Source: Crocinitomicaceae bacterium (GTDB lineage: Bacteria; Bacteroidota; Bacteroidia; Flavobacteriales_D; Crocinitomicaceae). From it: a DNA stretch of 64,000 nt. Location: positions 1 to 64,000 of the forward strand of contig JANRBR010000006.1 of NCBI GenBank assembly GCA_030727405.1, read 5' to 3'. The stretch's first letter is position 1, and the number at the start of each line of letters is the position of its first letter. The translations under genes and the position numbers were made by a program. The notes below the pieces were generated by a model. That model did not search any database and was not told the origin of the DNA. It saw only the letters and a program-made list of their open reading frames with translations. Positions 1 to 64,000 of the stretch are shown piece after piece.

Positions 1-48
1 ACCCTCTGATTAACAGTCAGATGCTCTAACCAACTGAGCTAAGGAGGA
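1..48 (-). tRNA. tRNA-Asn (GTT), 3' part outside the window
   Basis: Read on the minus strand, positions 48 to 42 form the 5' acceptor strand. They are followed by T8-A9, a D-arm with GCTC/GAGC, and an anticodon stem TCTGA/TCAGA enclosing the loop CTGTTAA. The anticodon is GTT, so it decodes asparagine codons. The sequence runs off the window inside the variable region, so the T-arm and 3' acceptor strand are not visible. Confidence 0.93.
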
Positions 49-151
49 ATGTTGACCCCTGATTGAGGTTGCAAATATAAATATATTTTTATTTAAACAA
101 AATCAGAAATGCGAAAAAAATCAGTTTTTTTTGAGTACTTTTTATAAGTGC

Positions 152-589
152 TTAAAAATCATGTTCATCCATGCTAAAGCCGTCCATAGAAGTTTCGTAA
201 GAATCATCGTCGTTGTCGACTAAATCCTCCGATAATTCATCTTCGCGACTGACTGGACGGAGGATGTTGGTTTTTGAAACGTTCAATCGAATCTCTGATC
301 GAATGGATCCGTCTTCGTGTTGAAAAGCTTTGGAGAAAGGTGTCCCGATAATTTCCACCATCGTTCCTCTTTTTAAAAAGTCTACAATGCGTATGTTCGA
401 CCCTTCACGTTTCCAAATGGTACAATTCACCCAGGTGGTTTTGGTTTTTACCTCACCCGTGCGCTTGTCCTTCCAGTTTTTGTTATGGGCTACAGGGAAA
501 TTAATGGCAATAATGCCGCGATCCATTGTTTTCATCAATGCATCTTTTCCGATGTTTCCAATTAACCTTGTTTCAAAAATTGTTGCCAT
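152..589 (-). CDS. ssb: Single-stranded DNA-binding protein
   Basis: This 145-residue protein has the SSB OB-fold: an N-terminal strand with LIGNIGKDA, then the ATTWVNCTIW-type segment (here KTTWVNCTIW) and the GTMVEIIGTP strand. The tail after about residue 112 is acidic and ends MDEHDF, matching the conserved acidic tip with terminal Phe by which SSB recruits repair and replication proteins. It coats single-stranded DNA during replication, recombination and repair. It is shorter than the E. coli protein (about 178 residues) because the linker is short. Bacteroidota often carry several ssb genes, so this may not be the main replicative copy. Confidence 0.93.
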   Translation of the reverse strand: MATIFETRLIGNIGKDALMKTMDRGIIAINFPVAHNKNWKDKRTGEVKTKTTWVNCTIWKREGSNIRIVDFLKRGTMVEIIGTPFSKAFQHEDGSIRSEIRLNVSKTNILRPVSREDELSEDLVDNDDDSYETSMDGFSMDEHDF

Positions 590-675
590 GAATTTAAGTC
601 GTTCGTTTTAAGAGAATTGAAATTTATGAATAATTCTCACAAAACAATGATAAAATCCTGATTTTCTGCGTGTTC

Positions 676-1182
676 TTAGTGTTGGTGACCGTTCGGACCA
701 TGTGCGTGCCCGTGAGCGATCTCATCTTCCGTTGCTTCGCGAACTTCTAAAACTTCACCTGAAAAATGCAAATCAGTACCCGCTAGAGGATGATTGAAGT
801 CCATTTTCACATTTTCTTCATCTACTTCAACGATTTTACCACGCAATTGATTTCCTTCGTTATCACTCATCGGAACCAAGGCTCCAACGTGAAACATTTG
901 CTCATCAAATTTACCCTCTTCGTCATGGAAAATGTTCGTTGGAATCATCGCCATGTGCTGAGGATCATGATCACCGTAAGCATTTGCCGCAATGATATGA
1001 AAATCAAATGCATCTCCCGTAGTCTTGTTGGCTAAATTCTCTTCGAATTCAGGAATTAAGCTTCCAACACCATATAAAAATACAAGTGGATTCGTTTCGT
1101 TTGTTTCTTCAATCTGCTCGCCAGTTGAATGATTCGATAGCTTGTATTTTAACATAACTACCTTGTTTGCTGAAATCTGCAT
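676..1182 (-). CDS. slyD: SlyD-like FKBP-type peptidyl-prolyl cis-trans isomerase
   Basis: The 168-residue product resembles SlyD. It has a split FKBP domain (residues 1-70 and about 120-150) interrupted by an insert-in-flap chaperone domain. Conserved pieces include GEQIEETNETNP, the YGVGSLIPEFEENL segment and FNHPLAGTDLHF near the end of the domain. The C-terminus is His-rich (HGHAHGPNGHQH), as in metal-binding SlyD proteins. It probably acts in the cytoplasm as a proline isomerase and chaperone. I prefer the ATG at 1182 over an in-frame TTG at 1206, because the protein then begins MQISANKVVMLKY, aligning with the usual SlyD start. Confidence 0.88.
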   Translation of the reverse strand: MQISANKVVMLKYKLSNHSTGEQIEETNETNPLVFLYGVGSLIPEFEENLANKTTGDAFDFHIIAANAYGDHDPQHMAMIPTNIFHDEEGKFDEQMFHVGALVPMSDNEGNQLRGKIVEVDEENVKMDFNHPLAGTDLHFSGEVLEVREATEDEIAHGHAHGPNGHQH

Positions 1183-1223
1183 ACTCAATTGTTTATTTTG
1201 GTTCAATGGTCGTTTCCGACTGT

Positions 1224-2507
1224 TTATTTACGTAATAATGCTTTCACGAAATTTGGCGTAGCAAAGGTCGCGAAATGAATGTCCTCGTTGTAGTAACGCA
1301 ATCCTTGATCAGAAACAAACTGACGGATTTCGTCCACATTTTGAACGTTTTTAGGATGACAATCTCCTTTGATTCCATATTGGAAACTCCACATACCAGT
1401 AGGGTAGGTAGGAACGAAGAATAATCCAACAGGAGCGTTGTTTTCACCAAAAATCCCCTGTAGGGTTTGATTCAATTCTGCAAAAGCTTTTTCATTGAAT
1501 TTCGGTGATTCTCCTTGAGCGACTAAAATCCCTTCCGCTTTTAATGCATTGTAACAATTTGTATAGAATTCAACAGAGAATAGTCCTTCCGCTGGACCAA
1601 CTGGATCCGAACCATCCACAATGATGATGTCGTATTCTGCTTGTTTCGCGTTTTTAACAAAAGCAATTCCATCGTCCACAATTAATTCCAATCGTGGATC
1701 ATCGAATGAAGCAGCAATTTGTGGCAAATGTACTTTACATGCCTCGATCACTTCTCCGTCGATTTCGACCATTGTTACTTTCTCAATATTGGAGTGACGC
1801 AATACTTCTCTCACGGTTCCACCGTCGCCACCACCTATAACCAAAACGTTTTTCGCATGGCGTAAAGCGAATAGGGAAGGATGTGAAATCATTTCGTGGT
1901 AATGAAATTCGTCTTTCTCTGTTGTCATGACCATATCGTCCAATGCCAACATTTTACCATATTTCAATGATTCTAAAATGCGCACGCGTTGAAACGGCGA
2001 TTGAACATCCACAAAAACATCTCCGGTAAATCGCAAGGACAAGGCTTGATCCTCGTCTTTATCTGTAAACCACACATTACGCGTGTAGAATTCAGGATTT
2101 CTCCATTCAGCCGCTTTTTCACGTGCAGAAGAAATGTCAAAATCATTGCGCTGCAACAAATTAACAGACCCTCTTTTCATTTCAATGGCAGAATAGGACT
2201 TCGCACCAAAACATTCTTTTAAATGATCAAAAGAAATCCAAGCATTCATTTCACCACAGGTAAACAAATCTACCGCAGCATAACCATATTCTGGCCAAGT
2301 ATGGATCGCCAGATGGCTTTCTTGAATCACCACAACACCAGAAACACCGTAAGGAGAAAAATGGTGAAAGGTAGAGTTAATGACGGTTGCACCAGCTTTT
2401 TGTGCCGCCCCAACCATGTCACGTTCGATAGCCGCCACGTCATTCATGACATGTGGATCACAATTCATAAATTCTACTAAAATGTGATTTCCTAATGCTG
2501 TACTCAT
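1224..2507 (-). CDS. speD/speE: Fused S-adenosylmethionine decarboxylase / spermidine synthase
   Basis: A single 427-residue frame contains two enzymes. Residues 1 to about 115 are a class 1b SpeD. The autocatalytic motif [11 protein letters not shown] puts the pyruvoyl-forming serine at Ser64, the processing His at 69 and the catalytic Cys at 84, each one residue from the Thermotoga maritima positions 63, 68 and 83. Residues from about 125 on are a spermidine synthase with the SAM-binding GGGDGG motif and [16 protein letters not shown]. The first half makes decarboxylated SAM and the second transfers its aminopropyl group to a diamine. Fusions of this type are known in bacteria. The alternate overlapping frames are shadows. 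Confidence 0.92.
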
Positions 2508-2631
2508 GCTAGATCTTTTTATTTAAGTGAAAAAGTGGCGCAAAAGTACAGAATTCCTAGATAATTCTTTGTGATAAAAGTGACAAATAATCGAAAACCG
2601 AGAATTTAATAGAGATTTAATCTTTAGCTAC

Positions 2632-4740
2632 TTACTTTTTCAAGAAACGAAGCTTATCCAAAGATACTTTAATCCTTGCTTGACCGAAGATAACGGACAG
2701 TTGTTTCCCCTTCATTTCCTCCACCACACCAATGCGATTTGTTTGAATCAATTGAACTTGCGACCCGACTTGAATCAATTCTTGTTGGTAGGTTTCTACT
2801 TTCTCTTGTTGCTTCTTAGTTGGCTTCCTTGGAACAACCGTTTCCTGCTTTTTAATTTCTGTTTTGGATTTCTCTAAGCGCAAGTACTGAGTCAATTCTT
2901 GGAAGAGGGTAGTGTTGATGTCTTTTTTTCGTGATTTCGCATTGAAACGTTCAATGAATTGAAGCATTTTCTTTCCTGCTTGCAACTGCTTGCTATTAAC
3001 TTCCGTGACTTGACTCACCTGGGTTAAACGACTATCTAACTTTGACTCTTTGGATTCGTATTCTGCCTTTGCACGAATGGCTTCCGTAGAAACACGATCA
3101 AACTTTTTCGATTTTTCTAGCAATTGATTGCGTTCGCGTTGCAAGGAATTTAACAAGGTATCCAACTTGACTTTTTTTTGATCTAAACGACTTTTTGCAT
3201 CCGCGATCAATTCTTTCGATATGCCATTCATTTGAGCCACCTCAAAAGTAAATGAGCTTCCTGGTTGACCAATGGAAAATTGATAAAGAGGTTGTAAATT
3301 CTTTTCGTTAAACAACATGCAGCCATTTTGCGCATGCGGCAATTCACTCGCTCTTAGTTTGATGTTCCCATAATGCGTGGTAATCACACCGAAGGATTTC
3401 AAGTGGTAGATTTGTTCGAAAAACACTTCACCTAATGCTCCACCCAACTCAGGGTCGGAACCAGTACCAAACTCATCTAACAATAGCAAGGATTGATGAT
3501 TCGCTACTTCCAAAAAGTACTTCATTCTTTGCAAGCGGTAAGAATACGTACTTAACTCATTTTCAATTGATTGATTATCGCCAATATCGGATAAAATCCG
3601 AGTGAAAAAACACATCGTACTGTTCTCGTGGACTGGTACAAGCAACCCAGCCTGAAGCATCATTTGCAGGAGTCCCACGGTTTTTAAGGTAATGCTTTTT
3701 CCACCAGCATTTGGACCAGAAATCACCAGTAGCCTCGAGTTTGCATTCATCTCAACGGATTGAGGAAAGGTCTTTTTCCCATGCGCCTGATTCGATTTCC
3801 AAAGAATAGGGTGGAAGGCCTCTTTGATGTGGAAACCAGTACTTTGTCCAATCGCAGGTAAATTCGCATTTAAATCCAATGCTAGCTTACATTTCGCGTT
3901 GATGAAGTCCAATTGAACAAGTAACTTTTGATACGCTTCAATCAAGGGCTTGAAATGAGCAATGATTGAGGTCAAGACCTGTAAAATGCGGTGAATTTCT
4001 TTGCGCTCATCGTCGAAAAGGAATTCCAACTCATTGTTCAAGGGAACGTTAATCACGGGCTCGACAAAGGTCAAACTACCTGTTTTACTAGATCCATGAA
4101 TGTTTCCAGGAACTTTCCGTTTAAACGTAGACTGAACGGTTAATACACGCCGTTCGTTAATGAAACCTTCCAGCGTTTCACCTAGAACTTTATCCTTGTT
4201 GTATTTGCGTAATTCGCGGTCAAAATTGCGGTTAATTTGCACACGCAAGGTGCGAATGCGGCCACGAATTTCTTTTAATTCGGGGGAAGCATCGTCCTTC
4301 ACATTTCCAGCACGATCAAAAACTTTGTCAATTTCACTTAAAATGTCTTTGGTGAAAAAAACATCCTTAGTAAGTTCTTTAAGCAAAGGATAATGAAACA
4401 AGGCATTATCAAAGAATACAAGGATGTGGTTGACCAAATCAGATGCTTGGTATAAGCGCCTGAATCCTTCAATTGGAATGACCGCTTGTTTGATTCCAAG
4501 CAAACGGATTTCATTTTCCAATTCTTCAAAATCCAATGCTGGAAATTTTTCGCCATGAATTCTAATGGATTTAAATTCGTTCAGGCGATTTAATTCCGTT
4601 CGGATTTCTTTGAAGCGATTTCCTGGAAGTAATTTTTGCGCACTTAACTTCGCCGTTGGACCCACACAAAATGATTCCAACCATTCCCTGATGAGTTCAA
4701 ATTCTAAATCATTTAGTGTTTGTGAATCCGCTGTGTGCAT
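2632..4740 (-). CDS. mutS2: MutS2-family ATPase lacking the Smr domain
   Basis: The 702-residue protein has the MutS2 arrangement: N-terminal core/clamp, an ABC-type ATPase with Walker A GPNAGGKS, the DIGDNQSIENELST signature, and Walker B LLLDEFGTGSDP, followed by a long coiled coil (about 510-620). Canonical MutS2 is about 780 residues and ends in an Smr endonuclease domain. Here the protein stops after a KOW-like beta module (GSQVQLIQTNRIGVV) with no Smr sequence. The family acts on branched DNA or stalled ribosomes, not classical mismatches; nuclease activity through Smr should be absent. The ATG is four bases after a TAACTTTG box. Confidence 0.88.
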   Translation of the reverse strand: MHTADSQTLNDLEFELIREWLESFCVGPTAKLSAQKLLPGNRFKEIRTELNRLNEFKSIRIHGEKFPALDFEELENEIRLLGIKQAVIPIEGFRRLYQASDLVNHILVFFDNALFHYPLLKELTKDVFFTKDILSEIDKVFDRAGNVKDDASPELKEIRGRIRTLRVQINRNFDRELRKYNKDKVLGETLEGFINERRVLTVQSTFKRKVPGNIHGSSKTGSLTFVEPVINVPLNNELEFLFDDERKEIHRILQVLTSIIAHFKPLIEAYQKLLVQLDFINAKCKLALDLNANLPAIGQSTGFHIKEAFHPILWKSNQAHGKKTFPQSVEMNANSRLLVISGPNAGGKSITLKTVGLLQMMLQAGLLVPVHENSTMCFFTRILSDIGDNQSIENELSTYSYRLQRMKYFLEVANHQSLLLLDEFGTGSDPELGGALGEVFFEQIYHLKSFGVITTHYGNIKLRASELPHAQNGCMLFNEKNLQPLYQFSIGQPGSSFTFEVAQMNGISKELIADAKSRLDQKKVKLDTLLNSLQRERNQLLEKSKKFDRVSTEAIRAKAEYESKESKLDSRLTQVSQVTEVNSKQLQAGKKMLQFIERFNAKSRKKDINTTLFQELTQYLRLEKSKTEIKKQETVVPRKPTKKQQEKVETYQQELIQVGSQVQLIQTNRIGVVEEMKGKQLSVIFGQARIKVSLDKLRFLKK

Positions 4741-4744
4741 AGAA

Positions 4745-4752
4745 CAAAGTTA
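4745..4752 (-). promoter_or_regulatory. Putative -7 box TAACTTTG for mutS2
   Basis: On the minus strand TAACTTTG fits the Bacteroidota -7 consensus TAnnTTTG. Only four bases separate it from the mutS2 ATG, which would place transcription initiation at or next to the start codon. I found no TTG at the expected -33 distance, so the call rests on the -7 match and its recurrence before other genes here. Confidence 0.45.
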
Positions 4753-4869
4753 CAATAAAAGGATTGTTGTGAAGCTTATTGCTATGTAAACAAAGGAATA
4801 TCAATAGAGTTCGTTTTGTTTTATGTATAATCTATTTGCGTTATAATTAATATTATGTTAAATAGAATG

Positions 4870-4900
4870 AATAAGAGAAAAGGGATCACTTGAATCCCTT
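4870..4900 (-). terminator. Intrinsic terminator after the rhodanese gene
   Basis: On the minus strand AAGGGAT (4900-4894) pairs with ATCCCTT (4886-4880) around a 7-base loop, followed by a T-rich run (TTCTCTTATTC). It begins six bases after the rhodanese stop codon and precedes mutS2, so the two genes are probably separate transcripts. Confidence 0.7.
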
Positions 4901-4906
4901 CTGATA

Positions 4907-5257
4907 TCACTCTCTCCAAGAATCGTATCCTCCTTCTAAATCATATACATGTTTAAAACCGGCTTTCTTTAAATCGCTTGCTGCACTCGCGGATCTACCA
5001 CCTGCTGCACAATAAACCAACACGGGTTTATTCTTGTCCAATTTCTTCACAACACTTTCCTTAAAGCTAGCAGAAAAATAATCGACATTAACTGAGCCTG
5101 CTATTTTACCTGCTGCTACTTCCTGTGCTGTGCGAACATCCAAAATTTGAGCCGATGGATTTTTCATTAGTTTTTTGAACTCCTCTTGTGTCACTCGTTT
5201 CTGAGCGCAAGATATGGTTGCTAGTCCAACCAGTAAAAAGGATAAGAATATTTTCAT
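4907..5257 (-). CDS. Exported rhodanese-domain protein
   Basis: The 116-residue protein has an N-terminal signal sequence ending ATISC, probably a lipobox with a poor -3 residue, so it is likely a periplasmic lipoprotein. The rest is one rhodanese domain: QILDVRTAQE at 37-46, then the active-site loop with Cys83 in VYCAAGGRSA, and the GYDSW terminal motif. Rhodaneses carry sulfur or other small groups as a cysteine persulfide; the substrate here is unknown. It has its own -7 box upstream and a terminator downstream, so it appears monocistronic. Confidence 0.85.
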   Translation of the reverse strand: MKIFLSFLLVGLATISCAQKRVTQEEFKKLMKNPSAQILDVRTAQEVAAGKIAGSVNVDYFSASFKESVVKKLDKNKPVLVYCAAGGRSASAASDLKKAGFKHVYDLEGGYDSWRE

Positions 5258-5275
5258 AACATTTTTTTTTTAGGA

Positions 5276-5283
5276 CAAAGATA
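5276..5283 (-). promoter_or_regulatory. Putative -7 box TATCTTTG for the rhodanese gene
   Basis: TATCTTTG on the minus strand matches TAnnTTTG exactly and lies 18 bases before the ATG at 5257, giving a short leader. No TTG is seen at the usual -33 spacing. Confidence 0.5.
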
Positions 5284-5387
5284 CCAATAGATCTTCCATT
5301 CTATTGTAACTTGTGTTACTAATTTCTATTTAACATAATAAAAAAAGGTGTGACACTTTATTGCTTAACTTCGCTAAAATTAATCGC

Positions 5388-5981
5388 ATGGCTATCTATT
5401 CATTTAATGGGTTTATTCCAGTTGTTAAAGCATCGAGCTTTGTTCATCCTCAGGCCTCTGTCACAGGAAACGTGCTCATTGGCGAAAACGTATACATCGG
5501 TCCAGGTGCTGCCATTCGTGGTGACTGGGGTCAAATCATCATTGAAGACGGTTGCAATGTGCAAGAGAATTGCACCATTCACATGTTTCCAGGTACGACC
5601 GTTCATTTAAAAAAGGGCGCACACATCGGACATGGAGCCATTATTCATGGTGGAATCATAGAAGAAAATTGCCTCATTGGCATGAATAGCGTCATCATGG
5701 ATGATGTGGTCATTGGAAAAGAGTCCATCGTTGGTGCGCTTTGTTTTGTTCCTGCCAATACCAACATTCCTCCAAGAAGCTTAGTCGTTGGAAATCCGGC
5801 AAAGATCATTAAAGAAGTGAGTGATGAAATGCTGCAATGGAAAACCGAAGGAACGGCCTTGTATCAACAACTTCCCTCCGATTGCCACGCTTCCCTCCTA
5901 CCTTGCGAGCCACTTAGGGAAGTCGAAGAAAATCGTCCTGTTCAAAAGCAAGATTACTTCGTTTGGCATAAAAAGAAATAA
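5388..5981 (+). CDS. PaaY/CaiE-like hexapeptide-repeat protein (gamma-carbonic anhydrase fold)
   Basis: The 197-residue protein is built of left-handed beta-helix hexapeptide repeats (TGNVLIGENVYIGPGAAIRGDWG and onward). It keeps the gamma-carbonic anhydrase metal ligands as His65, His82 and His87 (IHMF, HGAIIH). The C-terminal helix VSDEMLQWKTEGTALYQ matches PaaY, a thioesterase/anhydrase-like protein of phenylacetate catabolism. The ATG at 5388 is preferred to an upstream TTG at 5361, because the protein then starts MAIYSFNGF like PaaY. No other phenylacetate genes adjoin it, so the exact substrate is open. Confidence 0.82.
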   Translation: MAIYSFNGFIPVVKASSFVHPQASVTGNVLIGENVYIGPGAAIRGDWGQIIIEDGCNVQENCTIHMFPGTTVHLKKGAHIGHGAIIHGGIIEENCLIGMNSVIMDDVVIGKESIVGALCFVPANTNIPPRSLVVGNPAKIIKEVSDEMLQWKTEGTALYQQLPSDCHASLLPCEPLREVEENRPVQKQDYFVWHKKK

Positions 5982-6004
5982 ACATTCTTCTTTTTTGTTA
6001 ACAA

Positions 6005-7674
<1,670 letters not shown>

Positions 7675-7684
7675 ATAAAAAGAA

Positions 7685-9529
7685 ATGGATCGTAATTCGG
7701 TAACCGGACTTGTATTGATTGGATTAATCCTCACGGTATTTTCCATCATGAATCAACCATCTGCGGATGATTACAAGAAGAAAGAAAAGCAAGCATCATC
7801 AAAAGTTGTTGAGAAAGAAAAAAAATCAAAGGAAAAAGCATCTGCCTCTGCAGCGTCAGGAAATTCAGGTTCTGAGGTCACTCCACTAGACAAAAAGCGT
7901 CAAGCAGTAAAAGTTTCCAAAGGAAAAATCATCAGCCTTGAAAACGATGTGCTTCATGTGGACTTCAATACAAAAGGAGGAATTGTAGCTGCAGTGTATT
8001 TGAAAAAATACAAGTCATATAAAGATTTTGCTAAAAAACGAAACGAAGCACTGTGCTTATTCAAAAATGGCAATGCCTACAATCAATTGATTATACCCGT
8101 AGGAAATCAAAAAATTCATACACGCAATTACTTATTTGAAGTGGTGAAACAAGATGCGCATTCGATTGTCTTCGAAGCTCCTCTAGCGGGTGGAAAAGTA
8201 CGTCAAACGTATTCATTGAATAAAAATTATGATTTAGATTACAATGTTGAATTAATTGATTTAAAAGGTGTTACAAATGATAACATCACGTTAAACTGGA
8301 AAGCCGAATACCAAAAAACAGAGCGTTTATTCAGCGAACAACGCCGCGTTTCTACGGTATGTTTCAATCAGAAAAACGAAGGACTAGATTACTTAAGTGA
8401 AACGGGAGATGACAATACGGAAGCGGAAGACGACATCGAATGGGTGGCGTTCAAGCAATCCTATTTTTCGTCCATCTTAAAACCTGCGAACGCTTTCCCT
8501 AAAAAAGGGACGAAATTTCACATCAATACCTTTAAAAATGACCCGGTTAAAAGTTGGAATGTTCTCAAAGGATATTCCGCAACGATGGCATTGGATTTTA
8601 ACAACAATAAAGCTTCATTCAACTGGTTCTTCGGTCCAAATGACTATGAATTATTGAGAACCTACAACAGCAATTACGACGACATCCTAAATTTTGGTTG
8701 GGGCTTGTTCAGATGGATCAATCTTTATGCTGTTCAACCGATCTTTAACTTACTAGTAGATTACGGAATGAGTGTGGGAATTGCCATCCTTATTCTAACC
8801 TTGATTTTAAAGTTAATCCTCATGCCAATTCAGTGGAAAATGTTTGTTTCCTCTGTTAAAATGCGCATCTTAAAACCGGAAGTGGACGAATTAAATGCGA
8901 AGTATCCACAAAAAGAGGATGCGATGAAAAAACAAATGGAAATGATGAGCCTTTACCGTGAATCAGGTGCTAGTCCGCTAGCCGGTTGTGTTCCCATGTT
9001 GATTCAAATGCCGATCTTGTTGGCGGTATTCCGATTCTTTCCTGCGGCATTCGAACTACGCCAGCAACCATTCTTGTGGGCGGAGGATTTGAGTTCCTAC
9101 GACTCCATCTTCGATTTTGGAATGAACATTTGGCCATATGGAGACCACGTGAGTTTATTTACCTTGTTGATGGCTGGTACTACTTTAGCGTATACCTTCA
9201 TGAATAGTGGAAACATGCAACAACCGCAGCAACCTGGAATGCCAAACATGAAAGTCATCATGTATATTTTCCCGATTATGATGATTTTCTTCTTTAATAA
9301 TTATTCATCTGGATTAAGTTACTACTACTTCATTTCGACCTTAATTTCGATCTTAATGATGGTGGTCATCAAACGTTTCTTTGTGGACGAAGACAAACTT
9401 CGTGTGAAAATGGCTGAACGTAAATCCAACAGTGCAGGAAGTACGAAAACAAAGAAAAAATCGCGTTTCCAAGAGAAATTAGAAGAAATGCAACGCAAGC
9501 AACAAGAAATGATAAAAAACAAAAAATAA
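7685..9529 (+). CDS. yidC: Membrane protein insertase YidC
   Basis: The 614-residue protein has an N-terminal anchor (residues 7-23), a large periplasmic domain (about 85-350) and the conserved insertase core from about 360. The core includes the [18 protein letters not shown] segment, the helical hairpin [17 protein letters not shown], and [20 protein letters not shown] lysine-rich cytoplasmic tail ([15 protein letters not shown]) likely contacts the ribosome. It inserts and folds inner-membrane proteins with or without SecYEG. It follows pyrG directly and is five bases upstream of the transaldolase gene. Confidence 0.97.
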
Positions 9530-9534
9530 GACCC

Positions 9535-10191
9535 ATGAAATTTTTCATCGATACTGCTAACCTAGCAGAAATTAAAGAAGCAAACGATTTAGGAATTCTT
9601 GACGGTGTCACAACCAATCCATCATTGATGGCAAAAGAAGGAATCACAGGTGCTGAAAACATTTTAAACCACTATGTAGCGATTTGCAACATCGTAGATG
9701 GACCGGTTAGTGCCGAAGTGATTGCAACCGATTTCGAAGGAATGGTGCGTGAAGGAGAGCAATTGGCAGCTTTGCACAAAAACATTGTCGTGAAAATCCC
9801 AATGATCACGGAAGGAATTAAAGCAATTAAGTATTTTTCATCCAAAGGAATTCGCACCAATTGTACCTTGATTTTCTCAGCAGGACAAGCATTGCTAGCT
9901 GCGAAAGCTGGTGCAACGTACATTTCTCCTTTCTTGGGTCGTTTGGACGATGTTTCGACGGATGGAATTCAATTGATTCAACAAATTCGTGTGATTTACG
10001 ATAACTATGCTTTCAATACCGAAATCCTTGCAGCTTCTGTTCGACACCCAATGCACATCATTCATTGTGCTGAAATCGGTGCAGATGTCATGACTGGACC
10101 TTTGAGTGCAATCAAAGCATTAGCAAAACACCCATTAACGGACTTGGGCTTACAACAATTCTTAGCCGATTACGCGAAAGGAAATAAATAG
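9535..10191 (+). CDS. fsa: Small transaldolase / fructose-6-phosphate aldolase family enzyme
   Basis: This 218-residue TIM barrel belongs to the short transaldolase subfamily (TalC/FSA). It begins [13 protein letters not shown] and has DGVTTNPSL, the Schiff-base Lys87 in VVKIPM, and [14 protein letters not shown]. It should transfer dihydroxyacetone in the non-oxidative pentose phosphate pathway, or cleave fructose 6-phosphate. Sequence alone does not separate TalC from FSA, although most bacterial members of this size act as transaldolases. It lies in the pyrG-yidC transcript. Confidence 0.9.
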
Positions 10192-10193
10192 GC

Positions 10194-10658
10194 ATGCTTC
10201 CAAAGGAAGAACGCAAGGCATACAACGAAGCATTTTGGTCCGGATTTAAGAACCATATGCGTGGAAAGATGTCCAGTACGGGGAGACGTGTGAATTGGTC
10301 GAATTATCCTACCCAAGTCAAAAATACGTACTTGCGCATGATTTGTACGGGACATCAAACAGCGATTTGCTACGACGTTCAATTTCGCGATGCGGGAATC
10401 CAAGCCATTTTTTGGGAGCAATTGACTGAATTGAAGGTCGTTCTTGAAAATGCGATGTCTATACCTACCTCATGGGATCCAGCATTTCATAACGCTGAAG
10501 GACAAGTAATCGGTCGCATTTCCTGGGAATTAGCTGATGTGAATTTCTATGAAAAAACGGATTGGCCGAAGATTTATGCCTTCTTTCAAAAACATTTAAT
10601 GGAGTTTGATTCCTTTTACCAAGAATTCAACGACATACTCATCACTTTGGTCGACTAA
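10194..10658 (+). CDS. DUF4268 domain protein
   Basis: The 154-residue soluble protein starts two bases after the transaldolase stop and is probably cotranscribed. It resembles the DUF4268 family: an EAFWSGFKNHM opening, a central strand pair QTAICYDVQFRD, and a C-terminal LMEFDSFYQEF helix rich in aromatic and acidic residues. No signal peptide or membrane segment is visible. The function of the domain is not established; some members are fused to restriction-like nucleases, but no catalytic motif can be recognised here. Confidence 0.7.
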   Translation: MLPKEERKAYNEAFWSGFKNHMRGKMSSTGRRVNWSNYPTQVKNTYLRMICTGHQTAICYDVQFRDAGIQAIFWEQLTELKVVLENAMSIPTSWDPAFHNAEGQVIGRISWELADVNFYEKTDWPKIYAFFQKHLMEFDSFYQEFNDILITLVD

Positions 10659-10721
10659 GTAACAAAATGTGAGCGGATTCGTGTTCTTGGAACTTGCTGC
10701 ATTAAAGCTTAATTTTACATT

Positions 10722-11519
10722 ATGAAACAACTACTTACACTTGCTTTTACCTGGATGGTCTTACCGACGTTTGCTCAAACAGTCATTTTGTCCACCGATT
10801 TCCAACAAGGAATTCCATTGAACTATTCAATCGTGGACAACGACGGAAATACACCAGATCCATTAGTAGCGGAATACACGAGTGCATGGATTTCAGTTGT
10901 TGACCCAGAAAATGCCTTGGATACTGTCGCTGCATCCACTTCCTTTTTCACCGCATTGGATTCAGCTAGTCGCTGGATGATTACCCCTCCTCTAGCGCTT
11001 GGAGCATATGGAAATTACATCGAATGGAATGCGAAATCACATGATCCATCGTATCCAGATGATTATTTAGTACTCGTTTCATCCACGGATAACCAAGTTG
11101 CTAGTTTTACAGATACGATTGGGTTCATTGAAGGTGAGAATTTCGAATGGACAAATCGTGAAGTGAATTTATTCACACAAGGTTACCATGACCAAACGAT
11201 TTACGTGGCTTTTGTCAACGTAACGTTGGATGGATTCAAATTATACATCGACGACATCGAGGTACGTAAAGAAGATGCGACCGGTCTTCATGAACCAAAT
11301 CCTATCGACTTCGTGATTTTTCCAAATCCAAGCAGTGAATTTATTTACATTTCTAGTCCCGAAAAGATTGGAAATGTCGAGATATATGATTTAAATGGCA
11401 TGCTGATTCAGGAAAGTAATGAGACCACCATAAATGTGCAATCATTGCCAAATGGTGTTTATTTACTTCGTTGCCAAGTGAATGGAAATTCTATTACCAG
11501 ACGTATAACGAAAATCTAA
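10722..11519 (+). CDS. Secreted T9SS cargo with jelly-roll (choice-of-anchor J) domain
   Basis: The 265-residue protein has a signal peptide (to about residue 19, FAQ) and a jelly-roll-like beta domain. SRWMITPPLALG, DYLVLVSSTD and LYIDDIEV are typical of the cleaved-adhesin/choice-of-anchor J family. A type A type IX sorting domain follows (VIFPNPSSEF, then VEIYDLNGMLI, and NGVYLLR near the end). It is therefore predicted to be secreted or anchored at the cell surface. TAATTTTA lies four bases before its ATG, one mismatch from the -7 consensus. Confidence 0.85.
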   Translation: MKQLLTLAFTWMVLPTFAQTVILSTDFQQGIPLNYSIVDNDGNTPDPLVAEYTSAWISVVDPENALDTVAASTSFFTALDSASRWMITPPLALGAYGNYIEWNAKSHDPSYPDDYLVLVSSTDNQVASFTDTIGFIEGENFEWTNREVNLFTQGYHDQTIYVAFVNVTLDGFKLYIDDIEVRKEDATGLHEPNPIDFVIFPNPSSEFIYISSPEKIGNVEIYDLNGMLIQESNETTINVQSLPNGVYLLRCQVNGNSITRRITKI

Positions 11520-12160
11520 TGAATCATTTAATCAATCAAGTTGCCCAGCTCGTAGAAGTGAAATTCACGGGACTAGAAGGTAGCCACGATTGGTTTCACA
11601 TCAAGCGTGTTTGGCAAACAGCCCTTTACTTACAATCGATGGAGGGAGGAAATGCAGATGAAATTTCCCTTGCTGCTTTGTTGCATGACTTTTCAGATCA
11701 CAAATACAATGGCGGTGATTTCGATGCAGGATCTCGTGAAGTTCTGAATTTATTGAATCAATTGAATTGTCCCTTCGAAATAGCAGACCGTGTTGCGAAG
11801 ATCGTTCAAGTGGTATCCTACAAAGGAGCACTTGTTTCAGACGAAGCCACTTCCATCGAAGGAAAGATTGTTCGTGATGCCGATCGTTTAGATGCCATTG
11901 GAGCCATTGGAATTGCACGTGCCTTCTCCTACGGCGGAAGCAAGGAACGTCCACTGTACGACCCGAGCATTACTCCCCTACTTCACGCTACGAAAGAAGA
12001 ATATGCTTCAGCAAAAAGCCACACCATCAATCACTTTTACGAAAAACTACTGTTGTTAAAAGACCGCATGGAAACACCGAGTGCTCGAAGACTTGCCGAG
12101 GAAAGACATGCATTTATGCTTCAATTTTTAACGCAATTTGAGCAAGAATGGCACGTCTAA
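11519..12160 (+). CDS. HD-domain phosphohydrolase (YedJ-like)
   Basis: The 213-residue protein has the metal-binding HD signature: HDWFH at 23-27, LLHDF with His56-Asp57, and a distal RDADRLDAIGAIGIAR segment. This pattern is that of the YedJ/YpgQ group, nucleotide or pyrophosphate hydrolases of uncertain substrate. The ATG overlaps the TAA of the preceding T9SS gene by one base (taATG), so translation is coupled; the longer upstream frame start would overlap that gene by about 50 bases and is unlikely. It converges with the patatin gene 19 bases away. Confidence 0.85.
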   Translation: MNHLINQVAQLVEVKFTGLEGSHDWFHIKRVWQTALYLQSMEGGNADEISLAALLHDFSDHKYNGGDFDAGSREVLNLLNQLNCPFEIADRVAKIVQVVSYKGALVSDEATSIEGKIVRDADRLDAIGAIGIARAFSYGGSKERPLYDPSITPLLHATKEEYASAKSHTINHFYEKLLLLKDRMETPSARRLAEERHAFMLQFLTQFEQEWHV

Positions 12161-12179
12161 TTTGAATAGAAATGTGTAT

Positions 12180-13229
12180 TTAGGGGCGATCAAAAAACAT
12201 CCGTGTATGAAGTTCCCCGCTTTTCATCAGGGCTGACTTTTGATCTTGACTTAAGCGTTTAATTTTCGGTCCGATTCCGACAGATGAGACGGAAATGGTT
12301 CGGTCCCAGTCTTCCTTGATTAAGGTGTTTCTGTTTAAATTTTCAAGTACGATTAAATAGAAGGCTTGAATGAATTCATTGAAATTTGAAACATCAACGG
12401 GAGCCAAGGTTTGATTGAGCGAATCCTTTTCAATTTGATCATCGGAATCGATTCGAACACCTAATGTTTTAGGGTTTGGGATTCGTTTCCCATCGATGAT
12501 GGAATCAAACACAAAAATGGGGTAATTACCAATGATTCCTCCATCCACGACTACGTCTAACGAGAGGTCTTTCTTTGGTTTTTGGTGAACATTCCCGTGC
12601 GAATCAATGAATACCGCTTCGAAATACAAAGGAATCGACATGGAAATACGGACAGCGTCCTTAACCTTCATGTAGGGATAAGTATCATTTGAAAAAACCA
12701 TCAACTTTTGTTGATTCAGGCAGGTAGCCGTTACGTACAAGTCTTTAAATCCTTGCTTTTTTAATTGTTCAAAGTTAATGTCTTTGTTTCCCGTTTTCTT
12801 TTCAATGATTTTCTCTAACCAATGAATAAAGGCTGTTCCCTTATACCATCCATAATGTTTGGACATTCGAGTGAAACCGCCCAAAAAGAAGTATTGTCCA
12901 TCGTTGAACTTTTGGAATTTCGTATCTGAAATAAGTTGGTAGATTTCTTCCGATGAATAACCGAGTGAAACCATCAAGGCAGTAATCGCTCCAGCAGAAG
13001 TCCCACAGACGCGTTCTACGTGCTGAAGAATGCCTTTTTCCTGAAGCGCCTTTAGGACACCTGAATAGGCGATTCCTTTGATTCCTGCGCCTTCAAATAC
13101 GAGGTTCTCAAAGGAAATGGAGCGATTCATTAAACTCGAATCATTACTTAAATGAGTTTGACTCTGTGCATTTATGCAAAACAGTGTACAAACAAACATC
13201 CATGCAAACCCACGAATCAGCACTTTCAT
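12180..13229 (-). CDS. Patatin-like phospholipase, exported
   Basis: The 349-residue protein opens with a signal peptide (MKVLIRGFAWMFVCTLFC...AQSQ). It has all patatin hallmarks: the oxyanion-hole loop FEGAGIKG at 46-52, the nucleophile elbow GTSAG with Ser78, and the catalytic Asp in VVDGGIIGN. It should hydrolyse acyl esters of lipids in the periplasm or outside the cell. It lacks the POTRA/barrel module of PlpD-type proteins and has no T9SS domain. The ATG at 13229 is preferred over one at 13289, as it places the signal peptide at the N-terminus. Confidence 0.88.
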   Translation of the reverse strand: MKVLIRGFAWMFVCTLFCINAQSQTHLSNDSSLMNRSISFENLVFEGAGIKGIAYSGVLKALQEKGILQHVERVCGTSAGAITALMVSLGYSSEEIYQLISDTKFQKFNDGQYFFLGGFTRMSKHYGWYKGTAFIHWLEKIIEKKTGNKDINFEQLKKQGFKDLYVTATCLNQQKLMVFSNDTYPYMKVKDAVRISMSIPLYFEAVFIDSHGNVHQKPKKDLSLDVVVDGGIIGNYPIFVFDSIIDGKRIPNPKTLGVRIDSDDQIEKDSLNQTLAPVDVSNFNEFIQAFYLIVLENLNRNTLIKEDWDRTISVSSVGIGPKIKRLSQDQKSALMKSGELHTRMFFDRP

Positions 13230-13295
13230 TTTTGTTGATTCGATAAGATTACTCCCACTCAAATATTTCGGTACATGGGTCACATTCATACCCCA

Positions 13296-13631
13296 TTAAG
13301 GTGCCAAAACAATAGGCTTCTCCTTCCAACAATACGTGAACGTATGCAAGGTCAAATGACGTTTCAATGCTCTGCTCTCTCCATCAAGTGTCATCCCTGT
13401 AAGAATAATTTCAAAATATCCATCGCCAACACTTTCAATGCGAACGGATTCAACAAAAACATCTGTGGGCGCATCATCATCGCAGCATGCACACCATAGA
13501 ACAACGCGTTCTTCGTTTTGAAGAAATGAAAGAGACTCTTCAGCTTGTTCGTAGGTTAAATAAGCCAATTGATCAGCCATAGCAACATTCGTAATGAATG
13601 TAAAGAACAAAATAGATAATAACTTTTTCAT
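13296..13631 (-). CDS. Small exported protein, unknown function
   Basis: The 111-residue protein carries a clear signal peptide (MKKLLSILFFTFITNVAMA) with an Ala-x-Ala cleavage site. The mature part has three cysteines in VLWCACCDDDA and one more near the end (TYCWKE), which might bind metal or form disulfides. No family is recognised. It is the first of a run of short exported proteins on this strand; spacing to its neighbours (60-70 bases) allows either separate or joint transcription. Confidence 0.7.
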   Translation of the reverse strand: MKKLLSILFFTFITNVAMADQLAYLTYEQAEESLSFLQNEERVVLWCACCDDDAPTDVFVESVRIESVGDGYFEIILTGMTLDGESRALKRHLTLHTFTYCWKEKPIVLAP

Positions 13632-13695
13632 GCGATTTAATTTTAAAACTTTTTAATTATAGGTTTTTGGGAGTACTTTTTAATTCATTAAATAC

Positions 13696-14280
13696 TTAAT
13701 GTTCATTTGAACCCACTTCACTCAAAGAATACAAATACAAATCAATGTTTGCTAAAGTGATCAAATCCAGGCTCACTTTTTTTCGGACATTCCCCACTTC
13801 ATAAATCCCCGTGTTTAAGTTAATGCTTAAGTCATAAGCACCCTCTTGGTTGTAATCAGGGAGGTGTCCTTCGTCATAGCCAATTAGTTTCATGTTTTGC
13901 AGGTCTTGGTAATATTTAAATTTTAATTCCATAGAACACCTTCCAGCACAGCTATTTGAAGCAATGCTCAATACACTGTTTTCAAAACTCAGGTAGTTCA
14001 TTTCGTAATCACACGGGATGGTATAGTAAGTTTTATTCGCGTTCCATTTAGAAGACAAATAGACAGCAATCAACATGTCCTCTTCTGACTGACAAACTAT
14101 GGCTAAATCACTTCTACCGTCCAAGTCAAAATCCCCTGAAACACGTTGTTCTTGATCATCGTAATCCAAAAATGCCGTATATCCCTCCGGATAAGTATAT
14201 TGCTGAGCAAAGACTTGTGTTAAAGAACTACTCAAACAAAAGATGAAAAGTAAACTGAGTTGGAATTTCCAAGGTTTCAT
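13696..14280 (-). CDS. Exported protein with VCBS/FG-GAP-like calcium motif
   Basis: The 194-residue protein has a signal peptide ending TQVFAQ. Its mature N-terminus contains GDFDLDGRSDLAIV, the Asp-rich calcium-loop signature of FG-GAP/VCBS repeats, in a single copy, and a possible Cys pair in NSCAGRCSM. The remaining beta-rich sequence is not recognised. It lies 13 bases downstream of the SH3-like gene and is probably cotranscribed with it. Confidence 0.68.
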   Translation of the reverse strand: MKPWKFQLSLLFIFCLSSSLTQVFAQQYTYPEGYTAFLDYDDQEQRVSGDFDLDGRSDLAIVCQSEEDMLIAVYLSSKWNANKTYYTIPCDYEMNYLSFENSVLSIASNSCAGRCSMELKFKYYQDLQNMKLIGYDEGHLPDYNQEGAYDLSINLNTGIYEVGNVRKKVSLDLITLANIDLYLYSLSEVGSNEH

Positions 14281-14293
14281 GGTGTGTCGTTTA

Positions 14294-14908
14294 TTAATGA
14301 ATGATTTTTATTCTTGATTTATGTATGTACCCTTTCAGGTCGATGTTGTTGTAACTTAAATCGATGCGCATCCAATTAGGATCAGTGCACGGATAGAAAT
14401 AGAAACATTCTTCTTCAATGAAATCTGGTTCCAATTTTCCAACAACAGATGATTTTACGTTCATTTGAGAACGGACATTTACGTATCCATCTGGATCCAC
14501 TATTTTTCCAATTTTAGGCAAGGTGATCTTGCGGTCTGACTTTGGTGTTCCAAGCGAATGAATCCCACTAACAACCCAACCTGTGCAATCATAATCATAC
14601 AAGCCTTCATTACAAAGGTGATGCATGAATACATAGTCGATTACCAATTGCTCTCCGACATAGCCTTGCAAAACATCTAATGCAATACCCTCATAAAACC
14701 CAGGAAGTGAAACGAATTCATTCCATGTCAAAATAAGCTCTTGACCATCAGATGGTTTGGAAAAATTCCAGGCTGGCTCTTGCATTTCAAAATTGTATCC
14801 AACATAATTTAGGGTAGTTCGTTTGGTTTGACCAATAGACTGCGCTTTCAAGGAAAATCCAAGCAAAACGAAACAGGAAATGAGGGAGCAAATGAAGCGG
14901 TTCAACAT
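14294..14908 (-). CDS. Exported protein with C-terminal bacterial SH3 domain
   Basis: The 204-residue protein has a signal peptide (to about KAQS at residue 24). A C-terminal SH3b domain spans about residues 132-204: the DPDGYVNVRSQMNVKSSVVG segment is diagnostic. Such domains bind peptidoglycan or other envelope ligands. The N-terminal half (about 25-125) is unrecognised. It is followed by the FG-GAP-like gene, and the two may form a pair. Confidence 0.75.
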   Translation of the reverse strand: MLNRFICSLISCFVLLGFSLKAQSIGQTKRTTLNYVGYNFEMQEPAWNFSKPSDGQELILTWNEFVSLPGFYEGIALDVLQGYVGEQLVIDYVFMHHLCNEGLYDYDCTGWVVSGIHSLGTPKSDRKITLPKIGKIVDPDGYVNVRSQMNVKSSVVGKLEPDFIEEECFYFYPCTDPNWMRIDLSYNNIDLKGYIHKSRIKIIH

Positions 14909-14983
14909 AAATGATTTATTTAACGAATACTTAAAATTACAATATATTCTTTGATAAAAGGTAAGTAAATCTTTATCAGAAGG

Positions 14984-15625
14984 TTATTTTTTTAAACACC
15001 TTACATAGTAGCCCATGATCCAACCCGTTTCACTGGAATTGACATAAGCACTGCCATCATCGTAGAAACCAATGGACACTGATTTAGTGTACACCTGCTC
15101 ATCTCCTTCTTCTGCTATGGATTTTTCACACCAAAACGTAACATCGGTTCCTACTCCACCACAACCAACATCTCTCCAGCCACCTGGTGAAATATGAAGG
15201 CCTAGTTTATCCGTTCCAGACAAAGTCCCCCATGATTCGTTGGTCAAAACATCTTGAATGGAAAGTTTCATTTGTTCCAATTGTTGCTGAAGAACAAACC
15301 AATCATCAACCGTGCTTAATCTCCACCCCTCCGGAACCATGCCCCTTGGATCATTAATCGCGAAGGAATTATACAATTTCCCATATTGCTTTATAATGAC
15401 CTCGTTTTCTTCTGCATAGGTTGTCACATAACACCAAGCAGGCTTTTGATTGAATCCCGCCACTTCCCATTCTTCACTTGATTGTGCCTGAGGAATAGGG
15501 TCTCCATTGTTAAATTGAGTCACTTCTAAATTCTGAGTCATCCATTCTTGCTCTCCAATTTTTACGGATTGGGCGTAAGTCGAAAAGAAAGACAACAACA
15601 CAAAAATACTTGTCGCTAATTTCAT
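14984..15625 (-). CDS. Exported FISUMP-domain protein
   Basis: The 213-residue protein has a signal peptide (MKLATSIFVLLSFFSTYAQS). It consists of one Fibrobacter-succinogenes-major-paralogue (FISUMP) domain: IGEQEWMTQNLEVTQFNNG, YGKLYNSFAI, PEGWRLSTVDDW and a final YYVRCLKK. These domains occur on Bacteroidota and Fibrobacter surface proteins and have a C-type-lectin-like look; the ligand is unknown. The ATG at 15625 is preferred over one at 15706, because only it puts the signal peptide at the terminus. Confidence 0.83.
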   Translation of the reverse strand: MKLATSIFVLLSFFSTYAQSVKIGEQEWMTQNLEVTQFNNGDPIPQAQSSEEWEVAGFNQKPAWCYVTTYAEENEVIIKQYGKLYNSFAINDPRGMVPEGWRLSTVDDWFVLQQQLEQMKLSIQDVLTNESWGTLSGTDKLGLHISPGGWRDVGCGGVGTDVTFWCEKSIAEEGDEQVYTKSVSIGFYDDGSAYVNSSETGWIMGYYVRCLKK

Positions 15626-15787
15626 TGCTAAATTTTTTATTAAAAGTACTTTATTTGTTTGAACTAAAAATAGAATTAGGTGATTTAATGGACGAAGGAA
15701 TTCCATGACATGATGATTAATAAAAGACAGACTAATCTTATATTGAACTCTTTAAAAAATAAAAGATTATCCTAGGCAAACGAATCT

Positions 15788-16267
15788 TTAAATCGTTTTT
15801 TTCATCGTATGAAGTTTCCCTTCAACGGTTTTATATACCACCCTAGCCTCATCATACGAAATGATTTCATCAGGGGAATTTTTCTTTTGAAGCGATTCTT
15901 TTACCGTTTCCAACATTAACGAATAGGATGACGGTGTGACTCTAAATCGATCAAAATCCCATGTGTAGAAAATAAATTGATTTTTAACTTCCCATTTCCC
16001 TTCAAAATAAAATAAAACTTCAGTTTGATCAAAATCACCTTCTCCCTCTACTAACATGGTCGCTTTGGAAATAAATGATCCATCCTCATAATAGTTCATG
16101 CTTATGTCCTTTATGATTGAGCCATCCTCCAATTCTTCGTCGTCCTCATAAAATTTACCAATCAAGGTATTCGTGATTTTTTGATCTTCATCCATTAATT
16201 CTTGACATCCAGATAGAACGAAGAACAACAGTGATAATGGTAAAATCGTTTGAATAAAATATTTCAT
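15788..16267 (-). CDS. Lipoprotein, unknown function
   Basis: The 159-residue product has a lipoprotein signal with lipobox LSGC at about residues 18-21. The mature part reads like a lipocalin-like or META-type small beta domain (LIGKFYEDDEEL, FYFEGKWEVKNQFIFYTWDF), a form common in Bacteroidota lipoproteins, but no family can be named with confidence. It is 27 bases from the small membrane protein gene upstream. Confidence 0.68.
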   Translation of the reverse strand: MKYFIQTILPLSLLFFVLSGCQELMDEDQKITNTLIGKFYEDDEELEDGSIIKDISMNYYEDGSFISKATMLVEGEGDFDQTEVLFYFEGKWEVKNQFIFYTWDFDRFRVTPSSYSLMLETVKESLQKKNSPDEIISYDEARVVYKTVEGKLHTMKKTI

Positions 16268-16293
16268 GCTTTCGTATTATTTAAGTTAGAGAA

Positions 16294-16488
16294 TCAGTCT
16301 TTTTTTGAAGCCCCTAGCCACAACACCCCGATTAAAATCGATATCGCTTTATAGTACCAGGGTAAACTCAATAATGTATAAATGAGTTGACCTCGTCCAT
16401 TTTCAGGAACCTTGCCCATGTCTTCAGGACTTACAAAGAAGCTAATTATGGGTAAAATAATAAGTAAAATGGGAAATATTCGACTCAT
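16294..16488 (-). CDS. Small membrane protein, unknown function
   Basis: The 64-residue protein has two hydrophobic segments: residues 5-19 (FPILLIILPIISFFV) and about 46-60 (YKAISILIGVLWLGA). A polar loop with a GRGQLIY motif joins them. No family is recognised. It starts six bases after the DUF4190-like gene stops, so the two are almost certainly cotranscribed. Confidence 0.6.
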   Translation of the reverse strand: MSRIFPILLIILPIISFFVSPEDMGKVPENGRGQLIYTLLSLPWYYKAISILIGVLWLGASKKD

Positions 16489-16494
16489 AAGAAA

Positions 16495-16791
16495 TTATTT
16501 TAATAGTTGATTGACAATTTCATGATTCCCAGAAGCGGCTAATATTGCTCCAAGGATCGCATTAATGATGGAAAGAATCAATCCTATAATACTTAAGATG
16601 ATTCCTGCAATTCCCAAGGCTCTTTTCTGAGAGCTTAGTCCTTTTGCACCCATCACAATTCCGATAATTTGTATGGGCAATCCGATGATTGGAATAATCC
16701 ACCCGAGCAATCCTACGAGTCCTAAAACAAGGGAAGCAACTGCTTTAGAACTGGTGTCCTTCACTTCATGATTTCCTGTATTTTGTTCCAT
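16495..16791 (-). CDS. DUF4190-like membrane protein
   Basis: The 98-residue protein has a polar N-terminus and a glycine-rich hydrophobic region typical of DUF4190 proteins: SLVLGLVGLLGWIIPIIGLP, then IIGIVMGAKGLSSQKRALGIAG and a final helix to about residue 88. Two or three membrane segments are expected. The function of the family is unknown. It probably forms a two-gene unit with the 64-residue membrane protein. Confidence 0.72.
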   Translation of the reverse strand: MEQNTGNHEVKDTSSKAVASLVLGLVGLLGWIIPIIGLPIQIIGIVMGAKGLSSQKRALGIAGIILSIIGLILSIINAILGAILAASGNHEIVNQLLK

Positions 16792-16834
16792 GGCATAGTT
16801 AATAGTTTAACGAAATTAAAAAAAACTAAACTAT

Positions 16835-17299
16835 CTATTCAAAAACGAAGGCAAAAGGTTGATCTCCACTAAAGACCCATAAATAAAGTTGTGCATCATC
16901 TTGCTCCCAACCTTCAACGTTTTCCAACAATGACCCCAATGAAACCACATTGGTCCACACTTGATCTCCTTCATCATCTGAATAGCAATTTAGGTAAGGG
17001 AGTTCTGAAGAATCTCTTTTTTTTGATGTAACAGTTGGATCAAACGTGCAAATGGAAGAAACAAGAAATGAATCATCGTATCCATAAATCGAAACGTCAT
17101 ACGTTTCGTCAAAAAGGTTTTCAATGATGGCATATGCACCGCTTTCGTCCCAATCGGATGGCCATGAATCCCACTCACCACTATACATATTGAATTCTAT
17201 TTGTTTAAACTTGATGAAATTTATTCTAACACTTTGTGCGTGAATGGTTTCAACGAATAAAACGAAAAATAAAACGATTGTAAATGTAATTTTCTTCAT
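16835..17299 (-). CDS. Small exported protein, unknown function
   Basis: The 154-residue protein has a signal peptide (MKKITFTIVLFFVLFVETIHA) and an acidic, aromatic-rich mature part (EWDSWPSDWDESGAYAIIE, EGWEQDDAQLYLWVF). It contains two Cys (in SICTFDP and YLNCYSD). No family is recognised. It heads the run of short exported proteins between 13.3 and 17.3 kb. Confidence 0.65.
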   Translation of the reverse strand: MKKITFTIVLFFVLFVETIHAQSVRINFIKFKQIEFNMYSGEWDSWPSDWDESGAYAIIENLFDETYDVSIYGYDDSFLVSSICTFDPTVTSKKRDSSELPYLNCYSDDEGDQVWTNVVSLGSLLENVEGWEQDDAQLYLWVFSGDQPFAFVFE

Positions 17300-17685
17300 A
17301 TGATTAATTTAAATTAAAAGGAAGTCCGTTTTTGCTCAAATTAACAAGAATTTATAAAAAAAGGAGCTAAAGAAATGTTATTGAATAAAACAAACATACT
17401 ATTTCCTTTTCTTCTGGCTCCCCATTAAGTGGAAGCATTGTTTCATAGAACATTTAATTAATACTTCCTGTATTTTTTAACTTTAAAAAACTTACTCTTT
17501 TGGATTTCCAGCGTACTCCATGTTCTCTTAACTATTTAATTCTTTCTTTAAAAATAATTCCTAATTCAGTCAAGTTTACAAAATATAATTGAAACTAAAA
17601 AGTAAATAAGTATGAATTGGGGAAATCATGAATTAAATATGTTGAATTAATCTAATGACCTTGAATTAATTACATGAAAATGTAA
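17300..17685. other. 386-base AT-rich intergenic region
   Basis: No credible gene is seen. The tract is very AT-rich. A 17-codon plus-strand frame starting near 17374 (MLLNKTN...) has an AGGAGC stretch before it but no other support. It presumably holds the promoter of the exported-protein gene at 17299 and the 3' end of the ion-channel-like transcript; I could not place a consensus -7 box with confidence. Confidence 0.5.
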
Positions 17686-18639
17686 TTAATAAGAACTTAG
17701 CGTTAAACCGATCATGCCACCAGTAAAAATAATCCCTATAGAAATAAAGGAAATTAAATCAATTTTACGCGAAAAAGCCACCGAATCTTCCGTTTGCTTC
17801 TCGATAATATTCAGTGAAACTACGGAATGAATAACGATAAGAAAGATACAAAAAAAGGTGAGTAAATGTAGATTATCAACTAGCGTTAATTCATTTGTTG
17901 AGGGGACGATACTATCTGTGATGTATTTATTTCCAACAGCAGTGAATAATCCGCCGACACACAATCCTAAGCGCGCATCGATATACCTTGGTTTAATAAA
18001 GAAAATGCAACAAGAAATAATAAATGCGATGATGAGTCCCATAATTAATTTCAACAAGGTCATCATGGAATTTGAACGAGAAATAAAAATGTCCGCATTG
18101 AATTCTGGGTATACACTTTTCCCATTCTTTAATAAAGGATCACCAAAACTAGTTTTATACGTTTTATTTTGCCTTGAAAATACAACTTTGTCAATGTTCC
18201 AACCAGCTAACTTGAAGTCAGGATCGATTTTAGAATTTAAAACATCTGCTTCCACTTTAAATGTCGACGTATCAAAAGAATAACCTAGTGCGATGTTTAA
18301 TTCCTGTCGGTCAAAAGGAAAGTCTTTGACGTTCCACTTTTTAATGACCTCCCCTGTTCCGCGCATGGTCATCCATTGATATTTGCCACGTTTTTCGGTG
18401 ACTTGATTTGAGAAATTAAATTCCTTTGTTTTCGGGAATTCAATCATTTCATTCATCTTTATACTGCTGTCCATGTAATTGCACCATATCCACATGTCCA
18501 CTTTAAAAGATTCACCAGGAAAGTCGAGGTCATACAATGAATTGATGAAAACACCCGTCGTGACAGCTTGACTTTTTTGGGCGTCAAGCGCATGACTGAA
18601 TATGGAAATAAATAGGGATATTAATGTAAGCTTTTTCAA
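17686..18639 (-). CDS. Pentameric ligand-gated ion channel homologue
   Basis: The 317-residue protein has the plan of prokaryotic Cys-loop-family channels. A signal peptide (1-20, ALDA) is followed by an extracellular beta domain of about 170 residues, with FINSLYDLDFPGESFKVDMW at 31-50 and the Pro-loop core VKDFPFDRQEL at 104-114 (no Cys pair, as in GLIC/ELIC). Four membrane helices lie at about 193-215, 221-246, 253-278 and 294-315. It should assemble as a pentamer in the inner membrane; ligand and ion are unknown. The usual Pro of helix M1 is missing. The only in-frame start is TTG at 18639, 14 bases after the decayed gene. Confidence 0.75.
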   Translation of the reverse strand: MKKLTLISLFISIFSHALDAQKSQAVTTGVFINSLYDLDFPGESFKVDMWIWCNYMDSSIKMNEMIEFPKTKEFNFSNQVTEKRGKYQWMTMRGTGEVIKKWNVKDFPFDRQELNIALGYSFDTSTFKVEADVLNSKIDPDFKLAGWNIDKVVFSRQNKTYKTSFGDPLLKNGKSVYPEFNADIFISRSNSMMTLLKLIMGLIIAFIISCCIFFIKPRYIDARLGLCVGGLFTAVGNKYITDSIVPSTNELTLVDNLHLLTFFCIFLIVIHSVVSLNIIEKQTEDSVAFSRKIDLISFISIGIIFTGGMIGLTLSSY

Positions 18640-18653
18640 AACAGATAAGTTAT

Positions 18654-18969
18654 TTATTGTACATCTCCTTCATCACCCAAGGTTTGAACTTCAATTTTCA
18701 GCATTTCTTCCTCCTTCAATTCAAATAAATGAGGCTCCAACTTGGCGTAATTTTTTATCACTTGAATAGCAAGAATAGCCAATGGGATATTTACGATGTT
18801 CTGGATCATGCTGCATATTGTCGTGAAAATGTAGTCATCAACTGTGTTTGATTTTAAGGTGATGCGCAAAATAACCTGAAATAAGGGAAAGGACGTCTAG
18901 CACCAAAATGATCCATATGAATATGATCGCATTTTTTGCTTTTTGTCCGTTGGGTTTTAATGTTGTCAT
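18654..18969 (-). pseudogene. Decayed DUF4328-like membrane protein gene (frameshift plus internal deletion)
   Basis: Two overlapping frames read as one broken gene. The first starts at ATG 18969, encodes MTTLKPNGQKAKNAIIFIWI and a membrane helix, and stops at 18838. The second (18869-18654) encodes RITLKSNTVDDYIFTT, another helix and an acidic tail. They join if one T in the TTTT run at 18871-18868 is skipped. From memory, the first part resembles the start and the second the end of DUF4328 membrane proteins, with about 100 central residues missing. A real remnant is more likely than a sequencing error, because the deletion accompanies the frameshift. Confidence 0.6.
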
Positions 18970-19182
18970 CGGTTTAATTTTTTAACCACATAGATGCATC
19001 AACTAAGATAATTGTGAATGAAATACTTCAGTTTAGGGACATACATCCATGACATATTTCTATAAATATAAATTTTTTTTAAGTCTTTTGACCTAAACCA
19101 TTTTTACTCAGAGCAAATTAATGAGTAGAATTTAAACAGTACTAGATATGAGCTAAATACAAATGACTATTTTTAATGGCAA

Positions 19183-19959
19183 CTACTTTCTTGAGGCAGT
19201 ATTGAAGCGGTATGAAACACCTAATGAAAAATAGTTTTTTAACAAGCTGTTCACCAATCCAAATCCTGCTGAGAAATCCAATATAAAATCTTTATTTACG
19301 AGGTAAGTTATCCCTCCGTCCACGCGGTGATCAGCTGGACTTTGTGCAGGTAAAAAACCATACACCTCCAAATATCCACCTAATTTATTGGTCAAACTAT
19401 ACCCATTCGTTAAAGTGTAAATATACGTTTGTCCCGCATTTTCTCCATACCATTCAATACCTAAATTGTAAGCTAAAGACACATGATCGGATAAGGTGTG
19501 CTGCATGGTAAATCGGAATGCTGGAGCAATGTAATCTGTATGAAACTCTTTGCTTCCCAATTTAGCAGAAGTAACATGCCCAATAAATGAAGTCTTTGGT
19601 ATCATACCTTTTTCCTCAAAAAGTGAAACTTTAAATCCAAACGTCAAGGGGGAAAAACCTATAATTTGCTTGTTCGATGATTTCATCGTTGCAATTTCAG
19701 TAATAAACCTAAGCTCAAACTTCTCATTTACACCATATTTCCATAGCGAAGTTGGGTAATTTAGCGTTTCAACTTGATTATTCAATCGCTCCGTTGTAAA
19801 TCCATTTTCAACTTGTATGTATTTCTTTGGTGTGATAAAAGGGCATTCCGTTTGATCAGGCCTATCTAACTGAATGGAGGGTAAAGATTGTCCATTTGAA
19901 TTTTCCGAAAAGAAAAACACGAATAAAAAAATGGGCAAGAATTGTTTAATTAAATTCAT
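19183..19959 (-). CDS. Outer-membrane beta-barrel transporter-like protein (phenol MetA-type family)
   Basis: The 258-residue protein has a signal peptide (to NGQS, about residue 24). The mature part is a run of amphipathic strands. LDRPDQTECPF after the signal and KYGVNEKFELRF are typical of the family annotated as MetA-pathway transporter-like, and DHRVDGGITYLVNKDFILDF comes late in the barrel. It is predicted to sit in the outer membrane; the substrate is unknown. It starts nine bases after the GSCFA gene and is likely the last gene of the recN operon. Confidence 0.65.
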   Translation of the reverse strand: MNLIKQFLPIFLFVFFFSENSNGQSLPSIQLDRPDQTECPFITPKKYIQVENGFTTERLNNQVETLNYPTSLWKYGVNEKFELRFITEIATMKSSNKQIIGFSPLTFGFKVSLFEEKGMIPKTSFIGHVTSAKLGSKEFHTDYIAPAFRFTMQHTLSDHVSLAYNLGIEWYGENAGQTYIYTLTNGYSLTNKLGGYLEVYGFLPAQSPADHRVDGGITYLVNKDFILDFSAGFGLVNSLLKNYFSLGVSYRFNTASRK

Positions 19960-19968
19960 AGTGTAGGG

Positions 19969-20916
19969 TTATGGTATAAAAAATCTTTCGTTCTTCGCTA
20001 AAAACTGGGCTTTTCGCTTCATCGTGGTTTCCATGTGCTTGCGTGCCGCTTGACTTTTTGGATAGAGGATTTTGTGCTGTTCGGCTTGACGAATCTGTTG
20101 CCATTGTAAAAGCATGTCCATCGTTTCTTGCGCAAAGAAACTGGATTGAAAAAAATCCCATAATTCTAGTACTGCCTCCTGTGTTGGATGGGTTCCATCT
20201 GTTTTAAAGAATCGGTAATCGCGTAAATCGTCCAGCACGAATTCGTATGCTGGAAAATAAAAAACTCCTGACTGTGCCTGTAACTCTTCTACCGCCATCA
20301 GTAAACGTGACTTGCTTCGATTGTTTTCAATATACCCATCTTTGATGTGTCGAACAGGACTTACGGTAAAATAACTTTTCAGCTTTGGATTTTCCTTTTT
20401 CAAGATGGCAAGTACGATCGACCAAGAACGAACGATCTCAGAAACGGGTGTATTTTCCTTTTGAAAAAGTTGACCGTTTTGTTTGTGGCAATTAGCCACT
20501 ATTTCTCCATCCGAAACCAATCTATATGCCCACGCGCTTCCGAATGTCACGAATAGATGATCAGCTTTTAATAGATGATTTCTTAATTCCACGCGAAGTT
20601 TTTCCATTTTCGTGGTCAATTCTTCCAAACTCATGCCAAATACCGTACCCGATAAATCCCATGAAAAGAAAATGTCCTCGTGCTGCAATGTGCGAAAGGA
20701 AATCGTCTGATCGAAACTCCATTCAATGAGCTTGGCAAGAGCCAAAGGATGAAAAATGGTTCCTCCGGGATTCACCAATGACTCGAAGCCATTTGAACGG
20801 ATGATGTTTCCAAGTTCATCTGAAAAACAACTACCAAAAAAGACAAACGATTCTCCATGTGAAATTTTTGGATAAGCCTGCTGTTTTAACCACTGCTGGT
20901 AATTGTTTTCACTCAT
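19969..20916 (-). CDS. GSCFA family protein
   Basis: The 315-residue protein has the family signature FGSCFSDELG near residue 27 and a later GTHP motif (FKTDGTHPTQEA). Together they suggest an SGNH/GDSL-type hydrolase fold with the serine in GSCF and His in the late motif. The FTVSPVRHIKDGYIENNRSK stretch is characteristic. Substrates are not established. The gene overlaps recN by four bases (ATGA), so translation is coupled. Confidence 0.87.
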   Translation of the reverse strand: MSENNYQQWLKQQAYPKISHGESFVFFGSCFSDELGNIIRSNGFESLVNPGGTIFHPLALAKLIEWSFDQTISFRTLQHEDIFFSWDLSGTVFGMSLEELTTKMEKLRVELRNHLLKADHLFVTFGSAWAYRLVSDGEIVANCHKQNGQLFQKENTPVSEIVRSWSIVLAILKKENPKLKSYFTVSPVRHIKDGYIENNRSKSRLLMAVEELQAQSGVFYFPAYEFVLDDLRDYRFFKTDGTHPTQEAVLELWDFFQSSFFAQETMDMLLQWQQIRQAEQHKILYPKSQAARKHMETTMKRKAQFLAKNERFFIP

Positions 20917-22562
20917 TGTTCACCTAATAAATTTTCCGCATTTTGAAGTGCTGCCTCGGAAATAACCTCTCCACTCATCAAGCGTGCAATTTCATGTGGA
21001 CGATCACTTTGTTTCAAAACATTCACCGTCGTTTGCATGCGCTCGTTGCGCAACTCTTTCGCGACCACCATGTGATGCGCTGCTCTTGCTGCTACTTGTG
21101 GAAGATGAGAAATCGCCATTAATTGTACGGTTTGACCCATTTTCTCTAGTAATTGGCCCATTTTTAAGGCGACATCTCCTGAAACTCCAGTGTCGATTTC
21201 ATCAAAGAAAATGGTTGGCAAGTCTTGTTTTTCCGATATCATTTGCTGCAGAGCCAACATCAAGCGGGACAACTCACCCCCACTCGCTGCTTTCTCAATG
21301 GGAACTGCTTCAATTCCATAATTGGCTGAAAACAAAAATTCCACTCCCGTACACCCCGTTCGATTCAATTCTTTTAATTCAGTCAATTCAAATTTCAGCG
21401 TTGTATGGGGCAATTTTAAGTCCTTCAAACGTTCTTGCAGAAGGGACAATATGTTGGGTATCCTTTTATTTCGCTCTTCCTGAAGGTAACGTGCTTCCTT
21501 CCATAATTCACCTTGAATCTGATCACATTCCTCCCGTTTATGGGTACACGCCAGTAACAATTCATCCAACGAATTCAATTTGGAAGTTAAGTGATCAAAC
21601 ATCCCTTTTAGCTCTTCTGCTGATGTAAAACGATGCTTGTTCAATAACTTATTGAAGGCATTCCATCTCTCCATCATGGTCGCTTTTTCCGATTCGTTAG
21701 TATCCAATTGATCCATTGCATCTTCCGCTTCCAAGGACAATTCTTTCAGTTCTAACAAGACAGAATCCAAACGCTCTTTCATCGCGAGTAATTGTGGATC
21801 ATAACTTGCTTGCTTGTCTATGCTTGATTTCAAGCGATACAATTGTTCATAGGTGCCATTTTCGGCGGTGAGCTGACTTATTTCTCCAAAAACCTGAAGG
21901 ATTTGCGACGCATTTTCCATGCGTGAAATATCTACTTCGAGCTGAGCGAAATCTGTTGTTCCAAGTGATAATTCTTGAAGTTCATCTAAAATAAAACGAT
22001 CATAATCCTCTGCTTGAACAGCCGCATGGTATTGTTCGTCCAATTCCTTCCATTCTTTATGAACCAAATTGTAAGCAGAAAACTTTTTATCATATTCGTT
22101 TCGCTCCGAAAGCAAACCTGTCAGCACATCGATCAACTCCAATTGGAAGGATTTCGATTTCAATTCTAGGGTATTGTATTGCGAGTGGATTTGAACCAGG
22201 CGCGATGTCAATAATTTTAAGGTTTGAAGAGGAACAGGTACGTCGTTAATAAAGGCACGGGATTTTCCTTCCTTGGCAATTTCTCGTCGTATGATTGTGT
22301 GAGTATCGTAATCCAAATCATGTTCTTCGAAGAAGGGTTTAAACACTTCAGAAAGGTCAAAATGTGCTTCCACAATTGCCTTCGAAGCTGCATGACCGAT
22401 CACCGAAAGATCAGCGCGTTCACCAAGAATCAATTGCAAGGCATTTAAGAGAATGGATTTTCCGGATCCTGTTTCACCGGTTAATACCGTAAAGCCCGAT
22501 TGAAAACTTAATTCAACTTCGTCAATCAAGGCAAAATTTGAAATGCGAAGTGAGCGTAGCAT
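20913..22562 (-). CDS. recN: DNA repair protein RecN
   Basis: This 549-residue SMC-like ATPase has Walker A GETGSGKS near residue 30 and a long central coiled coil (about 150-360). The C-terminal half carries the signature ASGGELSRLMLALQQM and Walker B PTIFFDEIDTGVSGD. RecN holds broken DNA ends for recombinational repair. Length matches the family (about 550). It starts on the base where the porD frame ends, inside the operon that runs from the M23 peptidase gene. Confidence 0.96.
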   Translation of the reverse strand: MLRSLRISNFALIDEVELSFQSGFTVLTGETGSGKSILLNALQLILGERADLSVIGHAASKAIVEAHFDLSEVFKPFFEEHDLDYDTHTIIRREIAKEGKSRAFINDVPVPLQTLKLLTSRLVQIHSQYNTLELKSKSFQLELIDVLTGLLSERNEYDKKFSAYNLVHKEWKELDEQYHAAVQAEDYDRFILDELQELSLGTTDFAQLEVDISRMENASQILQVFGEISQLTAENGTYEQLYRLKSSIDKQASYDPQLLAMKERLDSVLLELKELSLEAEDAMDQLDTNESEKATMMERWNAFNKLLNKHRFTSAEELKGMFDHLTSKLNSLDELLLACTHKREECDQIQGELWKEARYLQEERNKRIPNILSLLQERLKDLKLPHTTLKFELTELKELNRTGCTGVEFLFSANYGIEAVPIEKAASGGELSRLMLALQQMISEKQDLPTIFFDEIDTGVSGDVALKMGQLLEKMGQTVQLMAISHLPQVAARAAHHMVVAKELRNERMQTTVNVLKQSDRPHEIARLMSGEVISEAALQNAENLLGEQ

Positions 22563-23467
22563 TATTCGAGAATTTCCTGGTAACGTGCAGAGTTTGCAGA
22601 ATCTAACCTTTTCAACAAGGTGACCAAATCTTGTTTTTCTTTTAATTCCGAATCAGAAAAAACATTCTTAAATTCCGGAATCTTACAAAACAAGAAACTC
22701 AATAAGTTCAATGAATTCGGACGAGTTGCCGCGAGTGGTGTTAATTTATTCAAGGCATCGTAAATGGCTTTTTTTCCGGCCGTTTTATCCTCGTACAATT
22801 TATCAATCCCTTTTCGATGATACAAATACAAGCATTCGCGCATCGGATCGTAAACAGGCTGTAACATATTATCCACCAAATAGAAGCGGTTTCGTTTTCC
22901 AGATTCAGATGATTTCCATCCTGGTGCACCACCAACTTGTGCATTGTTAACAATGGCTTGTGCTTCAATAAAATAAGGTGTGCCACCCTTTAACGAAAAG
23001 GAATCATAATCCAAACCAATCATGTAATATGCATAAAAAGCAAGGATAGAGGTTAAGTTATCTCGGTATTGGTTTTGAGCGTAAACAAGTACCGCATTTC
23101 GAGAAAACGACACCGCAAAATTTTCATCTTCAAAATTCAATAAAAGGGTGTTATAGCTTGAATTGAAAGAAGGACGTGTGGATTGAACCTGAATATATCC
23201 TTTGTACGTTCCTGTGTTTGGGATTTCACGAATTTGAATTTGAATGTTGCATTTAATGCGCTCCTCCGTCTTAAACTTATCCTTGGTCCATTGCGTGTTG
23301 TTCATCAAATCGAAAATACTTTGTTCCATTTGACTAATGATTTCTTTTTCTGTTGATGATACCTCCACTTTTGCATCCACAAGTACGGAAACCTGACAAT
23401 TTAATTCTTGGCTGTAGGAAACTGAAATTCCAGTGACCGCGATCAGTAAAATGATTAATCCTTTCAT
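22562..23467 (-). CDS. porD: Type IX secretion protein PorD (DUF4835)
   Basis: The 301-residue protein has a signal peptide (to SYSQ, about residue 19). It matches DUF4835, known as PorD in Bacteroidota: ELNCQVSVLVDAKVEVS at the mature start, QSIFDLMNNTQWT, ILAFYAYYMIGLDYDSF and LLSFLFCKIPEFK near the end. PorD is required for type IX secretion in Porphyromonas, with a periplasmic or membrane-associated role not fully defined. The position between coaBC and recN is a conserved arrangement in the phylum. Confidence 0.88.
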   Translation of the reverse strand: MKGLIILLIAVTGISVSYSQELNCQVSVLVDAKVEVSSTEKEIISQMEQSIFDLMNNTQWTKDKFKTEERIKCNIQIQIREIPNTGTYKGYIQVQSTRPSFNSSYNTLLLNFEDENFAVSFSRNAVLVYAQNQYRDNLTSILAFYAYYMIGLDYDSFSLKGGTPYFIEAQAIVNNAQVGGAPGWKSSESGKRNRFYLVDNMLQPVYDPMRECLYLYHRKGIDKLYEDKTAGKKAIYDALNKLTPLAATRPNSLNLLSFLFCKIPEFKNVFSDSELKEKQDLVTLLKRLDSANSARYQEILE

Positions 23468-24660
23468 TTATAATCTTTTAAAACGATGGATAAGATGTCT
23501 TTTGCCACTTCTTTTTTGGATTTAAGCGAGAATTCAAAAGTTGTTTTATCCTTATCGAAAATAGTAATTTTATTTGTTTCTGCTTGAAAACCACTGACAT
23601 CTTTTACATACTCGTTTAACACGATGAAGTCCAAATTTTTACGCACTAATTTATCTAACGCAAATTCTTTCGCATTATTTGTTTCCAAAGCAAATCCAAC
23701 TACTTTTTGTTCCTTGCTGCGGTTTGCAGAGGCCCAACTTAAGATATCTGGATTTTTAAGCAAATTCAAACTGAATTCATCTGCTTGCTTCTTTATTTTT
23801 TGTGATTCGACTTGCGCTGGACGATAATCCGCCACTGCCGCACTAAAAATGCCCAAATAACATGTTTTCCAATGTTCTTGAACTGCCTCCAGCATTTCTT
23901 GTGCAGAGCGAACTTGAATGAGTTGCAAATTGGGGTGCGTAAGTGATAAGTGTGTTGGACCACTAACGAGTATGACTTGATGCCCCATGGACAAACACGA
24001 AGTAGCAATTTCATAACCCATTTTCCCACTGGAATGGTTTCCAATGAAACGAACAGGATCAATGGCTTCGTACGTTGGTCCAGCGGTAATTAAAATGCGT
24101 TTGGATTGAAGTGTTCGTTCGCTTAAAAAGAAATCATTCAAATACGCGGCAATGTTTTCTGGTTCTTCCATTCGTCCCTGTCCTTCCAAACCACTGGCTA
24201 ACGCGCCTTCTGTAGCGGGAATGATTGAAACACCGTCGGAAAGCAAGGTTTCCATGTTACGTTTCACGGTTGGATGCTGGTACATATCAAGATCCATCGC
24301 AGGTGCGATAATGGTTTTTCCTTTCATGGAGAAATAGCTGGCAAGCAATAAGTTATCGCAGATGCCACTGGCCATCTTCGCTAAGGTATTTGCTGTTGTT
24401 GGAGCGATTAATAAGACATCTGCCCAAAGCGCTAATTCAACGTGATTGGTCCATGCTCCAGTTTCTTTGTTCCAAAACTCGATGTGAACAGGATTTTCAG
24501 ACAAGGTAGAAACCACGAGGGGACTGATAAAATCAGAAGAGGCAGGAGTCATGATTGCTCTGACTTCTGCCCCTTGTTTCTTTAATATTCGTATGAGGTA
24601 AGCAATTTTATAAGCTGCAATACCTCCTGAAATTCCGAGAAGGATGCGCTTTCCTTGCAT
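23464..24660 (-). CDS. coaBC: Phosphopantothenoylcysteine decarboxylase / phosphopantothenate-cysteine ligase
   Basis: The 398-residue bifunctional enzyme makes 4'-phosphopantetheine in coenzyme A synthesis. The N-terminal CoaC flavoprotein domain (1 to about 185) has LGISGGIAAYK, the catalytic His in NHVELALWADV and the APTTANTLAKMA segment. The CoaB ligase domain begins ILITAGPTYEAIDPVR and has IGNHSSGKMG. It overlaps porD by four bases and rpoZ by one. Confidence 0.95.
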   Translation of the reverse strand: MQGKRILLGISGGIAAYKIAYLIRILKKQGAEVRAIMTPASSDFISPLVVSTLSENPVHIEFWNKETGAWTNHVELALWADVLLIAPTTANTLAKMASGICDNLLLASYFSMKGKTIIAPAMDLDMYQHPTVKRNMETLLSDGVSIIPATEGALASGLEGQGRMEEPENIAAYLNDFFLSERTLQSKRILITAGPTYEAIDPVRFIGNHSSGKMGYEIATSCLSMGHQVILVSGPTHLSLTHPNLQLIQVRSAQEMLEAVQEHWKTCYLGIFSAAVADYRPAQVESQKIKKQADEFSLNLLKNPDILSWASANRSKEQKVVGFALETNNAKEFALDKLVRKNLDFIVLNEYVKDVSGFQAETNKITIFDKDKTTFEFSLKSKKEVAKDILSIVLKDYK

Positions 24661-24983
24661 TACTGTTTTTCTTCTGGTTGGCGCATGTAGATTTTGTCTT
24701 CCAAAAGCTCTTGTGTTGCAATTGCCGTTGGTTTTGGCATTTTTTCGTAATGCTTTGATATCTCGATTTGCTCACGGTTTTCAAAAATCTCTTCTAAGTT
24801 ATCCGTAGAGGAAGCGAACTCTTGTAATTTTTGCGTCAATTCTTCTTTCACTTCAGAAGAAATCTGATTCGCGCGCTTTGAAATCGCCACCAATGATTGG
24901 TAGATGTTTCCTGTTTTTTCTTCCATACGAATGGTATCACGCGTAATGGTTGATTTTTCTGCTGGTGTGTTTTTATAACTCAT
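24660..24983 (-). CDS. rpoZ: RNA polymerase omega subunit (Bacteroidota type)
   Basis: The 107-residue protein matches the divergent Bacteroidota omega: NIYQSLVAISKRANQISSEV in the core, and KPTAIATQELLEDKI near the end. Omega helps assemble and stabilise RNA polymerase. It lies between bamD (three-base gap) and coaBC (one-base overlap), the usual order in the phylum, which strengthens the call. Confidence 0.9.
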   Translation of the reverse strand: MSYKNTPAEKSTITRDTIRMEEKTGNIYQSLVAISKRANQISSEVKEELTQKLQEFASSTDNLEEIFENREQIEISKHYEKMPKPTAIATQELLEDKIYMRQPEEKQ

Positions 24984-24986
24984 AAT

Positions 24987-25778
24987 TCACTTTTCAGTTG
25001 TGTTCTCACTTAACTTATCAATCAAGGCACTTAATTCTTTTGTGTATTTTGACTGAGGATAGCGAAGCGCAAAGGTACGGAATCTTTCCTTAGTTTGTTC
25101 CATTCGTTCGCTTTTTTTACTTTCAATGCTATTGATGGTCAAATAATAGGAATTTTTCACCACCACTTGATTGATTTCCTCTGAAAAAACAGACTGTCCA
25201 TGTCCTTCAAGGAACAACTCACCTGCTGTTACTGCAGCCCTAAAATTCTCTGTTCGATCATAGAGTTTCACTTGGTCGTATTCCTTTGTTTCGAGTTTAA
25301 ATTCCAATTGATCAATGATGGCATTACACGAATCAATTAGGTAAGACTGTGGATAGCGATCAATGAATTGTTGAACGTTGTTAATGGCTAATTCAGTTTC
25401 TGTTTGATCCAGTGTGTATTCCGGAGAATTTTTCACGCTACACAGGGCCACCATGAAAAGGACTTCTTCGTTTTTAACACTGTATGGAAAACGTTGCATG
25501 TAAGCACTGTAATAATATTGTGCCATGTAATAATCTTCGATCTCGAAATAACTTTTTGCTAAGCGGTAATAAGACAATTCCCCTTCAGCACTTTTTGGTG
25601 CATGCTGGTAAATTTGCTCAAACAATATGATTGCTTTTTCATACTGTTTTTGATCGTATAGTTCATTGGCCAAATTGTACTTTGCCGTAAAATCATCGGC
25701 TTTAACCACTTGATTGTAATTGGAACAAGCAGTAACAAGGAAGCTTATTGAAAATAGTAAAATGAGTATTTTATTCAT
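24987..25778 (-). CDS. bamD: Outer membrane assembly lipoprotein BamD
   Basis: The 263-residue lipoprotein has lipobox VTAC (Cys18) and TPR-like repeats typical of BamD: NELYDQKQYEKAIILFEQIY, SYYRLAKSYFEIEDYYMAQY, and later AINNVQQFIDRYPQS and FRTFALRYPQSKY. It is the essential accessory of BamA in inserting outer-membrane beta-barrels, and sits on the periplasmic face of the outer membrane. It shares one base with the M23 peptidase gene upstream. Confidence 0.92.
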   Translation of the reverse strand: MNKILILLFSISFLVTACSNYNQVVKADDFTAKYNLANELYDQKQYEKAIILFEQIYQHAPKSAEGELSYYRLAKSYFEIEDYYMAQYYYSAYMQRFPYSVKNEEVLFMVALCSVKNSPEYTLDQTETELAINNVQQFIDRYPQSYLIDSCNAIIDQLEFKLETKEYDQVKLYDRTENFRAAVTAGELFLEGHGQSVFSEEINQVVVKNSYYLTINSIESKKSERMEQTKERFRTFALRYPQSKYTKELSALIDKLSENTTEK

Positions 25779-26746
25779 TATTTAATTCTTAAACTTTTAC
25801 CAGCTTGCAATACACTAGATGGTTTTATTCCATTCAATTCACACAATTTCGAAACGGTTGTTTGATTGCGAGAAGCAATTTCTGTCAAAGTATCGCCAGA
25901 TTTCACTTGGTAATATTTTTTTTGAACCGTTTTCACTTTTACCACAGGTGGTTTTGTTGCGGTTGTTGTGCCATCAGGCTTGTTTTCATAGTAATCCGTT
26001 GGTTTTGCCCCTGGACGAAAAAGTCCTGCATGAACATATAGGTTTTCATCTTTCAATACTTTTTTATCAAAATCAATGATTTCCTCTGGATTCATCGGTT
26101 GATCATAAAAACGGACTTCAAAATGCAAATGCGGACCAAATGAATGTCCGGTATTTCCTCCAAGCCCAATTGGGTCACCCGATTTAACATCCTGATCTGG
26201 ATAAACCAAAATCTTGCTTAAGTGTGCATGATAGGTCTCCAAACCATTAAAATGTCGGAGAATGATTAAATTCCCAAATCCACCATTGTTAAACTTGGCA
26301 TAACGAACTTTTCCTGACCATGTCGCATAAACCGTATCTCCAATGTTCAATCCAATATCAATGCCATTGTGGTTGCGTCCGTCACGAAATTTGTAACGAG
26401 AAGTGACAATTCCTTTTCGAGGCATGTGAAAATCCTGGTATTTCTCATCATTTACACAGAGCCAAATGGTGTCTTTTAATTTGGACAAATCGTTTTTTGT
26501 CCCGAAACAAACGTCATTATTCCATGTCAACGAATACGGAAAATCCTGTTCCTCGGTCATTATTTTATGAATCCGAGCATTCATGATTCCATCAAACTTG
26601 AATGGATTGTACAAAGCCCACGTTTTGTTTGAATAAACGATGATTTTTCCCATTTGAGTATCTACGGTATCCAATGCTCGCTGAGCGATTGAATGCGATC
26701 CGATGCAACAGATGACAAAAAAGATATGTAAAAAATAACGGGTCAA
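25778..26746 (-). CDS. M23 peptidoglycan endopeptidase with LysM domain
   Basis: The 322-residue exported protein has an N-terminal hydrophobic signal, then an M23 metallopeptidase domain (about 120-235) with zinc ligands in NHNGIDIG and PHLHFEV. A C-terminal LysM domain covers about residues 278-322 (YYQVKSGDTLTEIASRNQTT). It should cut peptide cross-links in the cell wall. No in-frame ATG precedes the signal, so the start appears to be TTG at 26746. It is the first gene of the operon ending with the beta-barrel gene at 19183. Confidence 0.9.
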   Translation of the reverse strand: MTRYFLHIFFVICCIGSHSIAQRALDTVDTQMGKIIVYSNKTWALYNPFKFDGIMNARIHKIMTEEQDFPYSLTWNNDVCFGTKNDLSKLKDTIWLCVNDEKYQDFHMPRKGIVTSRYKFRDGRNHNGIDIGLNIGDTVYATWSGKVRYAKFNNGGFGNLIILRHFNGLETYHAHLSKILVYPDQDVKSGDPIGLGGNTGHSFGPHLHFEVRFYDQPMNPEEIIDFDKKVLKDENLYVHAGLFRPGAKPTDYYENKPDGTTTATKPPVVKVKTVQKKYYQVKSGDTLTEIASRNQTTVSKLCELNGIKPSSVLQAGKSLRIK

Positions 26747-26784
26747 TTTTTCAAAATAAGGAATCCAAATATAGTCAATTCCTT

Positions 26785-27663
26785 TTACATGGTCCGGACA
26801 TCCATGATTTCAATGTTATAAAACACTTGTTCATTCGGCTTCACCAAATTACCATAACCCCTCGCTCCATAAGCTTGTGGAGCATCAAGTATCACGAAAT
26901 ACCGTTCTCCTTTTTTTGCCGTTTTCATGATTTTGCGAAGTCCAGGAACTATTGTTTTCTGTCCAGGAGTATATTTCAAGGGGTAATTTCCTAACCTAGT
27001 ATTCATCACCGAAGCTTTCGTTTCGGTGGAAACCATTGCATGAAAGGAAAGTTCCGCACCCGGCTTCTGCTCAAGCGAAGAACCTGCACCTTGTTTTATT
27101 TTCCAAGAGGTAATTCCATTTTCATGAATGCTTGGAGTCACGAGTGCCATCACTTTCACATAAAGCCAATGTGGAGAATTTGCAGGTATGATGCCTTTGA
27201 TTTCTTTCGATCCAAGTGCTAGTTCTGCTGGAATTTCAATTTTCACAAAATCACCGGGAGTCAACTCAAGAAATGCTAAATCCCAACCAGGTGTTTGCAT
27301 GTTGTAACCAATCACGAAGGGAATAAAAGGCATGTTGATGCGGTTGTTTCCGTCCACAATTTTTCCATCTGGCAAGGCCAAACGGTAATCAATTAAGGCC
27401 ATCTCACCTTTCTTCAATTTTCGTCCCTCTCCCTTTATGATCCATTTGATCACCAGTCCATTCGCCATGGTTTTCACATCGGTGACTTTGCCCTTTTCAA
27501 AGGATTTCAGGTTATCTTTTGTCCCCTGAAATTCATCGTCCACCTTACCGGGATTTTTAGAAGGTTTTTTTACTTCATTCGATGTTTTCAATGTTTTTTT
27601 ACCACCCGTAGAATGGCATGCCGTCAAGGAAAGAACGAATATACAAAGGAGGATTCTAGTCAT
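26785..27663 (-). CDS. FKBP-type peptidyl-prolyl isomerase lipoprotein with two domains
   Basis: The 292-residue lipoprotein (lipobox LTAC, Cys16) contains two FKBP-like domains. Domain 1 covers about residues 65-170 (GLVIKWIIKGEGRKLKKGEM, LELTPGDFVKIEIPAELALG). Domain 2 covers about 185-290 (LRKIMKTAKKGERYFVILDA, AYGARGYGNLVKPNEQ). It probably helps fold exported proteins in the periplasm. It overlaps the GldI-like gene by one base; the pair follows nrnA, an order seen in flavobacteria. Confidence 0.85.
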   Translation of the reverse strand: MTRILLCIFVLSLTACHSTGGKKTLKTSNEVKKPSKNPGKVDDEFQGTKDNLKSFEKGKVTDVKTMANGLVIKWIIKGEGRKLKKGEMALIDYRLALPDGKIVDGNNRINMPFIPFVIGYNMQTPGWDLAFLELTPGDFVKIEIPAELALGSKEIKGIIPANSPHWLYVKVMALVTPSIHENGITSWKIKQGAGSSLEQKPGAELSFHAMVSTETKASVMNTRLGNYPLKYTPGQKTIVPGLRKIMKTAKKGERYFVILDAPQAYGARGYGNLVKPNEQVFYNIEIMDVRTM

Positions 27664-28187
27664 TAGTTTAATTCAATTAATTGAAGATCAATATACAATA
27701 CGCTTTGCGGCGGGATTTTTACTCGGTCACCTAGTAGACCATGTCCTAAATAACTTGGTAGAATTAGTTTTGCCTTATCCCCTTTTCGCATCAACTGTAA
27801 CGCTTCGTGAATACCTGTTTCTTTTTCACTTTTAGCAATAACAACTCGTTCAATTTCGTCCATTGGTGTTTCATAACAGATGCGTCCATCCAACAATTCA
27901 ATTCGCACACGGATCACCGCTTCTTGTCCCACTTTTCCATTAAGTTCACCTGCTCCTTGGCAATATTTCCAAAAACGTAAGCCAGATTGACTGACAACGG
28001 AATCCAACTTGATTTCTCTATGATGGGCAAGAAAAAGCTTGATTTTAATCTCTTCACGCTCATTTAACTCTTGATTGAAATCAACCGAATGAGCTGTTCC
28101 CCATTTTTTTGCTGATTTCTCCTTCGGTTTTTCAGCTCGACAAGAGATCAATGCAAAAAGTAGAAAAAAGCTTATCAGTCGAATCAT
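27663..28187 (-). CDS. gldI: GldI-like FKBP-type isomerase lipoprotein
   Basis: The 174-residue lipoprotein (lipobox LISC, Cys16) has a single FKBP domain in its C-terminal 110 residues. The pattern resembles GldI of gliding flavobacteria: ALQLMRKGDKAKLILPSYLG, HGLLGDRVKIPPQSVLYIDL. GldI is an isomerase lipoprotein required for gliding and T9SS function. The gene overlaps nrnA by four bases and the larger FKBP gene by one. The orthology call rests on motif resemblance and gene order; a generic FKBP lipoprotein is the alternative. Confidence 0.7.
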   Translation of the reverse strand: MIRLISFFLLFALISCRAEKPKEKSAKKWGTAHSVDFNQELNEREEIKIKLFLAHHREIKLDSVVSQSGLRFWKYCQGAGELNGKVGQEAVIRVRIELLDGRICYETPMDEIERVVIAKSEKETGIHEALQLMRKGDKAKLILPSYLGHGLLGDRVKIPPQSVLYIDLQLIELN

Positions 28188-29173
28188 TTCACTTGCGTTA
28201 ACTCACCTAATAACGAACGAAAGCGATCAATTGTTACATTCAGTGAATCATTTGAAAATCCACCTGCAGCATATTGATGTCCACCTCCCATAAAGTGTTT
28301 CGCTGAAAATTCATTTACGAAGTAAGCGCCTTTAGAGCGGAAGGAAATTTTAATTCCATCCTCATGTTCCACAAAGAACGCCGCTACTGAAATTCCTTCA
28401 ATGGATAAAATAACGTTTACCAATCCTTCCGTGTCGCCTTTCTGGTAGTGAAAGCGATGCAATTCCTCTAAGGTCAAACTGATCATTCCTATGGGCAAGC
28501 CAGGAAAAAGTTCTAATTTTTCAGCAATGGCATAGCCTCTTAGTTGCAAGCGTGAAACCGTATTTACGTCATAAATGGCTTCATGAATTTCAACATGATT
28601 CACTCCAATTTTGAGCAAATGCGCCAAAACCTCGTGTGTTTTTGCTTGAACGGATGGAAAACGAAAGGAACCAGTGTCTGTTAACATGCCTAAGTAAATT
28701 CCTTTCCCTACGGACACATCGATCATCGAAAGAAGTCCCATTTCTTCGATGCATTCAAAAATCAATTGAGCGGTTGAACACACCTCAGGACGAGATACCG
28801 TAATCTGACAAAAGTCCTGCGGATGCGGGTGATGGTCAATCATTACTTTCGAAGCTGGAAAATCGAGTACAAAAGACTCCATGTCCTTCCCTACTCTATT
28901 TGAACCATTGTAATCTAAGCAGTAAAGTACATCGAAACTCGAAACATCCAAATCCATTCCTTGGTCAAAAATGGAATATTCCACACCTTTCAGGAATGGT
29001 TTCAAAAAATCCGCTGGACGATCGGGAATGATCACATGTGCTTCTTTGCCTAGATTTTTGAGAAAGAAATACCATGAAACAACACTCCCAATGGCATCAC
29101 CATCGGGAGATTTATGTGTTGTAATTAAAACCTTTTGGCTTTGTTCAATTTGTAAGCGAAGAGCATTTATCAT
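28184..29173 (-). CDS. nrnA: DHH/DHHA1 phosphoesterase (NrnA-like)
   Basis: The 329-residue protein has the DHH signature KVMIDHHPHPQDF, N-terminal metal motif THKSPDGDAIGS, and a DHHA1 C-terminal domain with MGGGHQYAAGG. NrnA-type enzymes degrade short oligoribonucleotides (nanoRNA) and often dephosphorylate phosphoadenosine phosphate. The ATG at 29173 is four bases after TAACTTTG, whose TAA is the stop codon of the preceding gene. Confidence 0.9.
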   Translation of the reverse strand: MINALRLQIEQSQKVLITTHKSPDGDAIGSVVSWYFFLKNLGKEAHVIIPDRPADFLKPFLKGVEYSIFDQGMDLDVSSFDVLYCLDYNGSNRVGKDMESFVLDFPASKVMIDHHPHPQDFCQITVSRPEVCSTAQLIFECIEEMGLLSMIDVSVGKGIYLGMLTDTGSFRFPSVQAKTHEVLAHLLKIGVNHVEIHEAIYDVNTVSRLQLRGYAIAEKLELFPGLPIGMISLTLEELHRFHYQKGDTEGLVNVILSIEGISVAAFFVEHEDGIKISFRSKGAYFVNEFSAKHFMGGGHQYAAGGFSNDSLNVTIDRFRSLLGELTQVK

Positions 29174-29177
29174 GCAG

Positions 29178-29185
29178 CAAAGTTA
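29178..29185 (-). promoter_or_regulatory. Putative -7 box TAACTTTG for nrnA, overlapping a stop codon
   Basis: TAACTTTG on the minus strand, four bases before the nrnA ATG. Its first three bases are the TAA stop of the thioredoxin-fold gene at 29183-30739. No TTG is visible at the -33 spacing, so the match could be partly fortuitous. Confidence 0.4.
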
Positions 29186-30739
29186 ATTGTTCTGCTGCAT
29201 GTGTTCAGCTTCTTCTTTATCTTCTTGAAATAATTTCGGTAAATCCTTCTTCCCTTGTAGGTTATCCATTAAATCTTCTAACTGAGAAATGGATAAATTC
29301 TTTGCGATGATTTTTTTGTCTTTGTCCAATACAAAAATTCTCGGTGTAGAATAAAGGTCATACGTTGTCTGGAAATTAAGTGATTCCAAGGTTGTTGGCT
29401 TCCCTTTCTCCCCAACGAACACTGGAACCAATTTTTCAGGAGTTGCTTTTGCTATTTCATAAATGCTATTTGTCACCGCAACATTGATGAAATTCAAGTT
29501 GTTTTCGCGGATGTACTTTTTCCAAGCTTCAAAGTCCTTACCAATCCCTTTTCCAACAGCAAAAACTTCAATGTTTCTTTCTTTGAACTTCTCGTTATAC
29601 AGTGTCACTAATTTTGGTGTCACTTTTTTACAATGTCCACATTCTGGATCCCAGAAGTACAAGACCGTGTATTCAGATTTCAAGGAATAGAAATCCAACC
29701 ATTTCGTATCCGATGTATCGCGCAGAATGAGGTTATACGGCTTCGCCCCTACAACGAGGTTTAATTTCCATTTCAAGTCCTTGCACAGGTCTTCAAATTT
29801 ATCCTCTGCTACCCAAGTTGCAGGAGATTTCCCTGTTTCTGGATCAGTCGTGCAGAAGTAACGGTTCAACATGTACAAATAGACTTTATCCATCCCCATG
29901 ATTTGACTTTTTCCGAAATTGGTTGCAATCCACCCAACACTGTATTCAAACATTTTGGATTTTTTATCGAGACCATCACAAAATTTAAATGCATATTTGA
30001 TGATGGTGTCCCAATGCTGGATCATCATGTTTTTCCCAAAGTAAAACTCCAATTTGTTGTGAAAAATGGGATTATTCACCAAGGCATCTGCGGTTAAATC
30101 AACATTGTCCCAGTAATGTTCGAAGTAGTATTTATAGCGAAAGTTTGAATCGATGATCGCGCCATTTTCGTTTTTCGGAGCTTCTGGCACCTCCACATCC
30201 AAAGACATCTTCACAATTTTACCTACTAACATGTTTGGATTTTTTGCAATCAATGCTTTTTGGTAGTCATCCACTTCTTTATTTAAGGCATCAATTTCTT
30301 TGCTAAGTCTGGTGTATTCAGGGTCAGAATCCTTTAATTTTGCACGCTGTTCCGCCAATTTGTTTGCCTCACCTTTCTTTCCACTGATGTATTTCACATA
30401 AGGAATAAAGATTTTGTTTTCTTCGGATTTTATGATGTTCATGTTTGCCATAAAATCAGGACCTTCCGTCTCTAACTGCACATCCTCATTGTTGTATACG
30501 AACTCAAAATATTTTTGTCCAGGTAAAAGGAGTCCAACTATTCCTGGCTTTTGTTTTTTACCATCAAAAAACACCACACCATTTTTCATTTGCGCCGTGT
30601 CCGCATAGTTCAATCGAGACCCAAAATACTTAATCAAGAAGACCGTAGTGTCCTTTTGACCTTCGACCTTCAATCGGATTTTTTGCGCATAAGTCATTGA
30701 TGCACAAGCAATAAATATAAATGTCAATATGTTTTTCAT
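29183..30739 (-). CDS. Exported thioredoxin-fold protein (DUF4369/DUF5106 type)
   Basis: The 518-residue protein has a signal peptide (to YAQ, about residue 19) and an N-terminal DUF4369-like beta domain. A central DUF5106 helical region (about 185-340) follows, and then a C-terminal TlpA/ResA-like thioredoxin domain with the redox motif CGHC in LYFWDPECGHCKKVTP. It should act as a periplasmic thiol-disulfide oxidoreductase. The two helices around 95-165 (EQRAKLKDSDPEYTRLSKEI) may form a coiled coil. The family is widespread in Bacteroidota; partners are unknown. Confidence 0.87.
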   Translation of the reverse strand: MKNILTFIFIACASMTYAQKIRLKVEGQKDTTVFLIKYFGSRLNYADTAQMKNGVVFFDGKKQKPGIVGLLLPGQKYFEFVYNNEDVQLETEGPDFMANMNIIKSEENKIFIPYVKYISGKKGEANKLAEQRAKLKDSDPEYTRLSKEIDALNKEVDDYQKALIAKNPNMLVGKIVKMSLDVEVPEAPKNENGAIIDSNFRYKYYFEHYWDNVDLTADALVNNPIFHNKLEFYFGKNMMIQHWDTIIKYAFKFCDGLDKKSKMFEYSVGWIATNFGKSQIMGMDKVYLYMLNRYFCTTDPETGKSPATWVAEDKFEDLCKDLKWKLNLVVGAKPYNLILRDTSDTKWLDFYSLKSEYTVLYFWDPECGHCKKVTPKLVTLYNEKFKERNIEVFAVGKGIGKDFEAWKKYIRENNLNFINVAVTNSIYEIAKATPEKLVPVFVGEKGKPTTLESLNFQTTYDLYSTPRIFVLDKDKKIIAKNLSISQLEDLMDNLQGKKDLPKLFQEDKEEAEHMQQNN

Positions 30740-30882
30740 AGGATACAGTATGTTTTATGTTACGAATATGCTTTTTATTTGGCTCCTTGTTATTTTTTTA
30801 ACATTTCTTTAACCAAAGGAAAACGTTGAATCAAAAGCCATTTATAATGTCCATGTTCACGATTTGAGACGCGAGAATCCAA

Positions 30883-30897
30883 AAAAGGATGCCTTTT
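30883..30897 (-). terminator. Weak terminator hairpin after miaA
   Basis: On the minus strand AAAAGG pairs with CCTTTT around a 3-base loop, followed by TT and a partly T-rich stretch. It starts about nine bases after the miaA stop. The stem has only six pairs, so the call is tentative. Confidence 0.4.
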
Positions 30898-30905
30898 GTT
30901 TAAAA

Positions 30906-31811
30906 TTAAATCAATGCAGCAAAAACTTGATTTTCGAGAGAAATCTCGAGGTATGGATCAAGCTTAACTAGATCGTCGTAACGCTTCAACCAGGTCAATT
31001 GACGTTTTGCATAATTGCGCGTGTGTTGTTTGATTTTTTCAAGCGCTATTTCATAGGAATATTCATGTTCCCAATAGGAAAACAATTCGCGGTATCCGAC
31101 GGTATTTAAGGACTTCAAATTACGCTGAGGAAAAAGCAATTTAGCCTCGTCCAACAACCCTTCCTTTAACATTTGATCCACACGTGAATCAATTCGCCTA
31201 TAAAGATCATCTCGTTTCCATTCGATGCCAAAGCGCGCCATATGGTAAGTATGTTTTACGGAACCTTTGCGTAATTCCGAATAAGGTTTCCCTGTCAGTT
31301 CAATGACTTCCAAGGCTCGAATTAAACGAACAGGATTGTGCAGGTCTACACGGTCGTAATAAACAGGATCCAGGTTTTTCAATTGTTCTTGAAGTACTTC
31401 CAATCCGACTTTCTCAAACAAATCGGTGTACTTTAATTGCGTTAATTTATCGTGTGGGATTTCATCCAATCCGAATGTCAAGGCATCGATGAACATTCCT
31501 GAGCCACCAACAATTACGGCTGATCCATTTTTGCTTAACAATGCATCTAAAATAGGTTTTGCTTCCTTTGCATATTGACTGGCGGTCACTTCCGTTTGTA
31601 TGGAATGACTGTGAACAAAATGATGTTTCACTTGGCGCAATTCATCCGCTGTTGGTTTCGCGGTACCAATGGTCATCTCACGATAAAACTGACGAGAATC
31701 AGCTGAAATGATTTCAGTGCCTAATGATTTGGCAAGTGAAATTGCTAAAGAAGTTTTCCCCGACGCTGTAGGTCCTTGAACGACAAAAACCTTCCCCTCT
31801 CCAACACGCAT
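30906..31811 (-). CDS. miaA: tRNA dimethylallyltransferase MiaA
   Basis: The 301-residue enzyme adds an isopentenyl group to A37 of tRNAs reading U-starting codons. Visible motifs are the P-loop GPTASGKT near residue 15, ISADSRQFYREMTIGTAKP, VGGSGMFIDAL, and NPVRLIRALEVIELTGKPYS, followed late by QHTRNYAKRQLTW. The ATG at 31811 lies one base after the stop of the lytic transglycosylase gene (TAA-C-ATG), supporting this start over one 60 bases upstream and indicating coupling. Confidence 0.95.
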   Translation of the reverse strand: MRVGEGKVFVVQGPTASGKTSLAISLAKSLGTEIISADSRQFYREMTIGTAKPTADELRQVKHHFVHSHSIQTEVTASQYAKEAKPILDALLSKNGSAVIVGGSGMFIDALTFGLDEIPHDKLTQLKYTDLFEKVGLEVLQEQLKNLDPVYYDRVDLHNPVRLIRALEVIELTGKPYSELRKGSVKHTYHMARFGIEWKRDDLYRRIDSRVDQMLKEGLLDEAKLLFPQRNLKSLNTVGYRELFSYWEHEYSYEIALEKIKQHTRNYAKRQLTWLKRYDDLVKLDPYLEISLENQVFAALI

Positions 31812-31812
31812 G

Positions 31813-33153
31813 TTACCTCCAGCCGTTATAAATACCAAAGACGTGTTTAACATACGAAACAGCGTGTCCACGATAGGCGCCGCATCTCACGTGTTCCGAT
31901 CGATAATACGTTGGATCATCTAGGTTCCCCACCATCACTTCTACGTTACCATCCCAAACATGCGGATTTAATCCTGCTGCTTTTGCGAGGTTTTGCGCAT
32001 CGATGATGTGTCCAGGACCTGCGTTATAGGAAGCTAAGGTAAATTTCATGCGTTGATCCGGATCTGGAACAGCTTTCCACATGACGTACGTGCGATTCAG
32101 GTATTTCATTCCACCAGCGATTTGAACTTCAGCAGGCGAACCAGGGAAAACACCAAAACTTGGACCTGTATTAGGCATGAACTGCATCATTCCATAAGCC
32201 CCACCAAATCCACGCGCATTAGGATTAAAACGTGATTCCTTAAAGGCTACCGCTGCGACAATTTTCCAATCCCAACCGTATTTTTTAGCCTCAGATTGAA
32301 ATACCGCATCGTATGGAGAAATTTGACCTTTCTTCTGAATGTAGAATTCCGTTGGTTCATTTTTTAAATAATCAAAATACCTTTTCTTCAATTCTGCATA
32401 GGCAGGAGAGGCGCAATACGTTTTAATGAAAGCATCCAATTTTTTCTTAAGGTCTGTGCTATTGTTCCGCAGTCCAAAACCAATGTTTTGCATGAAGGAA
32501 ATTTTCGTGCCAATATTCAGGTTAGGATGTAATTCTTGACTGATTCGAGCCAGGTTTTCGTGTGCGATGGTAAAGGGCAACTCGTTGTTCGCAACCATTT
32601 CGATTAAATCCTCTGCAATTGGGTCTCCTTTTTTGTATTTCACATTGATTTTCGCACCAATTTCATATTGCAGGTACTTCAGCCTTTCAGCGAAAGCAGA
32701 ACCATGGCGAACGAAAACACTTTTTCCAGCTAATTCAGAAGCCTCACGAATCATAGTATCGTTTGAAAGTTGAACCAACACTTGATGTGTTCGATAAAAG
32801 GGTTCTGAGTAAGAAAGGTTTTTGTCCCCTTTAAAGGGAATCACTAAGTTGGAAGCAATCACATCGCCTTCTCCACTGACGAGGTCCTTTTTGAAATCTG
32901 CTGATTCCGACACGATTTTCACCTCCAATTTTATACCGATCGACTTACAGAAGGTATCCATAAATTCGTATTCAAAACCTAATTTTTTCCCTCGGTATTC
33001 AAAGTAAGACAAGGAGCTATTTTCCATTAGGACAGTCAATTTCCCTTTCTTTCTAATTTCCTTCAAGTCAATTTTTTTCTCGCGAATGACTTTTTTTTCC
33101 TGACAAGAAATCAACAAAAAAATCAAAACGAAAAATGTCCAAAATATTCGCAT
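31813..33153 (-). CDS. MltF-like membrane-bound lytic transglycosylase
   Basis: The 446-residue lipoprotein (lipobox LISC, Cys17) has an N-terminal periplasmic solute-binding domain (about 30-265; KKGKLTVLMENSSLSYFEY, SYSEPFYRTHQVL). A C-terminal SLT domain has the catalytic Glu in AFKESRFNP and GAYGMMQFMP, with the LASYNAGPGH motif. MltF cleaves peptidoglycan glycan strands to anhydromuropeptides, regulated by ligand binding to the first domain. It is cotranscribed with miaA. Confidence 0.92.
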   Translation of the reverse strand: MRIFWTFFVLIFLLISCQEKKVIREKKIDLKEIRKKGKLTVLMENSSLSYFEYRGKKLGFEYEFMDTFCKSIGIKLEVKIVSESADFKKDLVSGEGDVIASNLVIPFKGDKNLSYSEPFYRTHQVLVQLSNDTMIREASELAGKSVFVRHGSAFAERLKYLQYEIGAKINVKYKKGDPIAEDLIEMVANNELPFTIAHENLARISQELHPNLNIGTKISFMQNIGFGLRNNSTDLKKKLDAFIKTYCASPAYAELKKRYFDYLKNEPTEFYIQKKGQISPYDAVFQSEAKKYGWDWKIVAAVAFKESRFNPNARGFGGAYGMMQFMPNTGPSFGVFPGSPAEVQIAGGMKYLNRTYVMWKAVPDPDQRMKFTLASYNAGPGHIIDAQNLAKAAGLNPHVWDGNVEVMVGNLDDPTYYRSEHVRCGAYRGHAVSYVKHVFGIYNGWR

Positions 33154-33217
33154 AAGCTAAATTTTATAAGTTATTCTATACGAAAGAATTAAGTTAAAGT
33201 TACAACTAAATTTTTCA

Positions 33218-33249
33218 TTTGCTTTATTTCAAAATTTAATAGATATTTG
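33218..33249 (+). promoter_or_regulatory. Putative promoter of the DUF3276 gene
   Basis: TTTG at 33218-33221 is followed after 20 bases by GATATTTG (33242-33249), one mismatch from TAnnTTTG. The spacing is right for a Bacteroidota promoter, and the ATG lies 18 bases further on. Confidence 0.45.
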
Positions 33250-33267
33250 ACATTCAAATGATTGAGT

Positions 33268-33522
33268 ATGAGCAACGAACAAAACGAGATCTATTCAAAG
33301 GTAGTACGCGCTGGTAAACGGACGTATTTTTTTGACATCAAGTCTACGAAAGGAAATGATTTATACATTACCTTGACCGAGAGTAAAAAGACCTTCGGCG
33401 AGGAAGGCGAGGGTAACTATCAGAAGCACAAGATTTTCCTGTATAAAGAGGACTTCGAGAAGTTCCGAGAAGGCTTAGATGATGTTTTAGCAAAAATAGA
33501 TGAATTGAAATCGAATCAATAA
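33268..33522 (+). CDS. DUF3276 / PUR-domain nucleic-acid-binding protein
   Basis: The 84-residue protein is one PUR-type repeat: IYSKVVRAGKRTYFFDIKST, GNDLYITLTESKK, and KHKIFLYKEDFEKFREGL. This family, related to Pur-alpha and Borrelia BpuR, binds single-stranded DNA and RNA and dimerises through its C-terminal helix. It is conserved through Bacteroidota. I prefer ATG 33268 over the TTG two codons earlier. The gene precedes tRNA-Val but has its own promoter. Confidence 0.88.
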   Translation: MSNEQNEIYSKVVRAGKRTYFFDIKSTKGNDLYITLTESKKTFGEEGEGNYQKHKIFLYKEDFEKFREGLDDVLAKIDELKSNQ

Positions 33523-33538
33523 TTTTTTCAAAAAAGTC

Positions 33539-33568
33539 TTGCAGAATTAAAAAGTATGCCTATCTTTG
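33539..33568 (+). promoter_or_regulatory. Promoter of tRNA-Val
   Basis: TTG at 33539-33541, 19 bases, then TATCTTTG at 33561-33568: a textbook Bacteroidota sigma-A promoter. The mature tRNA starts 16 bases after the -7 box. It is the best promoter in the window. Confidence 0.85.
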
Positions 33569-33584
33569 CACCTGTAAATCAAAG

Positions 33585-33659
33585 GGGAGTTTAGCTCAGT
33601 TGGTTTAGAGCATCTGCCTTACAAGCAGAGGGTCGGGGGTTCGAATCCCTCAACTCCCA
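33585..33659 (+). tRNA. tRNA-Val (TAC)
   Basis: A complete cloverleaf: acceptor GGGAGTT/AACTCCC, D-arm GCTC/GAGC, anticodon stem TCTGC/GCAGA with loop CTTACAA (anticodon TAC), and a T-arm with GGTTCGAATCC. The 3' CCA is not encoded after the discriminator A. It has its own promoter and an intrinsic terminator beginning five bases after its 3' end. Confidence 0.97.
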
Positions 33660-33664
33660 CAGAG

Positions 33665-33696
33665 AAAAAAGCACTATCGCAAGATGGTGCTTTTTT
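33665..33696 (+). terminator. Intrinsic terminator of tRNA-Val
   Basis: GCACTATC pairs with GATGGTGC (one G-T pair) around a GCAA tetraloop, flanked by six A and six T. The strong stem, GNRA loop and T6 tail make a clear terminator. The A-run could also serve transcripts coming from the right. Confidence 0.88.
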
Positions 33697-33744
33697 CGTT
33701 TCAGGACGTTTTGAGTTTACTCAAAAAAAAGGACGGAAATGAAA

Positions 33745-33835
33745 AAAGGACCGCCTGAGCGCAGCGAAGGAGTGCTTTTATCCACTGCACGTCGGGACAA
33801 TGGGAACTGGCTTTCCACCGATCTTGTAAAGTGAT
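33745..33835. other. GC-rich intergenic tract with hairpin, function unknown
   Basis: Between the tRNA-Val terminator and the DUF4249 gene lies a stretch clearly richer in G+C than its surroundings. It includes CCTGAGCGCAGCGAAGG near 33752-33768. A hairpin TGGGAA/TTTCCA (33801-33806 with 33812-33817) has a CTGGC loop. No open frame uses it. It could be the 3' region of the receptor transcript, a small RNA, or a fragment of an inserted element. Confidence 0.4.
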
Positions 33836-33847
33836 TTTTTTTTACGC

Positions 33848-34780
33848 TTACTGACAGACCAAAGTGTCAAACCATGGCGAATAACCCACCCAGACACCGA
33901 GCGCACCACCTTGAATATTCGTAGGTACATTGGTTGGAGTTGAAAAAGGATTTCCACCGGAATAGATTTGGTTGTACTTCTTTTCGAAAAAGTTGTATTC
34001 TGCTTTCCCTATTTTAGACAACTTCACCACAATCGTATCTCCAGCCTTATAATAACCCCGGTAATTTGGATCACCATTCGGATCGTCGAAACTCATGGGG
34101 TTTTCATACGCAAAATCAAAAGTTTTTCCATTGAAGAATTTATCATTGAAAAAAGGATTAAACGTTTTCTTAAAATTCGGCATTCCAATGTATTTAACTT
34201 GCCAACAATAAGCATCGTTGTTCGACAAAGGATCGCTTAATTTAGCCCATGAAAAACCACGATCTGTAAAACTTCCTTCTGGTTTCCAATAGAGGGAATC
34301 CAGTGGCGTTGCTTGAGCTATTTGTGTCGTTGAGTTGTATTCCTTGCCATTGTGAATGACTTTCAAGGTGTAAGTTTTACCTACTTCACCAAGCATTCCA
34401 AAGGAAACATACGCGCACAAATGTAAATTAACCAATTGATCCACGGGAATTCCAAAGAATGCCGCTGCAACTTCCTCTGTTCCTGGCGGCAAGTTGTCTG
34501 AACATATTTCGCTTAAAGTATCCGTTTCTGTTCCATTGGAAATAATCACCGTTGCACCGGAGATGAATCCGTCCAAATAGGCTTGAAAATTGGTTTCCGA
34601 ATAGACATTATTCGATTTACTTAAAAATACAATGGCTGGTTGACCCGTTTCTATGCTTCCATCAATGACCATTTGATCTTTATAACCGGGAATGTCAATT
34701 TGCACTTCCTTGGTACAAGAAACGACATTCCATGCTAAAAAAGAAAGGGTAAAGAGGCGGATTAAAATTCGAAATTCCAT
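33848..34780 (-). CDS. DUF4249 lipoprotein paired with TonB receptor
   Basis: The 310-residue lipoprotein (lipobox VVSC, Cys22) matches DUF4249: VQIDIPGYKDQMVIDGSIE at the mature start, ATVIISNGTETDTL, and a beta-rich remainder ending LGVWVGYSPW. The family regularly follows TonB-dependent receptors in Bacteroidota and probably acts as a surface or periplasmic partner in uptake. The gene overlaps the receptor gene by 19 bases. Confidence 0.88.
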   Translation of the reverse strand: MEFRILIRLFTLSFLAWNVVSCTKEVQIDIPGYKDQMVIDGSIETGQPAIVFLSKSNNVYSETNFQAYLDGFISGATVIISNGTETDTLSEICSDNLPPGTEEVAAAFFGIPVDQLVNLHLCAYVSFGMLGEVGKTYTLKVIHNGKEYNSTTQIAQATPLDSLYWKPEGSFTDRGFSWAKLSDPLSNNDAYCWQVKYIGMPNFKKTFNPFFNDKFFNGKTFDFAYENPMSFDDPNGDPNYRGYYKAGDTIVVKLSKIGKAEYNFFEKKYNQIYSGGNPFSTPTNVPTNIQGGALGVWVGYSPWFDTLVCQ

Positions 34781-37161
34781 GTTGCGCTTGGTATTATGGG
34801 AAATAAGGATACTTGTTTAACGGTCAATTTGAAATTTCCAGCGAGGAAATCTCCATCGTTGTCCACGTACAAAAAGAATGGATTCATGCGGTTGTAAACA
34901 TTGTAAATCGAGAAAGACCAATTGCTTCGGTATTTCTTTTTCACCTCGATTTCTTTACCCGTTGCAGGATCGGTTTTCGTCTTGTAAGCTTTGCTATATA
35001 AAGTTGCTGATAAATCTAAACGGTGGTATGGAGACATGCGTGTTGAATTCCTTGCGCCGTAGTTGAATAATAGGTTTTGTTCTTGAACATACCATGAACT
35101 TGGAAGCGTTAAGGTATTTCCAGTGGCATAGATAAAACTTGCGCTAAAGGTCCATCGTTCATTTAATTTATACGTTCCAACAACACTCAAATCATGTCTA
35201 CGATCGTATTTTGCAGGGTAAATGTTTCCTTCGTTGATGTCTGGAAACCTACGCTCTGTCTTGGCCCAGGTGTAACCAACCCATCCGGTGAAACGTCCAA
35301 CGGATTTTTTGAAATAGAATTCGATTCCATAGGCCCAACCTTCTCCAAAAACCAATAAATTATCGGTGTTGTCACTCACATTATCGCCAGGTAAAGCACC
35401 TTCTTTAAATTCAATTAAGTTTTTAATTCCTTTGTAATACACCTCGACTGAACTCTCAAATTTATCGTTGAAAAAGTTTCGGAAGTAACCAACAGAACCC
35501 TGCCAGCCTTTTTCGGGTTTTGCGATATCGGTGGTAGGAAACCAGATATCTGTTGGCAAAGAAACGGCACTTAAAGAAGTTAAATGAACGTACTGGTAAT
35601 TGTATGCATATCCGGCTTTAATGGAACTGTTATCGGGCAACAACCATCTTAAGGACACCCTTGGTTCAAGTCCATGGTAAAATTTAATTAAATCTCCACG
35701 GTTGTATTGAATCGTTGTGTCTTGTGTACTAATTCCATCCCCTTTGACATAGCGAGTAAATGGACCAACATGAGCGAACGCACTGTAACGAAGTCCAACA
35801 TTCAAGCGCAATTGATCATTCAAATCGAATTCGTCCAAGACATAGGCAGCTGCCTCGTGTGAAAACAACTTTTGGGCCGCTCCAGTATCAAAAACAGTCG
35901 TATCGTTTTGCGCAGTCACGCTTGTTGGTGTGAAGGTATGGTATTTATAATCCGCTCCCCATTTAATCCGATGTGCGGGATTTGGAAAATAGGAAAAATC
36001 AACTTTTGCGCCAACATCCCTGATGCCTGATGCCAACTCAAAACGGAATTCGTCTTGTTGCGAACCAAATTTAAACATGTAATCGGAGAAAGTAGTGGTT
36101 AGATTCATGAATAATTTATCCGAAAACAAGTGGTTCCATCGCAATGCAGCAATGCCATTTCCCCAAGGCATATTAGCACCGAAGCCACCTTGATTATCTG
36201 AAAAATTAAATACATCCTTACCATAGTATCCACTAAGAAAAATGCGGTCTTTAGCAGACAATTTATAATTCAATTTTGCATTAAAGTCGTAAAAAAAGTA
36301 TGATGAACCTGCAAATGGTGAGGTATCTGAAATGGCTGCCTTTAGAAGAATATCTATATATGTTCTTCGTCCAGAAACAATGAAAGACCCTTTATCTTTT
36401 TTAAGCGGTCCTTCCAAGGTTAAGCGAGATGATATAGCACCTATTCCTCCAGTCACTTTCAATTTCTTCATGTTTCCTTCGTTCATGTTGACCTCCAAAA
36501 CGGAGGACATTCTTCCTCCGAAATTAGCTGGCATCCCTCCTTTGATCAGGTTCACTGATTTTACGGCATCTGCGTTAAAAACCGAAAAGAAACCAAACAA
36601 GTGTGCCGCGTTGTAAACAACGCCTTCGTCCAATAAAACCAAATTCTGATCAGGTCCTCCACCACGAACATAAAATCCTTGTCCACCTTCAGAAACAGAG
36701 GAAACACCCGGTAAAAGTTGAATGGTTTTAATGATGTCTACTTCACCCATAAAGGCTGGCAAGGTTTTAACTTGGTCCATTTGAAGTTCAATCTGCCCCA
36801 TCTTCGTTGAGGTCACATTTTCCGTTTTCTTCAAATTTACCACCACTTCATTGACATCGGTGGTTTTTGATCCTAATTCGATTGAAAAAACTTGACTTTT
36901 AGTTAAATCAAGTTCTTTGATTTCTGCTCCGTAGGTGACGGAACGAAACTCAACTTGGTATTTTCCCGGAGCCACCGTTAAGGAATAAAATCCGTAATTA
37001 TTGGACATTGCACCAAGCTTCAAGGATGGGATGTATACTTTAACATCCATCATTGCCTCCCCATCTTTCGAATCGGTGATGTAACCACTCAGGGTTACCT
37101 TCGTTTGAGAAAAAGAGATTGAGCTGATAAAAAGAAGGAGAAAAGAGAGCAGTATTTTCAT
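34762..37161 (-). CDS. TonB-dependent receptor with carboxypeptidase-like N-terminal domain
   Basis: The 799-residue outer-membrane protein starts with a signal peptide (MKILLSFLLLFISSISFSQ). A CarboxypepD_reg-like beta domain follows (VTLSGYITDSKDGEAMMDVK), then the plug (GEVDIIKTIQLLPGVSSVSE, YVRGGGPDQNLVLLDEGVVY) and a 22-strand barrel. It imports a ligand using TonB energy; the substrate cannot be read from sequence. ATG 37161 is preferred over one 45 bases upstream because it precedes the signal peptide directly. It forms an overlapping pair with DUF4249. Confidence 0.93.
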   Translation of the reverse strand: MKILLSFLLLFISSISFSQTKVTLSGYITDSKDGEAMMDVKVYIPSLKLGAMSNNYGFYSLTVAPGKYQVEFRSVTYGAEIKELDLTKSQVFSIELGSKTTDVNEVVVNLKKTENVTSTKMGQIELQMDQVKTLPAFMGEVDIIKTIQLLPGVSSVSEGGQGFYVRGGGPDQNLVLLDEGVVYNAAHLFGFFSVFNADAVKSVNLIKGGMPANFGGRMSSVLEVNMNEGNMKKLKVTGGIGAISSRLTLEGPLKKDKGSFIVSGRRTYIDILLKAAISDTSPFAGSSYFFYDFNAKLNYKLSAKDRIFLSGYYGKDVFNFSDNQGGFGANMPWGNGIAALRWNHLFSDKLFMNLTTTFSDYMFKFGSQQDEFRFELASGIRDVGAKVDFSYFPNPAHRIKWGADYKYHTFTPTSVTAQNDTTVFDTGAAQKLFSHEAAAYVLDEFDLNDQLRLNVGLRYSAFAHVGPFTRYVKGDGISTQDTTIQYNRGDLIKFYHGLEPRVSLRWLLPDNSSIKAGYAYNYQYVHLTSLSAVSLPTDIWFPTTDIAKPEKGWQGSVGYFRNFFNDKFESSVEVYYKGIKNLIEFKEGALPGDNVSDNTDNLLVFGEGWAYGIEFYFKKSVGRFTGWVGYTWAKTERRFPDINEGNIYPAKYDRRHDLSVVGTYKLNERWTFSASFIYATGNTLTLPSSWYVQEQNLLFNYGARNSTRMSPYHRLDLSATLYSKAYKTKTDPATGKEIEVKKKYRSNWSFSIYNVYNRMNPFFLYVDNDGDFLAGNFKLTVKQVSLFPIIPSATWNFEF

Positions 37162-37297
37162 ATTCCACTTTGGGATTTGTACTAATTTGACGTCTTGAAG
37201 AAGCATAGGTTACATCAATTGCCTACAAAAGTAACAACTTAAAAACAAAAGTGTTTGAAGTTTCTCTTCTTTCACCAACATCAAAGACATTTCCTTG

Positions 37298-37305
37298 TAA
37301 TTTTG
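37298..37305 (+). promoter_or_regulatory. Putative -7 box TAATTTTG for pabB
   Basis: TAATTTTG matches TAnnTTTG and ends four bases before the pabB ATG (CAGC spacer), placing initiation at about the start codon. No TTG is present at the -33 distance. Confidence 0.45.
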
Positions 37306-37309
37306 CAGC

Positions 37310-38518
37310 ATGAAGAATTGGAGAAATATTTGTTTTTTGAATAGCAATGATGGAACAGGATTGTTGTCTTTTGGCATTCAGAACGAATTCAAACTCAAGA
37401 AAGGAAATTCAATCGAAGGATTACAACGTTACATTGATGAGAATAAAGGGGCCTTCATTATGGGATCTTTGTCCTATGATCTCAAAGACTTATTTGAACA
37501 ATTGAAATCGGAACAAATCGATTACACCGAATACCCTTTAGCTCATTTTTGGGTCCCAAAGTTTGTCATTCACCTTGAAAAAGAAAAGTACAAATACCTA
37601 CAAGGCGAACAAGACGAGGACTCTTTCCAATTTTTAGATTATTTCATGGAGGAAGAAATCGACCATAATTTTCATTCCTTCCCCTATCGATTTCAAGCTA
37701 GAACCTCAAAGGATCGCTATATTTCTCAAGTAGAAAAATTGAAGTCTCACATTCAACGTGGGGATATTTACGAGGTGAATTATTGCCAAGAATTTTATTC
37801 AGAGAATGTCGAATTGGACTATCCTTTAGATACTTATTTCAAATTGAATCAGATTACCAAAGCTCCTTTCTCCAGTTTTTTACAGACCGAAGACCACGTT
37901 GTATTCTGCGGTAGTCCAGAAAGGTATATGAAAAAAACGGGAACACGACTTTTATCTCAGCCCATCAAAGGAACTGCGCCAAGAGGTGAAAATACGTTAT
38001 TAGATGAGGCTTTAAAAGCGCAATTGAAAAACGATCCAAAAGAGCGATCCGAAAACATCATGATTGTCGACCTTGTTCGAAACGATTTATCCCGCATCGC
38101 TAAAAAAGGCAGTGTTGAGGTGACCGAATTGTGTGGGATTCATACTTTTGAAACCGTTCATCAGATGATCTCTACCATTGAATGCGAAGTGGATGAAAAA
38201 GTTCAATTTTCAGCAATTTTGAATGCTAGTTTCCCCATGGGAAGTATGACGGGTGCACCAAAAGTGGAAGCGATGAAAATCATTGATGAAACCGAAGATT
38301 TTAAACGCGGTCTTTATTCAGGATCAATTGGATACATTAGTCCAAGTGGTGATTTCGACTTCAATGTGGTCATTCGAAGCTTGATTTACAACCGTGAAAA
38401 AAAATACCTTTCATGCGCTGTCGGAGGAGCCATCACCATTCTGTCTAATCCAGAAAAAGAGTTCGAAGAATGTCAAACCAAAATTCAAAAAATCCTAACA
38501 GGCATGTATGCTGAATAA
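37310..38518 (+). CDS. pabB: Aminodeoxychorismate synthase component I
   Basis: The 402-residue chorismate-binding enzyme has PIKGT with Lys220. That lysine is typical of PabB; anthranilate synthase has PIAGT, so folate (p-aminobenzoate) synthesis is favoured over tryptophan. Other family motifs are GDIYEVNYCQEF, IMIVDLVRNDLSRI, and SFPMGSMTGAPKVEAMKIID. The N-terminal region is shorter than in E. coli PabB (about 450). The gene's 3' end overlaps tilS by 11 bases. Confidence 0.88.
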   Translation: MKNWRNICFLNSNDGTGLLSFGIQNEFKLKKGNSIEGLQRYIDENKGAFIMGSLSYDLKDLFEQLKSEQIDYTEYPLAHFWVPKFVIHLEKEKYKYLQGEQDEDSFQFLDYFMEEEIDHNFHSFPYRFQARTSKDRYISQVEKLKSHIQRGDIYEVNYCQEFYSENVELDYPLDTYFKLNQITKAPFSSFLQTEDHVVFCGSPERYMKKTGTRLLSQPIKGTAPRGENTLLDEALKAQLKNDPKERSENIMIVDLVRNDLSRIAKKGSVEVTELCGIHTFETVHQMISTIECEVDEKVQFSAILNASFPMGSMTGAPKVEAMKIIDETEDFKRGLYSGSIGYISPSGDFDFNVVIRSLIYNREKKYLSCAVGGAITILSNPEKEFEECQTKIQKILTGMYAE

Positions 38519-39782
38519 GTTCCAGACATACCTTTCTTCTTTCATCGAAAAAAATCCAGCTGAGCACTTTTTCATTGCAGTGAGTGGTGGACATGACTCC
38601 ATGTTGTTGTTGGACACTTGCCGGATTTGTGCGATTCCTATAACAGTACTCCATGTTAATTACCAGCTACGAGGAGAAGAAAGCGATGACGATCAAACAT
38701 TTATTGAACAATATTGCCAAACGCATGCCCTTCCTTTAAAGGTGAAACGCATCGATCTTCAAGAAAAATTGACTTCCGGAGGAAACCTTCAACAATTGGC
38801 CAGAAAAGAGCGTTACGACTTTTTTGAATCGCATTTAAATCAAGTTACGAATTCCTGTTTAATGGTGGCACAGCACCAAGACGATCAATTGGAAACGTTT
38901 TGGCTGCAATTGTTTCGAGGTGCCGGAATGTCAGGATTGCAAGGAATGCTTAAAAAAAATGGACGCATTTTACGTCCATTATTGCCCTTTTCGCGAACGC
39001 AACTCGCTCAAATTTCACAAAAAGCGAACCTAAAATGGAGAGAAGATTCGAGCAATGCAAGCACCAAATACCTTCGAAACCTTTTTCGATTGAAATTACT
39101 TCCAGAATTAGAAGCAAAAATTCCTTCCCTGAGAGAGTCGATCCAAACCGTACAACGTGTTTTTCAAGAGGCATTGAAAGAACGTGAAAACGAAATTCAG
39201 GCCTTAAGTGAACGAATTAAAAATGATGACATTATCACTTTAAATGAATTAACAAATATACCTGATTACCTGTTAGTTGAAGTATTTAAAAAGTTACAAA
39301 TACCAGCTGTTTTCACCAAGAAAATGACCATTCTTATCGAGGGTGAAGTAGGCAAGCAATACAGTTGGCAAGCTGATTTGAATGCGCCTTTTCAGTCCAT
39401 GATGAAGGAACGAGATGGCATTCGCTTTATTCCTAACGATTCAGAATCATCGGTTACACCTTCGTTTGACAGTGAATTCATTCGAGAAATCCCGCGTACG
39501 TTTGATAAAAATTCGTTGTATTTAGATCATTCAAAGATTCAAGGAAACCTCTATATACGGAAATGGCAAGAAGGAGATCGCATGTACCCAATCGGACTTA
39601 AAGGATCCAAATTAATTTCAGACATCCTCAAGGATGACCATGTTCCTACTAGTAAAAAAAGCAATTGTTTTGTCCTGTGTGACGATGAAAAAATTATTTG
39701 CTGCATTGGACACCGCATTGACCGAAGGTGCATTGCCGACCACGAAACGAAGCTGGTTATTCGCATCGATATTCAACAATAA
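38508..39782 (+). CDS. tilS: tRNA(Ile)-lysidine synthetase
   Basis: The 424-residue enzyme converts C34 of the CAT-anticodon tRNA-Ile to lysidine, enabling AUA decoding. The PP-loop SGGHDS is at 26-31, followed by VLHVNYQLRGEESDDDQ and AQHQDDQLETFWLQLFRGAG. A C-terminal substrate-binding domain follows (RKWQEGDRMYPIGLKGSK). It overlaps pabB and is followed by the methyltransferase gene after 16 bases. Confidence 0.94.
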   Translation: MLNKFQTYLSSFIEKNPAEHFFIAVSGGHDSMLLLDTCRICAIPITVLHVNYQLRGEESDDDQTFIEQYCQTHALPLKVKRIDLQEKLTSGGNLQQLARKERYDFFESHLNQVTNSCLMVAQHQDDQLETFWLQLFRGAGMSGLQGMLKKNGRILRPLLPFSRTQLAQISQKANLKWREDSSNASTKYLRNLFRLKLLPELEAKIPSLRESIQTVQRVFQEALKERENEIQALSERIKNDDIITLNELTNIPDYLLVEVFKKLQIPAVFTKKMTILIEGEVGKQYSWQADLNAPFQSMMKERDGIRFIPNDSESSVTPSFDSEFIREIPRTFDKNSLYLDHSKIQGNLYIRKWQEGDRMYPIGLKGSKLISDILKDDHVPTSKKSNCFVLCDDEKIICCIGHRIDRRCIADHETKLVIRIDIQQ

Positions 39783-39798
39783 TCGGTAATTTTAAGCC

Positions 39799-41127
39799 AT
39801 GATTCCATTGCCGAAAGATTTTGTTGCTCGCATTGAAGCAGGTCCACTTGGGCAAACACCCTTACTCGCTTCACTAGACAGCGAATCACCCATTTCGATA
39901 CGCTTGAATCCCAGAAAGAAATCAGTTCAATTTGAAACAGAAGAAGTTGTTTCATGGTGTCCAGATGGACGTTATTTAAAAGAAAGACCTTCCTTTACCT
40001 TGGACCCGCTTTTTCATGCAGGAACGTATTATCCACAGGAAGCAGGATCCATGTACATTGATGCGATTGTTCGTAGCATTGAACTTCCAGAAAATCCAAT
40101 TTTATTAGACTTGTGTGCTGCGCCGGGTGGAAAAAGCACCTTGTTAGCGAGTTATTTGGACAATCGAGGAATGTTGATTTCCAACGAAATCATCCGTTCA
40201 CGTGCCTACATTCTAGCGGAAACACTGACTAAATGGGGTTATTCAAATACCTTCGTAAGCAACAATGCGCCGGTGGATTTTGAAAAACTTCACTCCTACT
40301 TCGATTTTATTTTGGTCGATGCACCATGTTCTGGCGAAGGAATGTTTCGAAAGGATCCAAACGCTCGTTTGGAATGGAGCATGGAAAGCGCGGCACATTG
40401 TGCGGTACGTCAAGCGGACATCTTGGAATCTGTATGGCCAAGCTTGAAAGAGGACGGCTACCTACTCTACTCAACGTGTACCTTTAATCCAGCGGAAAAC
40501 GAAGAATGCATTGCTGCTTTTCTCGAAGAACACGATGCGGAAATAGTTCCCATTCCATCCTTCAATGGATTAACTCCCGATGTCAACAAGTACGGCTATC
40601 ACTTTATCCCAGGAATCGCCAAAAGTGAAGGGTTTTACGCTGTTTTACTTCAAAAAAGGTCGTTTTCAGGTCAAAATAAGCGGAAATCGGGCAGAATTCA
40701 AACATTGAGTGAAAGCGAAATCCCACTAAAAATCGAGGCGAATTTTCCGCATGTCTATTTTAAGGAAGAGGAAAATATTTACGCAACAACGGATTTCTGC
40801 ATTCAACATTACGATGAAATCAGTAACGTCCTACAGTGGATGAAACGAGGAACACACATCGCCATTGAACAACGAAAAGGCTGGCAATTAGAAATCGAAT
40901 TGGCCTTGAATTTCTCCTTGCATCCAGAATTACCGAGCATTGAATTAAGCAGACAAGAAGCCTTGCAATATTTACATGGAGACACCTTTCCACTCGAAGG
41001 AAAACAAGGCTACACCTTACTTAGCTATGATGGACAACAGATTGGCATCATCAAACATTTGGGGAATCGATTTAACAATTCACACCCTAAAGAGTGGCGC
41101 ATCCGAATGAATTTACCAAGAAACTAG
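39799..41127 (+). CDS. rRNA m5C methyltransferase (RsmF/NOL1-NOP2-Sun family)
   Basis: The 442-residue SAM-dependent enzyme has the NSUN domain: SAM loop DLCAAPGGKSTLLASY, VDAPCSGEGMFRKDP and the catalytic Cys in LLYSTCTFNPAENE. A C-terminal RsmF-like extension (about 290-442) contains GYTLLSYDGQQIG and a basic end. It most likely methylates a 16S rRNA cytosine. A near-consensus TAATTTTA sits four bases before the ATG. The Crp-family gene begins just beyond its stop. Confidence 0.9.
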   Translation: MIPLPKDFVARIEAGPLGQTPLLASLDSESPISIRLNPRKKSVQFETEEVVSWCPDGRYLKERPSFTLDPLFHAGTYYPQEAGSMYIDAIVRSIELPENPILLDLCAAPGGKSTLLASYLDNRGMLISNEIIRSRAYILAETLTKWGYSNTFVSNNAPVDFEKLHSYFDFILVDAPCSGEGMFRKDPNARLEWSMESAAHCAVRQADILESVWPSLKEDGYLLYSTCTFNPAENEECIAAFLEEHDAEIVPIPSFNGLTPDVNKYGYHFIPGIAKSEGFYAVLLQKRSFSGQNKRKSGRIQTLSESEIPLKIEANFPHVYFKEEENIYATTDFCIQHYDEISNVLQWMKRGTHIAIEQRKGWQLEIELALNFSLHPELPSIELSRQEALQYLHGDTFPLEGKQGYTLLSYDGQQIGIIKHLGNRFNNSHPKEWRIRMNLPRN

Positions 41128-41129
41128 TC

Positions 41130-41723
41130 ATGACAGAAGAAATTGCACACCAACAACTGATTGATTACATCAAGGATAAAATCAGCATTACACCTGAACA
41201 CGAGGCTTTAATTAAAAGTCGTTTTCATTTACAGAAGTTAAAGCGAAAAGAGTTTTTCTTGCGGGAAGGCGACGAATGCTATTCGCAGGGATTCATTGTA
41301 GAAGGAACCTTTCGCGTTTTTTTCATCGATCAAAAAGCTTCCGAGCATGTATTGTATTTTGGATTCAAAGATTGGTGGGTAGGAGACATTGCCTCTTTCC
41401 ACAGCCAAGAAAAGACCAACATGAACATCCAAGCGATGGAAGACAGTTCAATTCTTTCCTTTACTAAGGATGATTTGGAATGGCTTTTCATTCAAGTTCC
41501 ACCACTAGAGCGACTTTTCAGAATCATGGCTCAACGCACCTTGGCTGTCCTTCAAAAAAGATTCCTTTTGACCATTTCCGCAAGTGCAGAACAGCGCTTC
41601 TTGGAATTGATCCAACGTCATCCCGGAATTGAACAATTGGTTCCACAGCATCAAATTGCGTCCTATTTGGGGATCTTACCGGAATCCTTGAGTAGAATGA
41701 AGAAGTTGTTGTATAAGAAGTGA
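41130..41723 (+). CDS. Crp/Fnr-family transcriptional regulator
   Basis: The 197-residue protein has a cyclic-nucleotide-binding-like beta-barrel (about 20-115; KRKEFFLREGDECYSQGFIV, HVLYFGFKDWWVGD), a dimerisation helix, and a C-terminal helix-turn-helix (QHQIASYLGILPESLSRMKK). This short-tailed form is very common in Bacteroidota. The effector is unknown. ATG 41130 lies two bases after the methyltransferase stop; the longer frame from 41094 would overlap that gene. Confidence 0.87.
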   Translation: MTEEIAHQQLIDYIKDKISITPEHEALIKSRFHLQKLKRKEFFLREGDECYSQGFIVEGTFRVFFIDQKASEHVLYFGFKDWWVGDIASFHSQEKTNMNIQAMEDSSILSFTKDDLEWLFIQVPPLERLFRIMAQRTLAVLQKRFLLTISASAEQRFLELIQRHPGIEQLVPQHQIASYLGILPESLSRMKKLLYKK

Positions 41724-41733
41724 TGCTAAAGGA

Positions 41734-42012
41734 ATGAAAATAGACGCATTAGAATTAATACCAGACGAACAACCAAAAGACCATTTTCTATTCACACTTT
41801 CAACACCGGCAAGACGCGCTATAGAAAACAATGGCATTACTACATTGGAACAACTTTCCAATTACAGTAAAAAAGAAGTCCTAAAATTTCACGGAATACT
41901 TTGGAAAGAGAATGACCGAGCAATTATCACATTCAAGAGCATGCTGGACATAGAAAATGGAAAAGCAGAATTAGAAGAGATAATTGCGGAATGGATCAGT
42001 TCGACGAAATGA
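41734..42012 (+). CDS. Stand-alone alpha-CTD-like helix-hairpin-helix protein
   Basis: The 92-residue protein has a helix-hairpin-helix domain like the RNA polymerase alpha C-terminal domain: FTLSTPARRAIENNGITTLE, QLSNYSKKEVLKFHGI. It ends with a short acidic helix. Such proteins probably bind DNA; the role is unknown. It follows the Crp-family regulator by 10 bases and may be cotranscribed, so the two could act together. It is the last gene before the repeat-bounded island. Confidence 0.72.
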   Translation: MKIDALELIPDEQPKDHFLFTLSTPARRAIENNGITTLEQLSNYSKKEVLKFHGILWKENDRAIITFKSMLDIENGKAELEEIIAEWISSTK

Positions 42013-42051
42013 AATAATAACAACGGTATTTAAACCGAAAACCTTTCAAAA

Positions 42052-42082
42052 ATTGTGAAAAAGTCCTTTTTTTTCCTTGGTT
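42052..42082 (+). repeat. 31-bp direct repeat, left copy
   Basis: Begins ATTGTGAAAAAGTCC, then eight T, then CCTTGGTT. It matches positions 44157-44187 at 30 of 31 bases (A versus G at the seventh base). The copies are in the same orientation and enclose 2,074 bases with an integrase remnant and two accessory genes. Within the repeat, GAAAA-type and TTTTCC arms could pair weakly. Confidence 0.85.
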
Positions 42083-42277
42083 AAAACAATCTTAGACACA
42101 TATTTATTGAAAAGTGGAACAGAAACTCGATACCTCCAAGAATTACTTGGGCGCAACAACAACAGCATCAAAGCGACAGAGATTTATACTAATATGAATT
42201 GGCAGCTTGGACGAATTTGCGATGAAAATAACTACCTTCGTCAAGCCCGAAAACGTTTTTTCACAATTAAAACATGA
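42080..42277 (+). pseudogene. Tyrosine recombinase (integrase) C-terminal remnant
   Basis: The frame running out of the left direct repeat encodes TYLLKSGTETRYLQELLGRN and ATEIYTNMNWQLGR. This matches the end of Bacteroidota XerC/D-like integrases, where HLLESGTDLRYIQELLGH(x)S and TEIYTHV hold the last His and the nucleophilic Tyr. The Tyr is kept, but the Gly-His is now Gly-Arg and the whole N-terminal and most of the catalytic domain are missing. The protein could not recombine DNA. The remnant overlaps the lipoprotein gene by four bases. Confidence 0.72.
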
Positions 42278-43389
42278 TGCTCAGGAAATTAAGTCTCCTA
42301 ATAATTGCCATTTTTGCTTTGACGATAACATCTTGCAAAATGCAGGAACAAATTCGTACTTATAACAAAATTATAAGTCCAGCAGCTAATGGAGATGTTT
42401 CTCTTACCTTGTTGCGATTGGATAGTTTAATTAAATTCAAAAATCCACTGGTAAATTCTAAGTATCAAAAGACAAAGAAAAAATATATAGTGCGATTTTC
42501 AAGTTACACCGAAAAATCAAAAGCAACATGTAACAATTCTGTGATCAATGATTTGTGTACATTCTATCATGATTATTGGAAAATCAAATTATTAAACACT
42601 CCAGCTAATTGTGATTCAATACTTTACAATAAGCTCTCTCATTATCTTGTCAATAAAAAACTCACCAAATTAAATTTTGAAGAACTTTCAAGTACAATTC
42701 AGGATGACTCGGAACTAACCAAAGTGATTAAAAGTGAAGGGTTTTACTGCAAGTTTATGCTGATCAATGGCATACAGGATTTATTAATTTGGGATAAACA
42801 AAGTCAAGCAGAATATTCAGTTGATTTACCAGAAACTAAAATAGATGTGAATGTAATTTTCATTGAAAGCTATGTATCACGAGGAGTTTCTGACTATGCT
42901 ACCTTCGGCTATTCTCAAATCGGAGGATGGGCGAGCAATAAGGATTCAAGTCTTTTTTGCAACAAAGGGACCTATAAATTGAAATCTGAGAAGTTTCAAA
43001 ACTCCTATTTGAAGCACGAAGCTATTCATTTTGTTGATTTAAAAAATTATCCCAATTTGGAATCTGCAGATTTAGAATACAGAGCTAAACTTATTGAACT
43101 TATATACTGCACGGATAAGACAATTTTCAAAAGAATTGATGAGTTTATTATTGGTGCATCAAATGAAAATCGAGAAAACGCTCACGCTTTTGCAAACTAT
43201 CATTTGATCTGCCAACTATCTAAAAAAATATTCCGTAAGGAATTTGAAGCAGATATTACGAAATGGAAGTCTTTAACATCCGAGGATCTTAACAAAACAA
43301 GTCTAGAGCTTTTCCAGATTAGTTCGGAGATGCTAAAAGCAAATCCAAACCTAAATAGAATTATAGAAAATGTGTATAACTTCAACTAA
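42274..43389 (+). CDS. Lipoprotein with HExxH zinc-metallopeptidase motif
   Basis: The 371-residue protein has a signal ending ITSC (lipidated Cys21). Its only recognisable catalytic feature is HEAIHFVD at 248-255, a zincin HExxH motif with a third acidic ligand possibly among LEYRAKLIEL about 20 residues on (glutamate-zincin type). A bulky stretch (about 30-240) before it is unrecognised. It may be a surface or periplasmic peptidase. Codon use is more AT-rich than in flanking genes, and the gene lies in the repeat-bounded island, both fitting transfer. Confidence 0.65.
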   Translation: MMLRKLSLLIIAIFALTITSCKMQEQIRTYNKIISPAANGDVSLTLLRLDSLIKFKNPLVNSKYQKTKKKYIVRFSSYTEKSKATCNNSVINDLCTFYHDYWKIKLLNTPANCDSILYNKLSHYLVNKKLTKLNFEELSSTIQDDSELTKVIKSEGFYCKFMLINGIQDLLIWDKQSQAEYSVDLPETKIDVNVIFIESYVSRGVSDYATFGYSQIGGWASNKDSSLFCNKGTYKLKSEKFQNSYLKHEAIHFVDLKNYPNLESADLEYRAKLIELIYCTDKTIFKRIDEFIIGASNENRENAHAFANYHLICQLSKKIFRKEFEADITKWKSLTSEDLNKTSLELFQISSEMLKANPNLNRIIENVYNFN

Positions 43390-43410
43390 ATACCTCGGGC
43401 TAAATAACTA

Positions 43411-43427
43411 CAAATGAGAAGCATTTG
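43411..43427 (+). terminator. Small hairpin after the HExxH lipoprotein gene
   Basis: CAAATG (43411-43416) pairs with CATTTG (43422-43427) around AGAAG, then TCTTCT follows. It is 22 bases after the stop. The stem is weak and the T-tract imperfect, so terminator function is only possible. Confidence 0.35.
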
Positions 43428-43444
43428 TCTTCTAGTTGAGTAAC

Positions 43445-43453
43445 TTTAGCGGT
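43445..43453 (+). repeat. Short inverted repeat, left arm (TTTAGCGGT)
   Basis: TTTAGCGGT here is the exact inverse of ACCGCTAAA at 43922-43930. The arms bracket the 135-residue gene, with the left arm 56 bases before its start. Nine bases could match by chance, but the placement at both ends of a single-gene unit is suggestive. Confidence 0.45.
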
Positions 43454-43509
43454 GATTTAAAATCAATACAACTGTTACAAAACAAACAACTCATAACTAA
43501 ACAAGAATC

Positions 43510-43917
43510 ATGACAATGAAAATTTTAATCTTTTTAGGTTTTGTACAATCCATGTTGGGAGTAAAGATTAAAAATGACCTGACAGGAAAATGCTACAAGG
43601 CCCTTGTTGGGGAAAGTTGTGCATTAATGACGAATGGTGGGTGCATGATTTACACTTATCGAATCTTAAATTTTAAAACTGATTCGGTAGTTGTTTCTTA
43701 TCAAGTTACTGCCTATTGTTTGCCAAAAGAAAAAGAGAACAACTATGCTCATTTGAATGATAACTCAACTAAAACATATAAATGGACTGTAAATTCTGAT
43801 ACAATTACTATATGTGGTTTGGATGACTATGGGAAATTAACAATACAAAATTCAACCCTTTTTGGAGAAGACAAATGGACAAAAAGAAAAATCGAATTTA
43901 GTGAAGAATTAAAGTAA
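43510..43917 (+). CDS. Small exported protein, unknown function
   Basis: The 135-residue protein has a short hydrophobic N-terminus (MKILIFLGFVQSMLG), likely a signal sequence. The beta-rich mature part has five cysteines (GKCYKA, GESCAL, GGCMIY, TAYCLP, ITICGL). No family is recognised. The start may be the first ATG or the one two codons on. It stands alone between inverted 9-bp arms inside the island and reads like a gene cassette. Confidence 0.62.
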   Translation: MTMKILIFLGFVQSMLGVKIKNDLTGKCYKALVGESCALMTNGGCMIYTYRILNFKTDSVVVSYQVTAYCLPKEKENNYAHLNDNSTKTYKWTVNSDTITICGLDDYGKLTIQNSTLFGEDKWTKRKIEFSEELK

Positions 43918-43921
43918 AACT

Positions 43922-43930
43922 ACCGCTAAA
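43922..43930 (+). repeat. Short inverted repeat, right arm (ACCGCTAAA)
   Basis: Exact inverse of 43445-43453, five bases after the stop codon of the 135-residue gene. See the left arm for the caveat on length. Confidence 0.45.
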
Positions 43931-44156
43931 TTCCTTTCCCAAAAAGTGAGATTACGTTTCCGCTTGGGAGTTTTGTAGTAACCGAAAACTCCGTTCTATA
44001 ATTTAACTTTTGTACTGAAAAGTCCGCCTTTCAAATAATTGCAAACCCTCGGGAGTAATTAAAAAATAATCCTAAGCTCTTATCTTTCCTTTTTCCATTA
44101 TTTCGACAAGACATAGTCCTTCGAATGACAAGTTTGGATTCAAAACACGTTCTCAT

Positions 44157-44187
44157 ATTGTGGAAAAGTCCTTTTTTTTCCTTGGTT
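44157..44187 (+). repeat. 31-bp direct repeat, right copy
   Basis: Matches 42052-42082 at 30 of 31 positions. It lies 37 bases before the S46 peptidase gene. In this copy TTG (44158-44160) and TTGGTTTG (44181-44188) have a spacing near that of a promoter, so the repeat may overlap the promoter of that gene. Confidence 0.85.
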
Positions 44188-44224
44188 TGAAATCCGTAAA
44201 TTAGCCCTTCAAAAAACTATACAA

Positions 44225-46369
44225 ATGAATACACGTTTAAAAAGTACTTTTTTAGCCATCGCTTTGTTCCTTGGCTTTTTCGTTCGTGCGGACGAAGGAA
44301 TGTGGTTTTTGATGTTCATTGAACGTCTGAATCACAGAGATATGGAGAAGTTGGGATTGCAGTTGACGACGGAAGAGATCTACAGCATCAACCATTCTTC
44401 GATTAAAGATGCCGTTGTTCAATTCAATGGTGGATGTACCGCTGAAATCATTTCCAAAGATGGATTGATCTTAACGAATCACCACTGTGGATATGATGCC
44501 ATCGCTGAATTATCGACTCCAGAGAAAGATTATTTAACCAATGGATTCTGGGCAGCAAACCGCCAAGAGGAATTAAAGCCAAAATCACTATTTGTTCGCT
44601 TTTTCGTTCGCATGGATGATGTCAGCAAACGCATTTTGAGTAAAGTAACGGATCAAATGACCGAAACAGAGCGCAATAAAGCCATCAAAGACGAAATCGC
44701 GTTGATTGAAAAAGAAAACAGCGAAGGTGGAAAATACACGGTAAGTGTTCGTTCTTTCTTCCAAGGAAATGAATTTTACTACTTCGTTTACCAAGATTTT
44801 AAAGACGTTCGTTTGGTAGGTACGCCTCCAAATAGCATTGGTAAATTCGGTGGAGACACAGACAACTGGGAATGGCCGCGTCATACAGGTGACTTCTCGA
44901 TGTTCCGCGTATACGCAGACGCTAGCGGGAATCCAGCTGACTATTCAACAGCAAACGTTCCATTACATCCAAAACACCACTTACCAGTAAACATTAAAGG
45001 AATCCAAGATGGTGATTTCGCAATGATTTTGGGTTACCCTGGAAGAACCAACCGTTGGTTGCCAGCAGGCGGAATTGATCAAAACGTGAAATTCGCTTAT
45101 CCTGCATGGGTAGAGGCTTCAAAAACAAGCATGGATGCGATGAAGAAGTACATGGACAAAGACGACAACGTTCGTTTGAACTATGCTTCTAAATATGCGC
45201 GCATCGCAAATTACTGGAAAAACAGACAAGGAATGATTGATGCCTTGACTCAATTTCAAACAGCAGCGGCAAAAGCGAAAAATGAAGCAAAATTCAATAC
45301 TTGGGCAAATAAACCGGCCAACCAAGCGAAATATGGAACAGTTGTTGAAACCATTAATTCGTTCTACGCTGCTACCAACGAAAAATCACGTCACGACAAT
45401 TACTTGCAAATCGTTTTCCGTTTCTCGGATTATGCAGGAATTAGCCGTGCGTTAGGTGGACAACTTCAAGCATATGCGAAAGCGGATGCTGCAAAACGTG
45501 CGGAGATGAAAGCTGGATTAACTGCTGCCATCAATGAGTTTTTCGAATTGACTTATGTTCCAGCGGAAATCGACATTTTAATCGACGGTTTAAACTTGTA
45601 CGCTCAAAAAGCAGGATACAAATTGGTTCCTGCAGTCGAAGACATGTACAAAGATGGTTCTGTTGCGAACGAAATCAATGCTGCATTTGCAATGTCTGTT
45701 TTAGCATCCAAAGAGCGCATGTTGGCTTTCTTGGAATTACCAAATGAAGCGGCATTGACAAATGATCCATTAATGAAAATGTCTTCTGATATTGTCGCTC
45801 ACTTGATGTTCCGTTCCGAGGAATTAATCAAACTAACAGATGGCTACAACAAATCATACCGATTATTAGTTGCTGGTTTGAGAGAATCGGCTTTAAGTAC
45901 CATACAATACCCAGATGCAAACAGTACCTTGCGTTTAACTTACGGAAATGTGAGCGCATTGCCAGCTGATAAAACAAATGATGCAAAATTCAACTATTAC
46001 ACCACCTTACAAGGAGCGATTAATAAATACAAACCAAATGATGAAGAGTTTGATTTACCTAAGCGCCTAATGGAATTGAATGACGCGAAAGATTTTGGAG
46101 AATACGCTGACAAAGCTGGATATATGCCGGTTTGTTTCTTGACAGACAATGACATCACAGGAGGAAACTCTGGATCACCTGTTTTAAACGGAAAAGGAGA
46201 ATTGATTGGTTTGACCTTCGACGGAAACATTGAAGCAATGGCTGGAGATGTGATCTTTGACACCAAATTGCAAAAAACAATCAATGTAGATATTCGTTAC
46301 GTATTGTTTATCATTGATAAATACGCTGGTGCGAAACACATTGTAGACGAAATGACCATTATTCGTTAA
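44225..46369 (+). CDS. S46 family dipeptidyl peptidase (DPP7/DPP11 type)
   Basis: The 714-residue exported serine peptidase has a signal peptide (to about residue 22) and the S46 triad. The His is in LTNHHCGYDAI near 86, the Asp in the GGDTDNWEWPRHTGDF region, and the Ser is Ser649 in TGGNSGSP. These periplasmic enzymes remove dipeptides from peptides for amino-acid nutrition. The residue 18 after the Ser, which sets P1 specificity, is Gly667 (FDGN). DPP11 has Arg there for acidic P1 residues, so DPP7-like preference for hydrophobic P1 is inferred. Confidence 0.93.
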   Translation: MNTRLKSTFLAIALFLGFFVRADEGMWFLMFIERLNHRDMEKLGLQLTTEEIYSINHSSIKDAVVQFNGGCTAEIISKDGLILTNHHCGYDAIAELSTPEKDYLTNGFWAANRQEELKPKSLFVRFFVRMDDVSKRILSKVTDQMTETERNKAIKDEIALIEKENSEGGKYTVSVRSFFQGNEFYYFVYQDFKDVRLVGTPPNSIGKFGGDTDNWEWPRHTGDFSMFRVYADASGNPADYSTANVPLHPKHHLPVNIKGIQDGDFAMILGYPGRTNRWLPAGGIDQNVKFAYPAWVEASKTSMDAMKKYMDKDDNVRLNYASKYARIANYWKNRQGMIDALTQFQTAAAKAKNEAKFNTWANKPANQAKYGTVVETINSFYAATNEKSRHDNYLQIVFRFSDYAGISRALGGQLQAYAKADAAKRAEMKAGLTAAINEFFELTYVPAEIDILIDGLNLYAQKAGYKLVPAVEDMYKDGSVANEINAAFAMSVLASKERMLAFLELPNEAALTNDPLMKMSSDIVAHLMFRSEELIKLTDGYNKSYRLLVAGLRESALSTIQYPDANSTLRLTYGNVSALPADKTNDAKFNYYTTLQGAINKYKPNDEEFDLPKRLMELNDAKDFGEYADKAGYMPVCFLTDNDITGGNSGSPVLNGKGELIGLTFDGNIEAMAGDVIFDTKLQKTINVDIRYVLFIIDKYAGAKHIVDEMTIIR

Positions 46370-46381
46370 TTCGAATCAACT

Positions 46382-46421
46382 AAAAAAAGCCCCTGACATT
46401 TCTGTCAGGGGCTTTTTTTTT
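46382..46421. terminator. Bidirectional terminator between the S46 gene and aroB
   Basis: GCCCCTGACA pairs perfectly with TGTCAGGGGC around TTTC (46389-46412), with seven A before and nine T after. The two convergent genes end on either side, and the structure has a T-tract in both directions. Confidence 0.93.
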
Positions 46422-47496
46422 ACAAATTGGCTAGTAAGGAGAGGTGAAACAGGGACTCCCCTATTTCTTCTTCCGTCAAATGGTGATCAAAGCTACAGGT
46501 TCCAATTCCTTCCAATAAGCATGAGCGTATTTGTCCGGCAATATTTTTCTTATCTTGATACATCAAAGAGATGACAATGGAAACGTCATCTGCATTCAAT
46601 TCAATCATTGGAAACGAACGAATGATGGTGGATTCGATGTCCTTATATGCTTCCTTAGACAATATTCCACGCTTCATTGAAACAAAGGATTCAGCAATCA
46701 TTCCTAATGCCACCGCATGACCGTGAGAAATGGGTGTTGATTGAAAAAAGTAAGATTCCAATGCGTGTCCAACCGTATGACCAAAATTCAATTTTTTACG
46801 CAGTCCACCTTCAAAAGGGTCTTGTTCAATGATGTTCGTTTTTACTCGAATGGATTGAAGGATCACAGCTTCTTGAATCAATGCTTCCTCCGATTGAATG
46901 TGTCGAATTTCTTCCCAAAGTTTCGCATCGCCAATTAAAGCGTGTTTCAACATCTCAGCGTAGCCGCTGAAAATTTCTTCGGGTGGTAAAGTGGATAAAA
47001 ATCCTGCATCAACGAACACCCTCGCAGGTTGAGTAATGGTTCCCAATTGATTTTTAAATCCATTCAAATCGATGCCATTTTTACCTCCAATGGCTGCATC
47101 AACCATTCCAAGTAGGGTTGTAGGAATGTGAATAAAAGTCAATCCGCGCTTATAAACGGAAGCAATAAATCCGCCCATATCAGTGACCACACCACCACCT
47201 AAGTTGATGACTAAGTCCTTTCGTTCTACCTTATACTCCGTAAATGCTTGCCAGACCTGAAAGCAAACCTCCATGACTTTATTTTCTTCTCCATTCGGCA
47301 ACAACATGATTTCTGCTCGCTCTAATTCTGGAAAACTCGTAATGAGGTATTCCAAACAGCAATCGTGTGTGTTTTCGTCAACAATAATCAGAATCTGCTG
47401 ATTTTCAAATGCTTTCAAGAATGATTGAAATCCACCATTTAAAATGGATCCAATTTCTACCTGGCAATACTTCCCTTCTATTTTCATGCTTTTCAT
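46420..47496 (-). CDS. aroB: 3-dehydroquinate synthase
   Basis: The 358-residue enzyme of the shikimate pathway has the NAD-binding GGGVVTDMGGFIASVYKRGL and IPTTLLGMVDAAIGGKNGID segments, the metal-binding LNFGHTVGHALE, and a C-terminal helical domain. It converts DAHP to 3-dehydroquinate. The start may be 47496 or the Met three codons later (47487). It ends in the shared terminator and is divergent from the proline dehydrogenase gene. Confidence 0.95.
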   Translation of the reverse strand: MKSMKIEGKYCQVEIGSILNGGFQSFLKAFENQQILIIVDENTHDCCLEYLITSFPELERAEIMLLPNGEENKVMEVCFQVWQAFTEYKVERKDLVINLGGGVVTDMGGFIASVYKRGLTFIHIPTTLLGMVDAAIGGKNGIDLNGFKNQLGTITQPARVFVDAGFLSTLPPEEIFSGYAEMLKHALIGDAKLWEEIRHIQSEEALIQEAVILQSIRVKTNIIEQDPFEGGLRKKLNFGHTVGHALESYFFQSTPISHGHAVALGMIAESFVSMKRGILSKEAYKDIESTIIRSFPMIELNADDVSIVISLMYQDKKNIAGQIRSCLLEGIGTCSFDHHLTEEEIGESLFHLSLLANL

Positions 47497-47547
47497 TCTT
47501 GCGATAAAATTAAACTTTCGAGATGACTTCTATTCTAAAAAACGATG

Positions 47548-47555
47548 TAAATTTG
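47548..47555 (+). promoter_or_regulatory. Putative -7 box TAAATTTG for proline dehydrogenase
   Basis: TAAATTTG matches TAnnTTTG and ends four bases before the ATG at 47560. No -33 TTG is found at the usual distance. Confidence 0.45.
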
Positions 47556-47559
47556 GAAT

Positions 47560-48729
47560 ATGATATCATTTGACAACACCGAAGTTGCGTTCTCAAGCAA
47601 ATCCAATCGCGACTTAAAAAGAGCCTATTGGCTGTTTAAAATCATCGCATCCCCTTTCATTGTGAAAGTTGGGAAAGGAGCTACAAACATGGCCTTGAAA
47701 CTTCGCTTACCGATATCTGCTCCCATAAAAGCAACCATTTTTCGCCAATTTTGCGGAGGAGAGTCCATTGCAGAATGTGACCGAACGATTTCAGATTTAG
47801 GCAAATTTGGTATCGGAACCATCCTCGATTATTCTGTAGAAGGAAAAACAAGCGACGAAGATTTTGATCAAACGGTGGACATCATCATTCAAACGATACA
47901 CCGAGCTGCAAATGACCCTCACATTCCTTTTGCCGTTTTTAAAGTAACCGGAATTGGTCGACATGATTTAATTGAGAAGGCTTCCACTCATGGATATACG
48001 CCAACTTCAGAGGAAAAAGCCGAAATCGACGTCATCGTTTCTCGCATCAACCGCATTTGTCACGCCGCCCATGAAGCAGGGACTTCTGTGTTTATTGACG
48101 CAGAAGAATCATGGATTCAAGATGCGATTGACCAATGGACTTTCGACATGATGTTGAAATACAATAAAGAAAGATGCATTGTATTCAATACCTTACAAAT
48201 GTACCGTCACGATCGATTGGCATTTTTACGTGATTGCCTGGAATTAGCCCAGAAACATCAAGTAAAATACGGAATCAAATTGGTTCGAGGAGCATACATG
48301 GAAAAGGAACGTGCACGAGCGATAGAAAAAGGCTACCTCTCACCTATTCAAGCGACGAAAGCAGACACGGACAAAGATTACAATATTGCGTTAAAAGAGA
48401 TTTTGGAAAATCGTTCGGTGTTTTCTCTTTGCGCGGGAACACACAACGAAGACAGTTCTGAATTATTGATGAACTTGATGCAAGAGGCACAAATTGACCC
48501 ACAAAGCGAACAATTTTACTTTGCACAGTTATTGGGAATGAGTAATCACATTTCCTACAACGTGGCGCATGCAAAGTACCATGTAGCGAAGTACGTCCCG
48601 TTCGGACCAGTAAAGGAAGTGTTGCCTTATTTATTGAGAAGAGCCGATGAAAACACGTCCGTAGCTGGTCAAACCGGCAGGGAACTTTCATTGATCATCA
48701 AAGAATTAGATCGACGTAAGCAGCGTTAA
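47560..48729 (+). CDS. Proline dehydrogenase
   Basis: The 389-residue FAD enzyme oxidises proline to pyrroline-5-carboxylate and feeds electrons to quinone. Family motifs include FGIGTILDYSVEGK, FIDAEESWIQDAID, YGIKLVRGAYMEKER, and the C-terminal YVPFGPVKEVLPYLLRRADE with the substrate-binding RR. It is the stand-alone form, without the PutA aldehyde dehydrogenase domain. Its 3' end overlaps the convergent T9SS cargo gene by four bases. Confidence 0.93.
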   Translation: MISFDNTEVAFSSKSNRDLKRAYWLFKIIASPFIVKVGKGATNMALKLRLPISAPIKATIFRQFCGGESIAECDRTISDLGKFGIGTILDYSVEGKTSDEDFDQTVDIIIQTIHRAANDPHIPFAVFKVTGIGRHDLIEKASTHGYTPTSEEKAEIDVIVSRINRICHAAHEAGTSVFIDAEESWIQDAIDQWTFDMMLKYNKERCIVFNTLQMYRHDRLAFLRDCLELAQKHQVKYGIKLVRGAYMEKERARAIEKGYLSPIQATKADTDKDYNIALKEILENRSVFSLCAGTHNEDSSELLMNLMQEAQIDPQSEQFYFAQLLGMSNHISYNVAHAKYHVAKYVPFGPVKEVLPYLLRRADENTSVAGQTGRELSLIIKELDRRKQR

Positions 48730-50219
48730 TTCTTAATGAATTTAAATAGGTGGTTTTCAATCTTTAGAAAATACACACCTGCATCAAATGATTGCGAAGG
48801 AATGGTAAAGGAAGAAGTAATTTCTCCCGAAACAAGTTGTTTTCCGTTCAAATCCACCACTTCGTAAACCCCATTCAACGATTGACTCAAAGTCACATGA
48901 ATATCATGACTCGTTGGATTCGGAAACAACTTCAACTCGACGCTTTCTTGATTCAATTCAATGGTTTCCACTAATTGATTTATAGTAAATACTGTATCCG
49001 TTACCAGTGCTTGAAATTGATTTGCAAACACTTTTAATGCGTAAATGTTAGCACCACCGTTCACTGTATTCTGTCCATCTCCTACTACACTATTGTAACC
49101 CACGGCAATAAAGCCTCCATCATGCGTCGTAAACATTTGATTGCAATGATCTTCGCCCTGATTGATTATGGTTGTAGAAGGTTGTCCCGCAAGCCAATTT
49201 CCATTTGAAACCTCAAAAAACCCAATATTTAAATCCTTAGAATAAGAGCTCTCGGTGAGATTTTCATATTGAAGCGCAATAGAAACCTTATAATAAGGAT
49301 CTGGCAAGAATGCAACCTGTGTATATTTCCGATCTTCAATGATCGAGGAAGTGGGATCATCCGGTTCATTGTGTTCATTTTGAAAAACACCATTTCCATC
49401 TAAAATGCGAAACAATTGATCGTGATTCGTTGGAGTCACTTCCCTACTACCAACAATAAAAATCCTATCTTCTCCGTTTTCGATATCAGAAAGATGATAA
49501 TTACCGTGAGCACTTCCAATCATTTCTTGAGATAAAACGACTCCTTGATCGTTGAATTTAATCAATATCCCTTTCACTAAATTGGAATCAGGAACAAACA
49601 TGTCGCCTACTAAATAATACAGCGAATCTTGAAATTCCACTAGCGCATTGGCCCGATCATCTCCCACTGTCCCAATTGTTTTGGTCCAAACCGTATCTCC
49701 TTCTTTTGTGAGACGCATGATCAGAATATCAGAAGCAGCACCCATGGTTTGTTGTCGATAACCGACCATCACAATGCCCGTGTCTTTGGTCATCATCGCA
49801 TCGTTAATCCGATCCCAAGCAGGGTTAGGATACGTTTTCATCCACTCTTGATTTCCGTTTAAATCGGTTTTAATCAACATGGCATCAAAGTTTCCTTGAC
49901 TGTTTGAATTGGTCATTCCCGCCATGTAATAACCGATCCCAGGACGATGCATGACACTTACCGCCTCTTCCGATTCATCACCACCGTATGCATGGCTCCA
50001 AACGTAATTTCCGAGCGAATCTATTTTCATTAGAAAAGCCTGAGCGTTTTCGCCCCAGCTTCCTGAACTCCCAGTTATGAGGTAGGAAGTATCGGATGTT
50101 TCAATGACGTCTTCCGCACGATCAAAACCACTTCCTGAATAAAGTTTGTAAAAATACTGTTGAGACCACGAATTCGTGGAAACAAACAACAAACAAACAA
50201 TGGTAATTAAAATGCGCAT
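48726..50219 (-). CDS. T9SS cargo with beta-propeller-like repeats
   Basis: The 497-residue protein has a signal peptide (to SWSQ, about residue 19) and repeats of the form DTSYLITGSSGSWG...AFLMKIDSLGNYVWS. Each repeat resembles a blade of the SBBP-type propeller common in Bacteroidota secreted proteins. A type A T9SS sorting domain covers the last 80 residues (LKLFPNPTSHDIHVTL, VYEVVDLNGKQLV, AGVYFLKIEN). It should be displayed at the cell surface. It overlaps the barrel gene by 13 bases. Confidence 0.85.
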   Translation of the reverse strand: MRILITIVCLLFVSTNSWSQQYFYKLYSGSGFDRAEDVIETSDTSYLITGSSGSWGENAQAFLMKIDSLGNYVWSHAYGGDESEEAVSVMHRPGIGYYMAGMTNSNSQGNFDAMLIKTDLNGNQEWMKTYPNPAWDRINDAMMTKDTGIVMVGYRQQTMGAASDILIMRLTKEGDTVWTKTIGTVGDDRANALVEFQDSLYYLVGDMFVPDSNLVKGILIKFNDQGVVLSQEMIGSAHGNYHLSDIENGEDRIFIVGSREVTPTNHDQLFRILDGNGVFQNEHNEPDDPTSSIIEDRKYTQVAFLPDPYYKVSIALQYENLTESSYSKDLNIGFFEVSNGNWLAGQPSTTIINQGEDHCNQMFTTHDGGFIAVGYNSVVGDGQNTVNGGANIYALKVFANQFQALVTDTVFTINQLVETIELNQESVELKLFPNPTSHDIHVTLSQSLNGVYEVVDLNGKQLVSGEITSSFTIPSQSFDAGVYFLKIENHLFKFIKN

Positions 50220-51424
50220 TTTACTTGTATAATGAAGGATTCCCCGGTTTTACTAAATAGATTCTCACTGGCCACGCCGACATTCCATCGTGCTAATTGA
50301 AAAGAAGAATACATCCCCCACTTCAATTGTGAAAATCCTCCGTAGGATGCATTTATCGCTGTGGACCATTTTTTAGTCACACGACCATGGATACCTATGA
50401 AGAAATAGGGAATGTAGTTTTTTGATAAAAACATCCGAGCACCATAGAAACTTTGAAGTCGCTTGGCAGATTGCATGTCCACCAATTTCGAAAATTGAAT
50501 GAATCCAGGTACCATCAACATGGTTTTTTGGGTCGTTTTTTCAATTCCTAAAGTATCCATTAAACGAATGGTACTCAGTACATTTTGTTGCACCAATTGA
50601 TCTAGGTCAAAACCAGTATACTGAAAACTGGAATCAGAGACATACTGCGTCAATGGTTCCTTCGGTAGCATAAATCCAATGTTCTTCGCTAAAAACTGAA
50701 AGGTCATTGCGCGATCATTCTCAAATGTTTTGAAACGGTAATCCAAATCAACGGAAAGGCCAAAGCCTTTGGAAAATCCCGCTTGATTCGCATAGGAAAA
50801 TTGTCCATCGTAGACTAAATTGATGGAATCGTTACCTAGATTTTGAAAAATGGTACCTGTAGAAATGTTTCCATTAGCAAACTGATTCAGGGACAGCACA
50901 TTTAAAACAATTGAATTGTTGGTGCTGCGATTGAATATTCCAAATCCTAATTTTGAATAAGCTAAGGATTGAAAACGGGTTCCAGAGAAATCAGCTGTAT
51001 CACCCAAAAACAGACTATTTCCCTCAAATGCATAACGAAAGGCATCTTGGGAATATACCATGGATGAGAACGAATGAAACCCTGCCTGAGCAATGTAACC
51101 GTAGTTGTAAAAGCGTTTATTCTCATTCGACGAGACATCTCTTTTTGATCGATAGACCAACTCTGCATTCATATCTAATCCAAATTGATTGATGTTTTGA
51201 AGTCGTTCGATGCTTTTATTTTTCATGTCTTGGTCGATGTAACCACCATAAAAGAAACATTTCACGATGTCCTTTCCTAATGCATTAGAGGCATAATCAC
51301 CGTTCGATGTAAAGAAAATGGAAGCCTTGTATTTTCCTGTAGTATCTTGAATGAAAGGCAACATATGCTGACTATAACAGGAAAAACCGAAGGTCACTAT
51401 AACGAGGAAAATGCACTTTTTCAT
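50207..51424 (-). CDS. Outer-membrane beta-barrel protein (DUF5723-like)
   Basis: The 405-residue protein has a signal peptide (to CYSQ) and a long series of aromatic-ended amphipathic strands, closing with RWNVGVASENLFSKTGESFI and a terminal Phe typical of outer-membrane barrels. LGFGIFNRSTNNSIVLNVLS and KGFGLSVDLDYRFK resemble DUF5723 proteins, but this is a weak call. It sits between the lipoprotein gene (four-base overlap) and the T9SS cargo gene, and may serve their export or anchoring. Confidence 0.68.
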   Translation of the reverse strand: MKKCIFLVIVTFGFSCYSQHMLPFIQDTTGKYKASIFFTSNGDYASNALGKDIVKCFFYGGYIDQDMKNKSIERLQNINQFGLDMNAELVYRSKRDVSSNENKRFYNYGYIAQAGFHSFSSMVYSQDAFRYAFEGNSLFLGDTADFSGTRFQSLAYSKLGFGIFNRSTNNSIVLNVLSLNQFANGNISTGTIFQNLGNDSINLVYDGQFSYANQAGFSKGFGLSVDLDYRFKTFENDRAMTFQFLAKNIGFMLPKEPLTQYVSDSSFQYTGFDLDQLVQQNVLSTIRLMDTLGIEKTTQKTMLMVPGFIQFSKLVDMQSAKRLQSFYGARMFLSKNYIPYFFIGIHGRVTKKWSTAINASYGGFSQLKWGMYSSFQLARWNVGVASENLFSKTGESFIIQVKCAF

Positions 51425-53004
51425 AAGACCATTTTTGTGTTCAACTTCATGCGCAATTTAAACGATAAAAATGCATTCGACTGAACTTGTTTGGGTTCAC
51501 TTAATCCGGTTGAAACATTGGGTGAATCAAAACGGGCCTCCACAATGACCTTCTTGATGTTTTTTAAGTCAGAAATAGTCGCTTGATCTAATAAAAATTC
51601 GATGTGCGATGGGTGTTTTTTAAGTCCATCAATGGGATCAATGGCAGCCATTTCACACGAAGAGATTTGACTGCTTCCGATGATTGAATGTATGATTTGA
51701 CCATTTTCATTCATGAAATACAAGACTGGATCACAGCTAAATGGAAAGCCATTGATCACATCTAAGGAAACCACTCCCGATTGAACATGAGAACTGGATT
51801 GGTTTTGACTTAATTCGATGTTAAAAGTATCGCGCAAGGTCAATCCATTCAATCCTAATTTTAACGGCAACTGCGCACTCGCAGTCACTTTTAAGCGGCT
51901 ATTTGGAAACACTTCGTCATTACCTGCAGAGGTATTTCCCCAAGGATTGAGTTGAACCTCGTATGCAACTTCATTGTTTGCGCCAAGGTTTTCAAGGAAG
52001 GATTCTAGGTTGGAGTTCGTCGCATCAAAATCTAACTGTACACCATTCGATTGCAAACTAGACCACGATCCAGTTGCAGGTGAAACGTACACACTGGGTC
52101 CAATGGTCGGTGCCGTTAGTTGCACCACATTTCCATTTTGATTGGTGTTTTTCAGGTAATGAAGTTGTCCACGCAATGGAACTTTCATTCCATTTTCGAT
52201 GTTTATTTGCAGCGCCGTTTCGGGTAAATCCAAGCTTCCTTCCAAGATTTTATTCATGAAATTCAATTGAAATAGTGCTGTATCTGCAAAGATTTTAGAC
52301 CCAAAATATCCTTTAGCGTAATCGACTTTAATGGATTCCAAGCTCGCTTCGAATTTAAAATCATAGGATGAACTAATTGAAACTTGCGGACCATTTGGAT
52401 CGGTACTCAAGGTTAATTTTGTTTGCAGCACGTTGTATTCAAGACCGCTTTGCCCCCTCAAATCAATTTGGTAATCACTGATATCCAACCATTCTTCTTG
52501 AACGTTTGGACTGGCAATTGTTCCTGCTTCCACGCTATAATTATGTTCAAATACAGCACCGTTTTTTGTCACACCAGGCAATTGAACCTTAAAAAGAACC
52601 TTGGTTCCAAGTGGATTTAGCACTTTCACTTTCACCCTTCCATCCAAAACACGGATGTTTTTCAGTTGAACATCCTCCAGATCAAAGGAATGCTCCTCGA
52701 TGGCATTCACAAAGGTTGTTCCCGGTGGAATGTTATTGAGCGTAAATATGGGCGAGAATAATTGGACGATTGAGGTATCTGGAATTTGAATCAAATCAGA
52801 TAAGCCTAAGTCCAATAAGGTTCTCGTCAAATTCACCTGTATTTCACCATTGGATGATGTCAAACTGGAATCATTCATCCAATTTGCAAGTGAAAGTGTG
52901 TCGTGAAGCAAGGGCGCTTCTAGATCAATGTTCCAAGCCGTTTCTTTCTTCGTGCAGGAGAAAAAAGCGAGAAAAACACAGAAGAATAGTACTTTATTTA
53001 TCAT
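51421..53004 (-). CDS. Large lipoprotein, unknown function
   Basis: The 527-residue protein has a lipobox FFSC (Cys17) and a beta-rich mature part (DLEAPLLHDTLSLANWMNDS at the start). Many strands suggest several immunoglobulin-like or lipid-binding-like beta domains. No family is recognised. It starts at the last base of the thiolase gene and overlaps the barrel gene by four bases, so the three envelope genes and the thiolase form one transcript. Confidence 0.72.
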   Translation of the reverse strand: MINKVLFFCVFLAFFSCTKKETAWNIDLEAPLLHDTLSLANWMNDSSLTSSNGEIQVNLTRTLLDLGLSDLIQIPDTSIVQLFSPIFTLNNIPPGTTFVNAIEEHSFDLEDVQLKNIRVLDGRVKVKVLNPLGTKVLFKVQLPGVTKNGAVFEHNYSVEAGTIASPNVQEEWLDISDYQIDLRGQSGLEYNVLQTKLTLSTDPNGPQVSISSSYDFKFEASLESIKVDYAKGYFGSKIFADTALFQLNFMNKILEGSLDLPETALQINIENGMKVPLRGQLHYLKNTNQNGNVVQLTAPTIGPSVYVSPATGSWSSLQSNGVQLDFDATNSNLESFLENLGANNEVAYEVQLNPWGNTSAGNDEVFPNSRLKVTASAQLPLKLGLNGLTLRDTFNIELSQNQSSSHVQSGVVSLDVINGFPFSCDPVLYFMNENGQIIHSIIGSSQISSCEMAAIDPIDGLKKHPSHIEFLLDQATISDLKNIKKVIVEARFDSPNVSTGLSEPKQVQSNAFLSFKLRMKLNTKMVL

Positions 53005-54212
53005 TACACTCGTTCAATGATGGCTGCATATCCTTGACCAACACCAATGCACATGGTTACCAGTGCATAACGTTTATTTGTTGCATTTAATTGCCTCGCT
53101 GCTGTTAAAAGCAAGCGTGCACCAGACATACCAAGTGGATGACCTAATGAAATCGCACCGCCCATTGGATTAATCCGCGGATCATTGTCCGACAAACCTA
53201 AATTTCTTGTACATGCTAACACTTGAGCCGCAAATGCTTCATTGATTTCAATGATATCCATCTGATCCAGGCTCAATCCCGCTCTACTTAATGCTTTTTG
53301 CGAAGCCAAAACCGGCCCAATTCCCATAATGCGGGGTTCTACTCCAGCTACGGCAGCGGAAACCATGCGAACCATTGGCTTTAATCCATTTTCTTTCAAT
53401 CCAGCGTCACTTGCCATTAGTAGGGCTGCCGCGCCATCATTCAGACCGGAGGCATTTCCTGCCGTTACCGTACCGTCTTTTTTAAATGCCGGACGAAGTC
53501 CAGCTAAACTTTCGATGCTTGTTGAAGGACGAGCAAATTCATCCGTTGCAATAACTTTCGGCTCACCTTTGCGCTGTGGTATCGATACCGGTGTGATTTC
53601 ACCTTCAAAATATCCACTCGCGGTTGCTTTTGCTGTTTTAACTTGTGACCAACACGCGAATGCATCTTGATCTTCACGACTAATGTTGAATTTCTCTGCA
53701 AGATTCTCAGCAGTCATACCCATCGAATCAACTCCGTAAATTGCTTCCATTTTAGGATTGATGAAACGCCATCCGAAAGAGGAATCAAACATTTGAGCAT
53801 CCCGACCGAAAGCACTGCTGGTTTTCGAAATCACCCAAGGTCCACGTGTCATGTGTTCTACTCCACCGGCAATGTACAAATCCCCTGCTCCATCTTTCAT
53901 GGCTCTTCCTGCGTTAACTGCAGCTGCTAATCCAGACGCACACAAGCGATTCACTGTTTCTCCCGCCACTTCTTGTGGGAGTCCGGCCAACAACGAAGCC
54001 ATACGCGCCACGTTACGATTATCTTCACCAGCTTGATTGGCACAACCAAGAATGACATCTTCAATTTTCGTTAAATCTAAGTTTGGATGTCGGTCCACCA
54101 ATACTTTCAACGCATAAGCTGCTAAATCATCCGCACGAACTGGCGCCAAACTTCCTCCAAAACTTCCGATCGGCGTACGAATCCCGTCCACCAAGTATAC
54201 TTCTTTTGACAT
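53004..54212 (-). CDS. pcaF: Acyl-CoA thiolase, 3-oxoadipyl-CoA thiolase type
   Basis: The 402-residue thiolase has its nucleophile Cys91 in NRLCASGL, the His in LGHPLGMSGAR and the second Cys in TMCIGVGQG. GCANQAGEDNRNVARMASLL, SFGWRFINP and AGVEPRIMGIGPV are close to PcaF/PaaJ (3-oxoadipyl-CoA thiolase) from memory. That reaction splits 3-oxoadipyl-CoA to succinyl-CoA and acetyl-CoA; a broader beta-oxidation role is the alternative. No other aromatic-degradation genes adjoin it. Confidence 0.8.
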   Translation of the reverse strand: MSKEVYLVDGIRTPIGSFGGSLAPVRADDLAAYALKVLVDRHPNLDLTKIEDVILGCANQAGEDNRNVARMASLLAGLPQEVAGETVNRLCASGLAAAVNAGRAMKDGAGDLYIAGGVEHMTRGPWVISKTSSAFGRDAQMFDSSFGWRFINPKMEAIYGVDSMGMTAENLAEKFNISREDQDAFACWSQVKTAKATASGYFEGEITPVSIPQRKGEPKVIATDEFARPSTSIESLAGLRPAFKKDGTVTAGNASGLNDGAAALLMASDAGLKENGLKPMVRMVSAAVAGVEPRIMGIGPVLASQKALSRAGLSLDQMDIIEINEAFAAQVLACTRNLGLSDNDPRINPMGGAISLGHPLGMSGARLLLTAARQLNATNKRYALVTMCIGVGQGYAAIIERV

Positions 54213-54229
54213 GAATTTTAATGTTTTAC

Positions 54230-54237
54230 CAAAGATA
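54230..54237 (-). promoter_or_regulatory. Putative -7 box TATCTTTG for the thiolase operon
   Basis: TATCTTTG on the minus strand, 17 bases before the thiolase ATG. No TTG at the -33 distance was found. Confidence 0.5.
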
Positions 54238-54376
54238 ATCGAAAAAGCAGGAAAACAGCACGCGAATAATCAATTGTTTTGTGAATTCCCTGTTTAAAAA
54301 TCCAGTAAAAAACGATCAGTACAAGGCGAATTATTCCTAAGTTCGCAATACAATCAAAAGGAAAGAACAATATTGC

Positions 54377-55789
54377 ATGAAGGATTCTACATATACATTT
54401 CATTCGCTTTCCACTTTGGATTTCGCCTTTTTCGAAAGCCTTTTGGGTACGAATGCAATCCACAATGAAGAGCAATTAGTTGCTTATGGACACGACGAAA
54501 CGGAGGACCTATCCTTCCCTCCTAGCTTGGTTGTTCGACCAGAAAGCACGGAAGAAATTTCAAAAATCATGGTGTATTGCCATGAACATGGAATCCCCGT
54601 AACACCAGCAGGTGCACGCACTGGACTGAGTGGCGGAGCACTTCCCATACATGGCGGAGTATTGCTTTCCATGGAGAAATTCAACCGCATACTGAACATC
54701 GATGAGAAAAATCACCAAGTTACGACAGAACCGGGTGTCATCACACAAGTCTTGCAAGATGCAGTAAAGGAAAAAGGATTATTTTATCCACCTGATCCAG
54801 CAAGCAAAGGTTCTTGTTTTATCGGTGGAAACGTTTCAGAAAACTCTGGTGGACCCAAAGCGGTAAAATACGGCGTAACGAAAGACTACGTCTTGAATTT
54901 AGAAATTGTCCTTCCAACAGGAGAAATCATCTGGACAGGCGCCAATGTATTAAAGAATGCAACGGGTTATAATTTAACACAACTAATAGTCGGATCTGAG
55001 GGAACACTAGGAATCATCACGAAAATTGTATTGAAGTTAATCCCACATCCGACACACGACCTCTTGATGTTGGTTCCATTTTTTGATGCGCAAAAAGCCT
55101 GTGAGGCCGTTGCTTCGATTTTCCAAGCAGGAATTACACCAAGTGGTTTGGAATTCATGGAACGAGATGCACTCATTTGGACACAAGAATTTACAGGGGA
55201 AACATCGATTCCTGTTGCAGATAATCATCAGGCACATTTAATCATCGAAGTGGATGGATTTGATCCGGATCAACTCATGCTTGAATGTGAAAAAATTCTG
55301 GGCGTACTTGAACATTTTGAAACAGACGAAATTTTATTTGCGGATTCAGATGCCCAAAAAAACACATTATGGAGTTTGCGTCGAAAGGCAGGCGAGGCGG
55401 TAAAATCTCAGTCCATTTACAAGGAGGAAGATACCGTGGTGCCGCGCTATGCCTTGCCGCAACTTCTTTTCCACGTCAAAGAAATCGGTAAAAAATATGG
55501 CTTTCATTCCGTTTGTTATGGACATGCAGGCGATGGAAATCTCCATGTGAACATCATCAAAGGAAACTTGAGTAATGAACAATGGAACACCGAACTACCG
55601 ATTGCCATTCGAGAACTATTCACAGAAGTCATCAAACTTGGCGGAACCATTTCTGGAGAACATGGAATCGGACTGGTACAAAAACCGTATATGGACCTTG
55701 CGTTTCCTAAGGTTGCCTTAGAATTAATGCGAAACATTAAAAAAGTATTCGATCCTAAGGGGATTTTAAATCCAGGTAAAGTTTTTTAA
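54377..55789 (+). CDS. GlcD-like FAD-linked oxidase (D-lactate/glycolate type)
   Basis: The 470-residue flavoprotein has the PCMH-type FAD domain (PVTPAGARTGLSGGALPIHG, SKGSCFIGGNVSENSGGPKA, QLIVGSEGTLGIITK). The C-terminal FAD-oxidase domain has the metal/substrate His in YGHAGDGNLHVN and ISGEHGIG. It oxidises a 2-hydroxy acid such as D-lactate or glycolate. It is divergent from the thiolase operon and convergent with the 4-helix membrane gene. Confidence 0.9.
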   Translation: MKDSTYTFHSLSTLDFAFFESLLGTNAIHNEEQLVAYGHDETEDLSFPPSLVVRPESTEEISKIMVYCHEHGIPVTPAGARTGLSGGALPIHGGVLLSMEKFNRILNIDEKNHQVTTEPGVITQVLQDAVKEKGLFYPPDPASKGSCFIGGNVSENSGGPKAVKYGVTKDYVLNLEIVLPTGEIIWTGANVLKNATGYNLTQLIVGSEGTLGIITKIVLKLIPHPTHDLLMLVPFFDAQKACEAVASIFQAGITPSGLEFMERDALIWTQEFTGETSIPVADNHQAHLIIEVDGFDPDQLMLECEKILGVLEHFETDEILFADSDAQKNTLWSLRRKAGEAVKSQSIYKEEDTVVPRYALPQLLFHVKEIGKKYGFHSVCYGHAGDGNLHVNIIKGNLSNEQWNTELPIAIRELFTEVIKLGGTISGEHGIGLVQKPYMDLAFPKVALELMRNIKKVFDPKGILNPGKVF

Positions 55790-55798
55790 TGGATGACC

Positions 55799-56341
55799 TT
55801 ATTTCATCCACTTTAGGCTTCGAGAATATAGGAACACCCAAAGTCCACCATAAAGAATATTCAGAATGATCACAAATGTCGGTACATCGTTTGGCGCTGT
55901 AAAGAAATAACTTTGCATCACGTACAAGAAACAATAGGCGATGTATAAATGAAAGCCTATTTTTCTACCGGTAAACATCAGGTACACGGCCGTTAACGCA
56001 AAAATAGAAACCAAAAGTATCAAGGCATTGTAAGCGATGAAATTTGCATACATATTATTGGTCATGATTTCGAGCTTTGTCAAAATATCCGACCAATAGG
56101 ACATGTCCACTTTTTCACTTTGAGCCAATGTAGCCAATTGATCTTGCGAGCTGGCGAATTGAAGCTTTGCCGCTTCGAGTTCATCCGCATTCGGTTTCCC
56201 AGAAATCATTCCGAAAATAGTTGTCAAAATGGTTACCCCAATGTTCACAAAAGAAAGGATAGAAATCACCAATAAAAATTTTGGACGTTTTGCCATCAAT
56301 TGTCCTTCATTCGATTCATTTAATTCTTCCATTTTCTCCAA
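55799..56341 (-). CDS. Four-helix membrane protein, unknown function
   Basis: The 180-residue protein has four predicted membrane helices: about 22-44, 100-122, 127-147 and 153-172. A soluble, helical loop of about 50 residues (GKPNADELEAAKLQFASSQD) lies after helix 1. The end is basic (YSRSLKWMK). No family is recognised. The start (56341, or 56332 at the second Met) overlaps the end of hutH, so the two are cotranscribed. Confidence 0.65.
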   Translation of the reverse strand: MEKMEELNESNEGQLMAKRPKFLLVISILSFVNIGVTILTTIFGMISGKPNADELEAAKLQFASSQDQLATLAQSEKVDMSYWSDILTKLEIMTNNMYANFIAYNALILLVSIFALTAVYLMFTGRKIGFHLYIAYCFLYVMQSYFFTAPNDVPTFVIILNILYGGLWVFLYSRSLKWMK

Positions 56342-57819
56342 TTTGAGGTAACAAATTCACGCGCAACTTTCATGTCACGTGATAAATAACGATCTTCGGA
56401 TAAGAACGGAACCACCGTTCTAAAATCCTGATGAATTTCTTCTATTTTTTCAGCACTTTTCAAGGGACGTCTAAAATCCAATCCTTGTGCCGCATGCATT
56501 AATTCAATTCCAAGAATGGTCTGACAATTTTGAATCACACGGTATAATTTAGTTGCTGCATTGGCACCCATACTCACATGATCTTCTTGTCCATTACTCG
56601 AATCAATGGTATCAACAGATGCAGGTGTGCATAATTGCTTGTTTTGACTTACAATGGAAGCACAAGTATATTGTGAGATCATCATGCCCGAGTTTAAGCC
56701 TGGATTTGCAACTAAAAAAGCGGGCAAACCGCGTGTTCCTGAAATCAATTTATACACCCTTCTTTCCGAAATACTTCCCATTTCAGCCATGGCAATTGCT
56801 AAAAAGTCCATGATCAACGCCAAAGGTTGTCCATGAAAGTTCCCAGCAGAAACAACTTCATCTGTTTCAGGAAAAACAGTTGGATTATCCGTTACTGCAT
56901 TCATTTCGCGCTCCACAATGCGCGCACAATGATCGATCGTGTCCTTTGTCGCCCCATGAACTTGTGGCATACAGCGGAATGAATACGGATCCTGTACGTG
57001 TTTCTTTTCTTGTGAAATGATCTCACTTGTCGACATTAAATTCCGCATTGCTTCAGCCATTTCCATTTGACCTTGTTGGTTGCGAATCCCATTTACATTT
57101 GCTTGAAAAGGATTCAAACGACCATCATAAGCATCCAAGGACATTCCTGCAACAAGCACCCACTTTTTCCACAAATCTTTCGCCTCTTTTACTGCGTAAC
57201 TTGCATAGGCTGACATAAACTGTGTTCCGTTCAAAAGCGCCAATCCTTCTTTGGATTGTAGCACAATCGGTTGCAAACCAAATTTTGCGTTGATTTCTGA
57301 ACCTGAACAACGATTTCCTTGGTATCGAACTTCACCTTCACCAAGTAAAGGCAAGCAAAGATGTGCTAAAGGAGCTAAATCCCCAGAAGCACCTAGACTT
57401 CCTTGTTGATAAACCACTGGATAAATGCCTTCGTTGTAAAAAAAGAGCAAGCGCTCAATCGTTTCCAATTGAACCCCCGAATGTCCTTTCGACAAACCGA
57501 GCACCTTTAAAAACAACATTCGTTTGACGATTTCTTCAGGAACTTCCTCACCTGTTCCACAGGCATGAGAAAGAACTAAATTTCGTTGTAAAGCCTCTAA
57601 ATCATTTGAAGAAATAGCGGTATCACACAAAGAGCCAAATCCAGTATTGATTCCATAAATCAACTTATCCGAATCCTGCATTTTCTGATCCAAATAAGCA
57701 CGACATGCCAATACGATATTTGCCGAATCCGACGACAAGCTTAACTTTAAGTTGTCATTAATAATCTGCTCGAATTCAGTTAATTCGATGTAATCCAAAT
57801 GAATGGTATATTGGGACAT
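56320..57819 (-). CDS. hutH: Histidine ammonia-lyase
   Basis: The 499-residue enzyme has the MIO-forming triad Ala144-Ser145-Gly146 in GSLGASGDLAPLAH. Other family motifs are YGINTGFGSL, HSGVQLETIERLL and QDPYSFRCMPQVHGA. It deaminates histidine to urocanate; no other hut genes adjoin, and tyrosine or phenylalanine lyase activity within the family cannot be excluded. ATG 57819 is preferred over the TTG at 57825. hemB ends eight bases upstream. Confidence 0.92.
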   Translation of the reverse strand: MSQYTIHLDYIELTEFEQIINDNLKLSLSSDSANIVLACRAYLDQKMQDSDKLIYGINTGFGSLCDTAISSNDLEALQRNLVLSHACGTGEEVPEEIVKRMLFLKVLGLSKGHSGVQLETIERLLFFYNEGIYPVVYQQGSLGASGDLAPLAHLCLPLLGEGEVRYQGNRCSGSEINAKFGLQPIVLQSKEGLALLNGTQFMSAYASYAVKEAKDLWKKWVLVAGMSLDAYDGRLNPFQANVNGIRNQQGQMEMAEAMRNLMSTSEIISQEKKHVQDPYSFRCMPQVHGATKDTIDHCARIVEREMNAVTDNPTVFPETDEVVSAGNFHGQPLALIMDFLAIAMAEMGSISERRVYKLISGTRGLPAFLVANPGLNSGMMISQYTCASIVSQNKQLCTPASVDTIDSSNGQEDHVSMGANAATKLYRVIQNCQTILGIELMHAAQGLDFRRPLKSAEKIEEIHQDFRTVVPFLSEDRYLSRDMKVAREFVTSNWRKWKN

Positions 57820-57826
57820 AGTCAAT

Positions 57827-58798
57827 TTATTTTCGAAGCATTTGCGCGAAATCTTTCGCGAAATAAGTCAAGATTCCATCTGCGCCAGCACGACGAATAC
57901 TTAAAAGCATTTCATACACGGCGAGGTCATAATTCAACCAACCATTTTGAGCCGCTGCATGAACCATGGCGCATTCACCACTAACATTATAGGCTGTGAT
58001 TGGAATGGGAAATTGTTCTTTTAACACATGAATAATGTCCAAGTAGCACAACGCTGGTTTCACCATCAACATATCAGCACCTTCTTCGAAATCCAATTGT
58101 GCTTCCAACAATGCTTCTCTGCGATTGGCAGGATTCATTTGATACGTTTTCTTGTCCCCTGATTTTGGAGCAGAATTCAATGCATCGCGGAATGGACCGT
58201 AGAATGCACTGGCGTATTTCGCTGTGTAAGACATGATGCTCACATCGGAAAATCCCGCACCATCTAATGCTTCACGAATCACGGATACGCGTCCATCCAT
58301 CATATCTGAAGGACCAATAATGTCCACTCCAGCCTGTGCTTGCGCAATAGACATTTTGGCTAAAATCGGCAATGTTTCATCGTTGACTATTTTCCCATCA
58401 ATGACTAAGCCATCATGACCATCCGAAGAATATGGATCCATCGCCACGTCGCTCATGACAACCGACTCAGGGAACCTTGCTTTGATTTGACGAATGGCTT
58501 CCAGATAGAAATTATCACTTGCATAACTGTAACTTGCCACCTGATCTTTTAACGATTCTTCTACAGCAGGAAAAATATCGAAGGTATGAATCCCTAAATT
58601 CATGCATTCCTCAATCTCTGGCAATAGTTTATCAATGGACCAGCGGAAATTGTTAGGCAAAGAAGAAACCTCTTCTTTTATATTCTTTCCATCTTTTAGA
58701 AAGATGGGGTAAATTAAATTTTCGACACCTAATTTCGTTTCTTCCACCATGTGGCGGATGGCACTACTTTTTCGGTTGCGTCTTGGGCGAATATTCAT
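57827..58798 (-). CDS. hemB: Delta-aminolevulinic acid dehydratase
   Basis: The 323-residue enzyme joins two ALA molecules to porphobilinogen. Schiff-base lysines are Lys194 (YTAKYASAFYGP) and Lys247 (LMVKPALCYLD). The active-site loop DVAMDPYSSDGHDG (117-130) has Ala119, Asp121 and Asp129 where zinc enzymes have three Cys. That is the Pseudomonas-type, zinc-independent (magnesium-responsive) form. It ends eight bases before the hutH ATG and starts a few bases after fabG. Confidence 0.95.
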   Translation of the reverse strand: MNIRPRRNRKSSAIRHMVEETKLGVENLIYPIFLKDGKNIKEEVSSLPNNFRWSIDKLLPEIEECMNLGIHTFDIFPAVEESLKDQVASYSYASDNFYLEAIRQIKARFPESVVMSDVAMDPYSSDGHDGLVIDGKIVNDETLPILAKMSIAQAQAGVDIIGPSDMMDGRVSVIREALDGAGFSDVSIMSYTAKYASAFYGPFRDALNSAPKSGDKKTYQMNPANRREALLEAQLDFEEGADMLMVKPALCYLDIIHVLKEQFPIPITAYNVSGECAMVHAAAQNGWLNYDLAVYEMLLSIRRAGADGILTYFAKDFAQMLRK

Positions 58799-58802
58799 AC
58801 GA

Positions 58803-59549
58803 TTACATTAACATACCACCACAAACGTGCAGTGTTTGACCAGTAATATAAGCAGACATGTCAGAAGCAAGGAAAACGGTTGCATTAGCTACATCAATGG
58901 GTTGTCCACCTCGCTTTAACGGAATGCCATTTCTCCAACCTTGAACCACTTCTGGATTCAAAGCATCTGTCATTTCCGTTTCGATGAACCCTGGAGCAAT
59001 CGCGTTACAACGGATGTTACGAGAACCTAACTCTGCAGCGATTGATTTTGTGAATCCGATCAAACCAGCTTTTGAGGCAGCATAATTTGCTTGTCCTGCA
59101 TTTCCTTTCACACCAACAACCGATGACATGTTGATAATTGAACCACTGCGAGCCTTTAACATCGGTTTTTGAACGGCTTTGGTTAAATTAAAGGCTGATT
59201 TTAGATTCGTATTTATAACTTCGTCCCACTGTTCTTCGGTCATACGCATTAACAAGGTATCACGTGTGATTCCAGCGTTATTTACCAATACATCAACTGT
59301 GCCAAATTCTGCTACGACGTCGTCAACTAATTGTTGTGCTTGATCAAAGTTGGAAGCATCCGAGCGAAATCCTTTTGCTTTTCCACCGTTCGCTGTCAAT
59401 TCCGCTTCCAAAGCACGTGCTTTTTCTTCAGACGACAAATACGTAAACGCAACAGTCGCACCTTGACGTACACATTCTTCTGCAATTGCTTTTCCGATTC
59501 CACGAGAAGCACCTGTAATTAAGACAATTTTATTCGCTAGTAATCCCAT
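58803..59549 (-). CDS. fabG: 3-oxoacyl-ACP reductase FabG
   Basis: The 248-residue short-chain dehydrogenase has the NADPH motif TGASRGIGKAIAEEC, NNAG, and the catalytic Ser-Tyr-Lys in NMSSVVGVKGNAGQANYAAS plus the following Lys. Length and the C-terminal GQTLHVCGGMLM fit FabG of fatty acid synthesis. ATG 59549 is chosen over an ATG seven codons upstream; the shorter form begins MGLLANKIVLITG as usual. Confidence 0.93.
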   Translation of the reverse strand: MGLLANKIVLITGASRGIGKAIAEECVRQGATVAFTYLSSEEKARALEAELTANGGKAKGFRSDASNFDQAQQLVDDVVAEFGTVDVLVNNAGITRDTLLMRMTEEQWDEVINTNLKSAFNLTKAVQKPMLKARSGSIINMSSVVGVKGNAGQANYAASKAGLIGFTKSIAAELGSRNIRCNAIAPGFIETEMTDALNPEVVQGWRNGIPLKRGGQPIDVANATVFLASDMSAYITGQTLHVCGGMLM

Positions 59550-59564
59550 ATTATTTATTTTAAT

Positions 59565-59572
59565 CAAAGATA
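59565..59572 (-). promoter_or_regulatory. Putative -7 box TATCTTTG for fabG-hemB-hutH
   Basis: TATCTTTG on the minus strand, 15 bases before the fabG ATG at 59549. The -33 element is not clear. It would drive fabG, hemB, hutH and the membrane gene as one unit. Confidence 0.5.
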
Positions 59573-59599
59573 TAAATTCTTATCAAACTGAAGTCTGCT

Positions 59600-60346
59600 T
59601 TACTTTTCTGCAAATTCTTTTGAGACGTAGATTTTCCATTTCGCCAAACGGTATTTCACGGATGTCCAAAGAACCCCGAGCCCGTAGGTCGTCGACCTTG
59701 CAAAGTTGATAGAGGAAGCTTCTTCGAAATACTTTGTTGGACAAGTCACCTCTCCAATTTCATATCCAGCATAAAAAATCTGAGCCAACATTTGATTGTC
59801 AAAAATGAAATCATCTGAATTTTCCTCAATGTGTATTTTCGTGAAAACCTCCTTCGAAAAAGCCCGATATCCAGAATGGTATTCAGACAACTTCTGGGAC
59901 ATCAAAATGTTTTGAAACAAAGTTAAAAAGCGATTGGCAACGTATTTATATTTAGGCATTCCACCTTTCAATGCTCCTTTTCCTAGAATTCTAGAGCCTA
60001 AAACAACCGGATATACATCGTAGGCGATCACTCCTGAAATGGCGTGAATTAACTTTGGTGTATATTGATAATCCGGGTGTAACATGATGATGATGTCCGC
60101 ACCTAAACTAAGTGCTTTTTGGTAACAAGATTTCTGATTGCCTCCGTAACCGCGGTTTTGTTCATGACGAACGATGTGTTGAATGCCTAATTTTTTCCCA
60201 ACTTCACTCGTATTGTCTTTACTGGCATCATCCACCAAGACCACTTCATCTACGATATCGAATGGAATTTCAGCATACGTCATTTCCAGTGTCTCCGCAG
60301 CATTGTATGCAGGAAGAACGATACAGATTTTCTTTCCGTTTAACAT
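59600..60346 (-). CDS. Family 2 glycosyltransferase (dolichol-phosphate-mannose-synthase-like)
   Basis: The 248-residue enzyme has a GT-A fold: ICIVLPAYNAAETLEMTYAE, VVLVDDASKDNTSEV, an acidic metal motif region near HPDYQYTP, and SEYHSGYRAFSKEVF. It lacks obvious membrane helices. It likely transfers a sugar from a nucleotide sugar to a lipid carrier, DPMS-like; the acceptor is not known. ATG 60346 is four bases from TAACTTTG. Confidence 0.87.
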   Translation of the reverse strand: MLNGKKICIVLPAYNAAETLEMTYAEIPFDIVDEVVLVDDASKDNTSEVGKKLGIQHIVRHEQNRGYGGNQKSCYQKALSLGADIIIMLHPDYQYTPKLIHAISGVIAYDVYPVVLGSRILGKGALKGGMPKYKYVANRFLTLFQNILMSQKLSEYHSGYRAFSKEVFTKIHIEENSDDFIFDNQMLAQIFYAGYEIGEVTCPTKYFEEASSINFARSTTYGLGVLWTSVKYRLAKWKIYVSKEFAEK

Positions 60347-60350
60347 GCAA

Positions 60351-60358
60351 CAAAGTTA
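60351..60358 (-). promoter_or_regulatory. Putative -7 box TAACTTTG for the glycosyltransferase gene
   Basis: Minus-strand TAACTTTG with the four-base spacer TTGC to the ATG at 60346. No -33 TTG at the usual distance. Confidence 0.45.
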
Positions 60359-60436
60359 AAAGAATTGTTTCACCTAACGCTTTACATTGTTCACTTTCTT
60401 TCCGTTCATGCACTAGAATAATTAGCAATAAAACCT

Positions 60437-60444
60437 TAACTTTG
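60437..60444 (+). promoter_or_regulatory. Putative -7 box TAACTTTG for rarA
   Basis: TAACTTTG ends four bases before ATG 60449 (spacer AATG, which itself contains the alternative ATG 60446). No -33 TTG at the usual distance. Confidence 0.45.
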
Positions 60445-60448
60445 AATG

Positions 60449-61729
60449 ATGATCAACGCACCACTTGCAGAACGAATGCGTCCAAAATCGCTCGATGAGT
60501 ATATTGGACAAGCACATTTATTAGCAGAAGGTGCAGCACTTCGACGCGCACTAGATGCTGGGGTGATTCCCTCCATGATTTTTTGGGGACCACCAGGAGT
60601 GGGAAAAACGACATTAGCTCAATTAATTGCTAAGCATTTGGATCGTCCCATTCATACACTTTCCGCTATTTCTTCTGGAGTGAAAGATGTTAGGGAAGTG
60701 ATTTCAAGGGTTGAAAACGGCGGAATGTTTCAAGCGAAGGGAACAATTTTGTTCATTGATGAAATTCACCGCTTTAGTAAAGCACAACAGGACTCTTTAT
60801 TGGGAGCTGTGGAAAAAGGCGTCATCACCCTGATTGGCGCAACCACTGAGAACCCATCATTTGAAGTCATTTCAGCACTTTTATCTCGCTGTCAAACGTA
60901 TGTTTTAAAAGAACACACGAAAGAAGACTTGCTGCATCTTTTAGACCGAGCTATCAATCAAGATTCGGTACTAAGTACAAAAAAAATTACCTTAAGTGAA
61001 ACAAATAGCTTGTTAGCCATTTCCGGTGGAGATGCCCGCAAACTATTGAATGTTTTCGAAATCATCATTGGCACTTTTCAAGGTCAAACCGACATTGAAA
61101 TCACCGATGACATTGTGCTTCAAAACGCACAACAAAGTTTGGCTCGATACGACAAGGACGGAGAGCAACATTACGACATAATATCTGCCTTTATCAAATC
61201 GATTCGTGGCAGTGATCCCAACGCAGCCATTTATTGGCTCGCTCGCATGGTCGAAGGCGGAGAAGATCCAAAATTCATTGCTCGCAGGTTATTGATTTCT
61301 GCAACGGAAGACATTGGCTTGGCAAATCCGAATGCCTTGCTTTTAGCGAACGCATGTTTTCAAGCCGTGGAAAGTGTCGGTTGGCCTGAATCACGCATTA
61401 TTTTGGCTGAATGTACGATCTATTTGGCTTCGTCACCAAAAGGAAACGCGGCATATATGGCCATCAACAAAGCGCAACAATTGGTTCAACAAACGGGAAA
61501 TTTAGGCGTGCCCTTACCTTTGCGAAATGCTCCAACCGCGCTGATGAAACAATTAGGTTATGGTGAAAACTACTTATACAGCCATGATTTTCCAGGGAAT
61601 TTCGCTGCACAAGAATTTTTACCCAGTGAAATAACTGGAACCAATTTTTTTCAAGCAGGAAGTAGCTCAAAGGAACAAGAAGTGGCTCAAACCATCGCCC
61701 ATTTATGGAAAGATAAATACGAACGATGA
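60449..61729 (+). CDS. rarA: Replication-associated recombination protein RarA (AAA ATPase)
   Basis: The 426-residue ATPase has Walker [10 protein letters not shown], Walker [17 protein letters not shown], sensor [10 protein letters not shown], and a C-terminal tetramerisation/helical domain ([16 protein letters not shown]). RarA/MgsA acts at stalled forks with SSB and RecA. I use the second ATG, which is four bases after the TAACTTTG box; one residue more is possible at 60446. Its stop overlaps the LpxL-type gene start by four bases. Confidence 0.93.
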
Positions 61730-62640
61730 TGTCAGCCATCCTTTATTATTGCGTGGTTTATCCATTGTCCTTGCTTCCCTTATGGATGCTGTACCGAATC
61801 AGCGACTTTTTGTTTATACTTTTCACATCTGTTTTACCATACCGGAAGAAAGTAATTCAAAGCAACATCGAAAAGTCTTTTCCTGATTTAAGTAAAAAGG
61901 AGCATGCGGCGCTTGTGCGCGGATTTTACCGTCACTTTTCCGATTTACTCATCGAAAGCATAAAAAACCTAAGTATTTCAAAGGAAGAATTACTTCAACG
62001 AATCAAGATCATCAATCCTGAAGTATTAAAAAGCCTTGAGAAAAAAAATAAATCCATTTTATTCGTTTCCGGACATTTCAATAATTGGGAATGGTTTATT
62101 ACCGGACAAGCGGCCATTGTACCATTTAAATCCTTCGGAATTGGCATGCCATTAAGCAATGGATTTTGGGATAAAAAACTAACAGAGCGAAGACAGCGTT
62201 TTGGCTTAACCGTGGTCAATTCTCAGAATTACAAATCCATGTTCAGACAGAATGAACCAATTTCCGCATTGGTTTTAAGTGATCAAGCTCCAGCGGATGC
62301 TCGAAAAAGTTATTGGATGAACTTCCTGCATCAATCCACCCCTATTCTATTTGGCGTGGAGCAAATGGCCAATGAATTTGATTTGTCTGTGGTATATTTT
62401 ACCATGAAGAAAATTAAACGCGGTGCATATTCGGTAGAATTCAACATCCTAACGGATGAACCAAAAAACCTTCCTTACGGAGCCTTAACAGAAAAACATG
62501 TAAAGCTTTTAGAAGAAAGCATCATGGAACAACCGTGCAATTGGCTCTGGTCGCACAAGCGTTGGAAACGCGAAATCCCCTCAGACTTAGCTGCATTAAA
62601 AATGGAACAGAAGTCGAAATTTGAAGGAAAATACCGCTAA
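61726..62640 (+). CDS. LpxL/HtrB-type lysophospholipid acyltransferase
   Basis: The 304-residue protein has an N-terminal membrane anchor and the acyltransferase motif HFNNWEW (HX4E, as in lipid A acyltransferases), plus a downstream SDQAPAD segment. It probably adds a secondary acyl chain to lipid A or an ornithine-like lipid in the inner membrane. Translation is coupled to rarA by the four-base overlap; a second ATG at 61729 is possible. Confidence 0.85.
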   Translation: MMSAILYYCVVYPLSLLPLWMLYRISDFLFILFTSVLPYRKKVIQSNIEKSFPDLSKKEHAALVRGFYRHFSDLLIESIKNLSISKEELLQRIKIINPEVLKSLEKKNKSILFVSGHFNNWEWFITGQAAIVPFKSFGIGMPLSNGFWDKKLTERRQRFGLTVVNSQNYKSMFRQNEPISALVLSDQAPADARKSYWMNFLHQSTPILFGVEQMANEFDLSVVYFTMKKIKRGAYSVEFNILTDEPKNLPYGALTEKHVKLLEESIMEQPCNWLWSHKRWKREIPSDLAALKMEQKSKFEGKYR

Positions 62641-62646
62641 GCTGCT

Positions 62647-63645
62647 ATGAAAATTCTATTTACACTCATCTTGATGATCTGTTTTTCGCGTCCACCAAAA
62701 TTTGAGATGATTACCTATTCCAATGCGAATGTTCATGCACGGAGCATTCAAAACTTTTCAAAAAACGAGCTGCTAATCGGTACTAATGTGGGGAAATACG
62801 TGCTTATTTCGAAAAACTCAACAAAACCAGTAAGCATGTACCTTCCAACGACGTTCCATACGATTAAGGAAATACGTGATGCGGACAAAAACGAACGTTA
62901 CCTGTTTTTTATGCAGAGTAACGACGAATCTCATGTTCTTCGACAAACATGGACTGGTAACGAAGATAGTTTACTGAATTTTTCACACCACGGGAAACCC
63001 GTCTTCTTGGATGGAATTGCACTGCACGATAGCCTTGGATTTCTTGTTGGCGATCCTGTGGATGGTGACTTTGCTTTATTTCGAACAAAGAACTTCGGAG
63101 AATCTTGGGAAGCATGTCCTGGAAAGGTATTTGGTCAAGCTAATGAAGCGGCTTACGCTGCAAGTGGCACAACGAATCACATCATTGAAGGCGATTTTGT
63201 TTTTGTTAGCGGAGGTGAAACCTCACGATTTATCTGGAGTTCAGATTTGGGAGTATCATGGCTGACGGAAAAAATTCCGTTCGAATCCTGCAAAACGTGC
63301 GGGGCGTATTCCCTCGCATTCAAAAACCGCAAAGAATTGGTAGCTGTTGGTGGAGATTACACCAGACCGAACGAATCTAGAAATACTTGTTTTTATTCTT
63401 TGGATGGTGGTCGAAATTGGTTAGCGTCAAAAAATCCACCATTGGGATATCGTTCCTGCGTGATTTTTGCAAACGGAATGTACTTTGCATGCGGAACCAA
63501 CGGCATTGATTACTCCAGCGACCATGGAGCCAATTGGAAATCGTTATTGAAAGAGAATGCACTTTCGATGACAACGGACAAACGATGCTTATACGTTTCC
63601 TGCATGGGCGGTAAGATTATTAAGCTCAAACTGCCGAAAAAATAA
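62647..63645 (+). CDS. Exported Asp-box beta-propeller (Ycf48-like)
   Basis: The 332-residue protein starts with a short signal sequence and is a propeller with Asp-box turns SxDxGxxW: TKNFGESW, SSDLGVSW, SLDGGRNW and SSDHGANW. This is the BNR/Ycf48-like oxidoreductase-annotated family in Bacteroidota, which has no proven function here. It starts six bases after the acyltransferase gene and is probably cotranscribed. It ends close to the yajC terminator hairpin. Confidence 0.8.
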   Translation: MKILFTLILMICFSRPPKFEMITYSNANVHARSIQNFSKNELLIGTNVGKYVLISKNSTKPVSMYLPTTFHTIKEIRDADKNERYLFFMQSNDESHVLRQTWTGNEDSLLNFSHHGKPVFLDGIALHDSLGFLVGDPVDGDFALFRTKNFGESWEACPGKVFGQANEAAYAASGTTNHIIEGDFVFVSGGETSRFIWSSDLGVSWLTEKIPFESCKTCGAYSLAFKNRKELVAVGGDYTRPNESRNTCFYSLDGGRNWLASKNPPLGYRSCVIFANGMYFACGTNGIDYSSDHGANWKSLLKENALSMTTDKRCLYVSCMGGKIIKLKLPKK

Positions 63646-63649
63646 AATC

Positions 63650-63677
63650 AAAAAAAAGGAGGACAAGCGCCCTCCTT
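63650..63677 (-). terminator. Intrinsic terminator of yajC
   Basis: Minus strand AAGGAGG (63677-63671) pairs with CCTCCTT (63662-63656) around an 8-base loop, then a long T-run. It lies just after the yajC stop. The plus strand lacks a T-tail here, so it serves yajC only. Confidence 0.82.
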
Positions 63678-63697
63678 CCAATATATTCTATGTCTTT

Positions 63698-64000
63698 TTA
63701 TTTCGCTTGAAGGGTATCTTCCATTGCTTGAGAAACAGCTGATTTCTCCAAACGCAATTTCGTTCCTTCCGATTGAATCAATACGGTTGTATCTGTAACT
63801 TCAAGAATCTTTCCATGAATTCCACCGATGGAAACAACTTTATCTCCCACTTTTAATCCTTCACGGAATTTTTTCAAGTCTTTCTGTTTTTTCATTTGTG
63901 GTCGAATCATAAAGAAATAAAATACGATGACCATTAAACCAAGCATTAAAATGCTTTGCATTCCTTGACCGCCTCCGGCTAAAATTTGTGTGTTTATCAT
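63698..64000 (-). CDS. yajC: Preprotein translocase subunit YajC
   Basis: The 100-residue protein has a single membrane helix at about 17-32 (SILMLGLMVIVFYFF) followed by IRPQMKKQKDLKKFREGLKV and the GDKVVSIGGIHGKILEV module, diagnostic of YajC. It associates with SecDF-SecYEG. The ATG is on the last base of the window (64000), so upstream sequence is not visible; length is normal. Confidence 0.93.
   Translation of the reverse strand: MINTQILAGGGQGMQSILMLGLMVIVFYFFMIRPQMKKQKDLKKFREGLKVGDKVVSIGGIHGKILEVTDTTVLIQSEGTKLRLEKSAVSQAMEDTLQAK

Follow-up and report, generated by a model that had tools for sequence, protein, structure and literature searches.

The closest described systems with which the locus reported here can be compared are chromosomal integrons, integrative elements with their attL and attR ends, and homology-facilitated illegitimate recombination, which has already been described (excerpt of PMC3240628). 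Integrons seem scarce in Bacteroidetes judging by the literature consulted. The phylum Bacteroidetes is listed among integron hosts in a passage of one article (PMC8618304), and an excerpt of another names one complete integron in the Bacteroidetes proper, found in Salinibacter ruber (PMC9024848). In comparable excerpts, integrases were selected by the presence of an additional domain or patch (PMC2426708), an IntI-specific domain is called necessary for integron recombination (PMC9668308), and the gain of the block known as I2 is treated as a key step with a mention of the lack of intermediates (PMC7790495). Among the matches listed in the open-licence literature, no title or start of an abstract dealt with integrons without I2 or with integrons of Crocinitomicaceae.

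We analysed a stretch of 64,000 nucleotides from a Crocinitomicaceae genome (hereafter "the window") in which an earlier note had proposed an accessory island bounded by direct repeats. The locus comprises the following features:

41130-41723, forward strand: CRP-like regulator gene (Pfam cNMP_binding, E 5e-11), left border of the variable region
41734-42012, forward strand: chimeric ORF with an alpha-CTD-like N half fused to a DUF1801 C half, both parents being separate genes in G015
42052-42082, forward strand: left repeat copy, the probable relic of the upstream half of an S46 promoter/leader, with its single mismatch at 42058; flank and copy align to G067 through 42077
42083-42096, forward strand: left junction zone with a possible microhomology of TTGGTT (42077-42082) to integrase HWLRH codons
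42096-42210, forward strand: decayed C-terminus of a tyrosine recombinase of integron type (integrases of the genus match it by tblastn at 47-64% identity; DNA homology)
42205-42257, forward strand: attC-like site with a 10-bp stem, one extrahelical G and the spacer CCGAAAAC, then GTT
42274-43389, forward strand: lipoprotein gene, putative metallopeptidase and probable first cassette
43393-43455, forward strand: hairpin between the two cargo genes (predicted fold), possibly and weakly a decayed attC, not called by the attC finder
43510-43917, forward strand: small protein gene, the second cassette-like gene (98% in G015, 34% in G142)
43918-44156, no strand: non-coding right end of the island, ca. 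240 bp, 99% identical in G015
44157-44187, forward strand: right repeat copy, the upstream half of the S46 promoter/leader; it precedes S46 in 11 of 11 pattern-matching genomes, four of them with the ACTAGACT allele (27/31)
44188-44224, forward strand: rest of the S46 leader, near-invariant among close relatives, with TAAATTAG at 44197-44204, a -7-like element by the promoter consensus
44225-46369, forward strand: peptidase S46 gene (Pfam PF10459, E 4e-223) with a recombination break point at 44469/44470

With a probability of roughly 0.55, we read the island as a fragment of a Crocinitomicaceae-type integron that entered one-sidedly, through homologous recombination in S46 and an illegitimate join in the leader of the recipient, and the repeat as overlapping leader DNA rather than an att core.

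When re-measured, the two copies of the direct repeat lie where the earlier note had placed them and agree, as it had said, at 30 of 31 bases, with a start-to-start distance of 2105; a repeat search extends the pair to 45 nt at 84% identity. We then searched 86 genomes of the genus for the 28-mer TTGTGGAAAAGTCCTTTTTTTTCCTTGG with up to three mismatches, using the same 28-mer read backwards as control. It was found at 13 places in 11 of these genomes (control: 0), all at the S46 locus: 11 directly before S46 and two as the left copies of the window genome and of G015, which are the only genomes with two copies as opposed to one in the other nine. The remaining 75 genomes without any match have another S46 leader or no leader in the available sequence. 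No match was found at unrelated promoters or terminators in the 86 genomes, and a genome-wide motif was rejected because nothing matched off the S46 locus. Runs of eight T are rarer in the window than expected (23 observed versus 49), and a 20-mer of the repeat has two further weak matches in the window's own genome (2 and 3 mismatches) versus one for the reversed control. The eight-T core and the overlap of the right copy with a promoter might suggest an ordinary regulatory or low-complexity motif that coincides with the island boundary by accident. However, the absence of other sites in the 86 genomes and the alignment of the flanks with empty sites as far as the copy and across it argue against this idea, to which we assign a negligible probability. 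The earlier statement that such a repeat is unlikely to arise by chance thus stands, given its confinement to one locus and the empty control.

The right copy lies just before a conserved S46 gene, as previously described, and judged from the loci compared it is host promoter DNA, namely the upstream half of the S46 promoter/leader. Among relatives, 16 forward-strand loci (some representing the same genome twice) have the CRP-like gene at a distance of 16-70 bp from the S46 start, at locus L102 the distance is about 0.8 kb, and the S46 leader is a different one in those CRP-S46 loci whose leader was inspected. The short spacing in relatives suggests that the variable region opened between CRP and S46 in the species group of the window. 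Among aligned or inspected flanks, the genes to the left of the leader vary, with parDE-type genes in G015, G002, G082, G073, and G083, DUF1801 in the window and G067, and other genes in G036, G072 (same contig as L006), G074, and G079. By eye, every left context ends just before ATTGTGG, and selection for an intact S46 promoter would account for variable contexts that end at one point. Two alleles of the S46 leader, of CCTTGGTT and ACTAGACT types, are seen at 44180-44186 in the window and in G036, G067, G073, and G083, and they do not track the left contexts. Rfam gave sub-threshold hits only, around 46273-46489.

The earlier note had pointed to an uninterrupted junction with a single 31-bp copy as the expected state of relatives, and this junction exists: in G067 for the window, and in G082 and G002 for G015. 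The G067 locus carries the alpha-CTD and DUF1801 genes, a single copy, and then S46 without the island. The left flank of the window aligns to G067 with 81% identity over 183 bp and continues through the copy, and the left flank of G015 aligns to G082 with 93% over 700 bp, again through the copy, and to G002 with 87% over 694 bp. On the right side, copy and S46 align in each of these three genomes, and G015 aligns to G002 in two parts that share 30 bp at the insertion point. Compared to the single-copy relatives, which make up 9 of the 11 leader-bearing genomes, the island is extra DNA, as had been proposed, and its presence in two separate assemblies makes an assembly error unlikely. Neither of the outcomes previously named as speaking against such an island was seen: the nine leader-bearing genomes without the island have a single copy each, and no other promoter in the 86 genomes was found to carry the repeat. 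The gene beside the left copy deserves its earlier label "alpha-CTD-like" for its N half, whereas the C half is DUF1801; a deletion of ca. 377 bp made this ORF from two parent genes that G015 and G067 retain.

The comparison of the window with G015 revealed a mosaic. Mismatches amount to 22 in 163 aligned bases at 42042-42210, 13 in 300 at 42211-42510, 22 in 1959 at 42511-44469 (98.9% identical, with none at 44157-44469), and 39 in 231 at 44470-44700. Within S46, the shared tract breaks off abruptly at 44470: the two genomes do not differ over the initial 245 nt of this gene but show 245 differences in the remaining 1900, and the core DNA of the two genomes is 78-89% identical. At 44270, 8 of 8 other relatives tested differ from both. 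Such near-identity of 42511-44469 next to a divergent remainder of S46 indicates a recent exchange of the island interior together with the beginning of S46 by homologous recombination, with homology seemingly on both sides in the latest exchange, and shows that the island moves in this way. By contrast with the ca. 1% divergence of the interior, the left copy and the integrase fragment differ at 22 of 163 bases and were thus probably present in both lineages before the latest exchange.

These data also bear on a rather unlikely alternative, namely that an ancient island of the species group disappeared from the single-copy relatives when its two 31-bp copies recombined with each other, making their empty sites secondary. 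The left part differs as old DNA would, and a tree of rsmF and crp places G015 with G082 (0.97) and the window with G074 (0.95); single-gene trees disagree with each other and none groups the window and G015 as sisters, so that losses are possible. However, nine single-copy genomes with several left contexts would require repeated precise losses, and the examined stretches of these genomes contain no additional leader relic at 23/31 or better. A history of losses would in any case be compatible with the favoured origin of the repeat itself.

Inside the repeats, the island is more AT-rich than its surroundings, in line with the earlier description (32.4% G+C versus 39.1% for the whole window, 40.6% for S46, and 39.7-42.4% for the measured neighbouring genes). 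The integrase remnant reported before is present, though short, and does not start at the left copy as had been thought: tblastn matches 42098-42199, about 35 C-terminal codons before the tail, and DNA homology sets in 14-22 bp past the repeat, at 42096 for the match reaching furthest left (E 0.001) and at 42104 for the best-scoring one. The closest relatives of this fragment are integron-type tyrosine recombinases of the genus. The lipoprotein indeed carries the HExxH motif noted previously, as HEAIH at residue 248, and its gene occurs in 6 of 240 genomes of the family, comprising the window genome, G015, and four genomes of other genera. DNA homology to these other genera starts at 42262, 42265, 42325, and 42442, in the two closest relatives just past the attC-like hairpin, and the examined stretches near the four lipoprotein relatives contain no relative of four test integrases. 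The second gene, which the earlier note had called cassette-like, may be such a cassette, with weak site signatures: it is flanked by 9-bp TTTAGCGGT/ACCGCTAAA (within one inverted pair of the repeat search), a candidate for complementarity between its start and its own R'' box. Beyond the window, G015, and G142, the other 237 of 240 family genomes contain no match to this gene. For the right end of the island (43918-44156), no convincing relative was found elsewhere among the loci compared, and a search of the three ORFs against PADLOC for a defence function gave no hits at E 0.1.

Direct repeats, a single-copy site in relatives, and an integrase remnant at one end are also what one would expect of a decayed site-specific integrative element whose tyrosine recombinase had joined attP and attB sharing 31 bp in the S46 promoter and which then lost most of its genes and the integrase. 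We nevertheless consider this origin unlikely, and the att-like ends of the earlier note were not borne out: the repeat is host promoter DNA before S46 in 11 of 11 pattern-matching genomes, the fragment is closest to integron-type integrases with relatives that use GTT sites (attC/attI) and not 31-bp cores, and the two ends of the island lack terminal inverted repeats. Moreover, integrase homology sets in shortly past the repeat and the right end holds no further part of the gene, no other 28-mer site exists in the 86 genomes, and no lipoprotein relative was found on the viral contigs and plasmids searched. An integrase gene split by an attP inside itself was rejected because tblastn found no significant match to the N-terminal part elsewhere in the island. 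A transposon with a long target duplication was ruled out by the absence of inverted ends and of any transposase family among the three island ORFs (Pfam scan).

At the end of the integrase remnant, the attC-like site at 42205-42257 is the sole 10/10 match on both strands of the 64-kb window (three others score 9/10) to a pattern that was written after this site had been seen by eye. Its 3' half is identical to an attC half of G034 at 17 of 19 positions, and two attC halves of G054 match it with 3-4 mismatches. A search with this 3' half allowing up to four mismatches found 4 matches in 20 integron loci (one without GTT) versus 0.25 per shuffled set, and nine in 1.40 Mb of other loci, including six in the window and G015 themselves. 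The stem is weaker in G015, the site has no AAC box, and the strict attC finder called no site within the island. Inspection by eye found no attI after the remnant, where the structure typical of most intact integrases in the genus is absent. A looser attC half motif is only some 2.3 times as dense in integron loci as elsewhere (13 per 158 kb versus 35 per 980 kb), and a scan for AAC/GTT stems gave 61 versus 28 shuffled in integron loci and 22 versus 26 shuffled in hotspots. Overall, the cargo, with its integrase C-terminus, attC-like hairpin, lipoprotein gene, and second gene, looks integron-derived, a reading that these sequence comparisons support. Separately, an attC-half-like stretch with 3 mismatches is found in G165 (L196 10322). 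Genes of the parDE type appear as an integron cassette in G020 (L175 4174-4935), beside the leader in G015 and its kin (L115 9973-10513), and near a lipoprotein relative in G165 (L196 10409-10978).

In the one-sided entry that we favour, the incoming DNA would have carried the integron fragment together with an S46 leader and the first part of S46. Homologous recombination within S46 would have anchored it on the right, and on the left, an illegitimate join would have formed inside the recipient's own leader. The upstream half-promoter of the recipient would thereby be left behind as the left copy while the incoming leader serves S46, so that the 31-bp repeat would be an overlap and not an att core. 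We infer that entry was one-sided, that a microhomology may have assisted the left junction, and that the event may have been neutral for S46 expression. As regards the junction, the repeat edge TTGGTT fits the HWLRH codons of the integrase, and CATTGGTTAAGACAC is found in 4 of the 20 relatives compared. In an anchored alignment of the window against 17 integrases, shuffled sequence did as well in 12 of 2000 cases and random stretches did so in 11 of 2000; the result was weaker for G015 (75 of 2000), and an nhmmer prefix test did not support integrase homology reaching into the repeat (56 of 400 shuffled and 90 of 400 random as good). The microhomology is therefore best called suggestive. Against this origin stands that a single import is insufficient, with the left part being older in both lineages, and no donor with this integron beside S46 was found among the genomes searched.

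Both repeat copies end in GGTT, and integrons of the genus have GTT at their junctions, which could point to a secondary G|TT site within the leader, TTGG|TT, at which an integron integrase inserted the cargo directly. Insertion of this kind does not duplicate 31 bp, and it would place an attC end before S46, where the island has a leader copy; with a right junction that does not fit, we regard this route as very improbable.

Intact integrons of relatives offer a standard for the preferred reading as an integron fragment. Of the 240 family genomes, 132 contain an integrase relative at E 1e-40 or better, though these need not all be integron integrases. In the intact integrons, integrase, attI-like site, and cassettes follow each other on one strand in the same order as in the island. 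Integrase and one-stranded cassettes characterize the family loci L167-L186 and L207-L210, with attC sites in part of them and contigs that often end soon after the integrase. By eye, a palindrome-like stretch with GTT at its end lies behind most intact integrases of the genus, though not in L183, L184, and L185, and the sequence beyond it differs from genome to genome; L174 and L175 share the same post-integrase stretch and differ beyond it. The reverse complement of the bases after GTT recurs within 2.5 kb, at up to 2 mismatches in 12 bases, in 6 of 15 loci, compared with 319 of 2600 positions in the control. An attC stem finder applied to 14 loci called eight sites on the integrase strand, none on the opposite strand, and one in shuffled DNA; the eight fall in four loci, and the ten loci without any include several on short contigs. 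In four further loci, all 11 attC-like sites called (6, 4, 1, and 0 per locus) lie behind the integrase, with nothing in front of it or on the opposite strand.

Cassette starts agree with their own R'' at 10/10 positions in L175 and L179 (twice) and at 9/10 in L181 and G054 (twice; the integrase of G054 is broken), these six pairs being hand-picked, and other neighbouring pairs such as the first site of L179 show no agreement. In two longer arrays, the complementarity of neighbours averages 8.2 and 7.7 of 10 versus 6.2 and 5.5 for other pairs. By eye, the G054 integrase (L174 versus L175) carries an internal deletion with a short CAAC match at the point where METNQ and THLLESG are joined, which sets a precedent for truncation by an illegitimate event. 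Among the integrase matches listed, nine from the single genome G094 are copies of 291-300 aa with 38% identity and perhaps represent a single-gene element that amplifies.

Judged from their sequences, the integron integrases of the relatives lack the IntI-specific block (I2). Those of intact relatives score 194-215 bits with TIGR02249 (5 of 5 below the cut-off of 265), one has 21 residues where IntI4 (2A3V) has 63, and the spacing from KDR to HxLRH is 61-62 in the 18 loci, out of 20, where both motifs were detected. In eight genomes, no match rose above the IntI cut-off, and the five of them with an intact integrase were unmatched at ca. 180-236, in a search that splits matches, was passed by 0 of 14 control genomes, and had no positive control. 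Tentatively, and a little short of even odds, the island may be debris of a family-wide integron class in which an integrase without I2 serves canonical attC arrays, and the leader copies would let cargo swap between species at any S46 locus by ordinary recombination. If true, these would be natural integron integrases without I2, a state so far approached by laboratory evolution, and integrons of this kind in Crocinitomicaceae would make the origin of integron integrases directly testable; the unusual integrons may matter more than the repeat. The island itself suggests that integron cargo can outlive its integron, and copied promoter halves would make integron scrap resemble an att-bounded element and may aid its passage between species.

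How does the island compare to known systems? With integrative elements bounded by attL and attR, such as prophages, ICEs, and IMEs, it shares direct repeats around its cargo and a single-copy empty site, but its repeat is the host's own promoter half and its integrase is truncated and of another kind. Homology-facilitated illegitimate recombination is alike in combining homology on one side, here the tract end in S46, with a non-homologous join on the other; it is unlike in that the left join of the island is old and decayed with a suggestive microhomology, and that the latest exchange seems homologous on two sides. Compared to a chromosomal integron with IntI, attI, and attC cassettes, the island lacks an attI, a clear second attC, and a live integrase, and the integrases of its relatives seem to be without the IntI-specific block, a feature for which the island's own fragment is too short to be judged. 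However, it resembles such integrons in its integrase remnant, its one attC-like site, and its cassette-type cargo on one strand, as do its intact relatives in the complementarity of cassette start and R''.
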